Positions 1-52,857 of a stretch of 52,857 nucleotides of DNA are shown here, piece by piece. Location: assembly GCA_029561305.1 (NCBI GenBank), contig JAKQJG010000025.1:1-52857 (forward strand), given 5' to 3'. Made by a program: the position numbers and the translations under genes. How positions within the stretch are numbered: the first letter of the stretch is position 1; each line of letters opens with the position of its first letter. The notes under the pieces were generated by a model. It saw nothing but the letters and a program-made list of their open reading frames with translations. It did no database searches and was not told where the DNA came from. This DNA is from Bacteroidota bacterium (GTDB taxonomy: Bacteria; Bacteroidota; Bacteroidia; Chitinophagales; Chitinophagaceae).

Positions 1-571
1 TTGGCTGGTTAGATACAATGTGGTGTGCAGCACCCATGTCCATCCTTCCTTTGATAAGTCCCGTTATATCACGATGTTCTTCTGCCAGTGCCAGCAGCAC
101 CTGGCTGGTAGCAATGGCTTCGTTAAAATTATTTTTTCGCCAGTATGCATTGAACTTTAATACATACAAATTCACATGCATATCGTTATAGGGTACCGCT
201 TTTGTGTATTTGGATATCAGCTTATTTGTTTCTTCCAGTGCACTGTCCAGTTTGTTCTTTTTAAACAGGCAAATGGCTTCATAATACTCCGCTTCCATTG
301 TTTTTGTGCTGCTGTTTAAAGCGGTAGCCAGTTGTTTTGCCTGCAATGCATATACGTATAATGTGTCAGCATGTAATGATTCCTGTTGCTGGCAAAGCGC
401 AAAAATCGCTTCCATTCTTGCTGCTTTAGTGCTGGTTTTATGAATGATGATTTTTAGGCTGTCAATTTTACTAAGCTGGCAAATGCCTTTAGAATGGGAT
501 AACAGCAAGCTAATCAGCAGCATTAAGACTAAACTCTTCCCTTTAAAAAAGTATGCAGAAAACTTCATCAT
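1..571 (-). CDS. TPR-type exported protein, N-terminal part (cut by window edge)
   Basis: Reading the minus strand from the ATG at 571 gives 190 codons with no stop before the left edge, so the C-terminal part is missing. Residues 1-32 look like a signal peptide (basic start, then a hydrophobic run LVLMLLISLLL, with a possible cut after GICQ). The rest is helical, with Ala/Leu/Tyr spacing like tetratricopeptide repeats (LYVYALQAKQLA, YYEAICLFKKNKLDSALEE, FNAYWRKNNFNEAIATSQ). In Bacteroidota this architecture often continues into a transmembrane segment and a histidine kinase or LuxR-type output domain, but that part is outside the window, so the function is open. A second ATG directly follows the first. 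It is divergent from the lipoprotein gene at 748. Confidence 0.72.
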   Translation of the reverse strand, partial: MMKFSAYFFKGKSLVLMLLISLLLSHSKGICQLSKIDSLKIIIHKTSTKAARMEAIFALCQQQESLHADTLYVYALQAKQLATALNSSTKTMEAEYYEAICLFKKNKLDSALEETNKLISKYTKAVPYNDMHVNLYVLKFNAYWRKNNFNEAIATSQVLLALAEEHRDITGLIKGRMDMGAAHHIVSNQP

Positions 572-661
572 AAGAATTTGCAGCGTTTTGAAATAACTCT
601 TTGCCAGCAAGGCTTAAAATCATTCAATTAATAATCAAACGTACTACTCTTTTGCGTCTTA

Positions 662-679
662 AAATCTATCCAAATGGAG
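662..679 (+). repeat. 18-bp direct repeat, copy 1
   Basis: AAATCTATCCAAATGGAG occurs here, 68 bp before the lipoprotein start at 748, and again exactly at 3021-3038 before the T9SS protein. The core TCCA-AA-TGGA is a short inverted repeat, and bases after the exact match also resemble each other (GCTaCTGC and GCTcCCTGC). It could be a binding site or an RNA element shared by the cluster. Confidence 0.6.
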
Positions 680-747
680 TATCAGCTACTGCCTGTATTC
701 AATTCATTTTTACAGGGCTAAATATGTAATAACAATAAAACAGCATC

Positions 748-1809
748 ATGAAAAAGACATTAATCCTCACCCTTGTGGCCACTGCTTTTTTTAGTTGTAA
801 AAAAAGCAGCACTAATAGCCCTTCGGCAAATTCAGTAAAAGGAGTATATGCAGCCGGGTACGAACAAGGCAGCTCAACTTACATAGCTAAATACTGGAAA
901 GATGGAACAGAAGTAAAATTGAGTGATGGCACAAAAGCTGCTTATGCATCATCAATAGTGGTTTCAGGTAGTGATGTGTATGTAGCGGGGTATGAAAAAA
1001 ATGCTAACGGCAATGATATCCTTATAGCCAAATACTGGAAAAATGCTGAACCTATCAACCTTACAGACGGAAGCAGAAATGCCATCGCTTCGTCTATAAC
1101 TGTAGCCGGAAGTGATGTTTATGTAGCAGGCTATGAAAGCAATGGAACAAAGCTGGTTGCTAAGTATTGGAAAAATGGTGTGGGAGTACTGCTTAGTGAT
1201 GGTATGACAGATGCAGCTGCTTACTCAATCTATGTATCGGGCAGTGATGTGTATTCGGCAGGATATGAAAAAAATGCAGCAGGTAAAAAAACAGCCAAAT
1301 ACTGGAAAAATACAACGGCGGTCAATCTTACGGATGGCACTAAAGACGCAACCGCTAATTCCATTGTTGTGGTTGGTGCAAACGTGTACACAGCAGGCGA
1401 TGAAAAGAACGCAGCGAACCGGATGTTTGCTAAATACTGGAAAAATGCAACAGCAACAACACTAAGCGATGGTGTTCTTGATTGTTCAGCCACCTCTATT
1501 GCGGTAAATGGAATGGATGTGTACGTAGCTGGGAGCGACGCTTTTATTACACCGGGTGTAGGCACGCCCCAGGCAACAGCCAAGTACTGGAAAAATACAA
1601 CCCTTGTTAATTTAAGTAATGGAACAAGGCCAGAATCAGCGTCTTCAATTTTCTTAGTTGGGAATGATGTGTACACAGGAGGTTATGCCTTTAATTCCAC
1701 TACAGGGTCACCAGCTTATGCCGCTAAATACTGGAAATACGGAACAGCAATAGTACTTGCTGACAATGGTAAGAATGCATTTGTAACATCCATTTTTGTT
1801 GCCAACTGA
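748..1809 (+). CDS. Seven-repeat lipoprotein, probable beta-propeller
   Basis: A 353-residue predicted lipoprotein. The N-terminus is a lipoprotein signal (MKKTLILTLVATAFFSC, lipobox FFS-C, with C17 as the lipidated Cys) followed by a Ser/Thr/Asn linker. The rest is seven copies of a 42-50 residue unit. Each contains AKYWK, then a (V/N)xLS/TDG turn, then a SSIxVSGxDVYVAGYE-like strand pair. Seven YWK units suggest a seven-bladed beta-propeller closed by the first and last strands. No catalytic motif was seen. Such proteins are usually surface or periplasmic binding or scaffold proteins, but the ligand is unknown. The next lipoprotein starts 16 bp after the stop, so the two probably share a transcript. 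The internal repeats make this gene prone to copy-number change. Confidence 0.85.
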   Translation: MKKTLILTLVATAFFSCKKSSTNSPSANSVKGVYAAGYEQGSSTYIAKYWKDGTEVKLSDGTKAAYASSIVVSGSDVYVAGYEKNANGNDILIAKYWKNAEPINLTDGSRNAIASSITVAGSDVYVAGYESNGTKLVAKYWKNGVGVLLSDGMTDAAAYSIYVSGSDVYSAGYEKNAAGKKTAKYWKNTTAVNLTDGTKDATANSIVVVGANVYTAGDEKNAANRMFAKYWKNATATTLSDGVLDCSATSIAVNGMDVYVAGSDAFITPGVGTPQATAKYWKNTTLVNLSNGTRPESASSIFLVGNDVYTGGYAFNSTTGSPAYAAKYWKYGTAIVLADNGKNAFVTSIFVAN

Positions 1810-1825
1810 TTTTAAAAATATACCC

Positions 1826-2998
1826 ATGTACAAATTTTTTATTGCCGCAGGTTTTATTTCTATTTTATTTTCCTGTAATGCACAATCATCTAAAAAAAAT
1901 AAAAGTAATGCCTCTAATGATAAAACTGCCAACGTAGAAGAGGGCAAAGACTATATTATTTTAAAACGTTTTCGCCTGGAAGACAAGCAGGGCTTTTCCC
2001 AACCAATAGAAGCCAGTTCCTTTGTATTGCCCGCCAACTGGAAAGTAAACGGCAATGTAGAATGGAATGGCATGAATAAATGTATTCCTGAAATAGTGCA
2101 GGCTTCCATGCAGGCAACATCACCGGATGGCGAATATGAGCTAACCGTTTTTCCTGTTACGCAATTTGACTGGAGCGATGATCCGGTTTATCTGGATGCG
2201 ATGCAAAGAGGTTTCAACATGCATTCGTGCAATATTGCACAGCCACAGGATGCAGCAGGCTATATCCGAAGCGCATTGGCTCCCTATTTAAAAGCACAGG
2301 TAAAAAGCGCCGGCATTATTACTGCACTTCAGCAACAAATGGATGCCGGTGCAGCAAAAATGACACAACAGGCCAGGAGTGCAGGCAACAATGCTTACAG
2401 CCACAGCGGCAGTGCAGCAGAAGGCATCTTGCAATTCAGTGATGGCAAAGAAGGCATGGCATTTTGTACACTGATGCAAACTATTGTAACCCTGCCCGGC
2501 ACACAAGGCCAAATGGCACATACATTTCAATGTTATGTTTCCATGCGGGTGGTTTTAAAATATACCAATGGAAATGCGGTGATGGCAAGAAAAATAATGA
2601 GTACATTTTTTACCAGTGCCAGGATCAATCCGCAATGGTTAAATGCAATACAGAATATGTATATAAAGATCGGGCAGAATGCACAGGACGAAACATGGAA
2701 ACAAATACAGATTGCTCATGCAGCGCAACAGGAAATAAGCAACAATATTGTACGCAGCTGGGAAGCCAGAAACAAAACCGCTGCTGATAATAACACTATG
2801 GGTACAGATGGTTTTGGCCAATACCTGCGGGGAGTGGAAACCTATACAGATGGCAGTGGCAATTCTGTTGAGCTCACCAGCGGGTATGGTAATGCGTGGA
2901 CCAAAGGCGATGGCAGTTACCTGCTCACCACCCATGCAGCCTTTGACCCCAATGTAGAATTGGGTGGTACACAAAGCTGGGAGAAACTGACTCATTGA
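1826..2998 (+). CDS. Lipoprotein of unknown function
   Basis: The start is placed at the ATG at 1826 because it gives a clean lipoprotein signal, MYKFFIAAGFISILFSC (C17 lipidated). The upstream in-frame ATG at 1796 would overlap the previous gene and put ten polar residues before the signal. The 390-residue product has a charged linker, then a soluble domain with no motif I can name. The C-terminal end (GYGNAWTKGDGSYLL, then FDPN and SWEKL) resembles a short beta module seen at the end of other secreted proteins of unknown function. The middle is rich in Gln, Ala and Met and probably helical. It lies 16 bp after the propeller lipoprotein, so a joint envelope role is plausible. Confidence 0.75.
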   Translation: MYKFFIAAGFISILFSCNAQSSKKNKSNASNDKTANVEEGKDYIILKRFRLEDKQGFSQPIEASSFVLPANWKVNGNVEWNGMNKCIPEIVQASMQATSPDGEYELTVFPVTQFDWSDDPVYLDAMQRGFNMHSCNIAQPQDAAGYIRSALAPYLKAQVKSAGIITALQQQMDAGAAKMTQQARSAGNNAYSHSGSAAEGILQFSDGKEGMAFCTLMQTIVTLPGTQGQMAHTFQCYVSMRVVLKYTNGNAVMARKIMSTFFTSARINPQWLNAIQNMYIKIGQNAQDETWKQIQIAHAAQQEISNNIVRSWEARNKTAADNNTMGTDGFGQYLRGVETYTDGSGNSVELTSGYGNAWTKGDGSYLLTTHAAFDPNVELGGTQSWEKLTH

Positions 2999-3020
2999 TA
3001 CCGGCCCATCTTCCTGTTGT

Positions 3021-3038
3021 AAATCTATCCAAATGGAG
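3021..3038 (+). repeat. 18-bp direct repeat, copy 2
   Basis: An exact second copy of the 18-mer at 662-679, 125 bp before the start at 3164. It lies just after the stop of the second lipoprotein, so it marks the 5' region of the next transcription unit. Confidence 0.6.
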
Positions 3039-3163
3039 CATATGCTCCCTGCAATGATTGCTGCAGTTTTACTGTACCATCCACATCCTGCCAAACCAAT
3101 TATCTTTTTGTCACCTTTCAGGTAGTCATTACTGTGGTAACTTTTTAAACAAAACACACTGCT

Positions 3164-6100
3164 ATGAAAAGATTTTTACTGCTTATTTTTTTTGGGGCAA
3201 GCAATTTGGCTGCCAACGCCCAGGCGGGCGGGTACCTGTTTTCGCAGCAAGCAGGTGCCTATACTCCTGTAACCGGCACTGTTATCTTAAGCAACTGTAC
3301 CAATAATAACCTGAATACAGACACCAGCTCACTGGTAACATTACCCCAGGCATTCACTTTTAGTGATACTGTTTATTCCACTATCCGGGTGGGTAAGGGC
3401 GGCTGGATCACTTTTGGAAACAGCAATCCTTTAAATGCAGACCCCGATTTTTATAAAGCAGGATTTGTAAACACCCATGGCAGCGGAGGTATAATAAGAG
3501 CTTTGAGCCTGGAGTGGCTTACACCCAGCAATGGCGCCACACCCTGTTCCACCAATGTGCAAACGGCTGTGGTTGGGAATGAATTTGTGGTGCAATGGAC
3601 AGACTTTAAGTACGAAGTACGGCCGGTTGGTTTTGGGTTTATGCGGTTCTGGCATATTAATGTACAGGTAAGGCTAAACTTTTCTGATAACAGTATCAAA
3701 ATTGTTTATGGCAACTTTGAATTATCTGATTGCTCCCCACCACCTTTTGCCACCGTGTGTGAGGGTACCAATGTAAGTGTTGGTATCGGCAGTAACGGTG
3801 CCAATGAAATTGAATTTCTGAATGCACGGCAGGTGCCAAAAGGAGCTGGACTGAATTCGCTCAACCCGGTTCCATTTACTCAAAGTACAAGAGGTAACGG
3901 TTGTTACATACATGATGAAAGAAGCATTCCGGCAGGAACTACTTTTACCTGGATACCCGGCCAGCTGTTTCCGCCCAGTTCATATAAAGCAGCTCCGATA
4001 GAAGCTACAACTGGTACCATTAAATTTAACAGAATAGCTGCCGCCGATGCTTATGAGTACAACGTTAGAAAAGCTGAATCAAACCAAACATGGCCAGAAA
4101 CAGGCAATATTATTACAGATACCACTATCACACTTACAGGTTTGCAGCCGGATACTGTATATCAAATAGCAATCCGTAGCAGAAACGGCAGTTATGTTTC
4201 TGCCTGGCGGTATTTCAGCAATACGTTTACCACACCTTGTGGCACGGCAACCATTCCTTATGTGGCCGACTTTACAGATGCCGCCTGCATGAAAGTGATC
4301 AGGGACAGCACTACCGGCATTGGTTGGGGTGGTGGCAGCCTAACAAATGAATTCGCTTATGCTGCAAACCCGGTGGGCAGCTGGTTATTCAGCAAGCGGC
4401 TTCCGCTGGATGCGGGCACCACCTACCGTATTTACTTTAAATATTCCGGCAATACTTTTGGCAGCAGAACATTGGATAATAATTTAAAGGTGCAAATGAG
4501 CCTTGGGTACAACGATACATTGAATCTTGTGTCGTCGCCCGTATTAAATGTTCCATTACTATTTGCCCAAAATGGCAGAATTGACCTGGACACCTTTATG
4601 CTTTTCACCCCAACCGTTACGGCTGTTTATACTGTTGCCTTTTTTGCAAGGGCCAGCAGGCAGCTTGGTTTGGTACAGGTAACAAGTCTTGAAGTATTTG
4701 ACAATGCAGTGATGAATACTATTGCCTGCCCCACCTTGCTTTCACCCGCCAACAACAGTGTGCTGCCTTTGTTTAATAATATTTCCCTTAATTGGTCTGC
4801 AGTTTCAAAAGCAACTAAATATTATTATGCTGTAAGCGATTCTGCCTACTATGGCAACCTCACAACCTTTGATGAAAGTGAAACCCTTGGTTTATCTTCT
4901 TTATTTGTGTATACCGGTGGGCCGGAAGGTAACCGCAGCGATTGGTATGTAGTACCAAGAGTGTATGGCAGCAGGATAAACGGGTGCAGCACCAATGTAC
5001 GTACCTATCGCTTTGAAAATCCACCTGCACCGGTGAATGATCTATGTTCCAATGCCATAAGCCTTCCCGTTAGCAATGGCTTTTGTACACAGCCGCAAAA
5101 GGGATCTTTAATAAAATCCACTTTCAGTAATAACAGCGATACTGTGGGCAATTGCATGCCGTTTCATGCTGAACCCGGTGATGTATGGTATAAAATAACC
5201 ATTCCGGCTACAGGTAATACTGTATTACAACTGAGCAGGTATAATAACAACACGGCAACCAATATGAGTATGATGGCGTTTAGTGGAAGCTGTGGCTCAC
5301 TCACCCGTATTGCCTGTGCATTTAAAAACAGTTTTGGTCCTCCTAACGATACTTCTTCTTACATCTGCCGCATGCCCATTACAGGCCGTACACCCGGCGA
5401 AACTATTTTCATCAGGGTTTCCACCGCTTCATTTAATGCGCCGGGCTTTGGTATTGTAAGCGATTCAAAAAGTTATTTTACTATTGGGGCTTTTGATAAT
5501 ACAGCATCTGTGATGCCAGCGGTTGCCAATAATGCCAACACCTGCAATACCATGCAGGCAACAACCATCGACAGTGCTTCTGGTAAATTATATATGTGGG
5601 TGCCGCTACTGACCACTAACGGCAATATTATTGGTGAAGTGCATCCGGCAGGCAGTCCGCTGGGTACAATAACAGGCGGTGTGTATGTAAACAGCAGTAC
5701 ATTAAGAAGCACTAACGGTGTGGCCTATCTCGACAGGAATTTTACTATTACGCCATCAGCATTACAGTTAAAACAAAGCTTTTCCAAAGTATGGGTACGG
5801 TTGTATGCCAAACAAACTGAAGTCAATACCTATAATGCTGCCGCCAATGATGCAACGCTGGGTAATTATAAAATAAATAAAAATACAGACGATTGCTCAG
5901 CCACATTTATCAACCCAGGCAATGCTGTTTTAAATGTAACAGACTCCGGCAGGTACAGCAACGATTATTTTCTTACTGCTGCAACCACTGCTTTTTCATC
6001 TTTTTACCTGTACAAGGGCGGCCTGGGCTTGCCACTGCCGTTGAAATTAATTTCGTTTAAGGTGGTATTGCAAAATAAAAACCCGTTTCTCAGCTGGGTT

Positions 6101-6553
6101 ACCAGCAAAGAAGTGAATGTCTCTCATTTTGAGATTGAACGGAGTACCAATGGCATTCAATTTACCACAGTGGCAAGTGTGGCATCACAGGCAGGCAGCG
6201 TTGATAAAGCATATCGGTTTACTGATGTTGCTGCTTTGGATGGTATCAACTATTACCGCCTTAAAATGATTGACCGGGATGGAAAATTCAGTTACAGTTA
6301 TATTATAAAAATTGATGCCGGAAAAAAATACAGTATCAGTATTATACCCAACCCTGTAAAAAATTATTTTATTATAAAAGGCGCTGAAGGATTTTCTGGC
6401 ATATCAATTATAGATGCCACCGGAAGAATTGTAAAGCAAATGAAATCAAATAACTCCGGCCGCTACGAAACCACCGGGCTGGCTAAAGGTGTTTATTTAG
6501 TAAGGTTGTTGAATGATAAAGAATTTACCGCACTTACAATAGTCATTGAGTAA
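3164..6553 (+). CDS. Large secreted protein with T9SS type A sorting domain
   Basis: A 1129-residue protein with a signal peptide (MKRFLLLIFFGASNLAANA, cut before QAGG). About residues 270-358 look like a fibronectin type III domain (FNRIAAADAYEYNVRKAES, then LTGLQPDTVYQIAIRSRNG). About 360-515 looks like a beta-sandwich. Residues 624-790 (NDLCSNAISLPV, then GDVWYKITIPATGNTVLQL) resemble the bacterial pre-peptidase C-terminal type domain. Residues 956-1050 (LPLKLISFK, then HFEIERSTNGIQF, then YYRLKMIDRDG) are the domain that commonly precedes the sorting signal in Bacteroidota. Residues 1055-1129 are the C-terminal domain (IIPNPVKNYFIIKG, then GRIVKQM, then GLAKGVYLVRL) recognised by the type IX machinery, which usually attaches cargo to the cell surface. 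No protease or glycosidase active site was recognised, so an adhesin-like role is possible. Confidence 0.88.
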   Translation: MKRFLLLIFFGASNLAANAQAGGYLFSQQAGAYTPVTGTVILSNCTNNNLNTDTSSLVTLPQAFTFSDTVYSTIRVGKGGWITFGNSNPLNADPDFYKAGFVNTHGSGGIIRALSLEWLTPSNGATPCSTNVQTAVVGNEFVVQWTDFKYEVRPVGFGFMRFWHINVQVRLNFSDNSIKIVYGNFELSDCSPPPFATVCEGTNVSVGIGSNGANEIEFLNARQVPKGAGLNSLNPVPFTQSTRGNGCYIHDERSIPAGTTFTWIPGQLFPPSSYKAAPIEATTGTIKFNRIAAADAYEYNVRKAESNQTWPETGNIITDTTITLTGLQPDTVYQIAIRSRNGSYVSAWRYFSNTFTTPCGTATIPYVADFTDAACMKVIRDSTTGIGWGGGSLTNEFAYAANPVGSWLFSKRLPLDAGTTYRIYFKYSGNTFGSRTLDNNLKVQMSLGYNDTLNLVSSPVLNVPLLFAQNGRIDLDTFMLFTPTVTAVYTVAFFARASRQLGLVQVTSLEVFDNAVMNTIACPTLLSPANNSVLPLFNNISLNWSAVSKATKYYYAVSDSAYYGNLTTFDESETLGLSSLFVYTGGPEGNRSDWYVVPRVYGSRINGCSTNVRTYRFENPPAPVNDLCSNAISLPVSNGFCTQPQKGSLIKSTFSNNSDTVGNCMPFHAEPGDVWYKITIPATGNTVLQLSRYNNNTATNMSMMAFSGSCGSLTRIACAFKNSFGPPNDTSSYICRMPITGRTPGETIFIRVSTASFNAPGFGIVSDSKSYFTIGAFDNTASVMPAVANNANTCNTMQATTIDSASGKLYMWVPLLTTNGNIIGEVHPAGSPLGTITGGVYVNSSTLRSTNGVAYLDRNFTITPSALQLKQSFSKVWVRLYAKQTEVNTYNAAANDATLGNYKINKNTDDCSATFINPGNAVLNVTDSGRYSNDYFLTAATTAFSSFYLYKGGLGLPLPLKLISFKVVLQNKNPFLSWVTSKEVNVSHFEIERSTNGIQFTTVASVASQAGSVDKAYRFTDVAALDGINYYRLKMIDRDGKFSYSYIIKIDAGKKYSISIIPNPVKNYFIIKGAEGFSGISIIDATGRIVKQMKSNNSGRYETTGLAKGVYLVRLLNDKEFTALTIVIE

Positions 6554-6576
6554 AGTGTAGTTTTTTTGGTATGCTT

Positions 6577-6608
6577 AAAAGCCCCGCCTGTTCTACAGCG
6601 GGGCTTTT
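6577..6608. terminator. Bidirectional rho-independent terminator
   Basis: An 11-bp perfect stem, AAAAGCCCCGC (6577-6587) with GCGGGGCTTTT (6598-6608), and a 10-nt loop. A-runs and T-runs on both sides allow it to serve the T9SS gene (+) and the small ORF ending at 6634 (-). Confidence 0.85.
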
Positions 6609-6633
6609 GCAATTCTAAAACCTTGTCTTTAAA

Positions 6634-6789
6634 TTACGCACTGCCACCGCCGCCCAGTAAACTATCCACTGCGCCGCCCAGCATCGGAAATTTCTCGGTT
6701 ACATACTCCTTTATTGTTTCCAGCACTTTTTTTGCCTGCTCGTCATTGATGCCGGCATTCTCTTTTAATTTGTCTATTAATTCCTGCAT
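6634..6789 (-). CDS. Small 51-residue helical protein
   Basis: A short open frame on the minus strand from ATG (6789) to TAA. The peptide is MQELIDKLKENAGINDEQ at the N-terminus, then an amphipathic helix (AKKVLETIKEYVTEKFP), ending in LGGAVDSLLGGGGSA. The regular pattern of charge and hydrophobicity, the Gly-rich tail and the terminator immediately downstream support a real gene. It resembles small helical proteins found in other Bacteroidota, but I cannot assign a function. It lies 86 bp downstream of the rel/spoT stop on the same strand and may be co-transcribed with it. Confidence 0.62.
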   Translation of the reverse strand: MQELIDKLKENAGINDEQAKKVLETIKEYVTEKFPMLGGAVDSLLGGGGSA

Positions 6790-6875
6790 AGTTATAATGT
6801 TTGATCTTAATCTTTTTTCTTCATTAATATGTTACAAAACTGATTCGCTATTCACCATTCACCATTGACCATTCA

Positions 6876-9101
6876 CTAAGTATCATACCTGTCCACCCGC
6901 TCAATACCAGTCATGGCCAGCAGCCTGTTATTCAACTCGTCCAGCTCATCCTTATCATGTACAAAGATCTTGATATTGCCTTCAAAGATGCCATCCTTTG
7001 CCTCAATTGACATGGCCGAAATATTAAATTTCATCTCACCACTGATGAGGTTGGTTATTTTGTGGATCACGCCAACATCATCCAGTCCAATAATTTTTAA
7101 ACTGGTGAGGAAAGAGATCTCTTTATTCTTGGCCCATTTGGTTTTTACAATACGGTGGCCATAGTTCGCCATCAACCTGGCTGCATTGGGGCAATTGGTG
7201 CGGTGTATTTTTAATCCTTCGCCGGTTGTTACAAAACCAAATACATCATCCCCCGGAATAGGCTTACAACAATTCGCCAATGTATAAACGATCTTATCAC
7301 TGCTTTCGCCAAAAATGATCAGCTCCGACTCTTTCTTGTCATAAGTCTTTTCCTGTTCCGGTTTATGTTCAGGTTCTGGTTTTTCAGGTTTTGGAAAAAA
7401 CAGCCTGTCACCCGAAGCAGTAAAATCCTTGAGTTCTTTAAGGTCGATCTTTTTTGTGGCTATATCATATAAGAGGTCTAAAGAAGAATTGACTTTATAA
7501 AAAGAAGCCAGTTCATCTAAATTATGCTGCGTTATTTTTCCGTTGATGGCATCCAGTTTTTTTTGCAGCATTAATTTGCCTTCATCTGCAACGGCTCTTT
7601 TTTCTTCTTTGAGTGTGTCCTTTATTTTTTGTTTTGCCTTACTGGTAATTACCAGGTTCAGCCATTCCTGGTTGGGCTTTTGCTTGGCGCTGGTAATGAT
7701 CTCGATCTGGTCGCCGCTGCGGAGTTTATGACCCAGCGGCACCAGCTTATGATTTACTTTGGCACCAATACAGCGGCTGCCCACGGCAGTGTGTACACTA
7801 AAAGCAAAATCCAGTGCGCTGGCACCTACGGGCAGCATCCTTACATCGCCCTTGGGTGTATACACATAAATTTCTTCCGTAAGAAAAGATGTTTTAAAAT
7901 CCTGAAGAAAGTCAAGCGAATTGGTATCCTGGTTGCTCAGCGCTTCCCTTATCTGGTGAAACCATTTATCAAAACGGCTTTCATCTGTGGTGCCTTCTTT
8001 ATATTTCCAGTGGGCAGCAAGGCCTTTCTCTGCAATTTCATTCATCCGCTTCGTTCGTATCTGCACTTCCACCCATTTGCCGCCTGGTCCCATTACGGTT
8101 GTATGCAGTGCTTCGTAACCATTGCTCTTTGGATTGCTCAGCCAGTCACGCAGCCTTTCCGGCGACGGATTGTATTCATCTGTTATCATGCTGTATACTT
8201 TCCAGCAATCTTCTTTTTCTTTTTCTGTAGGGCTGTCTACAATGATACGGATGGCAAACAGGTCATATACTTCTTCAAAACTCACGCCCTTCTTCTTCAT
8301 TTTATTCCAGATAGAATGGATGCTTTTGGGCCTGCCAACAATGTCAAATTTAAAATCTGCCCTGTCGAGTTTATCTTTTAAGGGCCTGATAAAATCATTG
8401 ATATACCTCGTTCTTTCTCTCCTGGTATCGTTAAGCTTTTGTGCAATGTATTTGTAAGTATCCGGTTCCAGGTATTTCATGGACAGGTCTTCCAGCTCTG
8501 TTTTGATGGCATACAAACCCATACGATGCGCAAGCGGAGCATATACATAAACTGTTTCGCTGGCTATCTTTAATTGCTTCTCCCTTTTCATGCTGTCCAT
8601 TGTACGCATGTTGTGGAGGCGGTCGGCCAGTTTGATCAGTATCACCCTTGGGTCATCCGTAAGCGTTAGTAAGATCTTTTTGAAGTTTTCTGCCTGCTGG
8701 CTGGTGTTGGCATCCATTACAGTGCTGATCTTGGTAAGCCCGTCAACGATCTTTGTTATCTCGGCACCAAACTCCCGTTGCACATCTTCCAGGGTAATAT
8801 CTGTGTCTTCTACGGTGTCGTGCAATAAGGCGCAAATAGTACTTCTTATTCCCAGCCCGATTTCTTCCACACAAATTTTTGCTACGGCAATAGGATGAAG
8901 TATATACGGCTCACCACTTTTACGCCGCATGGTCTTGTGGGCATCCACCGCCATCTCAAAAGCAATACGGAGCAGTTCTTTGTCTCCTGGCTTTAATTTC
9001 GGCTTGAGTTCTCTCAGCAAGCCACGGTATTGCCGGAGTATTTCTTTTTTCTCCTCTTCTTCAGTAAGATTGTATTTAAGTATCGGTTCTTTAATGTCCA
9101 T
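6876..9101 (-). CDS. Bifunctional (p)ppGpp synthetase/hydrolase (Rel/SpoT)
   Basis: A 741-residue RelA/SpoT homologue with the full long-form layout. It makes (p)ppGpp from ATP and GDP/GTP and hydrolyses it, setting the stringent response. The N-terminal hydrolase HD domain keeps its metal ligands (H54 in VDAHKTMRR, H69 in YILHPIAVA, H94-D95 in LLHDTVEDT), so hydrolysis should be active. The synthetase domain is at about 245-365 (FEEVYDLFAIRII, then SNGYEALHTTV, then VEVQIRTKRM, then GLAAHWKYK). A TGS domain follows at about 405-465 (IYVYTPKGDVRMLP) and a C-terminal ACT domain at about 665-740. The length is typical of the family. It is the only rel-type gene here. A TAAATTCG sequence 7 nt before the start may be its promoter -7 element. 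Confidence 0.96.
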   Translation of the reverse strand: MDIKEPILKYNLTEEEEKKEILRQYRGLLRELKPKLKPGDKELLRIAFEMAVDAHKTMRRKSGEPYILHPIAVAKICVEEIGLGIRSTICALLHDTVEDTDITLEDVQREFGAEITKIVDGLTKISTVMDANTSQQAENFKKILLTLTDDPRVILIKLADRLHNMRTMDSMKREKQLKIASETVYVYAPLAHRMGLYAIKTELEDLSMKYLEPDTYKYIAQKLNDTRRERTRYINDFIRPLKDKLDRADFKFDIVGRPKSIHSIWNKMKKKGVSFEEVYDLFAIRIIVDSPTEKEKEDCWKVYSMITDEYNPSPERLRDWLSNPKSNGYEALHTTVMGPGGKWVEVQIRTKRMNEIAEKGLAAHWKYKEGTTDESRFDKWFHQIREALSNQDTNSLDFLQDFKTSFLTEEIYVYTPKGDVRMLPVGASALDFAFSVHTAVGSRCIGAKVNHKLVPLGHKLRSGDQIEIITSAKQKPNQEWLNLVITSKAKQKIKDTLKEEKRAVADEGKLMLQKKLDAINGKITQHNLDELASFYKVNSSLDLLYDIATKKIDLKELKDFTASGDRLFFPKPEKPEPEHKPEQEKTYDKKESELIIFGESSDKIVYTLANCCKPIPGDDVFGFVTTGEGLKIHRTNCPNAARLMANYGHRIVKTKWAKNKEISFLTSLKIIGLDDVGVIHKITNLISGEMKFNISAMSIEAKDGIFEGNIKIFVHDKDELDELNNRLLAMTGIERVDRYDT

Positions 9102-9246
9102 TAAAACGAATTTAGTTTAAAAAACGATTATCCCGCTGCTTTGTGAGCAGTTAGTCCATCACTATCAGGAGAATTAAAGCTAGTGGTACGCTGATATCCT
9201 GTTTTTAGCTCTTCACCTGCCATTTTAAGACGAGCAAGTAATGCAA

Positions 9247-9283
9247 AAAATCTGTGTCAATTTGTGTAGTCTGTGGCCAAAAA
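9247..9283. repeat. TGTGT-rich dispersed repeat
   Basis: The sequence reads as imperfect units (ctgtgtcaat, ttgtgtagt, ctgtggcc) between rel/spoT and lpxC. Similar intergenic strings occur in other Bacteroidota genomes as far as I recall. No coding potential was seen. Confidence 0.4.
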
Positions 9284-9310
9284 TGCCGTAATCCTTGTTC
9301 AGCAACCTAA

Positions 9311-9342
9311 TTCGTGGCAAACCAAAAATTCAAATATCTTTG
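9311..9342 (+). promoter_or_regulatory. Promoter of lpxC-fabZ
   Basis: A perfect Bacteroidota -7 element, TATCTTTG (9335-9342), with a TTCG (9311-9314) 20 bp upstream as a one-mismatch -33 element. The transcript would start near 9347-9350, just before the ATG at 9364. This rules out the upstream in-frame start at 9295. Confidence 0.6.
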
Positions 9343-9363
9343 CCCGGATCGAAAAAAAATAAT

Positions 9364-10770
9364 ATGGGCGCCCATTTCAATCCAGATAAACAACATACTC
9401 TTAGCAACCCCGTTAGCATATCCGGCACCGGGCTTCATACCGGTGTAAAAGTGGATATGACGTTACGGCCCGCCAACCCGGGCTTTGGCTTCCAGTTTCA
9501 GCGTATTGACATAGCCGGAATGCCCATCATAAAAGCAGATTGCGACCTGGTGACAGATACTTCCCGTGGCACCACATTGGAACAGGGCGAAGTAAAAGTG
9601 AGCACAGTGGAGCATATCCTGGCTGCATTAGTAGGCATGGGCGTGGATAACTGCCTGATCGAGATAAACGGGCCAGAGATCCCCATCATGGATGGCAGCA
9701 GCGAACCCTTTGTTGAAATCATTGAAGAAGCCGGCGTGCTGGAACAGGATGCTACCAAAACCTGGTATAGCCTCGACACCAACATGTCTTTTTATGATGA
9801 AGTGAAAAGAGTGGAAATGACGGCGATGCCTTCCACAGATTATAAAGTGACCACGCTCATAGATTTTAATTCTCCTGTGCTGGGCACACAGCATGCGGGC
9901 TTAAAAACCATGCAGGATTTTAAAACTGAAATTGCACCCTGCCGTACTTTTTGCTTTTTGCATGAACTGGAAATGCTGATTGATAACAACCTCATCAAAG
10001 GTGGTGATATCAACAATGCCATTGTAGTGGTTGATAAAGCGGTAACAGACCAGGAAATGGCGAGACTGGCCAAAGCTTTTGGGAGAGAAAAGATCGAAGT
10101 AAAAAGCGAAGGATATTTAAATAATCTCGAGTTACGTTTTCCCAATGAACCGGCAAGGCATAAACTGCTGGATGTGATTGGTGACCTGGCGCTCATTGGT
10201 TATCCCATTAAGGCGCATATTATGGCCAACAGGCCGGGCCATAGTACCAATGTGGAATTTGCAAAAAAGATAAAACAATACATCAAAAAGAATAAGCATA
10301 CCAAGGATATACCCATTTACGATCCTAACCAGCCCCCGGTGTTTAGCCAGCAACAAATAGAAAAAACATTGCCGCACCGCTATCCGTTTTTATTGGTTGA
10401 TAAAATAATTGAGCTCACGGATAAGCATATTGTAGGTATAAAAAATGTAACTTTTAATGAATTTTTCTTCCAGGGTCATTTCCCCGGAAATCCTGTAATG
10501 CCGGGTGTATTACAAATTGAAGCACTGGCACAAACAGGCGGCTTGCTTTGTATCAACGCAATGCCCGAGGGACAATATGATACCTATTTCTTAAAGATCG
10601 ATAATTGTAAGTTCAAGCAAAAAGTGGTTCCCGGCGATACCATGTTGCTGAAGATGGAACTGGCTGAGCCCATCCGCCGTGGTATTTGTGTAATGAAGGG
10701 AAGTGTGTTTGTAGGTAATAAACTTTGCACAGAGGCAGATTTGACGGCACAGCTGGTAAAACGCAATTAA
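9364..10770 (+). CDS. lpxC-fabZ: Bifunctional LpxC deacetylase / FabZ dehydratase
   Basis: A 468-residue fusion known from Bacteroidota. The N-terminal two thirds is UDP-3-O-acyl-N-acetylglucosamine deacetylase, the committed step of lipid A synthesis, with the metal-site region VSTVEHILAALVGMGVDNC and the PIMDGSSEPFV loop. The C-terminal part, from about residue 315, is a hot-dog fold (3R)-hydroxyacyl-ACP dehydratase with LPHRYPFLLVDKI and GHFPGNPVMPGVLQIEALAQ, carrying the catalytic His and Glu. The fusion joins a fatty-acid synthesis enzyme to the pathway that consumes its hydroxyacyl substrates. The ATG at 9364 is chosen because a promoter lies just upstream and the family usually begins shortly before the SGTGLHTG motif. 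lpxA follows after 97 bp. Confidence 0.96.
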   Translation: MGAHFNPDKQHTLSNPVSISGTGLHTGVKVDMTLRPANPGFGFQFQRIDIAGMPIIKADCDLVTDTSRGTTLEQGEVKVSTVEHILAALVGMGVDNCLIEINGPEIPIMDGSSEPFVEIIEEAGVLEQDATKTWYSLDTNMSFYDEVKRVEMTAMPSTDYKVTTLIDFNSPVLGTQHAGLKTMQDFKTEIAPCRTFCFLHELEMLIDNNLIKGGDINNAIVVVDKAVTDQEMARLAKAFGREKIEVKSEGYLNNLELRFPNEPARHKLLDVIGDLALIGYPIKAHIMANRPGHSTNVEFAKKIKQYIKKNKHTKDIPIYDPNQPPVFSQQQIEKTLPHRYPFLLVDKIIELTDKHIVGIKNVTFNEFFFQGHFPGNPVMPGVLQIEALAQTGGLLCINAMPEGQYDTYFLKIDNCKFKQKVVPGDTMLLKMELAEPIRRGICVMKGSVFVGNKLCTEADLTAQLVKRN

Positions 10771-10780
10771 TATTATTATT

Positions 10781-10864
10781 CAATTTGATGATTTGATAAT
10801 TTGATGATGAACAAAAAAGCCAGGACGCCATTATCAAATCTCCAAATCTTCAAATCTTCAAATT
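10781..10864. repeat. TTTGATgA / TCAAATc inverted repeat
   Basis: The lpxC-lpxA spacer consists of tandem TTTGATgAT-like units (10785-10808) followed by their reverse complement, ATCAAATCtcCAAATC-like units (10832-10862). It could fold into a long weak AU-rich hairpin. A related string occurs at 45923-45986. Confidence 0.6.
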
Positions 10865-10867
10865 AAC

Positions 10868-11665
10868 ATGATTCATCCACACACCTACATACACCCCAAC
10901 GCAAAGCTTGCTACAAACGTAAAAGTTGATCCCTTCAGTGTTATTCATCAGAATGTTGAGATAGGTGAAGGCACCTGGATAGGCAGCAACGTTACCATCA
11001 TGGAAGGCGCCCGAATTGGTAAGAACTGCCGGATATTTCCGGGAGCAGTAATAGCCGCTATACCGCAAGACCTGAAGTATGAAGGCGAAGTAACAACCGT
11101 GGAAATAGGTGATAATACTACTATCCGTGAATTTGTAACGGTGAACCGCGGAAGCAAAGACAGGTGGACAACAAAGATCGGCAGCAATTGCTTACTGATG
11201 GCCTATAGCCATGTGGCACATGATTGTATCATTGGCAACAATTGCATCATGAGCAACAACACACAAATGGCGGGTCATGTTATAGTGGGTGATTTTGCAA
11301 TATTGGGTGGCATGTGTGCAGTACACCAATTTGTGCAAATTGGACAGCATTCCTTTGTAAGCGGTGGTTCCCTGGTTAGCAAAGATGTGCCGCCCTATAT
11401 TAAAGCAGGCCGTACACCCTTGAGTTATGCGGGTGTAAATTCTGTTGGATTAAAACGCCGTGGCTTTTCGCTGGACAGGATCAACCAGATACTGGATATC
11501 TACCGCATTATTTACAATAAAGGAATGAATACATCGCAGGCACTGAATTTTATTGAGGAAGAAATTACGGCAACAGATGAAAGAGATGAGATCGTTACGT
11601 TTATACGCGACAGTGGCAGGGGAATTATCAAGCGTTTTGTGAAGGGAAGCGGGGATGATGAGTAA
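10868..11665 (+). CDS. lpxA: Acyl-ACP--UDP-N-acetylglucosamine O-acyltransferase
   Basis: A 265-residue protein that transfers a hydroxyacyl chain to UDP-GlcNAc, the first step of lipid A synthesis. The first about 190 residues are left-handed beta-helix hexapeptide repeats (VEIGEGTWIGSNVTIMEGA, then IGKNCRIFPGAVIA). The active-site His lies in MAYSHVAHDCIIG, and the C-terminal helical domain follows (GLKRRGFSLDRINQILDIYR). The length matches the family. It lies downstream of lpxC-fabZ on the same strand, so deacetylase, dehydratase and acyltransferase are grouped. A palindromic repeat begins 1 nt after the stop. Confidence 0.96.
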   Translation: MIHPHTYIHPNAKLATNVKVDPFSVIHQNVEIGEGTWIGSNVTIMEGARIGKNCRIFPGAVIAAIPQDLKYEGEVTTVEIGDNTTIREFVTVNRGSKDRWTTKIGSNCLLMAYSHVAHDCIIGNNCIMSNNTQMAGHVIVGDFAILGGMCAVHQFVQIGQHSFVSGGSLVSKDVPPYIKAGRTPLSYAGVNSVGLKRRGFSLDRINQILDIYRIIYNKGMNTSQALNFIEEEITATDERDEIVTFIRDSGRGIIKRFVKGSGDDE

Positions 11666-11666
11666 G

Positions 11667-11699
11667 CACCCCCTCCGCCCCCTGAAGGGGGAACTATGG
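11667..11699 (-). repeat. CCTCC palindromic repeat after lpxA
   Basis: It starts 1 nt after the lpxA stop. An outer CCCCCTCCG is followed by the hairpin CCCCC-TGAA-GGGGG (11678-11691) and the tail AACTATGGTGC. The same tail, with two changes, follows nuoM at 41800-41808. This is the stop-side orientation. Confidence 0.75.
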
Positions 11700-11790
11700 T
11701 GCAGTCAGTATGATTGACCTTTACCAGCTTTTTTAAAACTATTTTACATCGTTGGCCTGTCCTGGTTTTTCGGGAGTAAAACGCTTTACT

Positions 11791-11806
11791 GAATACCGGT
11801 ATTCAA
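11791..11806. promoter_or_regulatory. Perfect 16-bp palindrome
   Basis: TGAATACCGGTATTCA is an uninterrupted inverted repeat 82 bp before the ABC ATPase start. Its size and symmetry resemble a dimeric-repressor operator. There is no T-run, so it is unlikely to be a terminator. The binding protein is unknown. Confidence 0.4.
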
Positions 11807-11865
11807 CATAATTAAAAACCACTGCTAATCAGTCAAAATAAAGTTTAAAGTTAGCAGGGTATATA

Positions 11866-11887
11866 TTCCCCTTTAGGGGATAGGGGT
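11866..11887 (+). repeat. CCTCC palindromic repeat touching the ABC ATPase start
   Basis: CCCC-TTTA-GGGG (11868-11879) followed by ATAGGGGT, ending directly at the ATG at 11888. This is the start-side orientation and pairs with the copy after lpxA, so the two bound a 222-bp spacer. Confidence 0.65.
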
Positions 11888-12502
11888 ATGCAAATCACAC
11901 TTACAAATATTGGCAAGCGGTTTAACCGGGAATGGATCTTCCGGAACCTTGACTATACTTTTAATGCGCCCAGGAAATATGCTATTACCGGTTCAAATGG
12001 TTCAGGAAAATCAACCTTATTGCAGGTAATTGCAGGTGCGGTTACACACAACGAAGGAGGTATTGCATATTCTCTTCTCAATAAAAAGTGCTCACCTGAA
12101 CAGCACTACCAGCACATTGCTATTGCAGCGCCATACCTGGAACTGATTGAAGAAATGACTGCCAGTGAATTACTTGACTTTCATGCTTCCTTTAAGCCAT
12201 TATCCATTTCAAAAAAGGAAGCCTTGCAAATTGTTGGGCTTGAAAAGGCGGCGGATAAACAGATACGTTACTTCAGCAGTGGCATGAAACAACGATTGAA
12301 AATGGCGCAGGCTTTTTTTAGCAATACCCCCATTTTATTGCTTGATGAACCAACTTCTAATTTAGATGCAGAAGGTATTGCATTATACCAGCAATTGATG
12401 ATCAATTACACGGCAGAAAAATTAGTTATTATCAGCAGTAATGATAAACAAGAATATGATTTTTGTGACGAAGTGATTTCTATTGCTGATTATAAACTGT
12501 GA
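11888..12502 (+). CDS. ABC transporter ATP-binding protein
   Basis: A 204-residue nucleotide-binding subunit. Walker A is GSNGSGKST (about residues 36-44), the signature is FSSGMKQRLKMAQ and Walker B plus D-loop is ILLLDEPTSNLD. The H-loop His is not obvious; the segment reads VIISSNDKQEYDF, with SSND where SHxxxE is usual. That is also seen in some short CcmA-like ATPases. No permease gene lies next to it, so the partner and substrate are unknown. The compact size and lone context recall CcmA-like ATPases of Bacteroidota. Its last 23 bp overlap the convergent acyltransferase gene. Confidence 0.88.
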   Translation: MQITLTNIGKRFNREWIFRNLDYTFNAPRKYAITGSNGSGKSTLLQVIAGAVTHNEGGIAYSLLNKKCSPEQHYQHIAIAAPYLELIEEMTASELLDFHASFKPLSISKKEALQIVGLEKAADKQIRYFSSGMKQRLKMAQAFFSNTPILLLDEPTSNLDAEGIALYQQLMINYTAEKLVIISSNDKQEYDFCDEVISIADYKL

Positions 12503-13619
12503 TCTTTTTCCTCTTCCACCAGTCCTTTCTCATAGTTGGTTTTTCCACCAGTAAAAAGAAAACTGCACTGACTATCAGTATCGAGGTAATGGTGATGAAT
12601 AAATGTATGCCGCCATTTATAAAAATATTTTCGCTGAACTGGATTTTTGCCATACTGTACATCAGCAATCCAATCACACCGGGATGTAAAAGATAAATAC
12701 TGTAACACATTCCTCCAATGATGGTAACGGGTGTAAAGCTCAATAGTTTTTTAAGCGTTGCGTTCTGTATGCCCCAATAGAAATAACCCATCATTAAAAA
12801 CAGCTTGCCAATACAAAACCAAATACTTACATAATACGCAGGTATAAAGAGGGAAGTGATAAAACAACTTATTCCTGCAAAGGCATATAAATTAGAATTA
12901 TAGTTTTTTTTGTCCTGCACATACAAATCAGCAAGAAACATCCCGCCCAAAAAATAGCAGCCCTTATCAAAAATATTGGCAATATGGTATTGATGAGTAT
13001 ACGAGTAAGCGGCTCCTGCAATGATGAGTACAAGCAATATCACTCTTCTGGTTTTTTGGGGTCTTATATGATACAGCAAGGCAAACAGCGGCATCAACAA
13101 GTAAAACTGTATCTCTACTTCTAAACTCCAGGCCACCCCGTTTACAAGCGAATGGTCATCAAAAACAATATTGTGAACATAGAATAAAGATGCAAGAAAA
13201 TGTGGCAGCAGTTCACTAAGGGTTTCGTGTTTTAAAAAATATACCCTGAAAATAAAATAGATGATAAGGGTGATAATATACACCGGCTCCAGCCTGGTAA
13301 CCCTGCGCCAGTAATAGGGTCGTAATTGCACCTTCTGCTGCTGCAGTAATTTCTCTTTTGCAAAAGGTATGGCAAGGATGAAGCCACTGATAATAAAAAA
13401 AAGCGAAACGCCACTCACACCTTCCAGCAAAAACTGATACCGGAAAGATGTTTTATCTTCTGAACCTAGTACAGTGTTGGTGATATAAGTTCCTCCATGC
13501 GCCATCACTACCACAAAAAATATGGCAATAAAACGCAGGCCGTCAATTTCAGGGATATAATTGCCGGATGAAGTTACCCTTCGCAGGCTGCTGATCAATT
13601 GTTGACGCAGGTTCATCAA
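12480..13619 (-). CDS. Membrane acyltransferase, acyltransferase-3 (OafA/YrhL) family
   Basis: A 379-residue integral membrane protein. The N-terminal motif IPEIDGLRFIAIFFVVVMAHGG is the acyltransferase-3 start, where DGLR is followed about 13 residues later by the family His. About ten hydrophobic segments follow. VNGVAWSLEVEIQFYLLMPLF carries the conserved WSLxxE motif, and CYSIYLLHPGVIGLL carries a C-terminal His. Such enzymes O-acylate surface polysaccharides, lipid A sugars or macrolides, and the substrate cannot be read here. It starts 7 bp after the ald stop, so it is probably translated from the tsaE-ald transcript. It overlaps the convergent ABC gene. Confidence 0.87.
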   Translation of the reverse strand: MMNLRQQLISSLRRVTSSGNYIPEIDGLRFIAIFFVVVMAHGGTYITNTVLGSEDKTSFRYQFLLEGVSGVSLFFIISGFILAIPFAKEKLLQQQKVQLRPYYWRRVTRLEPVYIITLIIYFIFRVYFLKHETLSELLPHFLASLFYVHNIVFDDHSLVNGVAWSLEVEIQFYLLMPLFALLYHIRPQKTRRVILLVLIIAGAAYSYTHQYHIANIFDKGCYFLGGMFLADLYVQDKKNYNSNLYAFAGISCFITSLFIPAYYVSIWFCIGKLFLMMGYFYWGIQNATLKKLLSFTPVTIIGGMCYSIYLLHPGVIGLLMYSMAKIQFSENIFINGGIHLFITITSILIVSAVFFLLVEKPTMRKDWWKRKKITVYNQQ

Positions 13620-13626
13620 GGTTGGT

Positions 13627-14829
13627 TTATCGCCTGCTGGCGATCAGCAAATTCAAATCTGTAAATTTCAGGTCGAACCGTTCACTCAGGTGAAAATTAG
13701 TAAGGCTGCCTTTAAATAAATAAATGCCAGAGCGGATATTGATCTTATGCCAAACAATATGATCAATACCACCTTCGTCTGCTGTTTCCAGCATCAGCGG
13801 CATCAATACATTGCTGATAGCCTGTGATGCAGTACGTGCAAAACCACTGGGAATATTGGGTACACAATAATGGATCACATCATACTTTTTAAAAACAGGT
13901 CTGTCATGTGTGGTTACTTCACTTGTTTCAAAACAGCCGCCACGGTCAATACTCACATCTACAATCACGGTACCAGGCCGCATATTGCTTACCATTGCTT
14001 CGCTAACAACGATGGGGGTTCTGCCGCTGGTACTGCTGAGGGCGCCCACGGCTACATCACAGGTTTTTAATTGCTTGGCCAGTATTTTGGGTTCAATCAC
14101 AGAGGTCCATAAACGGCCTCCAATATTGTTTTGTAACCGCTTGAGCCGGTAAATACTATTGTCAAATATTTTTACGCTGGCGCCCATGGCCAATGCTGTC
14201 CTGGCTGCATATTCACCCACAATGCCTGCACCTATTATGATAACTTTTGTTGGAGGAATACCACTGATGCCGCCTACCAGCACACCTTTGCCATTATTGG
14301 CATTGCTTAAATATTGACCAGCAATCAACATCACCGCACTACCTGCTATTTCACTCATGCTTCTTACAATGGGATTGTGGCCACTATCGTCTTTTAAATT
14401 TTCAAAACTGAGTGCAGTGATCCTTTTGTCCATCATTTTCTCCAATATCTCCTTCTTCATCACGGCAAGGTGTATGGGAGAAATGATATATTGACCCTGT
14501 TTTAAAAGCTCACATTCTTCTTCACTCACGGGTGCACTCTTAACCAGTATATCACATTCATACACTTTCTTTTTGTCAAATGCGATCTCTGCACCTGCTT
14601 CACTGTAATCTTTGTCGGTATAGCTGGCACCTTCTCCGGCCTTGGTTTCCATTACAACCCGGTGACCGTTGGCTACCATCACTCCAACAGCTTCTGGTGT
14701 AAGGGCAATCCTGTTTTCACTAAAGGATGTTTCTTTTGGAATACCTATAAAAAGGATGGCCCCTTTTGGTTTTACGTCTAATGTTTCGTAAGAAAAGGAT
14801 GGAGAGACAAATGGTTTGGATGTAGCCAT
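13627..14829 (-). CDS. ald: Alanine dehydrogenase
   Basis: A 400-residue NAD-dependent alanine dehydrogenase, which interconverts L-alanine and pyruvate plus ammonia. The N-terminal catalytic domain has GIPKETSFSENRIALTPEAV and a PIHLAVMK segment matching the family Lys/His region. The Rossmann fold has IIIGAGIVGEYAA. VIVDVSIDRGGCFETSEVTTH and YCVPNIPSGFARTAS are strongly conserved in alanine dehydrogenases. The family is usually about 370 residues; the extra length is an N-terminal leader of about 28 residues. It lies 67 bp after tsaE and 7 bp before the acyltransferase gene. Confidence 0.93.
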   Translation of the reverse strand: MATSKPFVSPSFSYETLDVKPKGAILFIGIPKETSFSENRIALTPEAVGVMVANGHRVVMETKAGEGASYTDKDYSEAGAEIAFDKKKVYECDILVKSAPVSEEECELLKQGQYIISPIHLAVMKKEILEKMMDKRITALSFENLKDDSGHNPIVRSMSEIAGSAVMLIAGQYLSNANNGKGVLVGGISGIPPTKVIIIGAGIVGEYAARTALAMGASVKIFDNSIYRLKRLQNNIGGRLWTSVIEPKILAKQLKTCDVAVGALSSTSGRTPIVVSEAMVSNMRPGTVIVDVSIDRGGCFETSEVTTHDRPVFKKYDVIHYCVPNIPSGFARTASQAISNVLMPLMLETADEGGIDHIVWHKINIRSGIYLFKGSLTNFHLSERFDLKFTDLNLLIASRR

Positions 14830-14896
14830 AAAAAAATTGAATACTTGTGACGACAGCTGTTGTGCTGGTTTTTAAAACTGTGTATATGTTTACAAA

Positions 14897-15310
14897 TTAC
14901 AAATTAATTGTGAGTTTGCGGGTTTCATTATCCACAGGAAAAATGTGTATGTGGAGTGTGTCATCAGGAAAAATACCGGGCGCTTTTTCAGGCCACTCAA
15001 CAAAACAATAATTGCTGGAAAATAAACAATCTTCCACGCCGGCCTGTATGGCTTCTTCTTCATCTTTTAACCTGTACATATCTATATGATAGATGATATG
15101 GCCATCAGCGGACTGGTACTGGTTGATAATGGAAAAAGTGGGACTGCCGACAGTGTCTGTCACACCCAATGATTCGCAGATGGCATGCACCAGGGTGGTT
15201 TTACCTGCACCCATATCGCCGTGTAGTGCAACAACCTTGTTTTTTTCAAGCATTGTGGCAATCTCTTTTGCAACCCCGTTGATATTACTTAGAGAGAATT
15301 TTAAATCCAT
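14897..15310 (-). CDS. tsaE: tRNA threonylcarbamoyladenosine biosynthesis ATPase TsaE
   Basis: A 137-residue P-loop ATPase that works with TsaB and TsaD to put threonylcarbamoyl on A37 of ANN-decoding tRNAs. The Walker A motif is GDMGAGKTTL (residues 31-40). VGSPTFSIINQY, HIDMYRL and CFVEWPEKAP are the conserved TsaE blocks. The length is typical. The start codon lies 4 nt after a perfect -7 element, so the mRNA should have almost no leader. It is the first gene of a tsaE-ald-acyltransferase unit and is divergent from copA, 62 bp away. Confidence 0.95.
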   Translation of the reverse strand: MDLKFSLSNINGVAKEIATMLEKNKVVALHGDMGAGKTTLVHAICESLGVTDTVGSPTFSIINQYQSADGHIIYHIDMYRLKDEEEAIQAGVEDCLFSSNYCFVEWPEKAPGIFPDDTLHIHIFPVDNETRKLTINL

Positions 15311-15314
15311 GTTG

Positions 15315-15344
15315 CAAAGATATTTTCCATCATTAGCAATTCAA
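15315..15344 (-). promoter_or_regulatory. Promoter of tsaE
   Basis: On the minus strand, TTG (15344-15342), a 19-bp spacer and TATCTTTG (15322-15315) match the Bacteroidota consensus exactly. Transcription should begin about 3-7 nt after the box, at or next to the ATG at 15310. Confidence 0.72.
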
Positions 15345-15360
15345 TCACCTTCAGCATGAA

Positions 15361-15368
15361 TAATTTTG
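15361..15368 (+). promoter_or_regulatory. -7 element of copA
   Basis: TAATTTTG is a perfect -7 element 4 nt before the ATG at 15373, predicting a leaderless or near-leaderless mRNA. A clear -33 TTG is not present. TTCA (15340-15343) at 17 bp is the best candidate. Confidence 0.55.
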
Positions 15369-15372
15369 CACT

Positions 15373-17493
15373 ATGGAAAAAGTTGAATGGAAAGTAGAAG
15401 GAATGGATTGTACCAATTGTGCGCTCACCATCAGTAAGTACCTTAATAAAGAAGGGATGAAGGATGTGAAGGTGAATTTTATAGGTGGCGATGTAAGCTT
15501 TGACATGAATAGCGGAGTTGTAAAGGAATCAATAGCCAAAGGAATTGAAGGTTTAGGATACAAAGTGATAAGCGATGACAGGAAACAACCCATTCAACAT
15601 TCACGATTCACTATTCACTTCCTCACCAATCACCTCCAGCGTTTTCTGTTTTGCCTGCCTTTTACGTTGGTGTTAATGCTGCACATGCTGCCATGGCATA
15701 TTCATTTTTTGATGAACCCCTGGATTCAATTAGCCATTTGCCTGCCGGTATTTATTGTTGGTATGAGTTATTTTGGTGTAAGTGCTGTTAAAAGTCTGCG
15801 GGGTGGTGTTCCCAATATGAATGTGTTGATTGCTGTTGGTGCTACGGCTGCCTTTGTATATAGTTTCATAGGCACAGTATGGGGCAATATGGATTTTATC
15901 TTCTATGAAACAACAGCCACCATTATCACCCTGGTTTTTTTAGGTGAGTGGGTAGAGCACCGGTCGGTGATGATGACCCAGAAAGAGCTGAATAAATTAT
16001 CAAAGCAGCAAATTGTGATGGCCAATATGATCGCTTTTGATGAAGATCATAAAGAAGTGATACTTCCAGTGGAAAGTGATCACTTAAGAGTGGGCGACCT
16101 GGTACTAATAAAAAGTGGAGAACAGGTGCCGGCAGATTGTAAAATATTATGGGGCGATATACATGTAAATGAAGCATTGCTTACAGGAGAGAGCAAGCCT
16201 GTTTCAAAACATAAAAAAGACACACTCACCGGTGGAAGTCTTGTTACAGACGGAACGGTAAAAGCGCAGGTGACAGCTGTTGGTAATGACACGGTTTTAA
16301 GCAATATTGTAAACCTTGTTAAGCAAGCGCAATCAGAAAAGCCACCTGTGCAGCAGCTGGCTGATAAAATAAGTGCGGTATTTGTACCGGCTGTGATTAT
16401 TATTGCCCTTCTTACTTTTCTCCTGAATTATTTTTTGTTTGATATCTCTGGCACCAATTCATTGATGAGAAGCATTGCAGTGCTGGTGATCAGTTGTCCC
16501 TGTGCCATGGGCCTGGCTACACCTGCAGCCATAGCCGTTGGTTTGGGCAGGGCAGCAAAAAATGGTATTTTATTCCGCAATGCAAGGAGCCTGGAGCTGT
16601 TTAAGAATATCAGGATGGTAGTGTTTGATAAAACCGGCACGCTCACCAAAGGAAACCTGGTAATTACAAAATTTGAAAGCAGTATGGATGATGATGCTTT
16701 TAAGCAGTTGGTGTTTTCATTGGAGAAATATTCAAATCACCCCATTGCAAAAGCTATTTCAACAACCTGGAAAGCCGGCAATGCTGTTCAATGGAAAAAA
16801 GTACAGGAGATAAAGGGATTGGGAGTGGAAGCAGAGGATACCGAGGGCAATCATTATAAAATTGGTTCATTTAAAATGGCAGATGGGCTTACAAATGATC
16901 AAAGTCACGCTGTGTATGTTATAAAGAATGATTTATTGATTGGCTGGATAGATGTGGAAGACGAAGTAAGAACAGAGGCTGCGGATGTAATACAATATTT
17001 TAACGCCAAGGGTATTAAAACAGTGTTATTAAGTGGCGACAGCAAGGAAAGAACCAATGCAGTGGCAGCAGAGTTAGGCATTAAAGAAGTATATGCAGAA
17101 AGATCGCCGGAAGAAAAACTGAAGATCATTGAACAGTTGAATGCGGCCATGGCTGTTGCGATGGTGGGTGATGGTATCAATGATGCGCCCGCATTAGCCA
17201 AAGCTACCATTGGTATTTCTCTAAGTGAAGCTACTCAATTGGCGATGCAAACAGCACAGGTGGTATTGATGAATAAAGGCATTCGTAATTTACCGATGGC
17301 ACTTGGCCTGGGCAAACATACTTTCTCCACCATCAAAGGCAATCTTTTTTGGGCGTTTATATATAATGTAGTGGCGATACCTGTAGCCGCAGCTGGTTTT
17401 CTTCAACCTGGCATCGCAGCATTGGCCATGGGATTGAGTGACGTGGTGCTGGCTATAAATTCTGTTTGGTTAAAATATAAGAAAGTGATTTAA
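15373..17493 (+). CDS. copA: Copper-translocating P1B-type ATPase
   Basis: A 706-residue heavy-metal ATPase that exports cytosolic Cu(I). One N-terminal HMA domain (residues 1-70) carries GMDCTNCA with metal-binding C13 and C16. The actuator TGES is in EALLTGESKPVS. The membrane metal site is C375-P376-C377 in SCPCAMGLATP, diagnostic for Cu+/Ag+ transport. The phosphorylation site is D419 in DKTGTLTKG, the HP dipeptide is in SNHPIAKA and the hinge is VGDGINDAPAL. About eight transmembrane segments fit the family. recQ starts 21 bp after the stop. No copper regulator or chaperone gene is nearby. Confidence 0.95.
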   Translation: MEKVEWKVEGMDCTNCALTISKYLNKEGMKDVKVNFIGGDVSFDMNSGVVKESIAKGIEGLGYKVISDDRKQPIQHSRFTIHFLTNHLQRFLFCLPFTLVLMLHMLPWHIHFLMNPWIQLAICLPVFIVGMSYFGVSAVKSLRGGVPNMNVLIAVGATAAFVYSFIGTVWGNMDFIFYETTATIITLVFLGEWVEHRSVMMTQKELNKLSKQQIVMANMIAFDEDHKEVILPVESDHLRVGDLVLIKSGEQVPADCKILWGDIHVNEALLTGESKPVSKHKKDTLTGGSLVTDGTVKAQVTAVGNDTVLSNIVNLVKQAQSEKPPVQQLADKISAVFVPAVIIIALLTFLLNYFLFDISGTNSLMRSIAVLVISCPCAMGLATPAAIAVGLGRAAKNGILFRNARSLELFKNIRMVVFDKTGTLTKGNLVITKFESSMDDDAFKQLVFSLEKYSNHPIAKAISTTWKAGNAVQWKKVQEIKGLGVEAEDTEGNHYKIGSFKMADGLTNDQSHAVYVIKNDLLIGWIDVEDEVRTEAADVIQYFNAKGIKTVLLSGDSKERTNAVAAELGIKEVYAERSPEEKLKIIEQLNAAMAVAMVGDGINDAPALAKATIGISLSEATQLAMQTAQVVLMNKGIRNLPMALGLGKHTFSTIKGNLFWAFIYNVVAIPVAAAGFLQPGIAALAMGLSDVVLAINSVWLKYKKVI

Positions 17494-17514
17494 TTTGAGA
17501 CAGAAATTTTTCTC

Positions 17515-19422
17515 TTGACTATTCACCAAATTTTAAAACAACACTGGGGCTACGATTCCTTCCGTCCGTTGCAGGAAGATATTATCAATACAGTACTGGA
17601 AGGAAAGGATGTGCTGGCATTACTGCCTACTGGAGGCGGTAAATCAATTTGTTTCCAGGTGCCTGCCTTAGCAAAGGAGGGGATTTGCCTGGTAATAAGT
17701 CCATTGATCGCATTGATGAAAGACCAGGTGCAAAACCTGAAACGAAAAGGTATTCCTGCGCTCTCTATTTACTCCGGCATGAGTTTTTTAGAGACAAAAA
17801 AGACATTGCAAAATGCCATGCATGGTAATTATAAATTCCTGTATGTTTCACCAGAAAGAGTAGAAACGAAATTGTTCCTTGAGTATTTGCCCGGTATGAA
17901 TGTGAGTTTGATTGCAGTAGATGAAGCGCATTGTATCTCTCAATGGGGATACGATTTCAGGCCGCCCTACCTTCGTATAGCCAATTTGAGAGAGCATTTA
18001 CCCGGGGTGCCTGTGCTGGCCCTGACTGCCTCTGCTACAAAAAAAGTGCAGGATGATATTTGCAGTAAACTTGCTTTCCAGCATACACAGCATCGGTTTC
18101 AACAATCTTTTGAAAGACCCAATCTTTCTTACAGTGCTTTTAATGTGCCTTCTAAGCAAAGCAAGCTGCTGGAGGTGCTGAACAATGTTCCGGGTACAGC
18201 GATTGTGTATTGCAAAAGCAGGAAACACACAAAAGACATCGCCGACCTGCTTAGGTTAAGAAACATCAAGGCCGATTTTTATCATGCCGGACTAACCAAT
18301 GAAGAAAGAAGTTTTAAACAGGAGAACTGGATAAACAATGCCACCAGGGTAATTGTAAGTACCAATGCTTTTGGGATGGGGATCGACAAACCGGATGTAA
18401 GGGTGGTGGTACATTATGATGTGCCGGATTGCATTGAAAATTATTACCAGGAAGCGGGCAGGGCAGGCCGTGATGGTAAAAGGGCTTATGCGGTACTGTT
18501 ATATAATGAAAGGGAACTCCATGACCTTCAGCAACAAACAAATACCCGCTTCCCGGCAAAAGAAGTGATCACAAAAATGTATACTGATGTGATGAACCAC
18601 CTGCAAATTCCTGCAGGTAGTGGCGAAACGGTCAGTTATGATTTTGATATTGCCGTTTTTGCCCAGGCTTTTAAAGTGGATATACTTACTGCAACCTATG
18701 CCATCAAAGCGCTGGAGCAGGAGGGAATGTTTGTTTTTAATGGCAGCTTCTTTAAACCCTCTACTGTGGTTTTCACTTGTACAAAAGAAGTTTTAAATGA
18801 CCTTGAAAAGCAACAGCCCATACTGGATGATATGGCTAAGGCATTGCTGCGCTCATATGAGGGAATTTTTGATTTTCCGGCAGCTATCAATGAAAACAGC
18901 CTGGTAACTTTTACAAAGCAAAGCAAGGAGGCTGTTATAAAGCAGTTGCAACAGCTGAATAGTTTTGGTATCATAGCTTACCAGCCTCAAAAGGAAAAAC
19001 CTCAACTAACATTGCTGCAAAACAGGATGTATGCCGACAGTTTTGTTATTAACCTGGAAGATTACTCAAAAAGAAAAGCACTCTTTGAAGAGCGGGTAAA
19101 TGCTGTATGTGCTTTTGCCCATAACAGTTTAGAATGCCGCAGCAAACAGATCGCATCTTATTTTAATGCTGCTATCGGAAAAAAATGTGGCATTTGTGAT
19201 AATTGCATCAATCAACAGGAAATAAAAATCAGTACCGAAGAGTTTGAGGCGATCACCGGGCATATTTACACCTGTATTGATAGCGGCATCCATACAATCA
19301 ACGAATTGCTCGGCCATTTTTCAAAAATCAAAAAAGAGAAGTATTGGAAAGTGCTCGATTACCTGCAGGCGGAGCAAAGGATAAATTTAAATAAAGAAGG
19401 CAAATTGGTTAAGAAATTTTAA
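17515..19422 (+). CDS. recQ: ATP-dependent DNA helicase RecQ
   Basis: A 635-residue 3'-5' DNA helicase used in recombination and fork repair. The order is motif 0 (WGYDSFRPLQEDII), Walker A (LLPTGGGKSICFQ), DEAH box with RecQ-specific loop (VDEAHCISQWGYDFRPPY), motif IV-V region (NAFGMGIDKPDVR) and motif VI (YYQEAGRAGRDG). The RQC zinc site follows (ECRSKQ and CGICDNC, about residues 540-564). No HRDC domain was seen; the tail is short. The start is a TTG at 17515, because no ATG lies between the copA stop and motif 0. The 21-bp gap suggests co-transcription with copA. Confidence 0.95.
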   Translation: MTIHQILKQHWGYDSFRPLQEDIINTVLEGKDVLALLPTGGGKSICFQVPALAKEGICLVISPLIALMKDQVQNLKRKGIPALSIYSGMSFLETKKTLQNAMHGNYKFLYVSPERVETKLFLEYLPGMNVSLIAVDEAHCISQWGYDFRPPYLRIANLREHLPGVPVLALTASATKKVQDDICSKLAFQHTQHRFQQSFERPNLSYSAFNVPSKQSKLLEVLNNVPGTAIVYCKSRKHTKDIADLLRLRNIKADFYHAGLTNEERSFKQENWINNATRVIVSTNAFGMGIDKPDVRVVVHYDVPDCIENYYQEAGRAGRDGKRAYAVLLYNERELHDLQQQTNTRFPAKEVITKMYTDVMNHLQIPAGSGETVSYDFDIAVFAQAFKVDILTATYAIKALEQEGMFVFNGSFFKPSTVVFTCTKEVLNDLEKQQPILDDMAKALLRSYEGIFDFPAAINENSLVTFTKQSKEAVIKQLQQLNSFGIIAYQPQKEKPQLTLLQNRMYADSFVINLEDYSKRKALFEERVNAVCAFAHNSLECRSKQIASYFNAAIGKKCGICDNCINQQEIKISTEEFEAITGHIYTCIDSGIHTINELLGHFSKIKKEKYWKVLDYLQAEQRINLNKEGKLVKKF

Positions 19423-19478
19423 ACGCAAATGATTGCGTAATTGATTTTATTTTCTTGCCTGTATAAGAGTAAAGGCAT

Positions 19479-19540
19479 AAAAAAAGGGACCAAGATAGAA
19501 ATCTAGTCCCGCTTTAAAATCCAATATCCTATGAAAAACC
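19479..19540 (-). ncRNA. Candidate small RNA of about 62 nt
   Basis: On the minus strand a good promoter (TTG 19575-19573, 20 bp, TATCTTCG 19552-19545) is followed about 60 nt later by a terminator hairpin (GGGAC, 15-nt loop, GTCCC; 19510-19486) with seven Us. No known RNA family was recognised. It is convergent to recQ and lies upstream of purA on the opposite strand. The rest of the 514-bp gap (19423-19936) is AT-rich with no supported ORF, apart from the purA promoter. Confidence 0.5.
19486..19510 (-). terminator. Rho-independent terminator, minus strand
   Basis: A GGGAC/GTCCC stem with an additional TAG/CTA pairing inside the loop, then a run of seven Ts (complement of 19485-19479). It ends the candidate small RNA. 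On the plus strand the downstream T-run is weak. Confidence 0.6.
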
Positions 19541-19544
19541 GATA

Positions 19545-19575
19545 CGAAGATAGGGGGGAAAACCAATCCAAGCAA
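19545..19575 (-). promoter_or_regulatory. Promoter of candidate small RNA
   Basis: TTG-20 bp-TATCTTCG on the minus strand, one mismatch to TAnnTTTG. No ORF follows that would explain it, which is why a non-coding transcript is proposed. Confidence 0.45.
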
Positions 19576-19862
19576 GGAAAAAGTCGATTTTTTTATAAGT
19601 TTTTTTAGCAATCTATGTGTAAGGATGACACAAGTACAGCAAATTTATTACTGATTATCAGTTAATTATAAAAATTTAGGCACGACTAAAAATATTTTTC
19701 AGGTAAGCATATTGTGGGGCGTTTGATTAAAAAAAACAATTTCTGCAGGAAACTTTTATTTCTTTTATCATTGAGCCTGAATTTAAAGCATGAGAATTTT
19801 TTATGTTGTAGCAGTTATACAACGGTCTCTTAAAAACATTTTTTATTTTGAATGATTTCATT

Positions 19863-19894
19863 TTAGGTGATTGCATCAATTCACTCTATTTTTA
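19863..19894 (+). promoter_or_regulatory. Possible purA promoter
   Basis: TTAG (19863-19866), a 20-bp spacer and TATTTTTA (19887-19894). Each box has one mismatch to the Bacteroidota consensus. It would give a leader of about 35 nt before the ATG at 19937. Confidence 0.4.
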
Positions 19895-19936
19895 CGCCCG
19901 GTTAAAATAATTGATCAGGAAAAAAGAAGTAAATAA

Positions 19937-21199
19937 ATGGTAGATGTTATTTTAGGTTTGCAATGGGGCGATGAAGGCAAAGGGAAAATAGTTGACTATT
20001 TCGCTCCATCGTATGATGTGGTTGCCCGTTTCCAGGGAGGACCAAACGCAGGGCACACACTATATGTGAATGGACAAAAAGTTGTTCTTCATCAAATCCC
20101 CAGTGGAATATTTCACCCGGGTAAAATCAACCTGATTGGTAACGGTGTGGTGCTTGATGCGGTTACATTAAAAAGAGAATGTGAAAAAGTTGCGGCGATG
20201 GGAGTTGATTATAAAAAGAATCTTTATATAAGCGAACGCACCCACCTGATACTACCGACACACAGGGCACTGGATAGAGCCAGTGAGATCGCTAAGGGAA
20301 ATGATAAAATAGGATCTACTTTAAAAGGTATTGGTCCTGCTTACATGGATAAAACAGGCCGTAACGGCTTAAGGGTGGGTGATCTGCTTGATAAAAGCTT
20401 TACTTCGCAATACATTAAACTGCGTTTAAAACACCAGCGCTTGCTGGATAATTATAATTTCCAGGAAGATATCAGCAATTGGGAAGATGAATTTTTTGAA
20501 GCAATAGAAGAGTTGCGGGGTTTTAATATCGTTAATGGCGAATACTTTATCAACGACAAAATTCAGCAGGGCAAAAAGATATTGGCCGAAGGTGCACAGG
20601 GAAGTATGCTGGATGTTGACTTTGGAACCTTTCCGTTTGTTACCAGCAGTAATACCATTTCTGCGGGTGTATGTACAGGCCTTGGCATTGCTCCACAAAA
20701 AATTAAAGAAGTGCTGGGTGTTTCAAAAGCCTATTGCACCAGGGTTGGCAGCGGTCCCTTTCCAACTGAGCTGAATGATGAAATGGGTGAACAGCTCCGC
20801 ACTACAGGAAGTGAATTTGGTGCCACTACCGGAAGGCCACGCCGTTGCGGATGGATTGACCTGGTGGCATTGAAGATGGCCTGCATGGTAAATGGTGTTA
20901 CGCAGATCATTATGACCAAGACGGACATACTGGATGCAATTGCTCAATTAAATGTGTGCGGTGCTTATAAAATAAATGGCAAGGAAGTAACAGAAGTGCC
21001 ATTTCAAATGAACAGAATGCAGATTGAACCTGTTTATAAAAGCTTTGCAGGGTGGCAAACAGATATATCATTATTAAAAGACTATGACGGGCTTCCTGCA
21101 AAGATGAAAGAATACATCAACTATATCAACAGCTACCTCAATGTGCCGGTAAAGTATATTAGTAATGGTCCTGGAAGGGATCAAATAATTACCGCATAA
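19937..21199 (+). CDS. purA: Adenylosuccinate synthetase
   Basis: A 420-residue GTP-dependent enzyme joining IMP and aspartate to adenylosuccinate, the first step from IMP to AMP. The N-terminus VDVILGLQWGDEGKGKIVDY carries the GDEGKGK phosphate loop and catalytic Asp. FQGGPNAGHT, KIGSTLKGIGPAYMDK, EGAQGSMLDVDFGTFPFVTSS and TTGRPRRCGWIDL are all conserved. The length is normal for the family. The start at 19937 leaves only one residue before VDVI, as usual. The acidic protein gene follows after 77 bp. Confidence 0.97.
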   Translation: MVDVILGLQWGDEGKGKIVDYFAPSYDVVARFQGGPNAGHTLYVNGQKVVLHQIPSGIFHPGKINLIGNGVVLDAVTLKRECEKVAAMGVDYKKNLYISERTHLILPTHRALDRASEIAKGNDKIGSTLKGIGPAYMDKTGRNGLRVGDLLDKSFTSQYIKLRLKHQRLLDNYNFQEDISNWEDEFFEAIEELRGFNIVNGEYFINDKIQQGKKILAEGAQGSMLDVDFGTFPFVTSSNTISAGVCTGLGIAPQKIKEVLGVSKAYCTRVGSGPFPTELNDEMGEQLRTTGSEFGATTGRPRRCGWIDLVALKMACMVNGVTQIIMTKTDILDAIAQLNVCGAYKINGKEVTEVPFQMNRMQIEPVYKSFAGWQTDISLLKDYDGLPAKMKEYINYINSYLNVPVKYISNGPGRDQIITA

Positions 21200-21276
21200 A
21201 AGGTTCTTAAAAATAATCAGGAAATTATTTGGCTAATTAAAAATCTCTAAGAAATTTTACAGCTTAATTGTTTGTT

Positions 21277-21699
21277 ATGGCGGCAAAATCAACCAAAGGA
21301 AAAAGTACAACACCAAAAGCAGATGAGGTGAAAAAATCTACTGCTAAAGCATCTACTAAACCCAAGAAAGATGTGGAAGAAGATGATGATGACGATGACG
21401 TGGAAGAGGATGAAAAACCCCTAAAAAAGGGGAAGGCAACTTCCAAAAAGGGGAAAGAAGATGATGACGATGAAGAAGAAGAGGCAGAAGTAGAAGATGA
21501 TTGGGAAAAAACAGAAGAAGACGATGAGTGGGATCCCGATTTTGATGAATTCGATCTGCCTAAATCAAAGTCTAAGAAAGCTCCCGGAAAAAAAGCAGCA
21601 AAGGAAGAAGAAGAAGACTTTAAGATCGATGACGATTTTAAAGATCTTGGCTTTGACGATGGCGGCGGCGGCGGCTTTGACGATGAAGACGATTTTTAA
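21277..21699 (+). CDS. Highly acidic, lysine-rich disordered protein
   Basis: A 140-residue low-complexity protein that alternates Lys-rich stretches (AAKSTKGKSTTPKADEVKKS, KSKSKKAPGKKAAK) with Asp/Glu runs (EEDDDDDDVEEDE, EDDDDEEEEAEVEDD). A short aromatic acidic stretch (DDEWDPDFDEFDLP) and a FDDGGGGGFDDEDDF tail follow. Start at the ATG at 21277; the in-frame TTG nine bases earlier is not needed. No fold or enzyme motif was seen. Such polyampholytes in Bacteroidota are unannotated. The charge pattern would suit binding to nucleic-acid-associated or basic proteins, which is inference. It lies between purA and the pabB-like gene with short gaps on the same strand. Confidence 0.75.
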   Translation: MAAKSTKGKSTTPKADEVKKSTAKASTKPKKDVEEDDDDDDVEEDEKPLKKGKATSKKGKEDDDDEEEEAEVEDDWEKTEEDDEWDPDFDEFDLPKSKSKKAPGKKAAKEEEEDFKIDDDFKDLGFDDGGGGGFDDEDDF

Positions 21700-21737
21700 T
21701 TACTATTTACGGGTAAACAGCCGTAAGGCATTTTATT

Positions 21738-23024
21738 GTGAAACTAACTGCTGAATTTCCCGTTGACAATCATAAAGAATTCAAAATAAAAATGCTGAAT
21801 TGGGCCAACCAGTTCAGCATTTTTTGTTTACTCGATAATCACCGGTACAATTTTGAACAGCCGGCCTTTGAATGTTTACTCGGGGCAGGAAAGAAAACTG
21901 ATATAGCAGCTTCAGCCGGTAACGCATTCCCGCTGTTGAAAGACTATTGCAGTACAAAAAAGAGTTTCTTATTCGGACATTTTGGGTATGATCTGAAGAA
22001 TGAGACTGAACAGCTGAAGTCAAATAATTATAACGGCATCAACTTTCCCGATCTTTATTTCTTTGAGCCAGAAATTGTTTTAGAGCTGTCGCTTGACAAA
22101 GTGATAATACATGCTGACAGCAATCCGGATGAGATCTTTTTAGCTGTTACTGCATCTTCTGCAGCTATTGGTAAATTAATGAGCGGTCAAACTGAAATAC
22201 AGAGCCGTTTTAAAAAGGAAGAATACATTGAAGCTGTTGAAAAGCTGCAAGCGCATATTTTACGGGGCGATTGTTATGAAATAAATTTTTGCCAGGAGTT
22301 TTATGCAGAAAAAATTTTTATAGATCCCGTTATGGTTTACTTGCGGCTATCCCAAACATCGCCTAACCCGTTTGCTGCATTTTATAAACTGAAGGATCAA
22401 TATTGTATATGTGCAAGCCCAGAGCGGTATTTGAAAAAAAAGGGTAACAGGCTTATATCACAACCGATAAAGGGCACCAGTCCAAGAAACCCGGAAGACA
22501 GCAATATGGATGATGCTAACCGGCAGGGCTTACTGGATAGTGAAAAGGAAAGAAGTGAAAACACCATGGTGGTTGACCTGGTGCGAAACGATCTGAGCAG
22601 GATCTGCAAAAAGGGGTCCGTAAAAGTAACAGAGCTGCATGGCATCTACAGTTTTCCACAGGTACACCAAATGATCAGTACGGTAGAAGGATCAGTTGAC
22701 CCCGGCACCCATTGGGTTGATATCGTTAAGTCAACTTTCCCCATGGGATCTATGACAGGTGCACCCAAGAAAAGAGTAATGGAACTAATTGAAAAATATG
22801 AGAAAACCAGGCGGGGACTATTTTCTGGTGCAGTGGGATATGTTATGCCGGATGGTGATTTCGATTTTAATGTGGTAATAAGAAGTTTGCTTTACAATGA
22901 ACCCGCCCGTTACCTGTCTTACCAGGCGGGTAGTGCCATTACTTTTAAAAGCAATGCAGCCGAAGAGTATACAGAGTGTCTCTTAAAAGTGGAGGCAATA
23001 AAGAAGTTGTTTCAAAAGCAATAA
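21738..23024 (+). CDS. pabB: Aminodeoxychorismate synthase component I (chorismate-binding)
   Basis: A 428-residue chorismate-binding enzyme. PabB aminates chorismate for folate synthesis; TrpE is the close alternative. The catalytic domain has LQAHILRGDCYEINFCQEF, ASPERYLKKKGNRLISQPIKG, TMVVDLVRNDLSRICKKGSV, GSMTGAPKKRVMELIEKYE and YQAGSAITFKSNAAEEYTEC. The PIKGT motif, with Lys where TrpE usually has Ala, favours PabB. No glutamine amidotransferase (PabA) or lyase (PabC) gene is adjacent. Translation appears to start at a GTG (21738); the next ATG would remove 17 residues of the N-terminal subdomain. Confidence 0.88.
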   Translation: MKLTAEFPVDNHKEFKIKMLNWANQFSIFCLLDNHRYNFEQPAFECLLGAGKKTDIAASAGNAFPLLKDYCSTKKSFLFGHFGYDLKNETEQLKSNNYNGINFPDLYFFEPEIVLELSLDKVIIHADSNPDEIFLAVTASSAAIGKLMSGQTEIQSRFKKEEYIEAVEKLQAHILRGDCYEINFCQEFYAEKIFIDPVMVYLRLSQTSPNPFAAFYKLKDQYCICASPERYLKKKGNRLISQPIKGTSPRNPEDSNMDDANRQGLLDSEKERSENTMVVDLVRNDLSRICKKGSVKVTELHGIYSFPQVHQMISTVEGSVDPGTHWVDIVKSTFPMGSMTGAPKKRVMELIEKYEKTRRGLFSGAVGYVMPDGDFDFNVVIRSLLYNEPARYLSYQAGSAITFKSNAAEEYTECLLKVEAIKKLFQKQ

Positions 23025-23355
23025 AAAAAGCAGTTTTAGTCCGGACATGCCATTCTAAAAACTGCTTACATCAAGGTCTTGGGTTTTATAAATCAGAAGG
23101 TAAAGGCTATTAGTTTTAATCTCTTACAGCCACTACAGTTACAACATTCCTGGAATATTGGTCCCCGAAAATGTACAAACAGGTCTTTCTTAACAATAAT
23201 TGGTATTTAAAGTGGGCATAACAAAGATGACTATTAATAAATTAATAACACATAGTACTGGAAACCAATTTAAAGTAGAAATAGTACTACATTGATGTCA
23301 TTGATTGTACTACAAGGTTGTAGTGCCAGCGCTGAGGTTTCGGATTATACTAATT
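23025..23355. other. Convergent intergenic region with repeated GTACT motifs
   Basis: A 331-bp gap between pabB (+) and the NarL-type regulator (-). It holds the minus-strand terminator at 23028-23067, TAGTACT at 23253-23259, TAGTACTA at 23282-23289 and the inverted repeat ACTACAA-GG-TTGTAGT (23309-23324). I see no convincing ORF. The segment between the regulator stop and the terminator may be a long 3' UTR or a separate small RNA. Confidence 0.4.
23028..23067 (-). terminator. Rho-independent terminator, minus strand
   Basis: The stem AAGCAGTTTT (23028-23037) pairs with AAAACTGCTT (23058-23067), then seven Ts on the minus strand directly beside the pabB stop. It should end transcripts coming from the kinase-regulator pair, about 290 nt downstream of the regulator stop. 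Confidence 0.65.
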
Positions 23356-23985
23356 TTATAACAGGTTATTTTCTATGGCGTACAAGGTTAAACTGGCATT
23401 GCTTTTCATGTTCATTTTGCTTAGAATGCGGGCTCTGTAAGTGCTTACCGTAGTAACACTCAATGAAAGATTGTCTGCAATTTCGCCTACAGCCTTACCC
23501 GCAGCCAGCATTTTAAAAACTACAAATTCACGGTCGCTGAGGTATTCATGCATTTTTTTATCCGAATCGCTGTCGAGGCTGTCAGCAATTTTTTCTGCAA
23601 TAGAAAGCGTTATATACTTTTTCCCCTGCATAACTCTTTTTACAGCATTCACCAGTTCATCTGGTGCAGTATCCTTACTTAAATAGCCAGATGCCCCGGC
23701 TTTTAAAACCCTGATGGCGTATTGTTCTTCTGGATGGATGCTCAGGATAAGAACGGGTAATGTGGGATTGTTTTGTTTAATATAGAGCAGTGCATCCAAA
23801 CCGCTTTTGCCTGGCATGGTAAGATCCGAAATCACAACATCCCATTTTTCTTTTATTACTTTTTTTATAAGTTCTTCTGCGTCGGGCACATCTTCAATGT
23901 GGGCATCTGTAAATTCTTCAGCCAGGATTTGCCTGAGGCCCTTCCTCACCACCATGTGATCGTCAGCAATTAGTATTCTTATCAT
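23356..23985 (-). CDS. NarL/FixJ-family response regulator
   Basis: A 209-residue DNA-binding response regulator. The receiver domain (residues 1-120) has the acidic pair D8-D9, phospho-acceptor D54 (VVISDLTMPGKSG), the conserved Ser (LILSIHP) and Lys (GYLSKDTAPDEL). The LuxR-type helix-turn-helix is at about 145-205 (LSDREFVVFKMLAAGKAVGE, then LSVTTVSTYRARILSKM). It lies 31 bp downstream of the PAS kinase gene on the same strand, so the two almost certainly form a pair. The target genes cannot be read from the sequence. Confidence 0.93.
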   Translation of the reverse strand: MIRILIADDHMVVRKGLRQILAEEFTDAHIEDVPDAEELIKKVIKEKWDVVISDLTMPGKSGLDALLYIKQNNPTLPVLILSIHPEEQYAIRVLKAGASGYLSKDTAPDELVNAVKRVMQGKKYITLSIAEKIADSLDSDSDKKMHEYLSDREFVVFKMLAAGKAVGEIADNLSLSVTTVSTYRARILSKMNMKSNASLTLYAIENNLL

Positions 23986-24016
23986 GTGTACAAATTATTT
24001 TTTTGCAGGCTGCCTG

Positions 24017-26860
24017 TTATGCGCTAAGCGGCACCGTTACTGATACCGTGGTGCCCATGCCAGGTTCACTTTTTATCTCGTAGCGGCCACCCATTTCAAG
24101 CGTTCTTTCCTTCATGCCAAATAATCCAAGTGTTTTTTTGCTTTCGATATTTTTAAACGAAAAACCTTTTCCGTCATCGGTTATGGTAAGCACCAGGCTG
24201 TTGTTCTCTAATTTGAGCGAAGAAACAATTTTTTTTGCATCTGCATGCCTGGCTACATTGGTTAACGATTCCTGGTATATCCGGAACAGGCCCGTTTTAA
24301 GCCGGTTAGGTATTTCTGTGTTACCTGTTTCATTAATGAAATCAGAATCGATGCCGGACCGTTTTTCAAATTCATTGCTTTGCCACTCCAGTGCTGCCAT
24401 CAGTCCCAGGTCATCCAGCATACTGGGGCGCAGGTCCATCGAGATTTTTCTTACAGATTTTATAGTGTCTTCAATTAACTCCAGGGTGCTGCTGAATTTT
24501 TCTTTGATGTCTTCTTCCTGTGGAGCAATCTTTTTATACAATGAAGAAATATACATTTTAAGTCCGGTAAGCTGCTGGCCCAGTTCGTCATGAATCTCCC
24601 TGGCCATACTGGTTCTTTCCTGTTCCCTGATATCCTGTAAGTGAGTTACCAGCTGCTTTATCTGCTTATAAGAGTTTTGCAGTTTTTCCTCAGCCTTTAT
24701 CATTTCACTGATATCCTGCCCTGTTCCTTTCAGGCCGGTCACCTCTCCATGCTCGTTATGTATTATTTCCCCAATACCCAGTATATGTTTTACCGTTCCG
24801 CTGCCCACAATAATTCTGTGCTGGTAGGTATAGCCTTTCTTATTTTCAATAGCCCGTTGCAGGGTTATATCCAGGCTGGGTAGATCTTCAGGATGAAAAC
24901 GTTGCCTGTATTTTTCGTACAAAGCTTCTGGCGGGGTATCTTCCAGTTCGTATATGCGGTACAGTTCTTTCGACCATTTAAGTTCATTTGTAAGCAGGTT
25001 ATATTCCCAACTGCCGGTTTTGGCGATGGCCTGGGCCATGTTAAGGTCATGCTCACTTCTTTTTAATTCCTCTTCAGCTCTTTTTGCGTCAGTAATATCA
25101 ACAAAAGTGAGCACCACCTGTTTTAACTTTTTCTCATCATCAAATTCAGGAAAAGCATTCATCAGCACCCAGGTCCTTCCTTCTTTTCCGGGCCTGTCTA
25201 TACCTGCCACAATGTTTATTAACGGCTCACCGGTTCTTATCACATGCAGGGCCGGGTATTCTTCCTGGGTAAGTCTTTCTCCGTCAGAAGAAACAGAATA
25301 CCATTCAGCGGCAGGAATCTTTTGATCCGATTTGATGCCCAGCAGCCTTGATGCTTCCTGGTTATATAGCATAATGGCTGCATCCGGCTGATGTACCACT
25401 ACGCCCGCATGTATGTTTTCAATAAGATGCCTGTATCTTTCTTCACTTTCTTTCAGGGCAGATTCGGTCCTTTTCTTAAAGGTAATGTCTTTAAAGAAAA
25501 CGGACAGCCCGTCTGCAGAAGGATAAATATCATTATCGAGCCATCGGTTGAGGGGGAGGTAATAGTTTTCTAAAAAAACATACTGCTGGTTTTTAAAGGC
25601 GGTAAGACAGGCATCATTAAAAACACTGCTGCTGATTTCACCAAAGCCAGTAAAAATATTTTTACCGATCATATGAGCCGGATCGTGCCCCAGCATTTCA
25701 CCAGCTTTTTTATTTACAAAAGTAAAAGTGAAGTTACTATCCAGGGTGAGAAACCCATCTGTAATACGTTCCAGGATATTGGTGGTTTCAGCAGTTTTTA
25801 TTTTTACCTGTTTTTCGAGTTCCTTGCTGAATTCTTTTTGACTGTCTTCTAATTTTCTTCTTTCCGTGATATTCCTGTGTACAGCTATGTAGCCGGTTAT
25901 CAATCCCTCATTATTTACAATAGTATTGATAGAGGCCAGCACATAAATTTGTTCCTTATTTTTTTTGGTGACCAAATATTCTGCTTTATAAAAACCTGTT
26001 TTATTCAATTCCGCAAGGCTGATCTTTTTTTCCTCATCACTATTATGAATGGTCATCAGCGAGGCAAGTACTTTGCCAGTTGCTTCAGTTCCTGAAATAT
26101 CATAGAGTTCAGCAGCATACCTGTTCCAGCTTTCTACAATAAAGTTTTTATCGGTAGTGAATATAGCATCCGGCAGGTTCTCAATCAGCGAAGCCTGGTA
26201 TCTTAACTGTGCGGCAACTTTTTCTTTTCGTTTGAATTCAAAATAAATAAGCAGGAGAAAACACACCAGTATCACAGAAAAAACGAAAGAGAGTATAAAA
26301 AACCGGTAGCTCGTTTCTTTTGCTGTATCCTCCAGGTATTGATTTGAATTATTAATAACGGCACGGTCGCTCAATTCCATTTGCTGGAGGGCAGAACGGA
26401 GACTGTCATTTATTTTTTTGCTTACACCACTTCTGATCTTTTCTACTATAGCATTTACCCCTGCAGAATCAAAAATCTGAAGGGAATTTTTTGAGTCCTT
26501 TATTTTCTCCTGCAGAAGATTTACTATTTGCGCCACCTGTATATTTCTTCCTTTCGCCGTTCCCGTAAACGCATGGAATGAATCAATGTTGGCTACCAGT
26601 TTTGCAACTGCTTCTTCGTGGGGCTGCCGGTATTCTTTGCTGGAAGTAAATGTATAGCCACGCTGGGCAGCATTCAGCTCCTCGATATTATCCAGCACGC
26701 TTTCTGTAAGCATGAGTGCATGCAGCGAACTGGTGGTTTTTTGATTTAATATCTTGGTATGGGTAACATTTTTGAAAGTGATCACCACAAAAAAGCCAAT
26801 AAATGAAAAGGCGATAACAAAAAAGATGCTTATGATCAGCCTTGTAGAAAGTTGTTTCAT
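24017..26860 (-). CDS. Membrane PAS-domain sensor histidine kinase (HisKA_3)
   Basis: A 947-residue sensor kinase. A transmembrane segment at about 10-30 is followed by an extracytoplasmic CHASE3-like helical domain (about 40-185, with LTESVLDNIEELNAAQRGYTF) and a second transmembrane segment (about 188-208). Four PAS units lie at about 220-335, 355-470, 475-600 and 610-730; the last has the PAC-like block LKGTGQDISEMIKAEEKLQ. The dimerisation domain carries the phospho-acceptor H757 in AREIHDELGQQLTGLK. The HATPase_c domain has the N-box NVARHADAKKI and the G-boxes DDGKGFSF and GLFGMKERTLEMGG. This is the NarX/DegS-type kinase expected to phosphorylate the NarL-like regulator downstream. The stacked PAS domains suggest several internal signals, possibly redox or small ligands. 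Confidence 0.93.
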   Translation of the reverse strand: MKQLSTRLIISIFFVIAFSFIGFFVVITFKNVTHTKILNQKTTSSLHALMLTESVLDNIEELNAAQRGYTFTSSKEYRQPHEEAVAKLVANIDSFHAFTGTAKGRNIQVAQIVNLLQEKIKDSKNSLQIFDSAGVNAIVEKIRSGVSKKINDSLRSALQQMELSDRAVINNSNQYLEDTAKETSYRFFILSFVFSVILVCFLLLIYFEFKRKEKVAAQLRYQASLIENLPDAIFTTDKNFIVESWNRYAAELYDISGTEATGKVLASLMTIHNSDEEKKISLAELNKTGFYKAEYLVTKKNKEQIYVLASINTIVNNEGLITGYIAVHRNITERRKLEDSQKEFSKELEKQVKIKTAETTNILERITDGFLTLDSNFTFTFVNKKAGEMLGHDPAHMIGKNIFTGFGEISSSVFNDACLTAFKNQQYVFLENYYLPLNRWLDNDIYPSADGLSVFFKDITFKKRTESALKESEERYRHLIENIHAGVVVHQPDAAIMLYNQEASRLLGIKSDQKIPAAEWYSVSSDGERLTQEEYPALHVIRTGEPLINIVAGIDRPGKEGRTWVLMNAFPEFDDEKKLKQVVLTFVDITDAKRAEEELKRSEHDLNMAQAIAKTGSWEYNLLTNELKWSKELYRIYELEDTPPEALYEKYRQRFHPEDLPSLDITLQRAIENKKGYTYQHRIIVGSGTVKHILGIGEIIHNEHGEVTGLKGTGQDISEMIKAEEKLQNSYKQIKQLVTHLQDIREQERTSMAREIHDELGQQLTGLKMYISSLYKKIAPQEEDIKEKFSSTLELIEDTIKSVRKISMDLRPSMLDDLGLMAALEWQSNEFEKRSGIDSDFINETGNTEIPNRLKTGLFRIYQESLTNVARHADAKKIVSSLKLENNSLVLTITDDGKGFSFKNIESKKTLGLFGMKERTLEMGGRYEIKSEPGMGTTVSVTVPLSA

Positions 26861-26988
26861 TTATATACCTGCAGTTTGAAAACGGAATTGCATAAAGTTA
26901 TATAATTAATCGGGCAACGGCTACTGCAGTTATAACTTACCTGTGGCATTTAATCTTGTACCATCCGGTTATGACCGATAGCTACCGA

Positions 26989-28020
26989 TCAGCTGAACAA
27001 GTTATTTTCTCCTCCCCTGGTTTGTACTTTTCCTAAATGTATATATGCCTTTGAAGTAGCTTCCCTTCCCCGGGCGGTACGCTGTATAAAACCTTCCTGT
27101 ATTAAAAAGGGCTCATACACTTCTTCCAATGTACCGGCTTCCTCTCCTACAGCAGTTGCAATAGTGGTGATGCCTACGGGCCCGCCTTTAAATTTATCAA
27201 TGATCACGTTAAGAATGCGGTTGTCCATTTCATCCAGGCCATGTTCATCCACATTCAGTGCTTTTAAAGAGTGTTGCGTTATACCAAGGTCAATCTGTCC
27301 GTCATTCAGCACCTGGGCAAAATCCCTTACTCTTCTCAGCAACCCGTTTGCAATACGTGGTGTACCACGGCTTCTTCTTGCAATTTCATCAGCTGCTTCA
27401 TTTTTTATTTTTGTTCCCAGTATGCCTGCACTCCGCAGGATGATCTTTTGCAGGGTGGCAGCATTATAATATTCAAGCCTGGATTTTATGCCAAACCTGC
27501 TTAGTAAAGGTGCAGTAAGCAAACCGCTGCGGGTGGTGGCCCCAATTAAAGTGAATGGGTTAAGGTTGATCTGTACACTTCTTGCATTAGGTCCGCTGTC
27601 GATCATAATATCAATGCGGTAATCTTCCATGGCCGCATATAAATATTCTTCTACCACATTACTCAGCCTGTGTATCTCATCAATAAAGAGCACATCATTG
27701 GGTTCGAGGTTGGTGAGTAAACCCGCAAGATCACCAGGTTTTTCAATAACAGGTCCGCTGGTTTCTTTGATCTGTACGCCCAATTCATTCGCTACAATCC
27801 TGGAGAGTGTTGTTTTGCCCAACCCCGGCGGGCCATGAAAAAGGATATGATCCAATGCTTCCCCACGTATTTTAGCTGCTTTAATAAAGATGCGGAGGTT
27901 TTCGATAGTCTGCGGCTGACCGGCAAAATCATCCATTTCCCCGGGCCGGATATTGTTTTCAAATTCCTTTTCAGCAGGGCTCAATCCTTCAGCATCCTTA
28001 TTTAAATTTGGGTTCGCCAT
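26989..28020 (-). CDS. ruvB: Holliday junction branch-migration helicase RuvB
   Basis: A 343-residue AAA+ motor that, with RuvA, drives branch migration of Holliday junctions. [20 protein letters not shown] leads into Walker A ([14 protein letters not shown]) and Walker B ([13 protein letters not shown]). [15 protein letters not shown], sensor 1 ([20 protein letters not shown]) and the C-terminal winged helix ([17 protein letters not shown]) follow. The length is normal. It appears to be transcribed alone; ruvA and ruvC are not in the window. Confidence 0.97.
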
Positions 28021-28196
28021 GTTGTAAAAATAGAGAAATAAAAAGTTGTTTTTTCATTTACAGTATAAGGGATATCTGCCAGTGGACACCAGCTATATTA
28101 AAACCTTTCCTTTTTCCGGCTCTTTATTTAGCCAGGCCACAATTTTCCGAACTAATAGTTCAGCAATTCAAATGGAGGCGTACTTAAAATTATGTA

Positions 28197-28227
28197 TTGA
28201 TATCAAAGTAATGCAACCATAGTTTTA
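28197..28227 (+). promoter_or_regulatory. Possible promoter of a small transcript
   Basis: TTG (28197-28199), a 20-bp spacer and TAGTTTTA (28220-28227), one mismatch to TAnnTTTG. It points to a terminator 60 nt downstream with no ORF in between. Confidence 0.35.
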
Positions 28228-28231
28228 TCAT

Positions 28232-28313
28232 TCAAAAGCGAATTAACTTTTCTCATTTGTAATAGTTTCAATTAGTAGTCGATTAGTCCCGGGTGTTTTC
28301 ACCCGGGTTTTTT
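28232..28313 (+). ncRNA. Candidate small RNA of about 82 nt
   Basis: The 349-bp gap between ruvB (-) and the OmpA-like gene (-) has a strong plus-strand terminator although no plus-strand gene lies upstream. A promoter-like TTG-20-TAGTTTTA sits about 60 nt before the hairpin. The predicted transcript has an AU-rich single-stranded 5' half and the terminator hairpin. No known RNA family was recognised, and the remaining 28021-28195 shows nothing clear. Confidence 0.45.
28288..28313 (+). terminator. Strong rho-independent terminator
   Basis: The perfect 8-bp stem CCCGGGTG (28288-28295) with CACCCGGG (28300-28307), a TTTT loop and six Ts. It is oriented to end a plus-strand transcript. Confidence 0.75.
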
Positions 28314-28318
28314 GGGTC

Positions 28319-28345
28319 AAAAAAAACCTCCCGGCAAAGGAGGTT
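28319..28345 (-). terminator. Terminator of the OmpA-like gene
   Basis: On the minus strand, AACCTCC (28345-28339 complement) pairs with GGAGGTT (28331-28325 complement) and is followed by a T-run. It lies 25 nt past the stop codon at 28370. Confidence 0.75.
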
Positions 28346-28369
28346 ATAATAAAAACTATGTAATATCTT

Positions 28370-29119
28370 TTATTTTGCTTTCACATTCACTGCAACCCTG
28401 CGGTTCATTGCTCTTCCTTCCACTGTTGCATTATCACCTATCGGATGTTCCGGACCATATCCTTTGGCATTTATAAATATTGCTGAGCTAAGGCCTGCTC
28501 TTTTAAATTCTCCTAATACTACATCAGCCCTTCTTTGACTCAGTAGCATATTACTGTTGGTATCGCCGCTGTTGTCAGTATAGCCACCTACTTTGAATTG
28601 TGCTGTTGGAAAAGCCTTGCTGATGGCAGCAATGTTTTTTATTTGACCCAATGAGGAAGAATCAATAGCCATTCCGCCTGATCTGAATTTTACATTGGTT
28701 AATTCAAACCAGTTTCCTTTTACTGTATCAAGCTGTTGAGTGGTATCAGATAAAAACTGGTAAAGCTTATATTCGGTGGAATATTCACCCACTTGCAGTT
28801 TACCTGCATTATTGGGGAGGTCAATGGTCATCATTTTGCCGGCTTCATATACGAAATCACCTGTGGCTGTATCCACTTTACCTGCTGCCATAGCATGAGC
28901 AGTTCCTGTTTCATGTTTTACTTCGTGCCCGGCTGCCGGCCCCGCTGCATGTCCGCCACCATGGCCATCTCCATGCCCCTTTCCGTCAGTACCTAAAGAC
29001 CAGCCACAAGCATTCCATAATAGCGCTGACAGCAGTGCCAGGCAAATTATGATGACTAATCTTACAAATCCGTTTGACAATGCACCTGGTTCATGTGATT
29101 TTGAGTGTGAACTTGACAT
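28370..29119 (-). CDS. OmpA-family protein with His/Gly-rich linker
   Basis: A 249-residue envelope protein. A short polar N-terminus and one hydrophobic segment (about 19-37) form a signal anchor or signal peptide; C38 follows LLWNA, which is a poor lipobox. The linker holds regularly spaced His residues (H49, H53, H57, then H65, H69, H75) among Gly and Ala, a possible metal-binding stretch. The C-terminal third is an OmpA-like peptidoglycan-binding domain (GGYTDNSGDTNSNMLLSQRR, then INAKGYGPEHPI, then NRRVAVNV) with the Asp and Arg that bind diaminopimelate. It probably tethers the envelope to peptidoglycan. The gene has its own promoter and terminator. Confidence 0.88.
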   Translation of the reverse strand: MSSSHSKSHEPGALSNGFVRLVIIICLALLSALLWNACGWSLGTDGKGHGDGHGGGHAAGPAAGHEVKHETGTAHAMAAGKVDTATGDFVYEAGKMMTIDLPNNAGKLQVGEYSTEYKLYQFLSDTTQQLDTVKGNWFELTNVKFRSGGMAIDSSSLGQIKNIAAISKAFPTAQFKVGGYTDNSGDTNSNMLLSQRRADVVLGEFKRAGLSSAIFINAKGYGPEHPIGDNATVEGRAMNRRVAVNVKAK

Positions 29120-29157
29120 GATGTTAAATTTAGTTTACTGTGGTTTATTTGTGGCGC

Positions 29158-29187
29158 CAAAAATACTGCATTGGGTCTAACATCAAA
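29158..29187 (-). promoter_or_regulatory. Promoter of the OmpA-like gene
   Basis: TTTG (29187-29184), an 18-bp spacer and TATTTTTG (29165-29158) on the minus strand. Both elements match the Bacteroidota consensus exactly. The leader would be about 30-35 nt. Confidence 0.75.
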
Positions 29188-29318
29188 AGGCCCTGGCATA
29201 AATTTCTTTCAGTTTTCAGATTATATATCCCCGTTTGTGTTTTATTTTAGTACTTTAACCTCTTACAACATCATTTCACCATTAATCAAAACGCCTGTAG
29301 GGGCGGTGTTGGCCTGTG

Positions 29319-29326
29319 TAACTTTG
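29319..29326 (+). promoter_or_regulatory. -7 element of the LytS-type kinase gene
   Basis: TAACTTTG is a perfect -7 element, with CTG (29295-29297) 21 bp upstream as a weak -33. It ends 7 nt before the ATG at 29334, so the mRNA would be leaderless or nearly so. Confidence 0.5.
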
Positions 29327-29333
29327 CTATACT

Positions 29334-30404
29334 ATGATGAAAAACCTGTCGAGATACTGGATGTGCCAATTGGGAGGATGGGGAGCCTGGTTTGCTACCA
29401 ACGCTTTCTTTTATTTTAGTTTATCGGATCCTGACAAGGAGAAAGAACCGCTGAGATATTCCGGACTGCTGTTGTTTGTGATTGTGCTGGGTATATTTTT
29501 TTCACATATGATGAGGTTGTGTATCAAAGAATACAAACTGCTTAAAATGCCTATCCAAAGGCAGATATTCTATTTTTTGCTGCTAACCGCTATTTTTTCC
29601 GTTTTATACTCTTCGGTTTTAGTTTCACTCACCACGCTCCTGGATATACACCTGAAAGAAGATAATATACCCCTGTTGAATAAACTGATCGGCAATGCCA
29701 TCACTATTTTCATCCTGTTTCTTATCTGGAACCTTATTTATTATATATATCATTATGTAGAACGTAACCGCAAGCAGGAACTGGATACATTAAAGCTGGA
29801 GTCGACTGTAAAAGAACTGGAGTTAAAAACCATCAAGTCACATATCAATCCGCATTTTATTTTTAATGCGCTCAACAGCATACGGGCATTGGTAGACGAA
29901 AACCCTGCCCGGGCAAGAACAGCTATTACAGAGTTAAGTAATATTCTTCGCAGCAGTATGCAGGCCGAAAAACTGGAAACGGTACCGCTTGAAAAAGAAC
30001 TGGGTATTGTAAAGGATTACCTGGCCCTGGAGAAAATGCGCTTTGAAGAGAGATTGAATATTGAGATGCATATCGATGAAGACACGCTGAGTCAGCCGGT
30101 GCCACCCATGATGCTGCAGACATTGGTTGAAAATGCCATCAAACATGGCATCAGCAAAAAAATAAATGGGGGAGTTGTAAGGATTGTATCGGACTTTGTG
30201 GGCGATCACCATGTGTTATTAGTGCAAAATACCGGGCAACTGAACGGAGTTGTAAACAGTGATGGATTTGGGATAAAAAGCACACAGGACCGGTTAAACC
30301 TCCTCTACCAGGGTAAAGCAAAGTTTGATATTAAGAATTTGAATAGCGATATTGTAGAATCCAAAGTTACCATGCCTGTACATCCCGTGCTGGTGATAAA
30401 ATAA
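29334..30404 (+). CDS. LytS/YehU-type sensor histidine kinase
   Basis: A 356-residue membrane kinase. About four hydrophobic segments fill residues 10-140 without a recognisable sensor domain. A coiled-coil linker (ELDTLKLESTVKELELKTIK) leads to the His_kinase domain with the phospho-acceptor His in KSHINPHFIFNALNSI. The HATPase part has PPMMLQTLVENAIKHGI and DGFGIKSTQDRLNLLY. It is followed 15 bp later by a LytTR response regulator, the usual partner. The translation start is either of two adjacent ATGs (29334, 29337). In Bacteroidota these pairs control varied envelope or metabolic genes; the signal is unknown. Confidence 0.93.
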   Translation: MMKNLSRYWMCQLGGWGAWFATNAFFYFSLSDPDKEKEPLRYSGLLLFVIVLGIFFSHMMRLCIKEYKLLKMPIQRQIFYFLLLTAIFSVLYSSVLVSLTTLLDIHLKEDNIPLLNKLIGNAITIFILFLIWNLIYYIYHYVERNRKQELDTLKLESTVKELELKTIKSHINPHFIFNALNSIRALVDENPARARTAITELSNILRSSMQAEKLETVPLEKELGIVKDYLALEKMRFEERLNIEMHIDEDTLSQPVPPMMLQTLVENAIKHGISKKINGGVVRIVSDFVGDHHVLLVQNTGQLNGVVNSDGFGIKSTQDRLNLLYQGKAKFDIKNLNSDIVESKVTMPVHPVLVIK

Positions 30405-30419
30405 TTTAAAACAACAAAT

Positions 30420-31145
30420 ATGCACAAGGCGATTATTATTGATGATGAACGTTTAGCAAGAAATGAACTGAAGAAATTATTGCTGGAATTTCCGCAAATT
30501 GAAGTGGTGGACGAAGCAGCCAATGCAGCCGAAGGAATAGAAAAAATTGACTTGCTGAACCCTGACCTGATATTTTTGGATATTCAGATGCCGGGAAAAA
30601 CAGGCTTTGATATGCTGCAGGACCTGGACAAGGCGCCCCATGTAATTTTTACAACCGCTTATGATGAATATGCATTAAAGGCATTTGAAGTGAATGCCCT
30701 GGATTATTTAATGAAACCTATAGAACCCAAGAGGCTGGCGGATGCGCTGCAAAAACTGCAGCAGGCAGAGGAGAAGGAACTGGGACAAAGCGGCATGAAC
30801 AGGGGCCTGCTTACCGAGGCGGACCAGGTATTTGTAAAGGATGGAGAACGTTGCTGGTTTGTAAAGTTGAGCGAGGTAAGATTGTTCGAAAGTGTAGGTA
30901 ATTATGCAAAAGTTTTTTTCGGAACAAACAAACCGTTAATTTTGAAGTCTCTTAACGCATTGGAAGAAAGGCTGGATGAAAAAACCTTCTTTCGTGCAAA
31001 CAGGAAGCATATCGTCAATATGCGGATGATTGAAAAGATAGAGCCTTACTTTAATGGTGGCTTGTTGCTGGATCTGCAGGGCGGCGAAAAAATAGAGGTA
31101 AGCAGGAGACAGGCAGTGAAGTTTAAAGAGATGATGAGTTTATAA
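30420..31145 (+). CDS. LytTR-family response regulator
   Basis: A 241-residue response regulator. The receiver domain has D8-D9, phospho-acceptor D54 (IFLDIQMPGKTG), the conserved Thr (VIFTTAYDEYAL) and Lys (YLMKPIEPKRL). A linker rich in Gln and Glu is followed by a LytTR DNA-binding domain (about residues 135-240, with FVKDGERCWFVKLSEVRLF, then FFRANRKHIVNM). It is translationally close to its kinase (15-bp gap). Such regulators bind direct repeats about 21 bp apart; none was identified with confidence here. Confidence 0.94.
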   Translation: MHKAIIIDDERLARNELKKLLLEFPQIEVVDEAANAAEGIEKIDLLNPDLIFLDIQMPGKTGFDMLQDLDKAPHVIFTTAYDEYALKAFEVNALDYLMKPIEPKRLADALQKLQQAEEKELGQSGMNRGLLTEADQVFVKDGERCWFVKLSEVRLFESVGNYAKVFFGTNKPLILKSLNALEERLDEKTFFRANRKHIVNMRMIEKIEPYFNGGLLLDLQGGEKIEVSRRQAVKFKEMMSL

Positions 31146-31181
31146 TTTGGATTAAATTTTTGAGGGTATATAAAATAAAAT

Positions 31182-31213
31182 GGCTGCCTTTCCAGGTGGC
31201 CGTTTTCTTTTTT
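31182..31213 (+). terminator. Terminator after the LytTR regulator
   Basis: The stem GGCTGCC (31182-31188) pairs with GGTGGCC (31195-31201), with two G-T pairs, followed by GTTTTCTTTTTT. It lies 37 nt past the stop. Confidence 0.55.
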
Positions 31214-31220
31214 AAAAGAG

Positions 31221-31435
31221 GTGCCACGCAGAGACGCTGAGGCCGCAGAGGAAAACTCAGGTACTTTTTTTGCAGGTGTTCATGTAAAAACCTCTCTGCG
31301 TTCTATGTTTTTTTGCGTGCCGGTCCTTTTGTTTTGAAGCGGACACATGAGGTTAGGAGCAGAAATATTATTATTGCAAATTGAGGTAAGCCTGCAAAAA
31401 CTTCTCTCTGCGTTCTCTGCTCCTTTGCGTGCAAC
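31221..31435. repeat. GCAGAG / CTCTGCG inverted repeat region
   Basis: Within the 375-bp gap 31146-31520, CCACGCAGAGACGCTGAGG-type sequence (31224-31250) is followed by two reverse-orientation copies, CCTCTCTGCGTTCT...TTTGCGTGC (31291-31320) and CTCTCTGCGTTCTCTGC...TTTGCGTGC (31403-31431). These are probably dispersed intergenic repeats. No ORF is supported here. Confidence 0.6.
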
Positions 31436-31520
31436 TGCCCCTCTGCAATCGTGTGCGGATTTTTATCTGCTGAACTGTTGTAAAAATTGTTTGTTTGCAA
31501 ACCTAAAACGATAAAACCAT

Positions 31521-32240
31521 ATGGCACTGCAACCATGGCGCACCGGCGTTGTTATCAAAATAGAAAATGAAACCGCAGATACAAAAAGATTCTGGATACA
31601 GGTGCCGGAAATGGAACATTTTGATTTTGTTCCCGGCCAGTTTGTAACACTGGATCTGCCTATACATGAAAAGCAAAACAAACGCTGGCGGAGTTATTCT
31701 ATTGCCTCCTGGCCCGATGGTACCAATGTATTTGAATTGGTAATTGTATTGGACAAAAACGGCCTGGGCACACCCTACCTCTTTAATGAGATAAGTGTTG
31801 GATCTGAATTGTCTTTCCGTGGGCCGCAAGGGGTTTTTACATTACGGCATCCATTAGAAAATGATGTGGTAATGATCTGTACTGGTACCGGTATTGCACC
31901 TTTCCGCAGCATGGTAAACCACCTGCATTTAAACAATACTGAAAGAAAAAATGTCTACCTCGTATTTGGCTGTCGAACCAAAGACACGCTTTTATATTAT
32001 AACGAGCTGAAAGAACTGGAAGCAAAAATGCCGGGCTTTAAATACATTCCTGCTTTATCACGGGAAGAATGGGAAGGCCGCAGCGGGTATGTGCATCCCA
32101 TTTATGAAGAAATTTGTGCAGATAAAAGACCGGTCAGTTTTTTCCTCTGTGGGTGGAAGGGCATGATTGATGAAGCGAAGCAGCGTATTTTAGCAATGGG
32201 GTATGATAAAAAAAATATTCACCTGGAAATATATGGTTGA
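31521..32240 (+). CDS. Ferredoxin-NADP reductase-like flavoprotein
   Basis: A 239-residue FAD/NAD(P) oxidoreductase of the FNR superfamily without a 2Fe-2S domain. The FAD-binding barrel has FVPGQFVTLDLP and the RxYS motif RWRSYSIAS. The pyridine-nucleotide domain begins at MICTGTGIAPFRSM and ends with FFLCGWKGMIDEAKQ, followed by the aromatic C-terminus HLEIYG. It should pass electrons between NAD(P)H and a one-electron carrier such as ferredoxin or a cytochrome. It lies 142 bp upstream of nuoA on the same strand. Because the nuo locus lacks NuoEFG, a role in feeding or draining electrons at complex I is possible, but this is inference. Confidence 0.87.
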   Translation: MALQPWRTGVVIKIENETADTKRFWIQVPEMEHFDFVPGQFVTLDLPIHEKQNKRWRSYSIASWPDGTNVFELVIVLDKNGLGTPYLFNEISVGSELSFRGPQGVFTLRHPLENDVVMICTGTGIAPFRSMVNHLHLNNTERKNVYLVFGCRTKDTLLYYNELKELEAKMPGFKYIPALSREEWEGRSGYVHPIYEEICADKRPVSFFLCGWKGMIDEAKQRILAMGYDKKNIHLEIYG

Positions 32241-32314
32241 TGATAGGTTGACAGGTGATAGCTTTAATGATTAATATCATTTGAGCAAATGACAGATAGC
32301 TGTTTTTTCCTGTA

Positions 32315-32344
32315 TTTGTAGTTATCATTTTTTCACTACCTTGA
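32315..32344 (+). promoter_or_regulatory. Possible nuo operon promoter
   Basis: TTTG (32315-32318), an 18-bp spacer and TACCTTGA (32337-32344). The -33 element is perfect and the -7 has two mismatches. It would leave a leader of about 30-35 nt before nuoA. Confidence 0.35.
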
Positions 32345-32382
32345 GCCTACAAATTTCTTGCTAAACCAACTGAACATTTTGT

Positions 32383-32733
32383 ATGGGAGCAGCTTCAATG
32401 ATTGTTTTAATTCTTGCCGGGCTGACCTTTGGTGTGATTGCGGTCTTAATCTCAAAGATTGTGAACAAGGGCAGTACCAATAAACAAAAGGGACAACCTT
32501 ATGAGTGCGGCATACCCACCCAAGGCAAAACCTGGATGCAACTGAATGTGGGCTATTACCTGTTTGCCCTTATTTTTTTAATCTTCGATGTAGAATTGGT
32601 TTTTTTATACCCCTGGGCAGTGGTGGCAAAAAAAGTTGGTTGGTTTGCGCTGGTGGAAGTGATCATTTTCTTTTTCATTTTATTTATGGGATTTTTATAT
32701 GCACATAAAAAAGGTGCGTTGAAGTGGGTGTAG
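32383..32733 (+). CDS. nuoA: NADH-quinone oxidoreductase subunit A
   Basis: A 116-residue membrane subunit of complex I with three transmembrane helices. The hallmark loop between helices 1 and 2 is present (GQPYECGIPTQGKTWMQLNV, with the conserved Glu-Cys), followed by YYLFALIFLIFDVELVFLYPW, whose Asp and Glu lie in the proton/quinone region. It is the first gene of the nuo cluster. A palindromic repeat begins 1 nt after the stop and the gap to nuoB is unusually long. Confidence 0.96.
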   Translation: MGAASMIVLILAGLTFGVIAVLISKIVNKGSTNKQKGQPYECGIPTQGKTWMQLNVGYYLFALIFLIFDVELVFLYPWAVVAKKVGWFALVEVIIFFFILFMGFLYAHKKGALKWV

Positions 32734-32734
32734 A

Positions 32735-32770
32735 ACGCCTCCCCACCCTCCAAAGGAGGGATTTAAGACA
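32735..32770 (-). repeat. CCTCC palindromic repeat after nuoA
   Basis: GCCTCCCCA followed by CCCTCC-AAA-GGAGGG (32746-32760) and the tail ATTTAAGAC, starting 1 nt after the nuoA stop. Stop-side orientation. Confidence 0.75.
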
Positions 32771-32882
32771 GGCGTACTATGATGTAAAATGATATATTTT
32801 TTGTTGGCATTAAGGTCCATAGTATTTCAAATATCATTGATGGCAAATGAATAATACTGCAAATAATTCTCAGGGTCCAGAA

Positions 32883-32920
32883 GTCCCCTCCTTGGGAGGG
32901 GATTTAGGGGAGGCTTTTCC
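32883..32920 (+). repeat. CCTCC palindromic repeat in the nuoB 5' region
   Basis: TCCCCTCC-TTG-GGAGGGGA (32884-32902) followed by TTTAGGGGAGGCTTTTCC. Start-side orientation, paired with the copy after nuoA. It lies inside an open frame that continues into nuoB, where it would encode [12 protein letters not shown]. Confidence 0.75.
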
Positions 32921-32936
32921 TGGTCAGGTACATGAC

Positions 32937-33428
32937 ATGCCAGGTGGTGGCGTAATGCTGAGTAAGCTGGACGACCTCATCAATTGGGCAAGATCCAACT
33001 CTCTATGGCCGCTGACTTTTGCCACGAGTTGCTGCGGTATTGAGTACATGTCTGTTGCCGGCGCCCGGTACGATTTTTCACGATTTGGTTTTGAAGTAGC
33101 CCGTGCCTCTCCAAGACAGGCAGATGTAATTATTATTGCCGGCACCATTGTAAATAAAATGGCACCGGTATTAAAAAGATTATACGACCAGATGGCCGAT
33201 CCTAAATATGTAATTGCAATGGGTGCATGTGCTATCAGTGGCGGTCCATTTTTTTACAATACCTATTCCGTAGTGAAAGGGGCAGATCATATAATTCCCG
33301 TGGATGTATACGTTGCTGGTTGTCCACCGAGGCCAGAAGCATTGATACATGCGCTGATGACATTGCAGGAAAAAATTAAAAGTGGCTATACAAGAGAACA
33401 GTTGCCCCAAAAACTGAAAGGGACATAA
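32937..33428 (+). CDS. nuoB: NADH-quinone oxidoreductase subunit B
   Basis: The subunit that holds iron-sulfur cluster N2, the last cluster before quinone. The tandem Cys pair is in [10 protein letters not shown], the others in [11 protein letters not shown] and [11 protein letters not shown]. The open frame runs further upstream to an ATG at 32847 (193 residues), but that extension contains a palindromic repeat and is not family-like. From the ATG at 32937 the product is 163 residues and begins [19 protein letters not shown], where the conserved part of NuoB starts. If the longer start is used, the repeat is translated in frame. Cluster N2 ligation looks intact. Confidence 0.93.
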
Positions 33429-33600
33429 AGAACAAGGTCCTGAAATTTGTGGTGGCTATTGAGTAAATGAAGTGTTTTAAATGATATAGAATATAGATGT
33501 GGTTGAAAATACCTACAACAAAAGTCAAATAAAAAAATAATACCCTGCCAGCTTCTTACCGAAAGCATTCGGGATAGAGGAACCGGGGATGCGATGTCCA

Positions 33601-34059
33601 ATGACCAACGAAGAACTGAAAATAAAAATTGCCGAACTGCTGCCTGCTGCCATCTTTGATGAGGCTGGCGAATTCACTGCCGTTAATGTGGATGCGGCTG
33701 ATTGGAAAAATTTTTCAAGGCAATTGCATTTTGATGAAGCCCTTCAATTTGACTTTCTTTCCTTTCTTACATGTATAGATTTTAAGACACATCTTACGAT
33801 GCTGTATCATTTCGATTCTTATACTTTTCATCATAACCTGGTTGTAAAAATTAAATTAGATGCTGCCAAACCCGAAGTGGAAACGGTGAGTGATATATGG
33901 CAGACGGCTAATTTTCATGAACGGGAAGTGTATGAATTATTTGGCGTTCATTTTATTAATCATCCTGATTTGCGGTTACTGATTTTGCCGGATGGTTGGG
34001 AAGGAAAGAATCCATTGAGGAAAGATTTTGAAGATGCGGTAAATATGATAAAGTTGTAA
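33601..34059 (+). CDS. nuoC: NADH-quinone oxidoreductase subunit C
   Basis: A 152-residue peripheral-arm subunit. FDFLSFLTCIDFKTHLTMLYH and VETVSDIWQTANFHEREVYELFGVHFINHPDLR are the NuoC hallmarks (HEREVYDLFGI-type motif), with LPDGWEGKNPLRKDF at the C-terminus. The start MTNEELK at 33601 is preferred; an in-frame ATG at 33589 adds only MRCP. nuoC and nuoD are separate genes here, not fused. Gaps of 172 bp before and 165 bp after it are long for a nuo operon. Confidence 0.95.
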   Translation: MTNEELKIKIAELLPAAIFDEAGEFTAVNVDAADWKNFSRQLHFDEALQFDFLSFLTCIDFKTHLTMLYHFDSYTFHHNLVVKIKLDAAKPEVETVSDIWQTANFHEREVYELFGVHFINHPDLRLLILPDGWEGKNPLRKDFEDAVNMIKL

Positions 34060-34137
34060 AACGCCTCAAAGCATGGATTGGGTTTCGTTAGTTAGCGGGA
34101 GTTTTTGAAATTATGATAAAGAACGCAATCAAAATAG

Positions 34138-34172
34138 CAAAGCTCCATAGGAGCGGCAGTTTGGTAGAACAA
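34138..34172. repeat. AGCTCC-AT-AGGAGC dispersed repeat
   Basis: In the nuoC-nuoD gap, GCTCC-AT-AGGAGC with the tail GGCAGTTTGGTAGAA resembles a repeat I recall as very common in Bacteroidota intergenic DNA. It is not of the CCTCC type found in the neighbouring spacers. Confidence 0.5.
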
Positions 34173-34224
34173 CAAAGAAAAAAGGCCTGGCCAATAAAAA
34201 TAAAAAACGGTTTGTAACAACGGA

Positions 34225-35370
34225 ATGTACAGGGAAACAACGATAGTAGCGGATGAAAATCAAAACCTTGCTGCAAAGGAGGCTGGAGATTTCATCATCA
34301 ACGTAGGGCCGCAACATCCTGCTACGCATGGTGTGTTGCATTTAGTGATTACGCTGAATGGAGAAACGATCAAAAAAGTAGAACCTCACCTGGGTTTCAT
34401 TCATCGTTCCATCGAAAAAATGTGTGAGAGCCTCACCTACCGGCAATTTATTTATGTTACCAGCCGGATGGATTATCTATCTTCTCACATCAACAATCAC
34501 GCCTGTGCTTTGTGTGTTGAAAAAGGCATGCAGGTAGAAATACCAGGAAGAGCAAAAGTGATACGGATATTGATGGATGAACTGACAAGGATCGCATCGC
34601 ATGAATTATGGCTGGGTGCTATGGCAATGGATCTTGGTGCATTCACGCCTTTCTTTCATACGTTCAGGGAAAGGGAACTCATCAATGATATCATGGAAGA
34701 AACCTGTGGCGCAAGATTAACGATGAACTATATCGTACCGGGTGGTGTGATGCAGGATATTCATCCCAATTTTCAAAAAAAGGTAAAAGATTTTGTAAAA
34801 CAGTTCACCTCCAAGATCGGCGAGATGGATGAGATAGTAACCGGCAATACGATCTTTCAAAACCGGATGAAAGGCGTGGGTATATTATCAAAGGAAGATG
34901 CGGTTTCATTTGGTTGTACGGGCCCGGCTGCAAGAGGCAGTGGCGTTAGCTGTGATACAAGAAAGATATTTCCTTATGAGGGGTATGAAAAATTACAGTT
35001 TGATGAAATTCTGGAAAATGGCTGTGACTCTTTTGCCCGGTATATGATCAGAATCCGGGAGATGCAGCAATCTATCAGGATCATTGAGCAACTCATCGAT
35101 AATATTCCGGAAGGGGATTTCCAGGCAAAAACAAAAGCCGTGATCAAATTACCCAAAGGTGAATTTTATCAACGGGTGGAAACAGCGAGGGGGCAATTTG
35201 GAGTGTTCATTGTGAGTGAAGGAGGTACTACGCCTTACAGGATCAAGTTCCGTTCGCCTGGCTTTTCAAACCTGAGTGCGCTGGATCATATGGCAAGGGG
35301 TAGTAAGCTGGGAGATTTGGTGGCGATGATGGGAACACTGGATTTGGTAATACCGGATATTGACAGATAG
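34225..35370 (+). CDS. nuoD: NADH-quinone oxidoreductase subunit D
   Basis: A 381-residue 49-kDa-type subunit forming the quinone site with NuoB. INVGPQHPATHGVLHLVITL contains the quinone-proximal His loop. LGFIHRSIEKMCESLTYRQF, DYLSSHINNHACALCVEKG, RILMDELTRIASHELWLGA and the C-terminal SALDHMARGSKLGDLVAMMG are family blocks. The length is normal. The next gene is nuoH: no nuoE, nuoF or nuoG lies between them, where 14-gene operons carry them. A palindromic repeat begins directly after the stop. Confidence 0.96.
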   Translation: MYRETTIVADENQNLAAKEAGDFIINVGPQHPATHGVLHLVITLNGETIKKVEPHLGFIHRSIEKMCESLTYRQFIYVTSRMDYLSSHINNHACALCVEKGMQVEIPGRAKVIRILMDELTRIASHELWLGAMAMDLGAFTPFFHTFRERELINDIMEETCGARLTMNYIVPGGVMQDIHPNFQKKVKDFVKQFTSKIGEMDEIVTGNTIFQNRMKGVGILSKEDAVSFGCTGPAARGSGVSCDTRKIFPYEGYEKLQFDEILENGCDSFARYMIRIREMQQSIRIIEQLIDNIPEGDFQAKTKAVIKLPKGEFYQRVETARGQFGVFIVSEGGTTPYRIKFRSPGFSNLSALDHMARGSKLGDLVAMMGTLDLVIPDIDR

Positions 35371-35400
35371 CCCCTCCGCCCCCTAAAGGAGAGTAAGGCA
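35371..35400 (-). repeat. CCTCC palindromic repeat after nuoD
   Basis: CCCCTCCGCCCCCTAAAGGAGAG immediately after the nuoD stop, then the AAGGCAaGcG segment that is shared with the nuoI-nuoJ spacer. Stop-side orientation. Confidence 0.7.
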
Positions 35401-35482
35401 AGCGTAAAAAATCTGGAGTGCTTTCCGGGATGCGAATTGGATGGTAAAATACTTTGACGAAATAATATAAATTAAAAATAAA

Positions 35483-35502
35483 CTCTCCGCTGGTTAGCAG
35501 AG
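35483..35502 (+). repeat. Palindromic repeat touching the nuoH start
   Basis: CTCTCCGCTGGTTAGCAGAG, a hairpin with a GCT/AGC core related to the one at 37223-37240. It ends directly at the nuoH ATG and closes the spacer opened by the copy at 35371. Confidence 0.5.
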
Positions 35503-36588
35503 ATGGGGCAAATGATAAGCTTATCAGAGATATCGAAAATTATAGACAATTGGTTAAGGGCAACCTTTAATCCAACATGGACGCTGATCATTGAAATGGT
35601 GATTGCCGGTGTTTGTGTGATTGGATTGTTTGCGGTACTGGGATTGGTGCTGGTGATCATGGAAAGAAAAGTGTCTGCGTGGATACAGATACGGTTGGGA
35701 CCAAACCGGGTAGGACCAAAGGGAATGTTTCAATCGATGGCTGATACAGTGAAATTATTGGTGAAGGAAGGATTGACACCGGATGGTGCGGATAAATTTT
35801 TGTTCAACCTGGCGCCCCTCATCGCCATTGTAGTAGCGATGTTACTGATGGCGCCCATCGCTTTTGCAAGGGATTTTCAAATGTGGGATATCAATATTGG
35901 TGTGTTGTATGTATCAGCGGTATCGTCAGTAATGGTCATCAGTATCCTGATGGCAGGCTGGGCTAGCAATAATAAGTATTCTTTGCTCGGTGCTATGCGA
36001 AGCGGTGCACAGATAGTGAGTTATGAATTATCAGCCGGCTTATCGATCATCGCAATTGTTATATTAACCGGCAGCTTAAGTTTTAATGAGATCGTTCATT
36101 CGCAGGTGGATGGCTGGTGGATCTTTAAAGGACACATTCCTGTGCTGATTGCATTTGTAATTTTTATCATTGCGGCAACCGCTGAAACCAACAGGGCGCC
36201 ATTCGACCTGGCAGAAGCAGAGTCTGAATTAACAGCAGGCTTTCATACAGAATATTCGGGGATGAAGTTTGCTCTCTTCTTTTTAGCAGAATATGTAAAC
36301 GTATTTATTGTATGTGCTATCGGGGCTACCTTATTTTTAGGTGGATGGATGCCGTTTCACATCGGTAGCTGGCAAGGCTTTAACCAGGTAATGGATTATA
36401 TTCCATCAAGTATCTGGTTTATGGGAAAAACATTTTTTCTTATTTTCCTGATCATGTGGTTCAGGTGGACTTTTCCAAGATTACGGATTGACCAGTTGTT
36501 GAATTTGGAATGGAAATATTTATTACCGATCAGTATGTTTAACCTGTTGCTGGTAACGGCGATGGCTATATTGGGTTGGCATTTTTAA
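35503..36588 (+). CDS. nuoH: NADH-quinone oxidoreductase subunit H
   Basis: A 361-residue membrane subunit that links the quinone cavity to the proton-pumping arm. ERKVSAWIQIRLGPNRVGPKG is the signature loop. ADTVKLLVKEGLTP and ETNRAPFDLAEAESELTAGFH follow; the latter carries the conserved acidic E-channel residues. About eight transmembrane helices end in a C-terminal FRWTFPRLRIDQLLNLEWKY. The start at 35503 directly follows a palindromic repeat. A second ATG at 35512 is equally possible. Confidence 0.96.
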   Translation: MGQMISLSEISKIIDNWLRATFNPTWTLIIEMVIAGVCVIGLFAVLGLVLVIMERKVSAWIQIRLGPNRVGPKGMFQSMADTVKLLVKEGLTPDGADKFLFNLAPLIAIVVAMLLMAPIAFARDFQMWDINIGVLYVSAVSSVMVISILMAGWASNNKYSLLGAMRSGAQIVSYELSAGLSIIAIVILTGSLSFNEIVHSQVDGWWIFKGHIPVLIAFVIFIIAATAETNRAPFDLAEAESELTAGFHTEYSGMKFALFFLAEYVNVFIVCAIGATLFLGGWMPFHIGSWQGFNQVMDYIPSSIWFMGKTFFLIFLIMWFRWTFPRLRIDQLLNLEWKYLLPISMFNLLLVTAMAILGWHF

Positions 36589-36620
36589 ACCTCACCTCAA
36601 AGGAGGATCGAGCCAGGAGT
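36589..36620 (-). repeat. Degenerate CCTCC repeat after nuoH
   Basis: ACCTCACCTCAAAGGAGGATCGAGCCAGG starts directly after the nuoH stop. It matches the nuoA copy in order (CCTC, ACC, TCCAAAGGAGG) but is decayed. Confidence 0.5.
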
Positions 36621-36699
36621 TCTAGATTCTGAATTGTCAGTGAAATAAAAGAAATAATTATTTTATTATGAGAAGAGTTTTAAATTATCAGTGTCTAAA

Positions 36700-36735
36700 G
36701 GCCTCCCCCTTTGGGGGAGGTTTGGAGGGGGCTTT
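36700..36735 (+). repeat. CCTCC palindromic repeat touching the nuoI start
   Basis: A perfect hairpin, CCTCCCCC-TTT-GGGGGAGG (36702-36720), then TTTGGAGGGGGCTTT, ending directly at the ATG at 36736. Start-side orientation and the best-preserved copy. Confidence 0.8.
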
Positions 36736-37212
36736 ATGTTTTTAATAAACTATATAAAAACTGTTTTTTCAACCGTCAAATCTATGCTGGTGGGGATGCG
36801 GCGTACCGGTTATTATTTTACCCATCACAAAGAGATCATTACAGAGGAATACCCCGACAACAGGGAAACCATGCATCTCCCGGAACGGTTTAAAGGGGAA
36901 GTAGTGATGCCCCACGATGAAAAGAATGAGCACCGCTGCACGGGATGCACTGCCTGCGAGCTGGCTTGCCCAAATGGAACGATTAAAGTAGTGACCAAAT
37001 TTGATATCACACCGGAAGGAAAGAAAAAGAAAGCGATTGACAAATTGGTATATCATTTAGAATTATGCACCATGTGCAACCTATGTATTGTGGCATGTCC
37101 ATCTGATGCTATCAAGATGGCACAGACATTTGAACACAGTGTATTTGACCGGAGCCAGCTCACAAAAGTGTTGAATAATCCAGGTTCAAAAATTATGGAT
37201 GGGGTGGAATAA
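36736..37212 (+). CDS. nuoI: NADH-quinone oxidoreductase subunit I
   Basis: A 158-residue ferredoxin-like subunit with clusters N6a and N6b. The two 4Fe-4S motifs are CTGCTACELACP and CTMCNLCIVACPSDAIKM. The start is set at 36736 (MFLINYIKTVFSTVKSM), the amphipathic N-terminal helix typical of NuoI. An in-frame ATG at 36691 would add only translated repeat (GLPLWGRFGGGF) and is rejected. In complexes that lack NuoEFG, NuoI is the exposed end of the iron-sulfur chain and is the likely docking site for reduced ferredoxin, as in photosynthetic NDH-1. Confidence 0.95.
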   Translation: MFLINYIKTVFSTVKSMLVGMRRTGYYFTHHKEIITEEYPDNRETMHLPERFKGEVVMPHDEKNEHRCTGCTACELACPNGTIKVVTKFDITPEGKKKKAIDKLVYHLELCTMCNLCIVACPSDAIKMAQTFEHSVFDRSQLTKVLNNPGSKIMDGVE

Positions 37213-37250
37213 CCCCCTCCGCCCCCGCTAGCCAGCGGGGAACCAAGGCA
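37213..37250 (-). repeat. CCTCC palindromic repeat after nuoI
   Basis: CCCCCTCCG followed by CCCCGCT-AGCC-AGCGGGG (37223-37240) and AACCAAGGCA, starting directly after the nuoI stop. Stop-side orientation. Confidence 0.75.
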
Positions 37251-37363
37251 GGTGATCAAAAATGTAGGGTGCTTGCCGGGTTGCGGTGTATGGGAATTTT
37301 GTGGATTAAAGAACAAATGAAGATGTGGAAGATAAAATGTTTATAAAGGGTTGAAGTACTATG

Positions 37364-37401
37364 CCTTCTCTTTTGGAGAGGGGATAAGAGGGATGAGGCT
37401 G
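37364..37401 (+). repeat. Degenerate CCTCC repeat before nuoJ
   Basis: CCTTCTCTTTTGGAGAGGGGATAAGAGGGATGAGGCTG keeps the start-side order (palindrome, then GAGGG, then GGCT). It ends 41 bp before nuoJ. Confidence 0.55.
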
Positions 37402-37442
37402 TTGAAGATAAAATGAATTTATATCCAAGAACTAACTAATAA

Positions 37443-37985
37443 ATGACCGGCTCAACAATTATATTTTACCTGCTCGCCTTGCTTACTTTAGTAAGTGCGG
37501 TGCTGGCAGTTACCTCCAGGCAAATATTCCGTGCAGCTATTTATTTATTGTTTACCCTTATTGGTATAGCAGGTTTTTACTTCTGGATGCAGTACGATTT
37601 TATTGCCGCCGTTCAGATCATCGTTTATGTTGGCGGCATTACAGTACTGATCATCTTTTCTATTTTCCTGACACAGCAGGCGGGTGAATTATTACCCAAA
37701 CAGAAAATAGGCAGGCAGGTATTTGCAGCAGCGGCAGTGTTCTGTTCCTTTGCGCTGGTAATGCTGCAGATGATCAATCATCATTTCACTGTTACAGCAG
37801 ACCAATCCACAACTCCAACCATTGCAGCAATTGGAGAAAAAATGCTGGCCACTACCGAAGACGGCTATGCGTTACCGTTTGAAGTAGTGAGTATTTTATT
37901 ATTGGCTGCCATGATCGGCTGCATTGTAATAGCCATGCGGCCGGAGGATACATTACCGAATGAACAAGACTTGCAACAAAAATGA
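37443..37985 (+). CDS. nuoJ: NADH-quinone oxidoreductase subunit J
   Basis: A 180-residue membrane subunit with five transmembrane helices. ALLTLVSAVLAVTSRQIFRAA and FIAAVQIIVYVGGITVLIIF include the conserved helix 3 with the pi-bulge region. Its last four bases overlap nuoK (ATGA), indicating translational coupling. From here on the nuo genes are packed tightly, unlike A to I. Confidence 0.95.
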   Translation: MTGSTIIFYLLALLTLVSAVLAVTSRQIFRAAIYLLFTLIGIAGFYFWMQYDFIAAVQIIVYVGGITVLIIFSIFLTQQAGELLPKQKIGRQVFAAAAVFCSFALVMLQMINHHFTVTADQSTTPTIAAIGEKMLATTEDGYALPFEVVSILLLAAMIGCIVIAMRPEDTLPNEQDLQQK

Positions 37986-38296
37986 TAACACCCGGACTAT
38001 ACCACATATTATTTATCAGTACTGCGCTGTTCTTTATTGGTATGTATGGTTTTTTTGCCAGGAAGAACCTGATCACCATGCTGATGAGCATTGAGTTGAT
38101 TTTAAACAGTGTGAACCTGAATTTTATCGCATTCAACAAATACCTGTGGCCGGGCAGGCTGGATGGGGTTTTCTTCACGATTTTTATTATTGCCATTGCA
38201 GCAGCGGAGGCCGCCGTTGCCATTGCCATCATCATTAATTTATACCGGTCACACAAGTCAATTGATGTGGAGCAAACAGAAGAAATGAAATACTGA
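37982..38296 (+). CDS. nuoK: NADH-quinone oxidoreductase subunit K
   Basis: A 104-residue three-helix subunit of the MrpC type. The conserved membrane Glu residues lie in LITMLMSIELILNSVNLNF and in AAAEAAVAIAIIINLY, part of the proton path. It overlaps nuoJ by 4 bp and ends 2 bp before nuoL. Confidence 0.96.
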   Translation: MITPGLYHILFISTALFFIGMYGFFARKNLITMLMSIELILNSVNLNFIAFNKYLWPGRLDGVFFTIFIIAIAAAEAAVAIAIIINLYRSHKSIDVEQTEEMKY

Positions 38297-38298
38297 TT

Positions 38299-40254
38299 AT
38301 GTCAAATGCATTACAAATAGCGCTGATCCCCTTATTGCCACTGGCAGCTTTTGTGATATTGGGTTTATTCGGAAATAAATATGTTAACCGGTCTGCCGGT
38401 ATCATCGCAACCTTTTTGCTTGCCTCCTCTGCAGCACTTGCTTTTTACACGGCCTACCAATATTTTTTTGAATACGGAAAGGTGGAGGGTGTTTATCAAA
38501 AAGTAACCGCATTTAAATATACCTGGCTGCAATTTTCTGATCAGTTATCCATTGATATCGGTGCATTAATAGATCCCATCACCGCGATGATGCTGGTGGT
38601 GGTTACTTTTATTTCATTATTGGTTCATATCTACAGCCTGGCTTATTTAAAAGGAGAAAAGCGCTTTGCAACGTACTATGCCTTTCTTGGACTCTTCACT
38701 TTTTCCATGCTGGGATTGGTATTGTCTTCGAACATTTTTCAAATGTATATTTTTTGGGAACTGGTAGGCGTCTCCTCCTTTTTACTGATTGGTTTTTATT
38801 ACGATAAACCCAGCGCAGTGGCGGCCTGTAAAAAAGCGTTTATTGTTACCCGTTTTGCAGACCTGGGTTTTTTAATCGGCATCCTGGTCCTTTCTTTTTA
38901 TGCAGGAACACTGGATTTTAACACGCTGATTGAGCGCCTCACTTCTTTACAGTCCGCTGAATTTAAAATGGCAACGGCTGCATCGTTCATGGGAATTTCT
39001 GCATTAACATGGGGATTGGTGCTGGTGTTTATTGGCGGCGCAGGTAAAAGTGCCATGTTTCCTTTGCACATTTGGTTGCCGGATGCCATGGAAGGCCCCA
39101 CACCGGTATCTGCATTGATACATGCAGCAACGATGGTGGTAGCCGGTGTTTTTTTAGTGGCAAGATTATTCCCGGTTTTTCAAATATCTCCAATCGCAAT
39201 GGATGTGGTGGCATATACAGGAATAATTTCTGCGTTGATTGCAGCGGTAATAGCTTGTACACAAACAGATATAAAAAGAGTGCTTGCTTATTCTACTATG
39301 TCGCAAATTGGCTTTATGATGTTTGCATTGGGGGTATCAAAAACAGGCGGAGAAGCCGGACTTGGTTTCACTGCTTCGATGTTTCATTTGTTTACCCATG
39401 CTATGTTCAAAGCATTGCTGTTTCTTGGAGCAGGCGCTGTGATACATTATGTACACAGCAACGAGATGAAAGATATGGGTGGCTTAAGGAAGTACTTACC
39501 CATTACCCATATCACTTTTTTAATTGCCTGTTTAGCCATTTCCGGTATTCCTCCATTTGCAGGTTTCTTTAGTAAAGAAGAAATTTTACTGGCAGCGTAT
39601 CATCATTACCCGGTTATTTTTTATACCGCCCTTATTACCTCGGGCCTCACTGCATTTTATATGTTCCGTTTATATTTCAGTATTTTCTGGAATAAACAAA
39701 CGCAGGTGCATAGTGAACATTCCGCCCCACATGATTCGGAGAAGCATGGTGAAGGCGGCTTGGCCATGATGTTACCGCTCATCGTATTGGCAATGGCGTC
39801 CTGCCTGGCCGGCTTTATTCATTTTGGAAATTTTGTTACGGCGGATGGAAAGCCTTTGACAACAGCATTGCACCTGTTGTTTTCAGTGGCACCGGTAGTG
39901 TTGGCATTGGCCGGTATCGGCATCGCAACATGGTTGTTCCTGCGTCAAAATGATAGCCCGGTTAAGTACTCAAATAAATTGGGCAACCTGTACAAAGCAG
40001 CCCATCAAAAATTTTATATTGACGAACTATACGGCTTCATCACCCAAAAGATAATTTTTAATTTGGTTGGAAGACCGGCAGCCTGGTTTGATAAAAATAT
40101 TGTTGATGGCCTGGTGAATGAAACAGGTAACGGTACCACCACGCTGGCAGAAAAGATCAAAGCTTTTCAATCAGGTAAAGTGCAACAGTATGCAATATAT
40201 TTTTTAGGAGGCGTAATGGGACTGACCGTGCTGTTTATTTATTTATGGAAGTAA
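38299..40254 (+). CDS. nuoL: NADH-quinone oxidoreductase subunit L
   Basis: A 651-residue antiporter-like proton-pumping subunit at the far end of the membrane arm. IYIFWELVGVSSFLLIGFYY carries the TM5 Glu. GGAGKSAMFPLHIWLPDAMEG has the TM7 Lys, and LIHAATMVVAGVFLVARLFP and FTHAMFKALLFLGAGAVIH the TM8/TM12 residues. The C-terminal extension (about 560-651) fits the lateral helix and anchor. Length is usual. Confidence 0.96.
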   Translation: MSNALQIALIPLLPLAAFVILGLFGNKYVNRSAGIIATFLLASSAALAFYTAYQYFFEYGKVEGVYQKVTAFKYTWLQFSDQLSIDIGALIDPITAMMLVVVTFISLLVHIYSLAYLKGEKRFATYYAFLGLFTFSMLGLVLSSNIFQMYIFWELVGVSSFLLIGFYYDKPSAVAACKKAFIVTRFADLGFLIGILVLSFYAGTLDFNTLIERLTSLQSAEFKMATAASFMGISALTWGLVLVFIGGAGKSAMFPLHIWLPDAMEGPTPVSALIHAATMVVAGVFLVARLFPVFQISPIAMDVVAYTGIISALIAAVIACTQTDIKRVLAYSTMSQIGFMMFALGVSKTGGEAGLGFTASMFHLFTHAMFKALLFLGAGAVIHYVHSNEMKDMGGLRKYLPITHITFLIACLAISGIPPFAGFFSKEEILLAAYHHYPVIFYTALITSGLTAFYMFRLYFSIFWNKQTQVHSEHSAPHDSEKHGEGGLAMMLPLIVLAMASCLAGFIHFGNFVTADGKPLTTALHLLFSVAPVVLALAGIGIATWLFLRQNDSPVKYSNKLGNLYKAAHQKFYIDELYGFITQKIIFNLVGRPAAWFDKNIVDGLVNETGNGTTTLAEKIKAFQSGKVQQYAIYFLGGVMGLTVLFIYLWK

Positions 40255-40304
40255 ACCGGATTGTAATAACTGGTTAAAACAAAAAAGCTGGTAAAAAAAA
40301 TCGA

Positions 40305-41783
40305 ATGAATTTATTACTACTCATATTGATTCCGCTAGTTACAGCAGTTGGGGTTTTGCTGGCGGCAAAGCAGCAGGCTAAATGGATCGCTTTTGGAGGT
40401 GCTGCCATCCAGTTGATCACTTCTTTTGTTTTACTGGCAGCGTTTTATGCTCAAAGGACTGCAGGCAATACCACGCAATTCCTGTTTGAACAGCAATATA
40501 ACTGGTTCCCGTCATTGAACATATCGTTCCATTTAGGTGTGGATGGAATCTCTGTCGCCATGATATTGCTCACCGCTTTCGTAGTGATTGCAGGTGTGCT
40601 GGTTTCCTGGAAAGTGGATAAGATGACGAAAGAGTTTTTCTTTCTTCTTATACTGCTCAGTTTGGGTGCATACGGTTTCTTTATTTCATTAGATCTGTTT
40701 ATCCTGTTCTTCTTTTTAGAAATTGCTGTGATTCCAAAGTATTTGCTGATCGGTATCTGGGGCAGCGGCAAAAAGCAATATGCAGCCAACAAACTCGCCC
40801 TGCTGCTGATGTTCGGCTCAGCGTTGGTGTTAGTAGGGATGATGGGTACTTATTTTGGCAGTGGGGCGCATACATTTGACCTGCCCGCATTGGCCAAACT
40901 GAATATGCCGGTGGAGGTGCAGAAGATTTGCTTCCCGCTGTTGTTTGCCGGCTTTGGCATTTTCACCGCTTTGTTTCCTTTTCATACCTGGGTGCCTGAT
41001 GGACATTCGGCTGCGCCAACAGCGGGGTCTATGTTTTTGGCAGGTATCTCTATGAAATTGGGTGGTTATGGCTGTTTGCGTGTAGCCATGTACTTAATGC
41101 CTGAAGGCGCAAAAGAGTATGCCAATATCATCATTATATTAGCAACGATCGCTATTTTATATGGAGCTTTTGCCACCATGATGCAGCAGGATTTTAAATA
41201 CATCAATGCATATTCATCCGTAAGCCATTGTGGATTTGTATTGCTTGGGCTGGGTATGCTTACGAAGACTGCCATTACCGGAGCCGTGATGCAAATGGTT
41301 AGTCATGGTGTAATGACAGCCCTGTTCTTCGCCATCATCGGTATGATATACGAACGCACACACACCAGGCAGGTCAATGAAATGGGCGGGTTGCTGAAAG
41401 TAACCCCGTTTATATCCACGGCATTATTTATTGTTGGTTTGTGTTCGCTCGGTTTGCCGGGCCTCAGCGGCTTTGTTGCAGAGATGACCGTTTTTGTTGG
41501 CTCCTGGCAAAATGCAGATGCCTTTCACCGGATCGCAACCATTGCAGCCTGTATGTCTATTGTTGTAACAGCAGTATATATTTTAAGGGCCATCGGCAAA
41601 GTGGCGATGGGGCCATTGAAAGCAGGCTACGAAACGATTACAGATGCCACCTGGAACGAACGGCTTGCAACCATCATTTTAATTAGTGGAATATTAGCGA
41701 TAGGGCTGGCGCCGTTTTGGTTAAACGACCTGGTAAGGCCAGGAGCGGAGATCATCATGCAAAAAATGTCAGCCTCCCACTAA
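40305..41783 (+). CDS. nuoM: NADH-quinone oxidoreductase subunit M
   Basis: A 492-residue antiporter-like subunit. FLEIAVIPKYLLIGIWGSGK has the TM5 Glu, ALFPFHTWVPDGHSAAPTAGS the signature loop before TM8, and SVSHCGFVLLGLGML and SHGVMTALFFAIIGMIYERT the later channel residues. A degenerate palindromic repeat starts directly at the stop codon. Confidence 0.96.
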   Translation: MNLLLLILIPLVTAVGVLLAAKQQAKWIAFGGAAIQLITSFVLLAAFYAQRTAGNTTQFLFEQQYNWFPSLNISFHLGVDGISVAMILLTAFVVIAGVLVSWKVDKMTKEFFFLLILLSLGAYGFFISLDLFILFFFLEIAVIPKYLLIGIWGSGKKQYAANKLALLLMFGSALVLVGMMGTYFGSGAHTFDLPALAKLNMPVEVQKICFPLLFAGFGIFTALFPFHTWVPDGHSAAPTAGSMFLAGISMKLGGYGCLRVAMYLMPEGAKEYANIIIILATIAILYGAFATMMQQDFKYINAYSSVSHCGFVLLGLGMLTKTAITGAVMQMVSHGVMTALFFAIIGMIYERTHTRQVNEMGGLLKVTPFISTALFIVGLCSLGLPGLSGFVAEMTVFVGSWQNADAFHRIATIAACMSIVVTAVYILRAIGKVAMGPLKAGYETITDATWNERLATIILISGILAIGLAPFWLNDLVRPGAEIIMQKMSASH

Positions 41784-41808
41784 CTCCCTAAACGGGGAAC
41801 TTTGATGC
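41784..41808 (-). repeat. Degenerate CCTCC repeat after nuoM
   Basis: CTCCCTAAACGGGGAACTTTGATGC directly after the stop. The GGGGAACT-TTG-TGC tail matches the copy after lpxA. No clear start-side partner precedes nuoN. Confidence 0.5.
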
Positions 41809-41921
41809 ATGACATTTTAAGTGTTTGCTAAAATTGCAGAGAGTGGGTGCCTTTGCAGAAATAATGAACTGACAAAATGCTAACCTGAACGAAAAGTACG
41901 GGTGAGATCAAAAAGTAACTG

Positions 41922-43319
41922 ATGAATGAGTTTTTCACATTAATGAAATCTGAACTGGTGGTCACCATCATCCTTTTCCTGTTGTTGTTTATCAAAATAG
42001 GCAAGGGGATGAGCAATGAGCGGCTGCTGGTTTTTATCCAGGTCCTGCTGCTCATCAATTTTATTGCAGGTTTTGTTGCAAATGAAGAGGGCAGTTTATT
42101 TGGAGGATTATATTATACCGGTGAAATGATCGTGTTGCAAAAAAATATTTTGAATTTGGGGGTTTTGCTGATTTCATTATTGTTTGCTGATTGGTTTATT
42201 AAAAGCAGCCACCTGCCCGAATTTTTTATTTTGATGTTGTCTTCATTACTGGGTATGTTCTTTTTGTTATCCAGTGGCAACCTGCTGATGTTTTATCTAT
42301 CGCTGGAGTTAGCCTCTATACCAGTTGCCGCAATGGCCAATTTCGACCTGCAAAAAAGAACCTCCTCCGAGGCAGCGATGAAAATGATCCTGACTTCCGC
42401 ATTTTCTTCCGGCATTTTGCTGTTTGGTATATCATTGGTATATGGCGCAACCGGCACCATTAGTTTTGAAGCGCTGCCGGCGTTGTTGTCTGCTGCTCCG
42501 TTACAGGTGATGGCCTTTATATTTTTGTTTGCAGCATTTGCATTTAAGTTATCGATCGTGCCTTTTCATTTGTGGACAGCAGATGTTTACCAGGGCTCAC
42601 CCACTGCCACCACTGCTTTTTTATCCGTCATTTCAAAAGGTGCATTTGCATTTGTATTCGTAACGGTATTATACAAAGTTTTTCAGCCACTGCATTCTGT
42701 ATGGTACAATCTCATCATGTTGTTATCCATTGTAACCATGATCGTCGGTAACCTTTTTGCTTTGCGGCAGCAAAATATCAAACGCTTCCTTGCATTTTCT
42801 TCCATAGCGCAGGTAGGTTTTATTTTAGTGGGTATCAGCAGCAACACCGCAGAAGGCACAGCATCGGTTGTTTATTTTATTTTGATCTACATCTTTTCTA
42901 ACCTGGCTGCATTCGGGGTTGTGGGGTTGATTGCTTCACAGGCAAATAGAGAATCCATCAATGATTACCGGGGATTATATCAAACCAATAAATTTTTAAG
43001 CTGGATGATTGCGCTGGCCCTGTTTTCTTTAGCAGGCATTCCGCCAACAGCTGGGTTCTTTGGAAAATTATTTTTGATAAAGGCAGGGGCATCGCAGGCC
43101 AATTACTTCTACATCATCATTGCAGCAGTAAACCTGGTAGTATCGCTGTACTACTATCTAAAAATTATCAGGGCAATATTTATGGAACCCAATGAGCAAC
43201 CTATTGCTGCCATCCGGGTTTCTTTTTCAGTAAAATTAGGATTGGTGATTTGTGCAGCAGGTATTATACTGACCGGGCTGATCGGTTGGATCTATGATTA
43301 CATTCAATTGTTGGGTTAG
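41922..43319 (+). CDS. nuoN: NADH-quinone oxidoreductase subunit N
   Basis: A 465-residue antiporter-like subunit. LLMFYLSLELASIPVAAMANF has the TM5 Glu, FKLSIVPFHLWTADVYQGSPT the TM7 Lys and loop, and FLAFSSIAQVGFILVGISSN and LALFSLAGIPPTAGFFGKLFL the later blocks. It is the last nuo gene. A small gene of unknown function follows on the same strand. Confidence 0.96.
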   Translation: MNEFFTLMKSELVVTIILFLLLFIKIGKGMSNERLLVFIQVLLLINFIAGFVANEEGSLFGGLYYTGEMIVLQKNILNLGVLLISLLFADWFIKSSHLPEFFILMLSSLLGMFFLLSSGNLLMFYLSLELASIPVAAMANFDLQKRTSSEAAMKMILTSAFSSGILLFGISLVYGATGTISFEALPALLSAAPLQVMAFIFLFAAFAFKLSIVPFHLWTADVYQGSPTATTAFLSVISKGAFAFVFVTVLYKVFQPLHSVWYNLIMLLSIVTMIVGNLFALRQQNIKRFLAFSSIAQVGFILVGISSNTAEGTASVVYFILIYIFSNLAAFGVVGLIASQANRESINDYRGLYQTNKFLSWMIALALFSLAGIPPTAGFFGKLFLIKAGASQANYFYIIIAAVNLVVSLYYYLKIIRAIFMEPNEQPIAAIRVSFSVKLGLVICAAGIILTGLIGWIYDYIQLLG

Positions 43320-43372
43320 GTGGATTGAGACTTGTAACTAGTAAGTGTGATAAATTAAACCAGGGATTTCTT

Positions 43373-43756
43373 ATGGCGATCAATAAAAATCATGAATTTG
43401 AAGAACTCAACGGAGTAAAATGCGGCATTGTGGAGAAAGATGTTTCACCCGAAAGAATGCAATTCATCAAGCGGCTACTGGAACACAATAAATACACAGT
43501 TGTGGTGGTGCCATCACCAGCACCAAAGGCAGCACCTGCACCAAAACCTATAGAGGGGGCAGAAGCACTTCCACCTGCACCAATTCCGCCCGCTCCCGAA
43601 ACTTTTACAGTGGGTGTTACAGATTATACTTTTAATACCATCAATGCCATATTTGGCAGGTTATTGAAAACACCGGAGGGATATGTTGTAACACAAGCTT
43701 ACTGGTACCAAAAAGAAAATTCTGGTAAGGATGAAGTACCGTACTATGAAAGATGA
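43373..43756 (+). CDS. Small protein of unknown function downstream of nuoN
   Basis: A 127-residue soluble protein with two short folded-looking parts joined by a Pro/Ala-rich linker (VPSPAPKAAPAPKPIEGAE, then LPPAPIPPAPE). The N-terminal part (NHEFEELNGVKCGIVEKDVS, then RMQFIKRLLEHNKYTVVVV) has a single Cys. The C-terminal part is FTVGVTDYTFNTINAIFGRL with VVTQAYWYQKE. No known family was recognised. The start at the ATG at 43373 is preferred over an upstream TTG. It starts 53 bp after nuoN and could be an accessory of the complex, but only position supports that. Confidence 0.7.
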   Translation: MAINKNHEFEELNGVKCGIVEKDVSPERMQFIKRLLEHNKYTVVVVPSPAPKAAPAPKPIEGAEALPPAPIPPAPETFTVGVTDYTFNTINAIFGRLLKTPEGYVVTQAYWYQKENSGKDEVPYYER

Positions 43757-43815
43757 CCCTCGTTGGATATCTTACTTATTTTTAGCATTATTCTCAACCT
43801 TTAAAATATTAACCC

Positions 43816-45747
43816 ATGAATTTCAAAGCAGTTTGCTTTAGCCTTTTTTTTCTATGTCTCCAGCTAAATGCTGCACTTGCCCAGTTAAGCCCGTTTGCAC
43901 AAGTATCAGATAAAGAGATACAATTAAAGGAATGCAGTTTCGATACGGATGCTGACGTGGTAGTACTCCTTGATGAGGCGCATTCGGATTATGATGACCG
44001 TTACCAGCTTTTAACCAGGCGTCATATCAGGTTAAAAATCTTAAAGGAAAAAGGAGTAGCCGATGCAAACATTTCCCTTCAGTTTTATAGCAAGGACGAC
44101 TTTGAATATATTACTGAGGTCAAAGCAGTTACTATTAACGCGGGTGCCGGGGGAGAAGTTTCCACAAATGCTGTGGACAGGAAATCCATTTTTACAAGAA
44201 AGATCAATGAACGTGTCGGGGAAGTATCCTTTTCGTTTCCTGCAGTAAAAGTGGGCTCTATCCTGGAGTACGAGTACCTCAGTACAATGAAACACTATGG
44301 CGGATTGCAGGATTGGTATTTCCAGGAGACCAGGCCGGTTATAACAAGCAGGTACAACCTTGTAATTGTACCTAATACAGAATTCATTTACCAGGTATGG
44401 AAAAAGCCAGATCTGCAGGTGACAGTTACTCCTAAAGAATCCACTAACTCGGTTTATTTTGAAATGAATAATATACCCGGGTTAAGAAATGAACCATATA
44501 TAGATTCCCGCAGGGATTATCTACAGAAAGTCGTTTTTCAATTAAGTGCATACGGCAAAGGAAATGGATTTGGGGGTAATAAATATATGACATCCTGGGA
44601 TGAAGTGGCGAGGGAACTGCGTGTTTACGACGGGTTTGGAAGTGTTATCGGTAAAACGATTCCGGGAACAGATGAATTTATTAATTCTGTAAAAGCTATT
44701 CCAGACGGGATGGTTAAAATGAAAACCGTATATGACTTTGTTCGCAGCAATATGGGGTGGAACGGAGTTTACAGCAGGTTTGCTTTTGATGGACTTAAAT
44801 CCCCCTGGCAAAAAAAAACCGGTAATAGCGGTGAGATCAATTTTATTTTATTGAACCTGTTAGTGGAATCAGGGCTTGAAGTGTATCCATCGCTGGTAAG
44901 TGAACGATGGCATGGCCGTATCAATACAGAATATCCATTTATTGATCAGTTCAATTCAGTGGTCGCCTGCGTAAAGATCAACGGCAAGAATTATTACCTG
45001 GACGCTACAAAAAAGTTTACGCCTGCTCATATTATTCCGTACGAGCTTTTAAATACTACGGCTTTTGTATTAAAAGGAAAAAAGGGAGAACTGGTGAATA
45101 TATTAAACGATTCTTTGGGGTATAAAGAGATTGTTTTTAATAAACTGAAAGTACTGGAGGATGGTTCTATTGAAGGTGATACAAAGGTGAGCAGTATTGA
45201 ATATGCAAGAACTGAAAAGAAGGAAGAATACACAGATAAACAACCTGGTTTTTTAAGAAATCTTGTAAAAGATGAAAAAATACAGGTTGAAATAAAAAAA
45301 GCAACTGCTTCCAATGAAGCCAACGATTCGCTTCCATTTGAACAGGATTATCATTTCATTTCAAGGGCAGGAGCCGCCGGGGAATACCTGCTGATCCCTG
45401 TCAATCTTTTTTCAGGGTTCACGTATAATCCTTTCCTGAGCCAGAACCGTTTTTCAAATATCAACTTCGGGTACAAAAGATCCATTACCATCTTAACGGA
45501 TATTGTATTGCCCGAAGGCATGGTACCAGAAGAACTACCCAAATCAATGAGACTAACCAATGAAGAAAAGGATATTGTGATGACCCGTTCTACTGATTAT
45601 AACGAAAATGACCACTTGATAAGGGCAATGATAAAAATTGAATTTTCCCGGAGCCTTTACCAGGCAGATGAATATGAAGTGTTGCAGCTTTTTTATAAAA
45701 AAATGTTTGAGTATATGGATGAACAGGTATTACTCAAGAAAAAATAA
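43816..45747 (+). CDS. DUF3857 protein with degenerate transglutaminase core
   Basis: A 643-residue exported protein with a signal peptide (cut near ALAQ). The N-terminal DUF3857-like domain covers about residues 50-240 (VGSILEYEYLSTMKHYGGLQ). A transglutaminase-like domain covers about 290-410. In the core the Cys position holds S338 (GNSGEINFILLNLL) and the His position S381 (FNSVVACV), while D396 (YYLDAT) is kept, so it should be inactive as a transglutaminase. A C-terminal beta domain follows. Similar NSGEIN-type proteins occur in other Bacteroidota; I infer a binding or scaffold role in the periplasm or outer membrane. It lies 59 bp after the previous gene. Confidence 0.85.
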   Translation: MNFKAVCFSLFFLCLQLNAALAQLSPFAQVSDKEIQLKECSFDTDADVVVLLDEAHSDYDDRYQLLTRRHIRLKILKEKGVADANISLQFYSKDDFEYITEVKAVTINAGAGGEVSTNAVDRKSIFTRKINERVGEVSFSFPAVKVGSILEYEYLSTMKHYGGLQDWYFQETRPVITSRYNLVIVPNTEFIYQVWKKPDLQVTVTPKESTNSVYFEMNNIPGLRNEPYIDSRRDYLQKVVFQLSAYGKGNGFGGNKYMTSWDEVARELRVYDGFGSVIGKTIPGTDEFINSVKAIPDGMVKMKTVYDFVRSNMGWNGVYSRFAFDGLKSPWQKKTGNSGEINFILLNLLVESGLEVYPSLVSERWHGRINTEYPFIDQFNSVVACVKINGKNYYLDATKKFTPAHIIPYELLNTTAFVLKGKKGELVNILNDSLGYKEIVFNKLKVLEDGSIEGDTKVSSIEYARTEKKEEYTDKQPGFLRNLVKDEKIQVEIKKATASNEANDSLPFEQDYHFISRAGAAGEYLLIPVNLFSGFTYNPFLSQNRFSNINFGYKRSITILTDIVLPEGMVPEELPKSMRLTNEEKDIVMTRSTDYNENDHLIRAMIKIEFSRSLYQADEYEVLQLFYKKMFEYMDEQVLLKKK

Positions 45748-46159
45748 AGGTCTGATTATTGCCGCCTCCAATATTTGCAGGCGGTGAGGGTAGCCACCGG
45801 TTTGTATAAACCTGCACCGAAAAGCGCTGATCAATTCATTGATTGAATTCTTCAAATAGTAACTGTAGGTTTCCAATTTATCCGTGTGGGCTACACAAAA
45901 TAAACAGAACTATGCATTAAAGTCATCAGCACCTCAGCACATCACCCAAATCATCACATCAGCACATCATCAAATCGTCAAATTAACTTATTCTCTTCTG
46001 CACCCGCTTTTACTTCGGCTGATCCACGCAAATAATAAGAGGAACCCTATCTCTTTGTTACTGGCTTTTTCCAATGATGAAAGTCAAGTATTTGTATGAC
46101 TGATGTTTTAAAATTTTGGCTAAACATGGCATAACTCTGTATAATGAAAAATTACAATT
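45748..46159. other. Intergenic region with CATCA repeats
   Basis: A 412-bp gap before ppdK. It begins with a hairpin, CCGCCT (45762-45767) with AGGCGG (45779-45784), without a T-run. From 45923 to 45986 it holds TCATCAgCAC / CACATCAtCAAAT units related to the lpxC-lpxA spacer repeat. I see no supported gene. Confidence 0.5.
45923..45986. repeat. CATCA/TCAAAT tandem-like repeat
   Basis: Short units (tcatcagcac, ctcagcacatca, aatcatcacatcagcac, atcatcaaatc, gtcaaatt) form an imperfect tandem array. The final ATCAAATC-TCAAATT units match the spacer at 10832-10864. Confidence 0.5.
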
Positions 46160-48913
46160 ATGGCAAAAAATACTAAGGCTGAAAAGTATATATACTTTTT
46201 TGGTGGCGGCAAAGCCGATGGCAATGAATCGATGAAAAATCTGTTAGGTGGTAAAGGTGCAAACCTGGCCGAAATGGCGGGTCATCCCAAATTGCAATTA
46301 CCCGTTCCGCCTGGTTTTACAGTAACTACGGATGTTTGTAATTATTACTACCAGAACAAGAAGACCTATCCCAAAATATTACAGGAACAGGCAGCGACTG
46401 CATTGACTAAAATGGAAAAACTAACCGGTAAAAAATTCGGTGATCAAAAAAATCCTTTGCTGGTGTCCATCCGTTCAGGTGCAAGGCGCAGTATGCCAGG
46501 CATGATGGAAACTGTTTTGAATGTAGGGCTTAACGATGACACGATTAAAGGTATCATCGCACAAAGTGGTGATGAACGTTTTGCTTATGATGCCTACCGC
46601 CGCCTGATTATGATGTATGCAGATGTGGTGATGGAAAAAGGTAGTGGTATAGAAGTTAAAAATGGCGTGGGCATCCGTAAACTACTGGATAAAAAACTGG
46701 AAGCGATCAAACACAAACAAGGCTACAAAAGTGATACAGACCTTACCGTTACCGAACTGAAGGAACTGGTGAAAGATTATAAAAAAACGGTGAAGAAAGT
46801 ATTGGGCGCTGATTTCCCTGATGATCCATGGGAACAATTATGGGGTGGCATTGGGGCTGTTTTCAGCAGCTGGAATGGTAAGAGAGCCTTCGAATACCGC
46901 CGCATTGAAAAAATACCCGACGAGTGGGGAACTGCAGTAAATGTACAGGCAATGGTATTTGGGAATATGGGTGATGACAGCTGCACCGGTGTTGCATTTA
47001 CAAGAAACCCGGGTAATGGAGAGAATAAATTTTATGGGGAATATTTAGTGAACGCACAAGGCGAGGATGTGGTAGCTGGTATCCGCACACCGGCACCGGT
47101 AAACGAATATTCTATGAATGAGCAAAGCAAACAATTTACCTCGCTGGAAAAATTAATGCCTCACCTGTACAAAGAATTGTTCAGCTACCAGAAACGGCTG
47201 GAGCTGCATTATAAAGACATGCAGGATATTGAGTTTACCATTGAAAAAGGTAAATTATATATGTTGCAATGCCGTGTAGGAAAGCGCAATGGTGTGGCGG
47301 CTGTTCGTATGGCTACAGAAATGTTTAAAGAAAAAATGATTGATGCCAAAACAGCCATCATGCGGGTTGGACCTAACCAACTGGTGGAATTATTACTCCC
47401 TATGCTGGATCCTAAAGTGGAATTAATAACAAGGCCAATTGCTAAAGGTTTACCTGCTGGTCCGGGTGGCGCAAGAGGCCGTGCCGTATTCTCTTCTGAT
47501 GATGCTGTGGAATGGGCACTTAGAGGCGAGAAGGTCATACTGGTAAGAGAAGAAACATCTCCGGAAGATGTGGACGGCATGCATAAAGCACAAGCCATTC
47601 TTACAACCAAAGGTGGTATGACATCTCATGCGGCATTGGTAGCAAGAGGCTGGGGAAAATGCTGTATCGTTGGTTGCAGTGATATTGAAATCCATGGAGA
47701 CAGTAAAACTTTTCATGCAAAAAATGGCGTGGTTATCAAAGAAGGTGACTGGCTGAGCCTGAATGGCACTAAAGGCCTGGTGTATGAAGGCAGTATGGCT
47801 TTAACGGATATTGACCTGGATAAAAACCAATCGTACAAAGACCTGATGAAGATGGTAGATAAGGTGAAAGTTTTGGGCGTAAGAACCAATGCGGATACAC
47901 CCAAGGATGCTGCACAGGCACTAAAATTTGGTGCTGAAGGCATTGGCCTGTTCCGCACAGAACATATGTTTTATGGCGAAGGAAGCGAAAGGCCATTGTT
48001 CCTTTTACGCAAAATGATCATGAGTAAAACCGAGAAGGAAAGACGCACTGCATTGGGAGAACTTTTTACGTTTGTGAAAAAAGATTACAAAAGCACCATG
48101 GCCATCATGAACGGCCGCCCGGTAACCTTCCGGTTGCTTGACCCACCGTTGCATGAATTTGTGCCGCATGATGCTGAAAAACTGCACCAGCTAAGCAAAG
48201 AGCTGGGTATTAGCATGAGCCTGTTAAAAAGAAGGGTATTGTCTTTGCACGAAAACAATCCGATGCTTGGGCATCGTGGTGTTCGGTTAGGCATCAGTTA
48301 CCCAGAAATTACTGAAATGCAGGTAAGAGCCATATTGGAAGCAACCGGCGAATTAATAAAATCTGGCAAAAAAGCATACCCCGAAATTATGATTCCCGTA
48401 ACCTGTACCGTTGATGAAATCTCTCACCAAAAAGAAATAGTCAACAGGGTGTACACGGAGGCTTGTGCAAAAACAAAACTCAAAAAAATACCTTACCTCT
48501 ATGGTACCATGATTGAAATACCAAGGGCAGCCTTACTGGCAGCAGACATGGCAACAGTGGCTGATTTTTTCAGCTTTGGTACCAATGATCTTACGCAGAT
48601 GAGCTTTGGTTTTAGCCGGGATGATATTGGTGGATTTTTGCCAAAATACCTGGATGAGAAAATATTGAAAGATGATCCATTTCAAACCATCGACCAGGAA
48701 GGTGTAGGCGAACTGATAAAATTTGGTACGGAAAGAGGCCGTCATTCAAAACCCCATTTAAAAGTTGGCATCTGCGGCGAACATGGTGGTGATGCGGAAA
48801 GTGTAAAATTTTGTCACCGGATTGGATTGAACTATGTAAGTTGTTCTCCCTACCGGGTGCCTATTGCAAGGCTGGCAGCAGCACAGGCAGCTTTAGAATT
48901 TGTTCGCAAATAA
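46160..48913 (+). CDS. ppdK: Pyruvate, phosphate dikinase
   Basis: A 917-residue enzyme that interconverts pyruvate + ATP + Pi and PEP + AMP + PPi. The N-terminal ATP-grasp domain begins YFFGGGKADGNESMKNLLGG and contains SIRSGARRSMPGMMETVLNVG. The swivelling domain carries catalytic H490 in TTKGGMTSHAALVARGWGK. The PEP/pyruvate TIM barrel has EGIGLFRTEHMF, DPPLHEFVPHD, GTMIEIPRAALLA, FFSFGTNDLTQMSFGFSRDD and VGICGEHGG. The length is slightly above the usual about 880. It is probably monocistronic and sits beside the PFOR locus, so it may feed gluconeogenesis or run PPi-linked glycolysis. Confidence 0.97.
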   Translation: MAKNTKAEKYIYFFGGGKADGNESMKNLLGGKGANLAEMAGHPKLQLPVPPGFTVTTDVCNYYYQNKKTYPKILQEQAATALTKMEKLTGKKFGDQKNPLLVSIRSGARRSMPGMMETVLNVGLNDDTIKGIIAQSGDERFAYDAYRRLIMMYADVVMEKGSGIEVKNGVGIRKLLDKKLEAIKHKQGYKSDTDLTVTELKELVKDYKKTVKKVLGADFPDDPWEQLWGGIGAVFSSWNGKRAFEYRRIEKIPDEWGTAVNVQAMVFGNMGDDSCTGVAFTRNPGNGENKFYGEYLVNAQGEDVVAGIRTPAPVNEYSMNEQSKQFTSLEKLMPHLYKELFSYQKRLELHYKDMQDIEFTIEKGKLYMLQCRVGKRNGVAAVRMATEMFKEKMIDAKTAIMRVGPNQLVELLLPMLDPKVELITRPIAKGLPAGPGGARGRAVFSSDDAVEWALRGEKVILVREETSPEDVDGMHKAQAILTTKGGMTSHAALVARGWGKCCIVGCSDIEIHGDSKTFHAKNGVVIKEGDWLSLNGTKGLVYEGSMALTDIDLDKNQSYKDLMKMVDKVKVLGVRTNADTPKDAAQALKFGAEGIGLFRTEHMFYGEGSERPLFLLRKMIMSKTEKERRTALGELFTFVKKDYKSTMAIMNGRPVTFRLLDPPLHEFVPHDAEKLHQLSKELGISMSLLKRRVLSLHENNPMLGHRGVRLGISYPEITEMQVRAILEATGELIKSGKKAYPEIMIPVTCTVDEISHQKEIVNRVYTEACAKTKLKKIPYLYGTMIEIPRAALLAADMATVADFFSFGTNDLTQMSFGFSRDDIGGFLPKYLDEKILKDDPFQTIDQEGVGELIKFGTERGRHSKPHLKVGICGEHGGDAESVKFCHRIGLNYVSCSPYRVPIARLAAAQAALEFVRK

Positions 48914-48937
48914 TTGCAAAGAGTAGTTAACAAAACA

Positions 48938-48967
48938 AATGCCCGGACAGATAATTGTCCGGGCATT
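48938..48967. terminator. Bidirectional terminator after ppdK
   Basis: The stem AATGCCCGGACA pairs with TGTCCGGGCATT around a short loop. It sits 24 nt past the ppdK stop and 25 nt past the stop of the convergent dehydrogenase-like gene. Confidence 0.8.
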
Positions 48968-48991
48968 TTATGTAATTGAAAAGTGGATGTT

Positions 48992-49981
48992 TTATTTTAC
49001 AGATTCCAGTATCTTAATATAATTAGACCTTTCATAAGCCGTGGGATCACTAATGTGTTGCTGACTCATGCTTCCTCTGAATGCGTCTATATTATCGAAA
49101 CCCATTCTTTTCATCCATACCTCCAGTTCTTTATGCATGGTTGTTAAATAGGAAATACCATTTTTGTATAATGACGATGCAGTCATCACCACATCAGCAC
49201 CAGCCAGCAAATATTTAATAACTTCCACAGCGCTCTGCACCCCCGTAGTTGCAGCCAGTGATATATTCACTTTTCCATACAGCATGGCAATCCATAAAAG
49301 GGGTAACCGTATTTCGCTGGATTCGCTGTATTGTAAATTATTTTTGATGCTGAGTTTGTCAATGTCAAAATCAGGCTGATAAAAACGGTTGAATAACACC
49401 AATGCATTGGCGCCTGCCTGTTGCATCCGGAGACTCATATTACCCATTGCACTGAAATAAGGATTCAATTTAACAGCAACCGGAATTTTTACCGAGTGTT
49501 TAATTCCATCAATCACATTCAGGTAACGATGTTCCACTTCTGCAGATGACATCCTTACGTCTCCCGGGATAAAGAAAATATTCACTTCCAGTCCGTCTGC
49601 TCCTGCCTGTTCCATTTGCCGGGAGTAATCAATCCATCCTTCATTGGTGATGCCATTCAGGCTTGCAATGATCGGAATTTTTACCTGTTCTTTAGCTTTC
49701 CTTATTTGCTCCAGGTATCCTTCCGTGCCAGTACTATACTCGTCGAGGTTAGGAAAATAATCAAGTGCTTCAGCAAAGGAATTGGAGGTGTCTGACAGCA
49801 CAGCATTAAACCGGGCTTGTTCTTTCCGTATCTGTTCTTCAAATAGGGAGAAGAGTACAACTGCCCCGGCTCCACTATCTTCCATTTGTATGATATTGTC
49901 TGTTTGTTCAGACAAGGTACAGGCAGATACTACAATGGGCGAATGTAGTTTCAACCCCATGTAAGTTGATTCCATTTTCAT
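48992..49981 (-). CDS. Dihydroorotate dehydrogenase-like flavoprotein
   Basis: A 329-residue FMN TIM-barrel protein of the dihydroorotate dehydrogenase family. GLKLHSPIVVSACTLSEQTD is the N-terminal barrel strand. IIASLNGITNEGWIDYSRQM, GADGLEVNIFF, IPVAVKLNPYFSAMGNM and the phosphate-binding LAATTGVQSAVEVIKYLLAGADVVM follow. The start is set at 49981 (MKMESTYMGLKLHSP); the upstream in-frame extension to 50047 runs through hairpin-rich leader. In Bacteroidota and Chlorobi such pyrD-like genes are often next to the pyruvate:ferredoxin oxidoreductase gene, as here, so a role beside PFOR is more likely than pyrimidine synthesis. The electron acceptor is unknown. Confidence 0.87.
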   Translation of the reverse strand: MKMESTYMGLKLHSPIVVSACTLSEQTDNIIQMEDSGAGAVVLFSLFEEQIRKEQARFNAVLSDTSNSFAEALDYFPNLDEYSTGTEGYLEQIRKAKEQVKIPIIASLNGITNEGWIDYSRQMEQAGADGLEVNIFFIPGDVRMSSAEVEHRYLNVIDGIKHSVKIPVAVKLNPYFSAMGNMSLRMQQAGANALVLFNRFYQPDFDIDKLSIKNNLQYSESSEIRLPLLWIAMLYGKVNISLAATTGVQSAVEVIKYLLAGADVVMTASSLYKNGISYLTTMHKELEVWMKRMGFDNIDAFRGSMSQQHISDPTAYERSNYIKILESVK

Positions 49982-50006
49982 GATATGTTTTATTTTTTTT
50001 TGAGCC

Positions 50007-50066
50007 GGGCTGCAAAGCCCTGGTGGAGCTTTATTGGCGATGTCCAATCCCGTATTTTAATCGGGA
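50007..50066. repeat. Two hairpins in the nifJ-dehydrogenase gap
   Basis: GGGCT-GCAA-AGCCC (50007-50020) and TCCCG-TATTTTAAT-CGGGA (50048-50066) lie between nifJ and the downstream gene. Neither is followed by a T-run on the minus strand. They look like another dispersed palindromic repeat or a leader structure. Confidence 0.45.
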
Positions 50067-50148
50067 CGCCCCGTTCAACAGTTGATTATCTATGTAGCCT
50101 TATAAATACAGTTTACAACTTTTTAAAGGCCGTGAACTGTATGAATAC

Positions 50149-52857
50149 TTACCCAATCGGAACAAAATCACTTGCTTTTTTTGTAGCGAGTTCTTCGTAT
50201 GTTTTCCATTTCAGGTTCACCAGGTCCTGCGCATGTTTCATCAGCTTTTCCGCTGCTTCCGGGTGGGTCATGGTGAGTACCTTATAACGCAGTTCGTTGT
50301 AAGCATAATCTTTTAAACTGATCGTTGGCCTTGGCGAATCCAGCACAAATGGATTTTGATTTTTCTTTCTTAAGGTTGGGTTGTACCTCAGCAAAGGCCA
50401 GTGCCCGCTTGCAACTGCTTTGTTCTGTTGATCCAATCCATTTTTTAGATCATACCCGTGAGCAATACAATGACTGTATGCTAAGATCAGCGAAGGGCCA
50501 TCATAGGCTTCTGCTTCTCTCATGGCCAGTAAGGTTTGTTGCGGATTGGCGCCAAAAGCTACCCTGGCAACATATACGTTGCCGTAAGAGATCGCCTGCA
50601 TGGCCAGATCTTTTTTACCACCGGACTTGCCACCTGCCGCAAATTTTGCAGTAGCGGCTGTGGGGGTTGCTTTGGAAGACTGGCCGCCTGTATTGGAATA
50701 TACTTCTGTATCCAGCACCAGTATTTTGATATTCCTTCCGCTTGCCAGTGCATGATCCAGCCCGCCATAGCCAATATCATAAGCCCATCCGTCGCCACCC
50801 ACTAACCATACACTCCGGCGAACCAGTTGATCGGCAACCGATAATAGATGAACCGCTGCAGAAGAAGTCATTGCTCTCAATTGTTCTTTCAATAACTGCA
50901 CTCTCAGTTGCTGCATCACCAGTTCCGATTCATGCACCTGCGGGGCATTTAATATTTCATCTACCACCGATTCTCCCAGTTCACTCTTCATTTCCAGTAA
51001 ATATTGTTTGGCAATACCCAGCTGGTTGTCTGCTGTAATACGCATCCCCAATCCAAACTCTGCATTGTCTTCAAAGAGTGAGTTACTCCAGGCCGGGCCA
51101 CGGCCATCCTTGTTAACCGTCCACGGGGTGGTAGGAAGATTACCGCCATAAATGGAAGAGCAGCCCGTTGCATTGGCTATTAGTAAACGGTCGCCGAATA
51201 ACTGGGATAGTAATTTTAAATACGGCGTTTCACCACAACCGGCACAGGCTCCGGAGAACTCAAATAAGGGTTCTAAAAACTGAGCGCCATGCACGGTAGA
51301 GAAATCAATTTTTGAGCGGTCGTTCCAGGTGATGGTTTCAAAGAAATCAATGTTCTTTTTTTCGGATTCCAATACCGGTTCCTTATCCCCCATATTGATG
51401 GCCTTACGGTTACGGTTACCCGGATCTGTAGCAGGACAAACCTCCACACACAAATTACAGCCGGTACAATCTTCCAGGTATACCTGCAGTGAATATTGCG
51501 TTTCAGGAAATCCTCTGGCGTTGATAGGGGCATGTTTAAACCCGTCGGGTGCTTTTTGCAAATTGTCTTTGTGATAAAATTTTGCCCTTATCACGCTGTG
51601 CGGACATACATAGGCACAGTTGCCGCATTGTATACACAGGTCGGGTTCCCATAAAGCCACTATATCTGATACATTCCTTTTCTCCCACTGCGTGGTGCCG
51701 CTGGGGTAAGTGCCATCCACCGGCATCATACTAACTGGTAACTGGTTACCGTGATCCGCCATCATTACCGCAGTAACATTTTTTACAAAATCAGGCGCTT
51801 TATCAGATACGGTTAATAAATTATGATCGGCTGCGGATGCTGTTGCAGGGTAATCCACTTCATACATATTGGCCAATGTGGCATCCACAGCGATAAAATT
51901 CTGATCAATTACTTTTTGCCCTTTCTTAAAATATGTTTTTTCAATTGCTTTTTTAATTTGCTGGATGGCATCTTCTCTTGGCAATACACCCGACAATGCG
52001 AAATAGCAGGTCTGCATGATCGTGTTGATGCGGCCGCTCATCCCGGTATCTCTTGCCACAGTAGTGGCATCAATTACGTAAAATTTCAATTTCTTTTCAA
52101 TGATCGTATTCTGTACCTGCCCTGTTAATTTATCCCACACTTCATCTTTACTGTAAGGGCTGTTCAGCAGGAAGGTGGCACCTTCACTGGCAAATTCCAG
52201 CATCTCCACTTTTTCTGTAAAGTTGAATTGGTGACAGGCAATGAAATCTGCTTTTGAAATAAGGTAAGGTGCCCTGATGGGCTTTGGTCCGAACCTTAAA
52301 TGGGAAACGGTTCTGGCTCCTGATTTTTTTGAATCATACACAAAATAACCTTGTGCATACAGTGCTGTATTCTCTCCAATGATCTTAATGGTATTTTTAT
52401 TGGCACCCACCGTTCCATCAGCACCCAATCCAAAAAATAAACCCTGCCGCCATTCCGATTCATCCAGTTTGTACAACGGGTCATATGCCAGGCTCAGGTG
52501 AGTAACATCATCATTGATGCCTACTGTAAATCCATTTAAAGGCCTGTCTTTTTTCAATTCATCAAACACGGCCTTTACCATGGCAGGGGTAAACTCTTTG
52601 GAAGAAAGACCATAACGACCACCAACCAAATTGGGTAATTGTTTCAATTTGCCCTGCTGCAATGCTTCCACCAATGTAGCCAGTACATCTTGGTACATGG
52701 GTTCACCTGCAGCGCCGGATTCTTTGGTGCGGTCTAATATGGCAATTGATTTTGCGGATGCAGGTAACACTTTTAATAAATGTTCTAAAGAGAAAGGCCT
52801 GTATAACCTCACCTGGATCACACCTGTTTTTTCCCCGGTTGCATTGAGTGCCGCCAC
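50149..52857 (-). CDS. nifJ: Pyruvate:ferredoxin (flavodoxin) oxidoreductase, C-terminal part
   Basis: 902 residues of a single-chain PFOR; the N-terminus, about 270-290 residues, lies beyond the right edge. The enzyme oxidatively decarboxylates pyruvate to acetyl-CoA and reduces ferredoxin or flavodoxin. Visible parts are the end of the alpha/gamma region (FFGLGADGTVGANKNTIKII), then two 4Fe-4S motifs (CIQCGNCAYVCPHSV and CTGCNLCVEVCPATDP). The TPP-binding beta domain has CAGCGETPYLKLL, NATGCSSIYGGNLP and VGGDGWAYDIGYGGLDH; VLDTEVYSNTGGQSSKATP holds the metal/TPP loop. The C-terminal segment is complete. The terminal GTG codon at 52857 is internal, not a start. The dehydrogenase-like gene follows 167 bp downstream. 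Confidence 0.95.
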   Translation of the reverse strand: MAALNATGEKTGVIQVRLYRPFSLEHLLKVLPASAKSIAILDRTKESGAAGEPMYQDVLATLVEALQQGKLKQLPNLVGGRYGLSSKEFTPAMVKAVFDELKKDRPLNGFTVGINDDVTHLSLAYDPLYKLDESEWRQGLFFGLGADGTVGANKNTIKIIGENTALYAQGYFVYDSKKSGARTVSHLRFGPKPIRAPYLISKADFIACHQFNFTEKVEMLEFASEGATFLLNSPYSKDEVWDKLTGQVQNTIIEKKLKFYVIDATTVARDTGMSGRINTIMQTCYFALSGVLPREDAIQQIKKAIEKTYFKKGQKVIDQNFIAVDATLANMYEVDYPATASAADHNLLTVSDKAPDFVKNVTAVMMADHGNQLPVSMMPVDGTYPSGTTQWEKRNVSDIVALWEPDLCIQCGNCAYVCPHSVIRAKFYHKDNLQKAPDGFKHAPINARGFPETQYSLQVYLEDCTGCNLCVEVCPATDPGNRNRKAINMGDKEPVLESEKKNIDFFETITWNDRSKIDFSTVHGAQFLEPLFEFSGACAGCGETPYLKLLSQLFGDRLLIANATGCSSIYGGNLPTTPWTVNKDGRGPAWSNSLFEDNAEFGLGMRITADNQLGIAKQYLLEMKSELGESVVDEILNAPQVHESELVMQQLRVQLLKEQLRAMTSSAAVHLLSVADQLVRRSVWLVGGDGWAYDIGYGGLDHALASGRNIKILVLDTEVYSNTGGQSSKATPTAATAKFAAGGKSGGKKDLAMQAISYGNVYVARVAFGANPQQTLLAMREAEAYDGPSLILAYSHCIAHGYDLKNGLDQQNKAVASGHWPLLRYNPTLRKKNQNPFVLDSPRPTISLKDYAYNELRYKVLTMTHPEAAEKLMKHAQDLVNLKWKTYEELATKKASDFVPIG

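Follow-up and report, generated by a model that had tools for sequence, protein, structure and literature searches.

Palindromes near the ends of bacterial genes are already known from several systems. REP elements are described near stops and in ORFs, and Rickettsia palindromic elements (RPEs) in frame in ORFs (PMC3733652). Equally known are the EDxHD homing endonucleases (PMC3943268), and one section on inteins places a DUF559 gene among them (PMC9403480). Here we analyse palindromic elements that resemble each of these in part. Like REP/BIME with RAYT, they are short, paired palindromes near stops and sometimes in ORFs (PMC3733652), but they have no GTAG/CGTC tag and no RAYT neighbour, and the nuclease that goes with them has a different fold. 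Like RPEs, they insert in frame in coding genes and give short peptides (PMC3733652), but their sequence and host are other and the complete copies carry an endonuclease gene. They share with MITEs inverted ends mostly 60-250 bp apart and at least one copy that looks like a gene-bearing one with its interior deleted; the parent, however, encodes an endonuclease and not a known transposase, and no target duplication was recognised. Finally, the nuclease resembles I-Bth0305I, among the free-standing or intron-borne EDxHD homing endonucleases, in profile and fold, in being the sole protein recognised in the element and in sitting in conserved genes. It differs in that no intron or intein was recognised, the inverted ends are palindromic, miniature copies exist and the host frame or junction is kept. 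Among the literature matches listed, in a coverage that leaves most subscription literature outside, no title or opening of an abstract connects DUF559 to palindromic ends or to miniature forms.

The window, the whole stretch of 52,857 nt that was analysed, is contig C243 of a Ferruginibacter-like assembly (4.83 Mb, 443 contigs; the "own genome" below). Within the named collection its NuoH is closest to those of Ferruginibacter and further Chitinophagaceae. Palindromes at the gene spacers of its nuo operon were confirmed, with slightly corrected coordinates (Table 1). The preliminary description had placed the stop-side copies 0-2 nt after the stops, which is right for nuoD, nuoI and nuoH; those of lpxA and nuoA lie somewhat farther away and the nuoM palindrome overlaps its stop. 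The antisense copies that were said to end exactly at the starts of the ABC, nuoH and nuoI genes come close to them, yet these first distances were somewhat optimistic. As for the copies reported near nuoB and nuoJ, the second does lie upstream of its gene, whereas the first is in frame inside the initial codons of nuoB, not ahead of the start; similar peptides are present in relatives (L075, L084, L087). The nuoH ATG that we used agrees with relatives, and an upstream ATG falls within the element. The nuo cluster (window 32383-43319; loci L053-L132) runs from nuoD directly to nuoH, with a gap of at most 517 nt in the 75 loci measured, so that nuoF and nuoG do not lie between them.

Table 1. 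Element ends in the window and their distance to neighbouring codons
Feature	Position	Strand	Relation to gene
Canonical element end CCCCCTCCGCCCCCTGAAGGGGGAAC	11669..11694	+	3 nt past lpxA stop (11665); lpxA named by NCBIfam
Element end CCCCTATCCCCTAAAGGGGA	11867..11886	-	1 nt 5' of ABC-ATPase start (11888); ABC family match
Element end CCTCCCCACCCTCCAAAGGAGGG	32738..32760	+	4 nt past nuoA stop (32733)
Element end within NuoB frame, encodes 13 residues	32884..32913	-	Among first codons, in frame
Element end, begins CCCCTCCGCCCCCTAAAGGAG	35371..35394	+	0 nt past nuoD stop (35370)
Degenerate element end, different hairpin core CTCTCCGCTGGTTAGCAGAG, CCCC-type tip (by eye)	35483..35509	-	2 nt 5' of nuoH ATG (35512)
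Element end CCTCACCTCAAAGGAGG	36590..36606	+	1 nt past nuoH stop (36588)
Element end CCCCCTCCAAACCTCCCCCAAAGGGGGAGG	36702..36731	-	4 nt 5' of nuoI ATG (36736)
Element end CCCCCTCCGCCCCCGCTAGCCAGCGGGGAAC, tip unchanged, hairpin loop different	37213..37243	+	0 nt past nuoI stop (37212)
Degenerate element end (by eye)	37364..37398	-	~44 nt 5' of nuoJ ATG (37443)
Degenerate element end (by eye)	41772..41800	+	Overlaps nuoM stop (41781-41783)

A search pattern drawn from the nuoI copy gave 5 sites only, and we therefore adopted for counting the canonical form CCCCCTCCG-CCCCC-TAAA/TGAA-GGGGG-AAC. With at most one mismatch, CCCCCTCCGCCCCC has 22 genome-wide matches, and the reversed pattern has 1. 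A hairpin-plus-leader detector, which misses degenerate copies, found 19 sites in the 368,698 bases of the window and 20 own-genome stretches, against 4 in one Markov-shuffled control. The copies are often paired in inverse orientation with their C-rich tips facing outwards, terminal inverted repeats on a short element as in MITEs; the loci scanned contain 71 such tip-outward pairs, of which 51 span 60-250 bp, mostly 100-150 bp. Other end types share this layout but differ in letters (CCCCTATCCCCTAAAGGGG; CCTCACCCCnnCCCCTCTCC; CCTCCCTGCCCTCC). In 90 of 93 copies an A or a G directly precedes the tip. A Shine-Dalgarno reading of GGAGG before ATG was set aside; several ends have no GGAGG. We also noticed a second, A/T-rich spacer family (AATAATGAACA..GAACAAGGAATATCGAA, with GTTTAAGG-like repeats) in nuo junctions of L055, L057, L081, L118, L123 and others, again with inverted ends near stop and start, to which no nuclease is linked.

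The codon-adjacent placement noted in the window recurs in other genomes of the genus. Among 93 copies from seven same-genus genomes, some of them orthologous (der, miaB and nuo junctions) and thus not independent, 83 touch a codon boundary, provide a gene's stop or sit in frame within a gene. In 44 the tip lies 0-10 nt past a stop, in 8 it lies 0-12 nt from a start, in 14 the element's own TAA or TGA terminates the gene that it overlaps, 2 overlap a gene otherwise, and 15 are in frame within a coding frame, some near the N-terminus, as RPEs are; the remaining 10 have none of these positions. If copies were spread uniformly over 190 spacers, 8% of tips would fall within 0-10 nt; the observed median distance to the neighbouring gene is 3 nt on the tip side and 121 nt on the hairpin side. 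Gene starts and ends for these counts come from a simple codon-based caller built for this analysis. The copies are from the own genome (19, versus the 22 genome-wide matches, under other mismatch limits), G021 (30, that is 28 listed matches and 2 more diverged ones), G013 (23 of 36), G035 (8 of 12), G009 (5 of 8), G043 (6 of 8) and G042 (2 of 7); copies less than 150 nt from a locus start or less than 200 nt from a locus end were excluded, and other element-bearing genomes are outside the count. Single-hairpin copies also occur within genes. In the own genome, for example, a chorismate synthase loop holds PPPPPEGGT where the nearest relatives have a few different residues (28 of 30 loci readable), and the length of this loop varies in more distant relatives. 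Simple internal deletion does not explain these single-hairpin copies.

Canonical ends are patchily distributed: they were found in 13 of 98 genomes, all 13 within the own genus (59 genomes including the own), with 1-36 copies each, and the reversed pattern was found in none of the 98. Across 80 nuo loci the genes keep the arrangement A-B-C-D-H-I-J-K-L-M-N as far as each contig reaches and the arrangement is readable (L124 shows nuoH only), and each junction varies between loci from overlapping or a few nt up to hundreds; at nuoI-nuoJ the commonest gap is -1. Because the copies are patchy between species and the orthologous junctions are often a few nt long or overlapping, they are insertions. 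Comparison of orthologous spacers in relatives reveals empty sites, and the mobile element of MITE or REP type envisaged in the preliminary description is borne out by the patchy distribution, the empty junctions, the inverted ends and one internally deleted copy. That it inserts at gene ends describes many copies, but others lie in frame inside genes; abutment needs no end-seeking mechanism, since ancestral junctions are often of a few nt or overlapping. No target-site duplication was recognised by eye in the sequences compared (LeuS/MetG sites, miaB loci).

Could the palindromes instead be conserved RNA hairpins, serving processing, stability or translational coupling of cistrons and maintained by selection rather than moved? 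Processing and stability hairpins had been offered at the outset, and the two ends of one spacer are indeed more complementary to each other than to the ends of other spacers: an inverted-repeat match joins them in 18.2% of 192 spacers (60-450 nt, score >=12), against 6.1% with ends of other spacers and 3.4%, 1.6% and 0% in three further controls, so that stop and start would stand at the foot of a possible stem. Such hairpins are nevertheless a barely credible reason for the existence of the palindromes, given their patchiness among species of one genus, the copies in frame inside coding frames, the empty orthologous junctions and the absence of any Rfam match within the window. This leaves room for a secondary use of the elements as RNA structure.

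Classical REP/BIME elements, with RAYT (Y1) transposases as mover, are also short, paired and near stops, and GTAG REPs are reported as stop suppliers and inside ORFs (PMC3733652). RAYT-family (PF01797) matches are present in 22 of the 26 genomes searched, and ~480 bp separate one of the own RAYT genes from a degenerate copy of canonical type. Against this origin, which we hold highly improbable, none of the 29 RAYT genes with enough flank (of 34 loci) has an element end on either side, and the canonical ends read CCCCCTCCG-hairpin-AAC, with no GTAG or CGTC tag. Moreover, three own RAYT loci were read, and two of them lie within arrays of different palindromes. The suggested link to RAYT-type transposases is therefore not supported, and we reject RAYT as the mover. 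The two own RAYT genes (L001:1880-2350, L002:1100-1450) adjoin arrays of GTCCCTACGGGAC and GCTCCGTAGGAGC, the usual REP/RAYT layout.

The palindromic ends are associated with a different gene. In the own genome an inverted pair encloses a DUF559 gene (PF04480, by Pfam; L034), and we followed this association in 81 DUF559 domains, the best matches of genus and order searches together with fetched stretches and not all matches, of which 76 have 260 nt of flank on both sides and 77 have 200 nt. Tip-outward ends stand on both sides in 50 of the 76 (left in 58, right in 61), and at least one side is without a detected end in 26; by comparison, both ends were found around 2 of 3,000 random anchors (2 of 1,500 in nuo loci, 0 of 1,500 in the own sample) and around 0 of 143 anchors elsewhere in the DUF559 loci. 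Left and right ends are more similar within a DUF559 locus than to those of other loci (0.736 vs 0.464; 0/2,000 permutations, 51 loci). End type goes with nuclease similarity when all pairs are taken (r 0.430, 0/1,000 permutations) and weakly so between different host genes (r 0.156, 3/1,000). Among the loci scanned, 20 tip-outward pairs have a separation of 250-2,500 bp, and DUF559 is the only mobile-type protein recognised by eye within them. PF04480 is found at E 1e-10 in 44 of 93 genomes of the genus and at E 1e-15 in 111 of 298 genomes sampled from the order.

Ten residues are invariant in 50 aligned DUF559 domains, those within host frames included, which suggests that the active site of an EDxHD/Vsr-like catalytic domain is kept. 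The predicted fold (mean pLDDT 81) matches 3hrl, a DUF559-like protein (E 4e-7), the only structure that passes E 0.001; the catalytic domain of I-Bth0305I (3r3p) matches by profile (E 1e-6) and, more weakly than 3hrl, by fold (Foldseek E 3e-3, TM-score 0.70-0.81 on target). A role in defence was rejected: three DUF559 proteins have only weak PADLOC matches, the best of which (1.4e-5) is to a 'homing endonuclease' model.

Many of these nucleases lie inside host reading frames. Open frames of at least 300 residues contain 51 of the 68 same-genus DUF559 matches, and in the loci read the nuclease shares a frame with LeuS at 25 loci and two or more sites, with MetG at 9 loci and two sites, with MetH at 5 and with Acs at 4, as well as with IcmF, IleS, a MurU-like nucleotidyltransferase, MnmE, HsdR, HemE, TrpA, UvrA, CinA and ArgB (families assigned on cluster representatives, several loci being from the order and not the genus). 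A LeuS frame with an insertion at one site has none at the second, and reciprocally; for MetG the empty state is seen one way, at site 2 only (L248). These in-frame insertions, facing empty alleles in relatives at two LeuS sites and MetG site 2, are directly observed and have the character of homing endonuclease genes in conserved host genes. In 7 fused ORFs scanned, Pfam gives host domains, DUF559 and a weak MTES_1575, with no intein splicing domain around the nuclease. The nuoA end CCTCCCCACCCTCCAAAGGAGGG is of the same type as an end beside DUF559 in the MetG insertion of the own genome (L272). An Acs frame of 973 residues in G013 (L276) holds DUF559 twice, apparently through two insertions into the same gene.

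Between miaB and a sigma-54-type regulator, the canonical ends of the window are tied to a complete unit. Genome G098, a single contig with 20 canonical copies in total, has there (locus L332) a DUF559 gene enclosed by two canonical ends, one of which is altered at its last base; one tip yields a MiaB ending PSAP-stop and the other is 5 nt 5' of the next ATG. At the orthologous junction of G021 (L168) a short element keeps both ends, and its interior encodes the last 28 DUF559 residues (28 codons of the C-terminus, 68% identity, E 3e-9). This internal deletion from a gene-bearing element, as known for MITEs, is seen at one locus only, L168 against L332. At 30 other loci (G021 included) the junction is 3-12 nt in 13 and 31-60 nt in 3, has element ends in 4 (L375, L386, L392, L393) and is longer without a clear element in 4 (L373, L385, L387, L388); in 6 no adjacent regulator was found. 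By eye, element ends with differing contents occur 5' of the regulator in six genomes (G098, G021, G052, G036, G040, G042; loci L332, L168/L386, L375, L392, L393, L212), and this junction is possibly a preferred site. A search of 293 spacer sequences, some loci being represented twice, gave one clear DUF559 remnant and one doubtful one (E 0.007), with 0 in the reversed control. With a single clear remnant locus, the majority of miniature copies must be old, strongly reduced or formed in another way. Sub-terminal sequence is shared with a complete element in 7 of 93 copies at score >=14, compared with 0.9% of shuffled ones.

The same tie is seen between genomes for one DUF559 clade, clade A, which takes in the matches at E <= 2e-27 to L278; this threshold was chosen after the matches were seen. 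Clade A is present in 8 of 59 genomes, and all 8 have canonical copies, against 5 of the 51 others (Fisher 6e-7; 5e-6 if G007 is counted, which falls just outside with 46% identity and E 2.4e-25 and has no canonical copy). In a further 34 genomes canonical copies occur in 2 of 3 with clade A and 6 of 31 without it, which is not significant (p 0.13); over all 93 genomes the counts are 10 of 11 and 11 of 82 (p 4e-7), the clade A genome without a canonical copy being G106. The presence of a DUF559 gene of whatever clade has no predictive value for canonical copies (p 0.21).

We therefore consider it probable that an endonuclease-borne family of inverted-repeat elements with miniature derivatives is at work, which DUF559 would copy in a homing-like manner. 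The palindrome would be one end of a mobile element that consists of a C-rich outer tip, a short hairpin, an interior, a second hairpin and a second tip. Complete elements would carry the DUF559 gene, for a putative EDxHD/Vsr-type endonuclease related to I-Bth0305I; relatives without it would be the gene-junction copies, mostly 60-250 bp, and the single-hairpin copies in genes. DUF559 may cut the target, and repair may copy the element in. Its ends, being short, readable in frame and provided with a stop in one frame, would be tolerated in junctions, gene ends and loops. Copies would survive only where host frames survive (in junctions, at gene tips through the element's own stop, at N-termini and in loops) and others would be lost. 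Such a filter, acting on ancestral junctions of a few nt, would leave elements that abut codons.

The palindromes may also have spread otherwise, by an unseen transposase or by template switching in replication, with DUF559 a homing parasite that lands on them and uses them as passenger ends. Most spacer interiors are without DUF559 trace, 11 of the 82 genomes without clade A have canonical copies, single-hairpin copies exist, and the A/T-rich spacers have inverted ends in a similar layout with no nuclease linked, all of which would fit. We think such a separate route unlikely, however, as canonical ends stand on a complete DUF559 unit with a deleted copy at the orthologous site, and as no other mobile-type protein was recognised by eye in those 20 tip-outward pairs.

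If DUF559 does drive the copying, then a widespread domain that is still "unknown" in Pfam would gain a likely and directly testable role. Such elements could account for unassigned intergenic palindromes in the own and related genera, and for peptides such as VPPLGGGGG or SPLERAGGEV within conserved proteins. They would also represent mobile DNA that tolerates residence in aminoacyl-tRNA synthetase genes without splicing. We lean, by somewhat better than an even chance, towards a distinct class of Bacteroidota mobile element, in which an EDxHD-type DUF559 between palindromic ends readable in frame would enter essential genes without splicing and shed miniature copies that rebuild junctions, stops and starts across operons. 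The ends themselves may be modular: at window positions 37213-37243 and in L187 (GCTAGCCAGC; CGCCAGCTGGCAG) the hairpin cores differ under one tip, as if cores had been swapped as modules.
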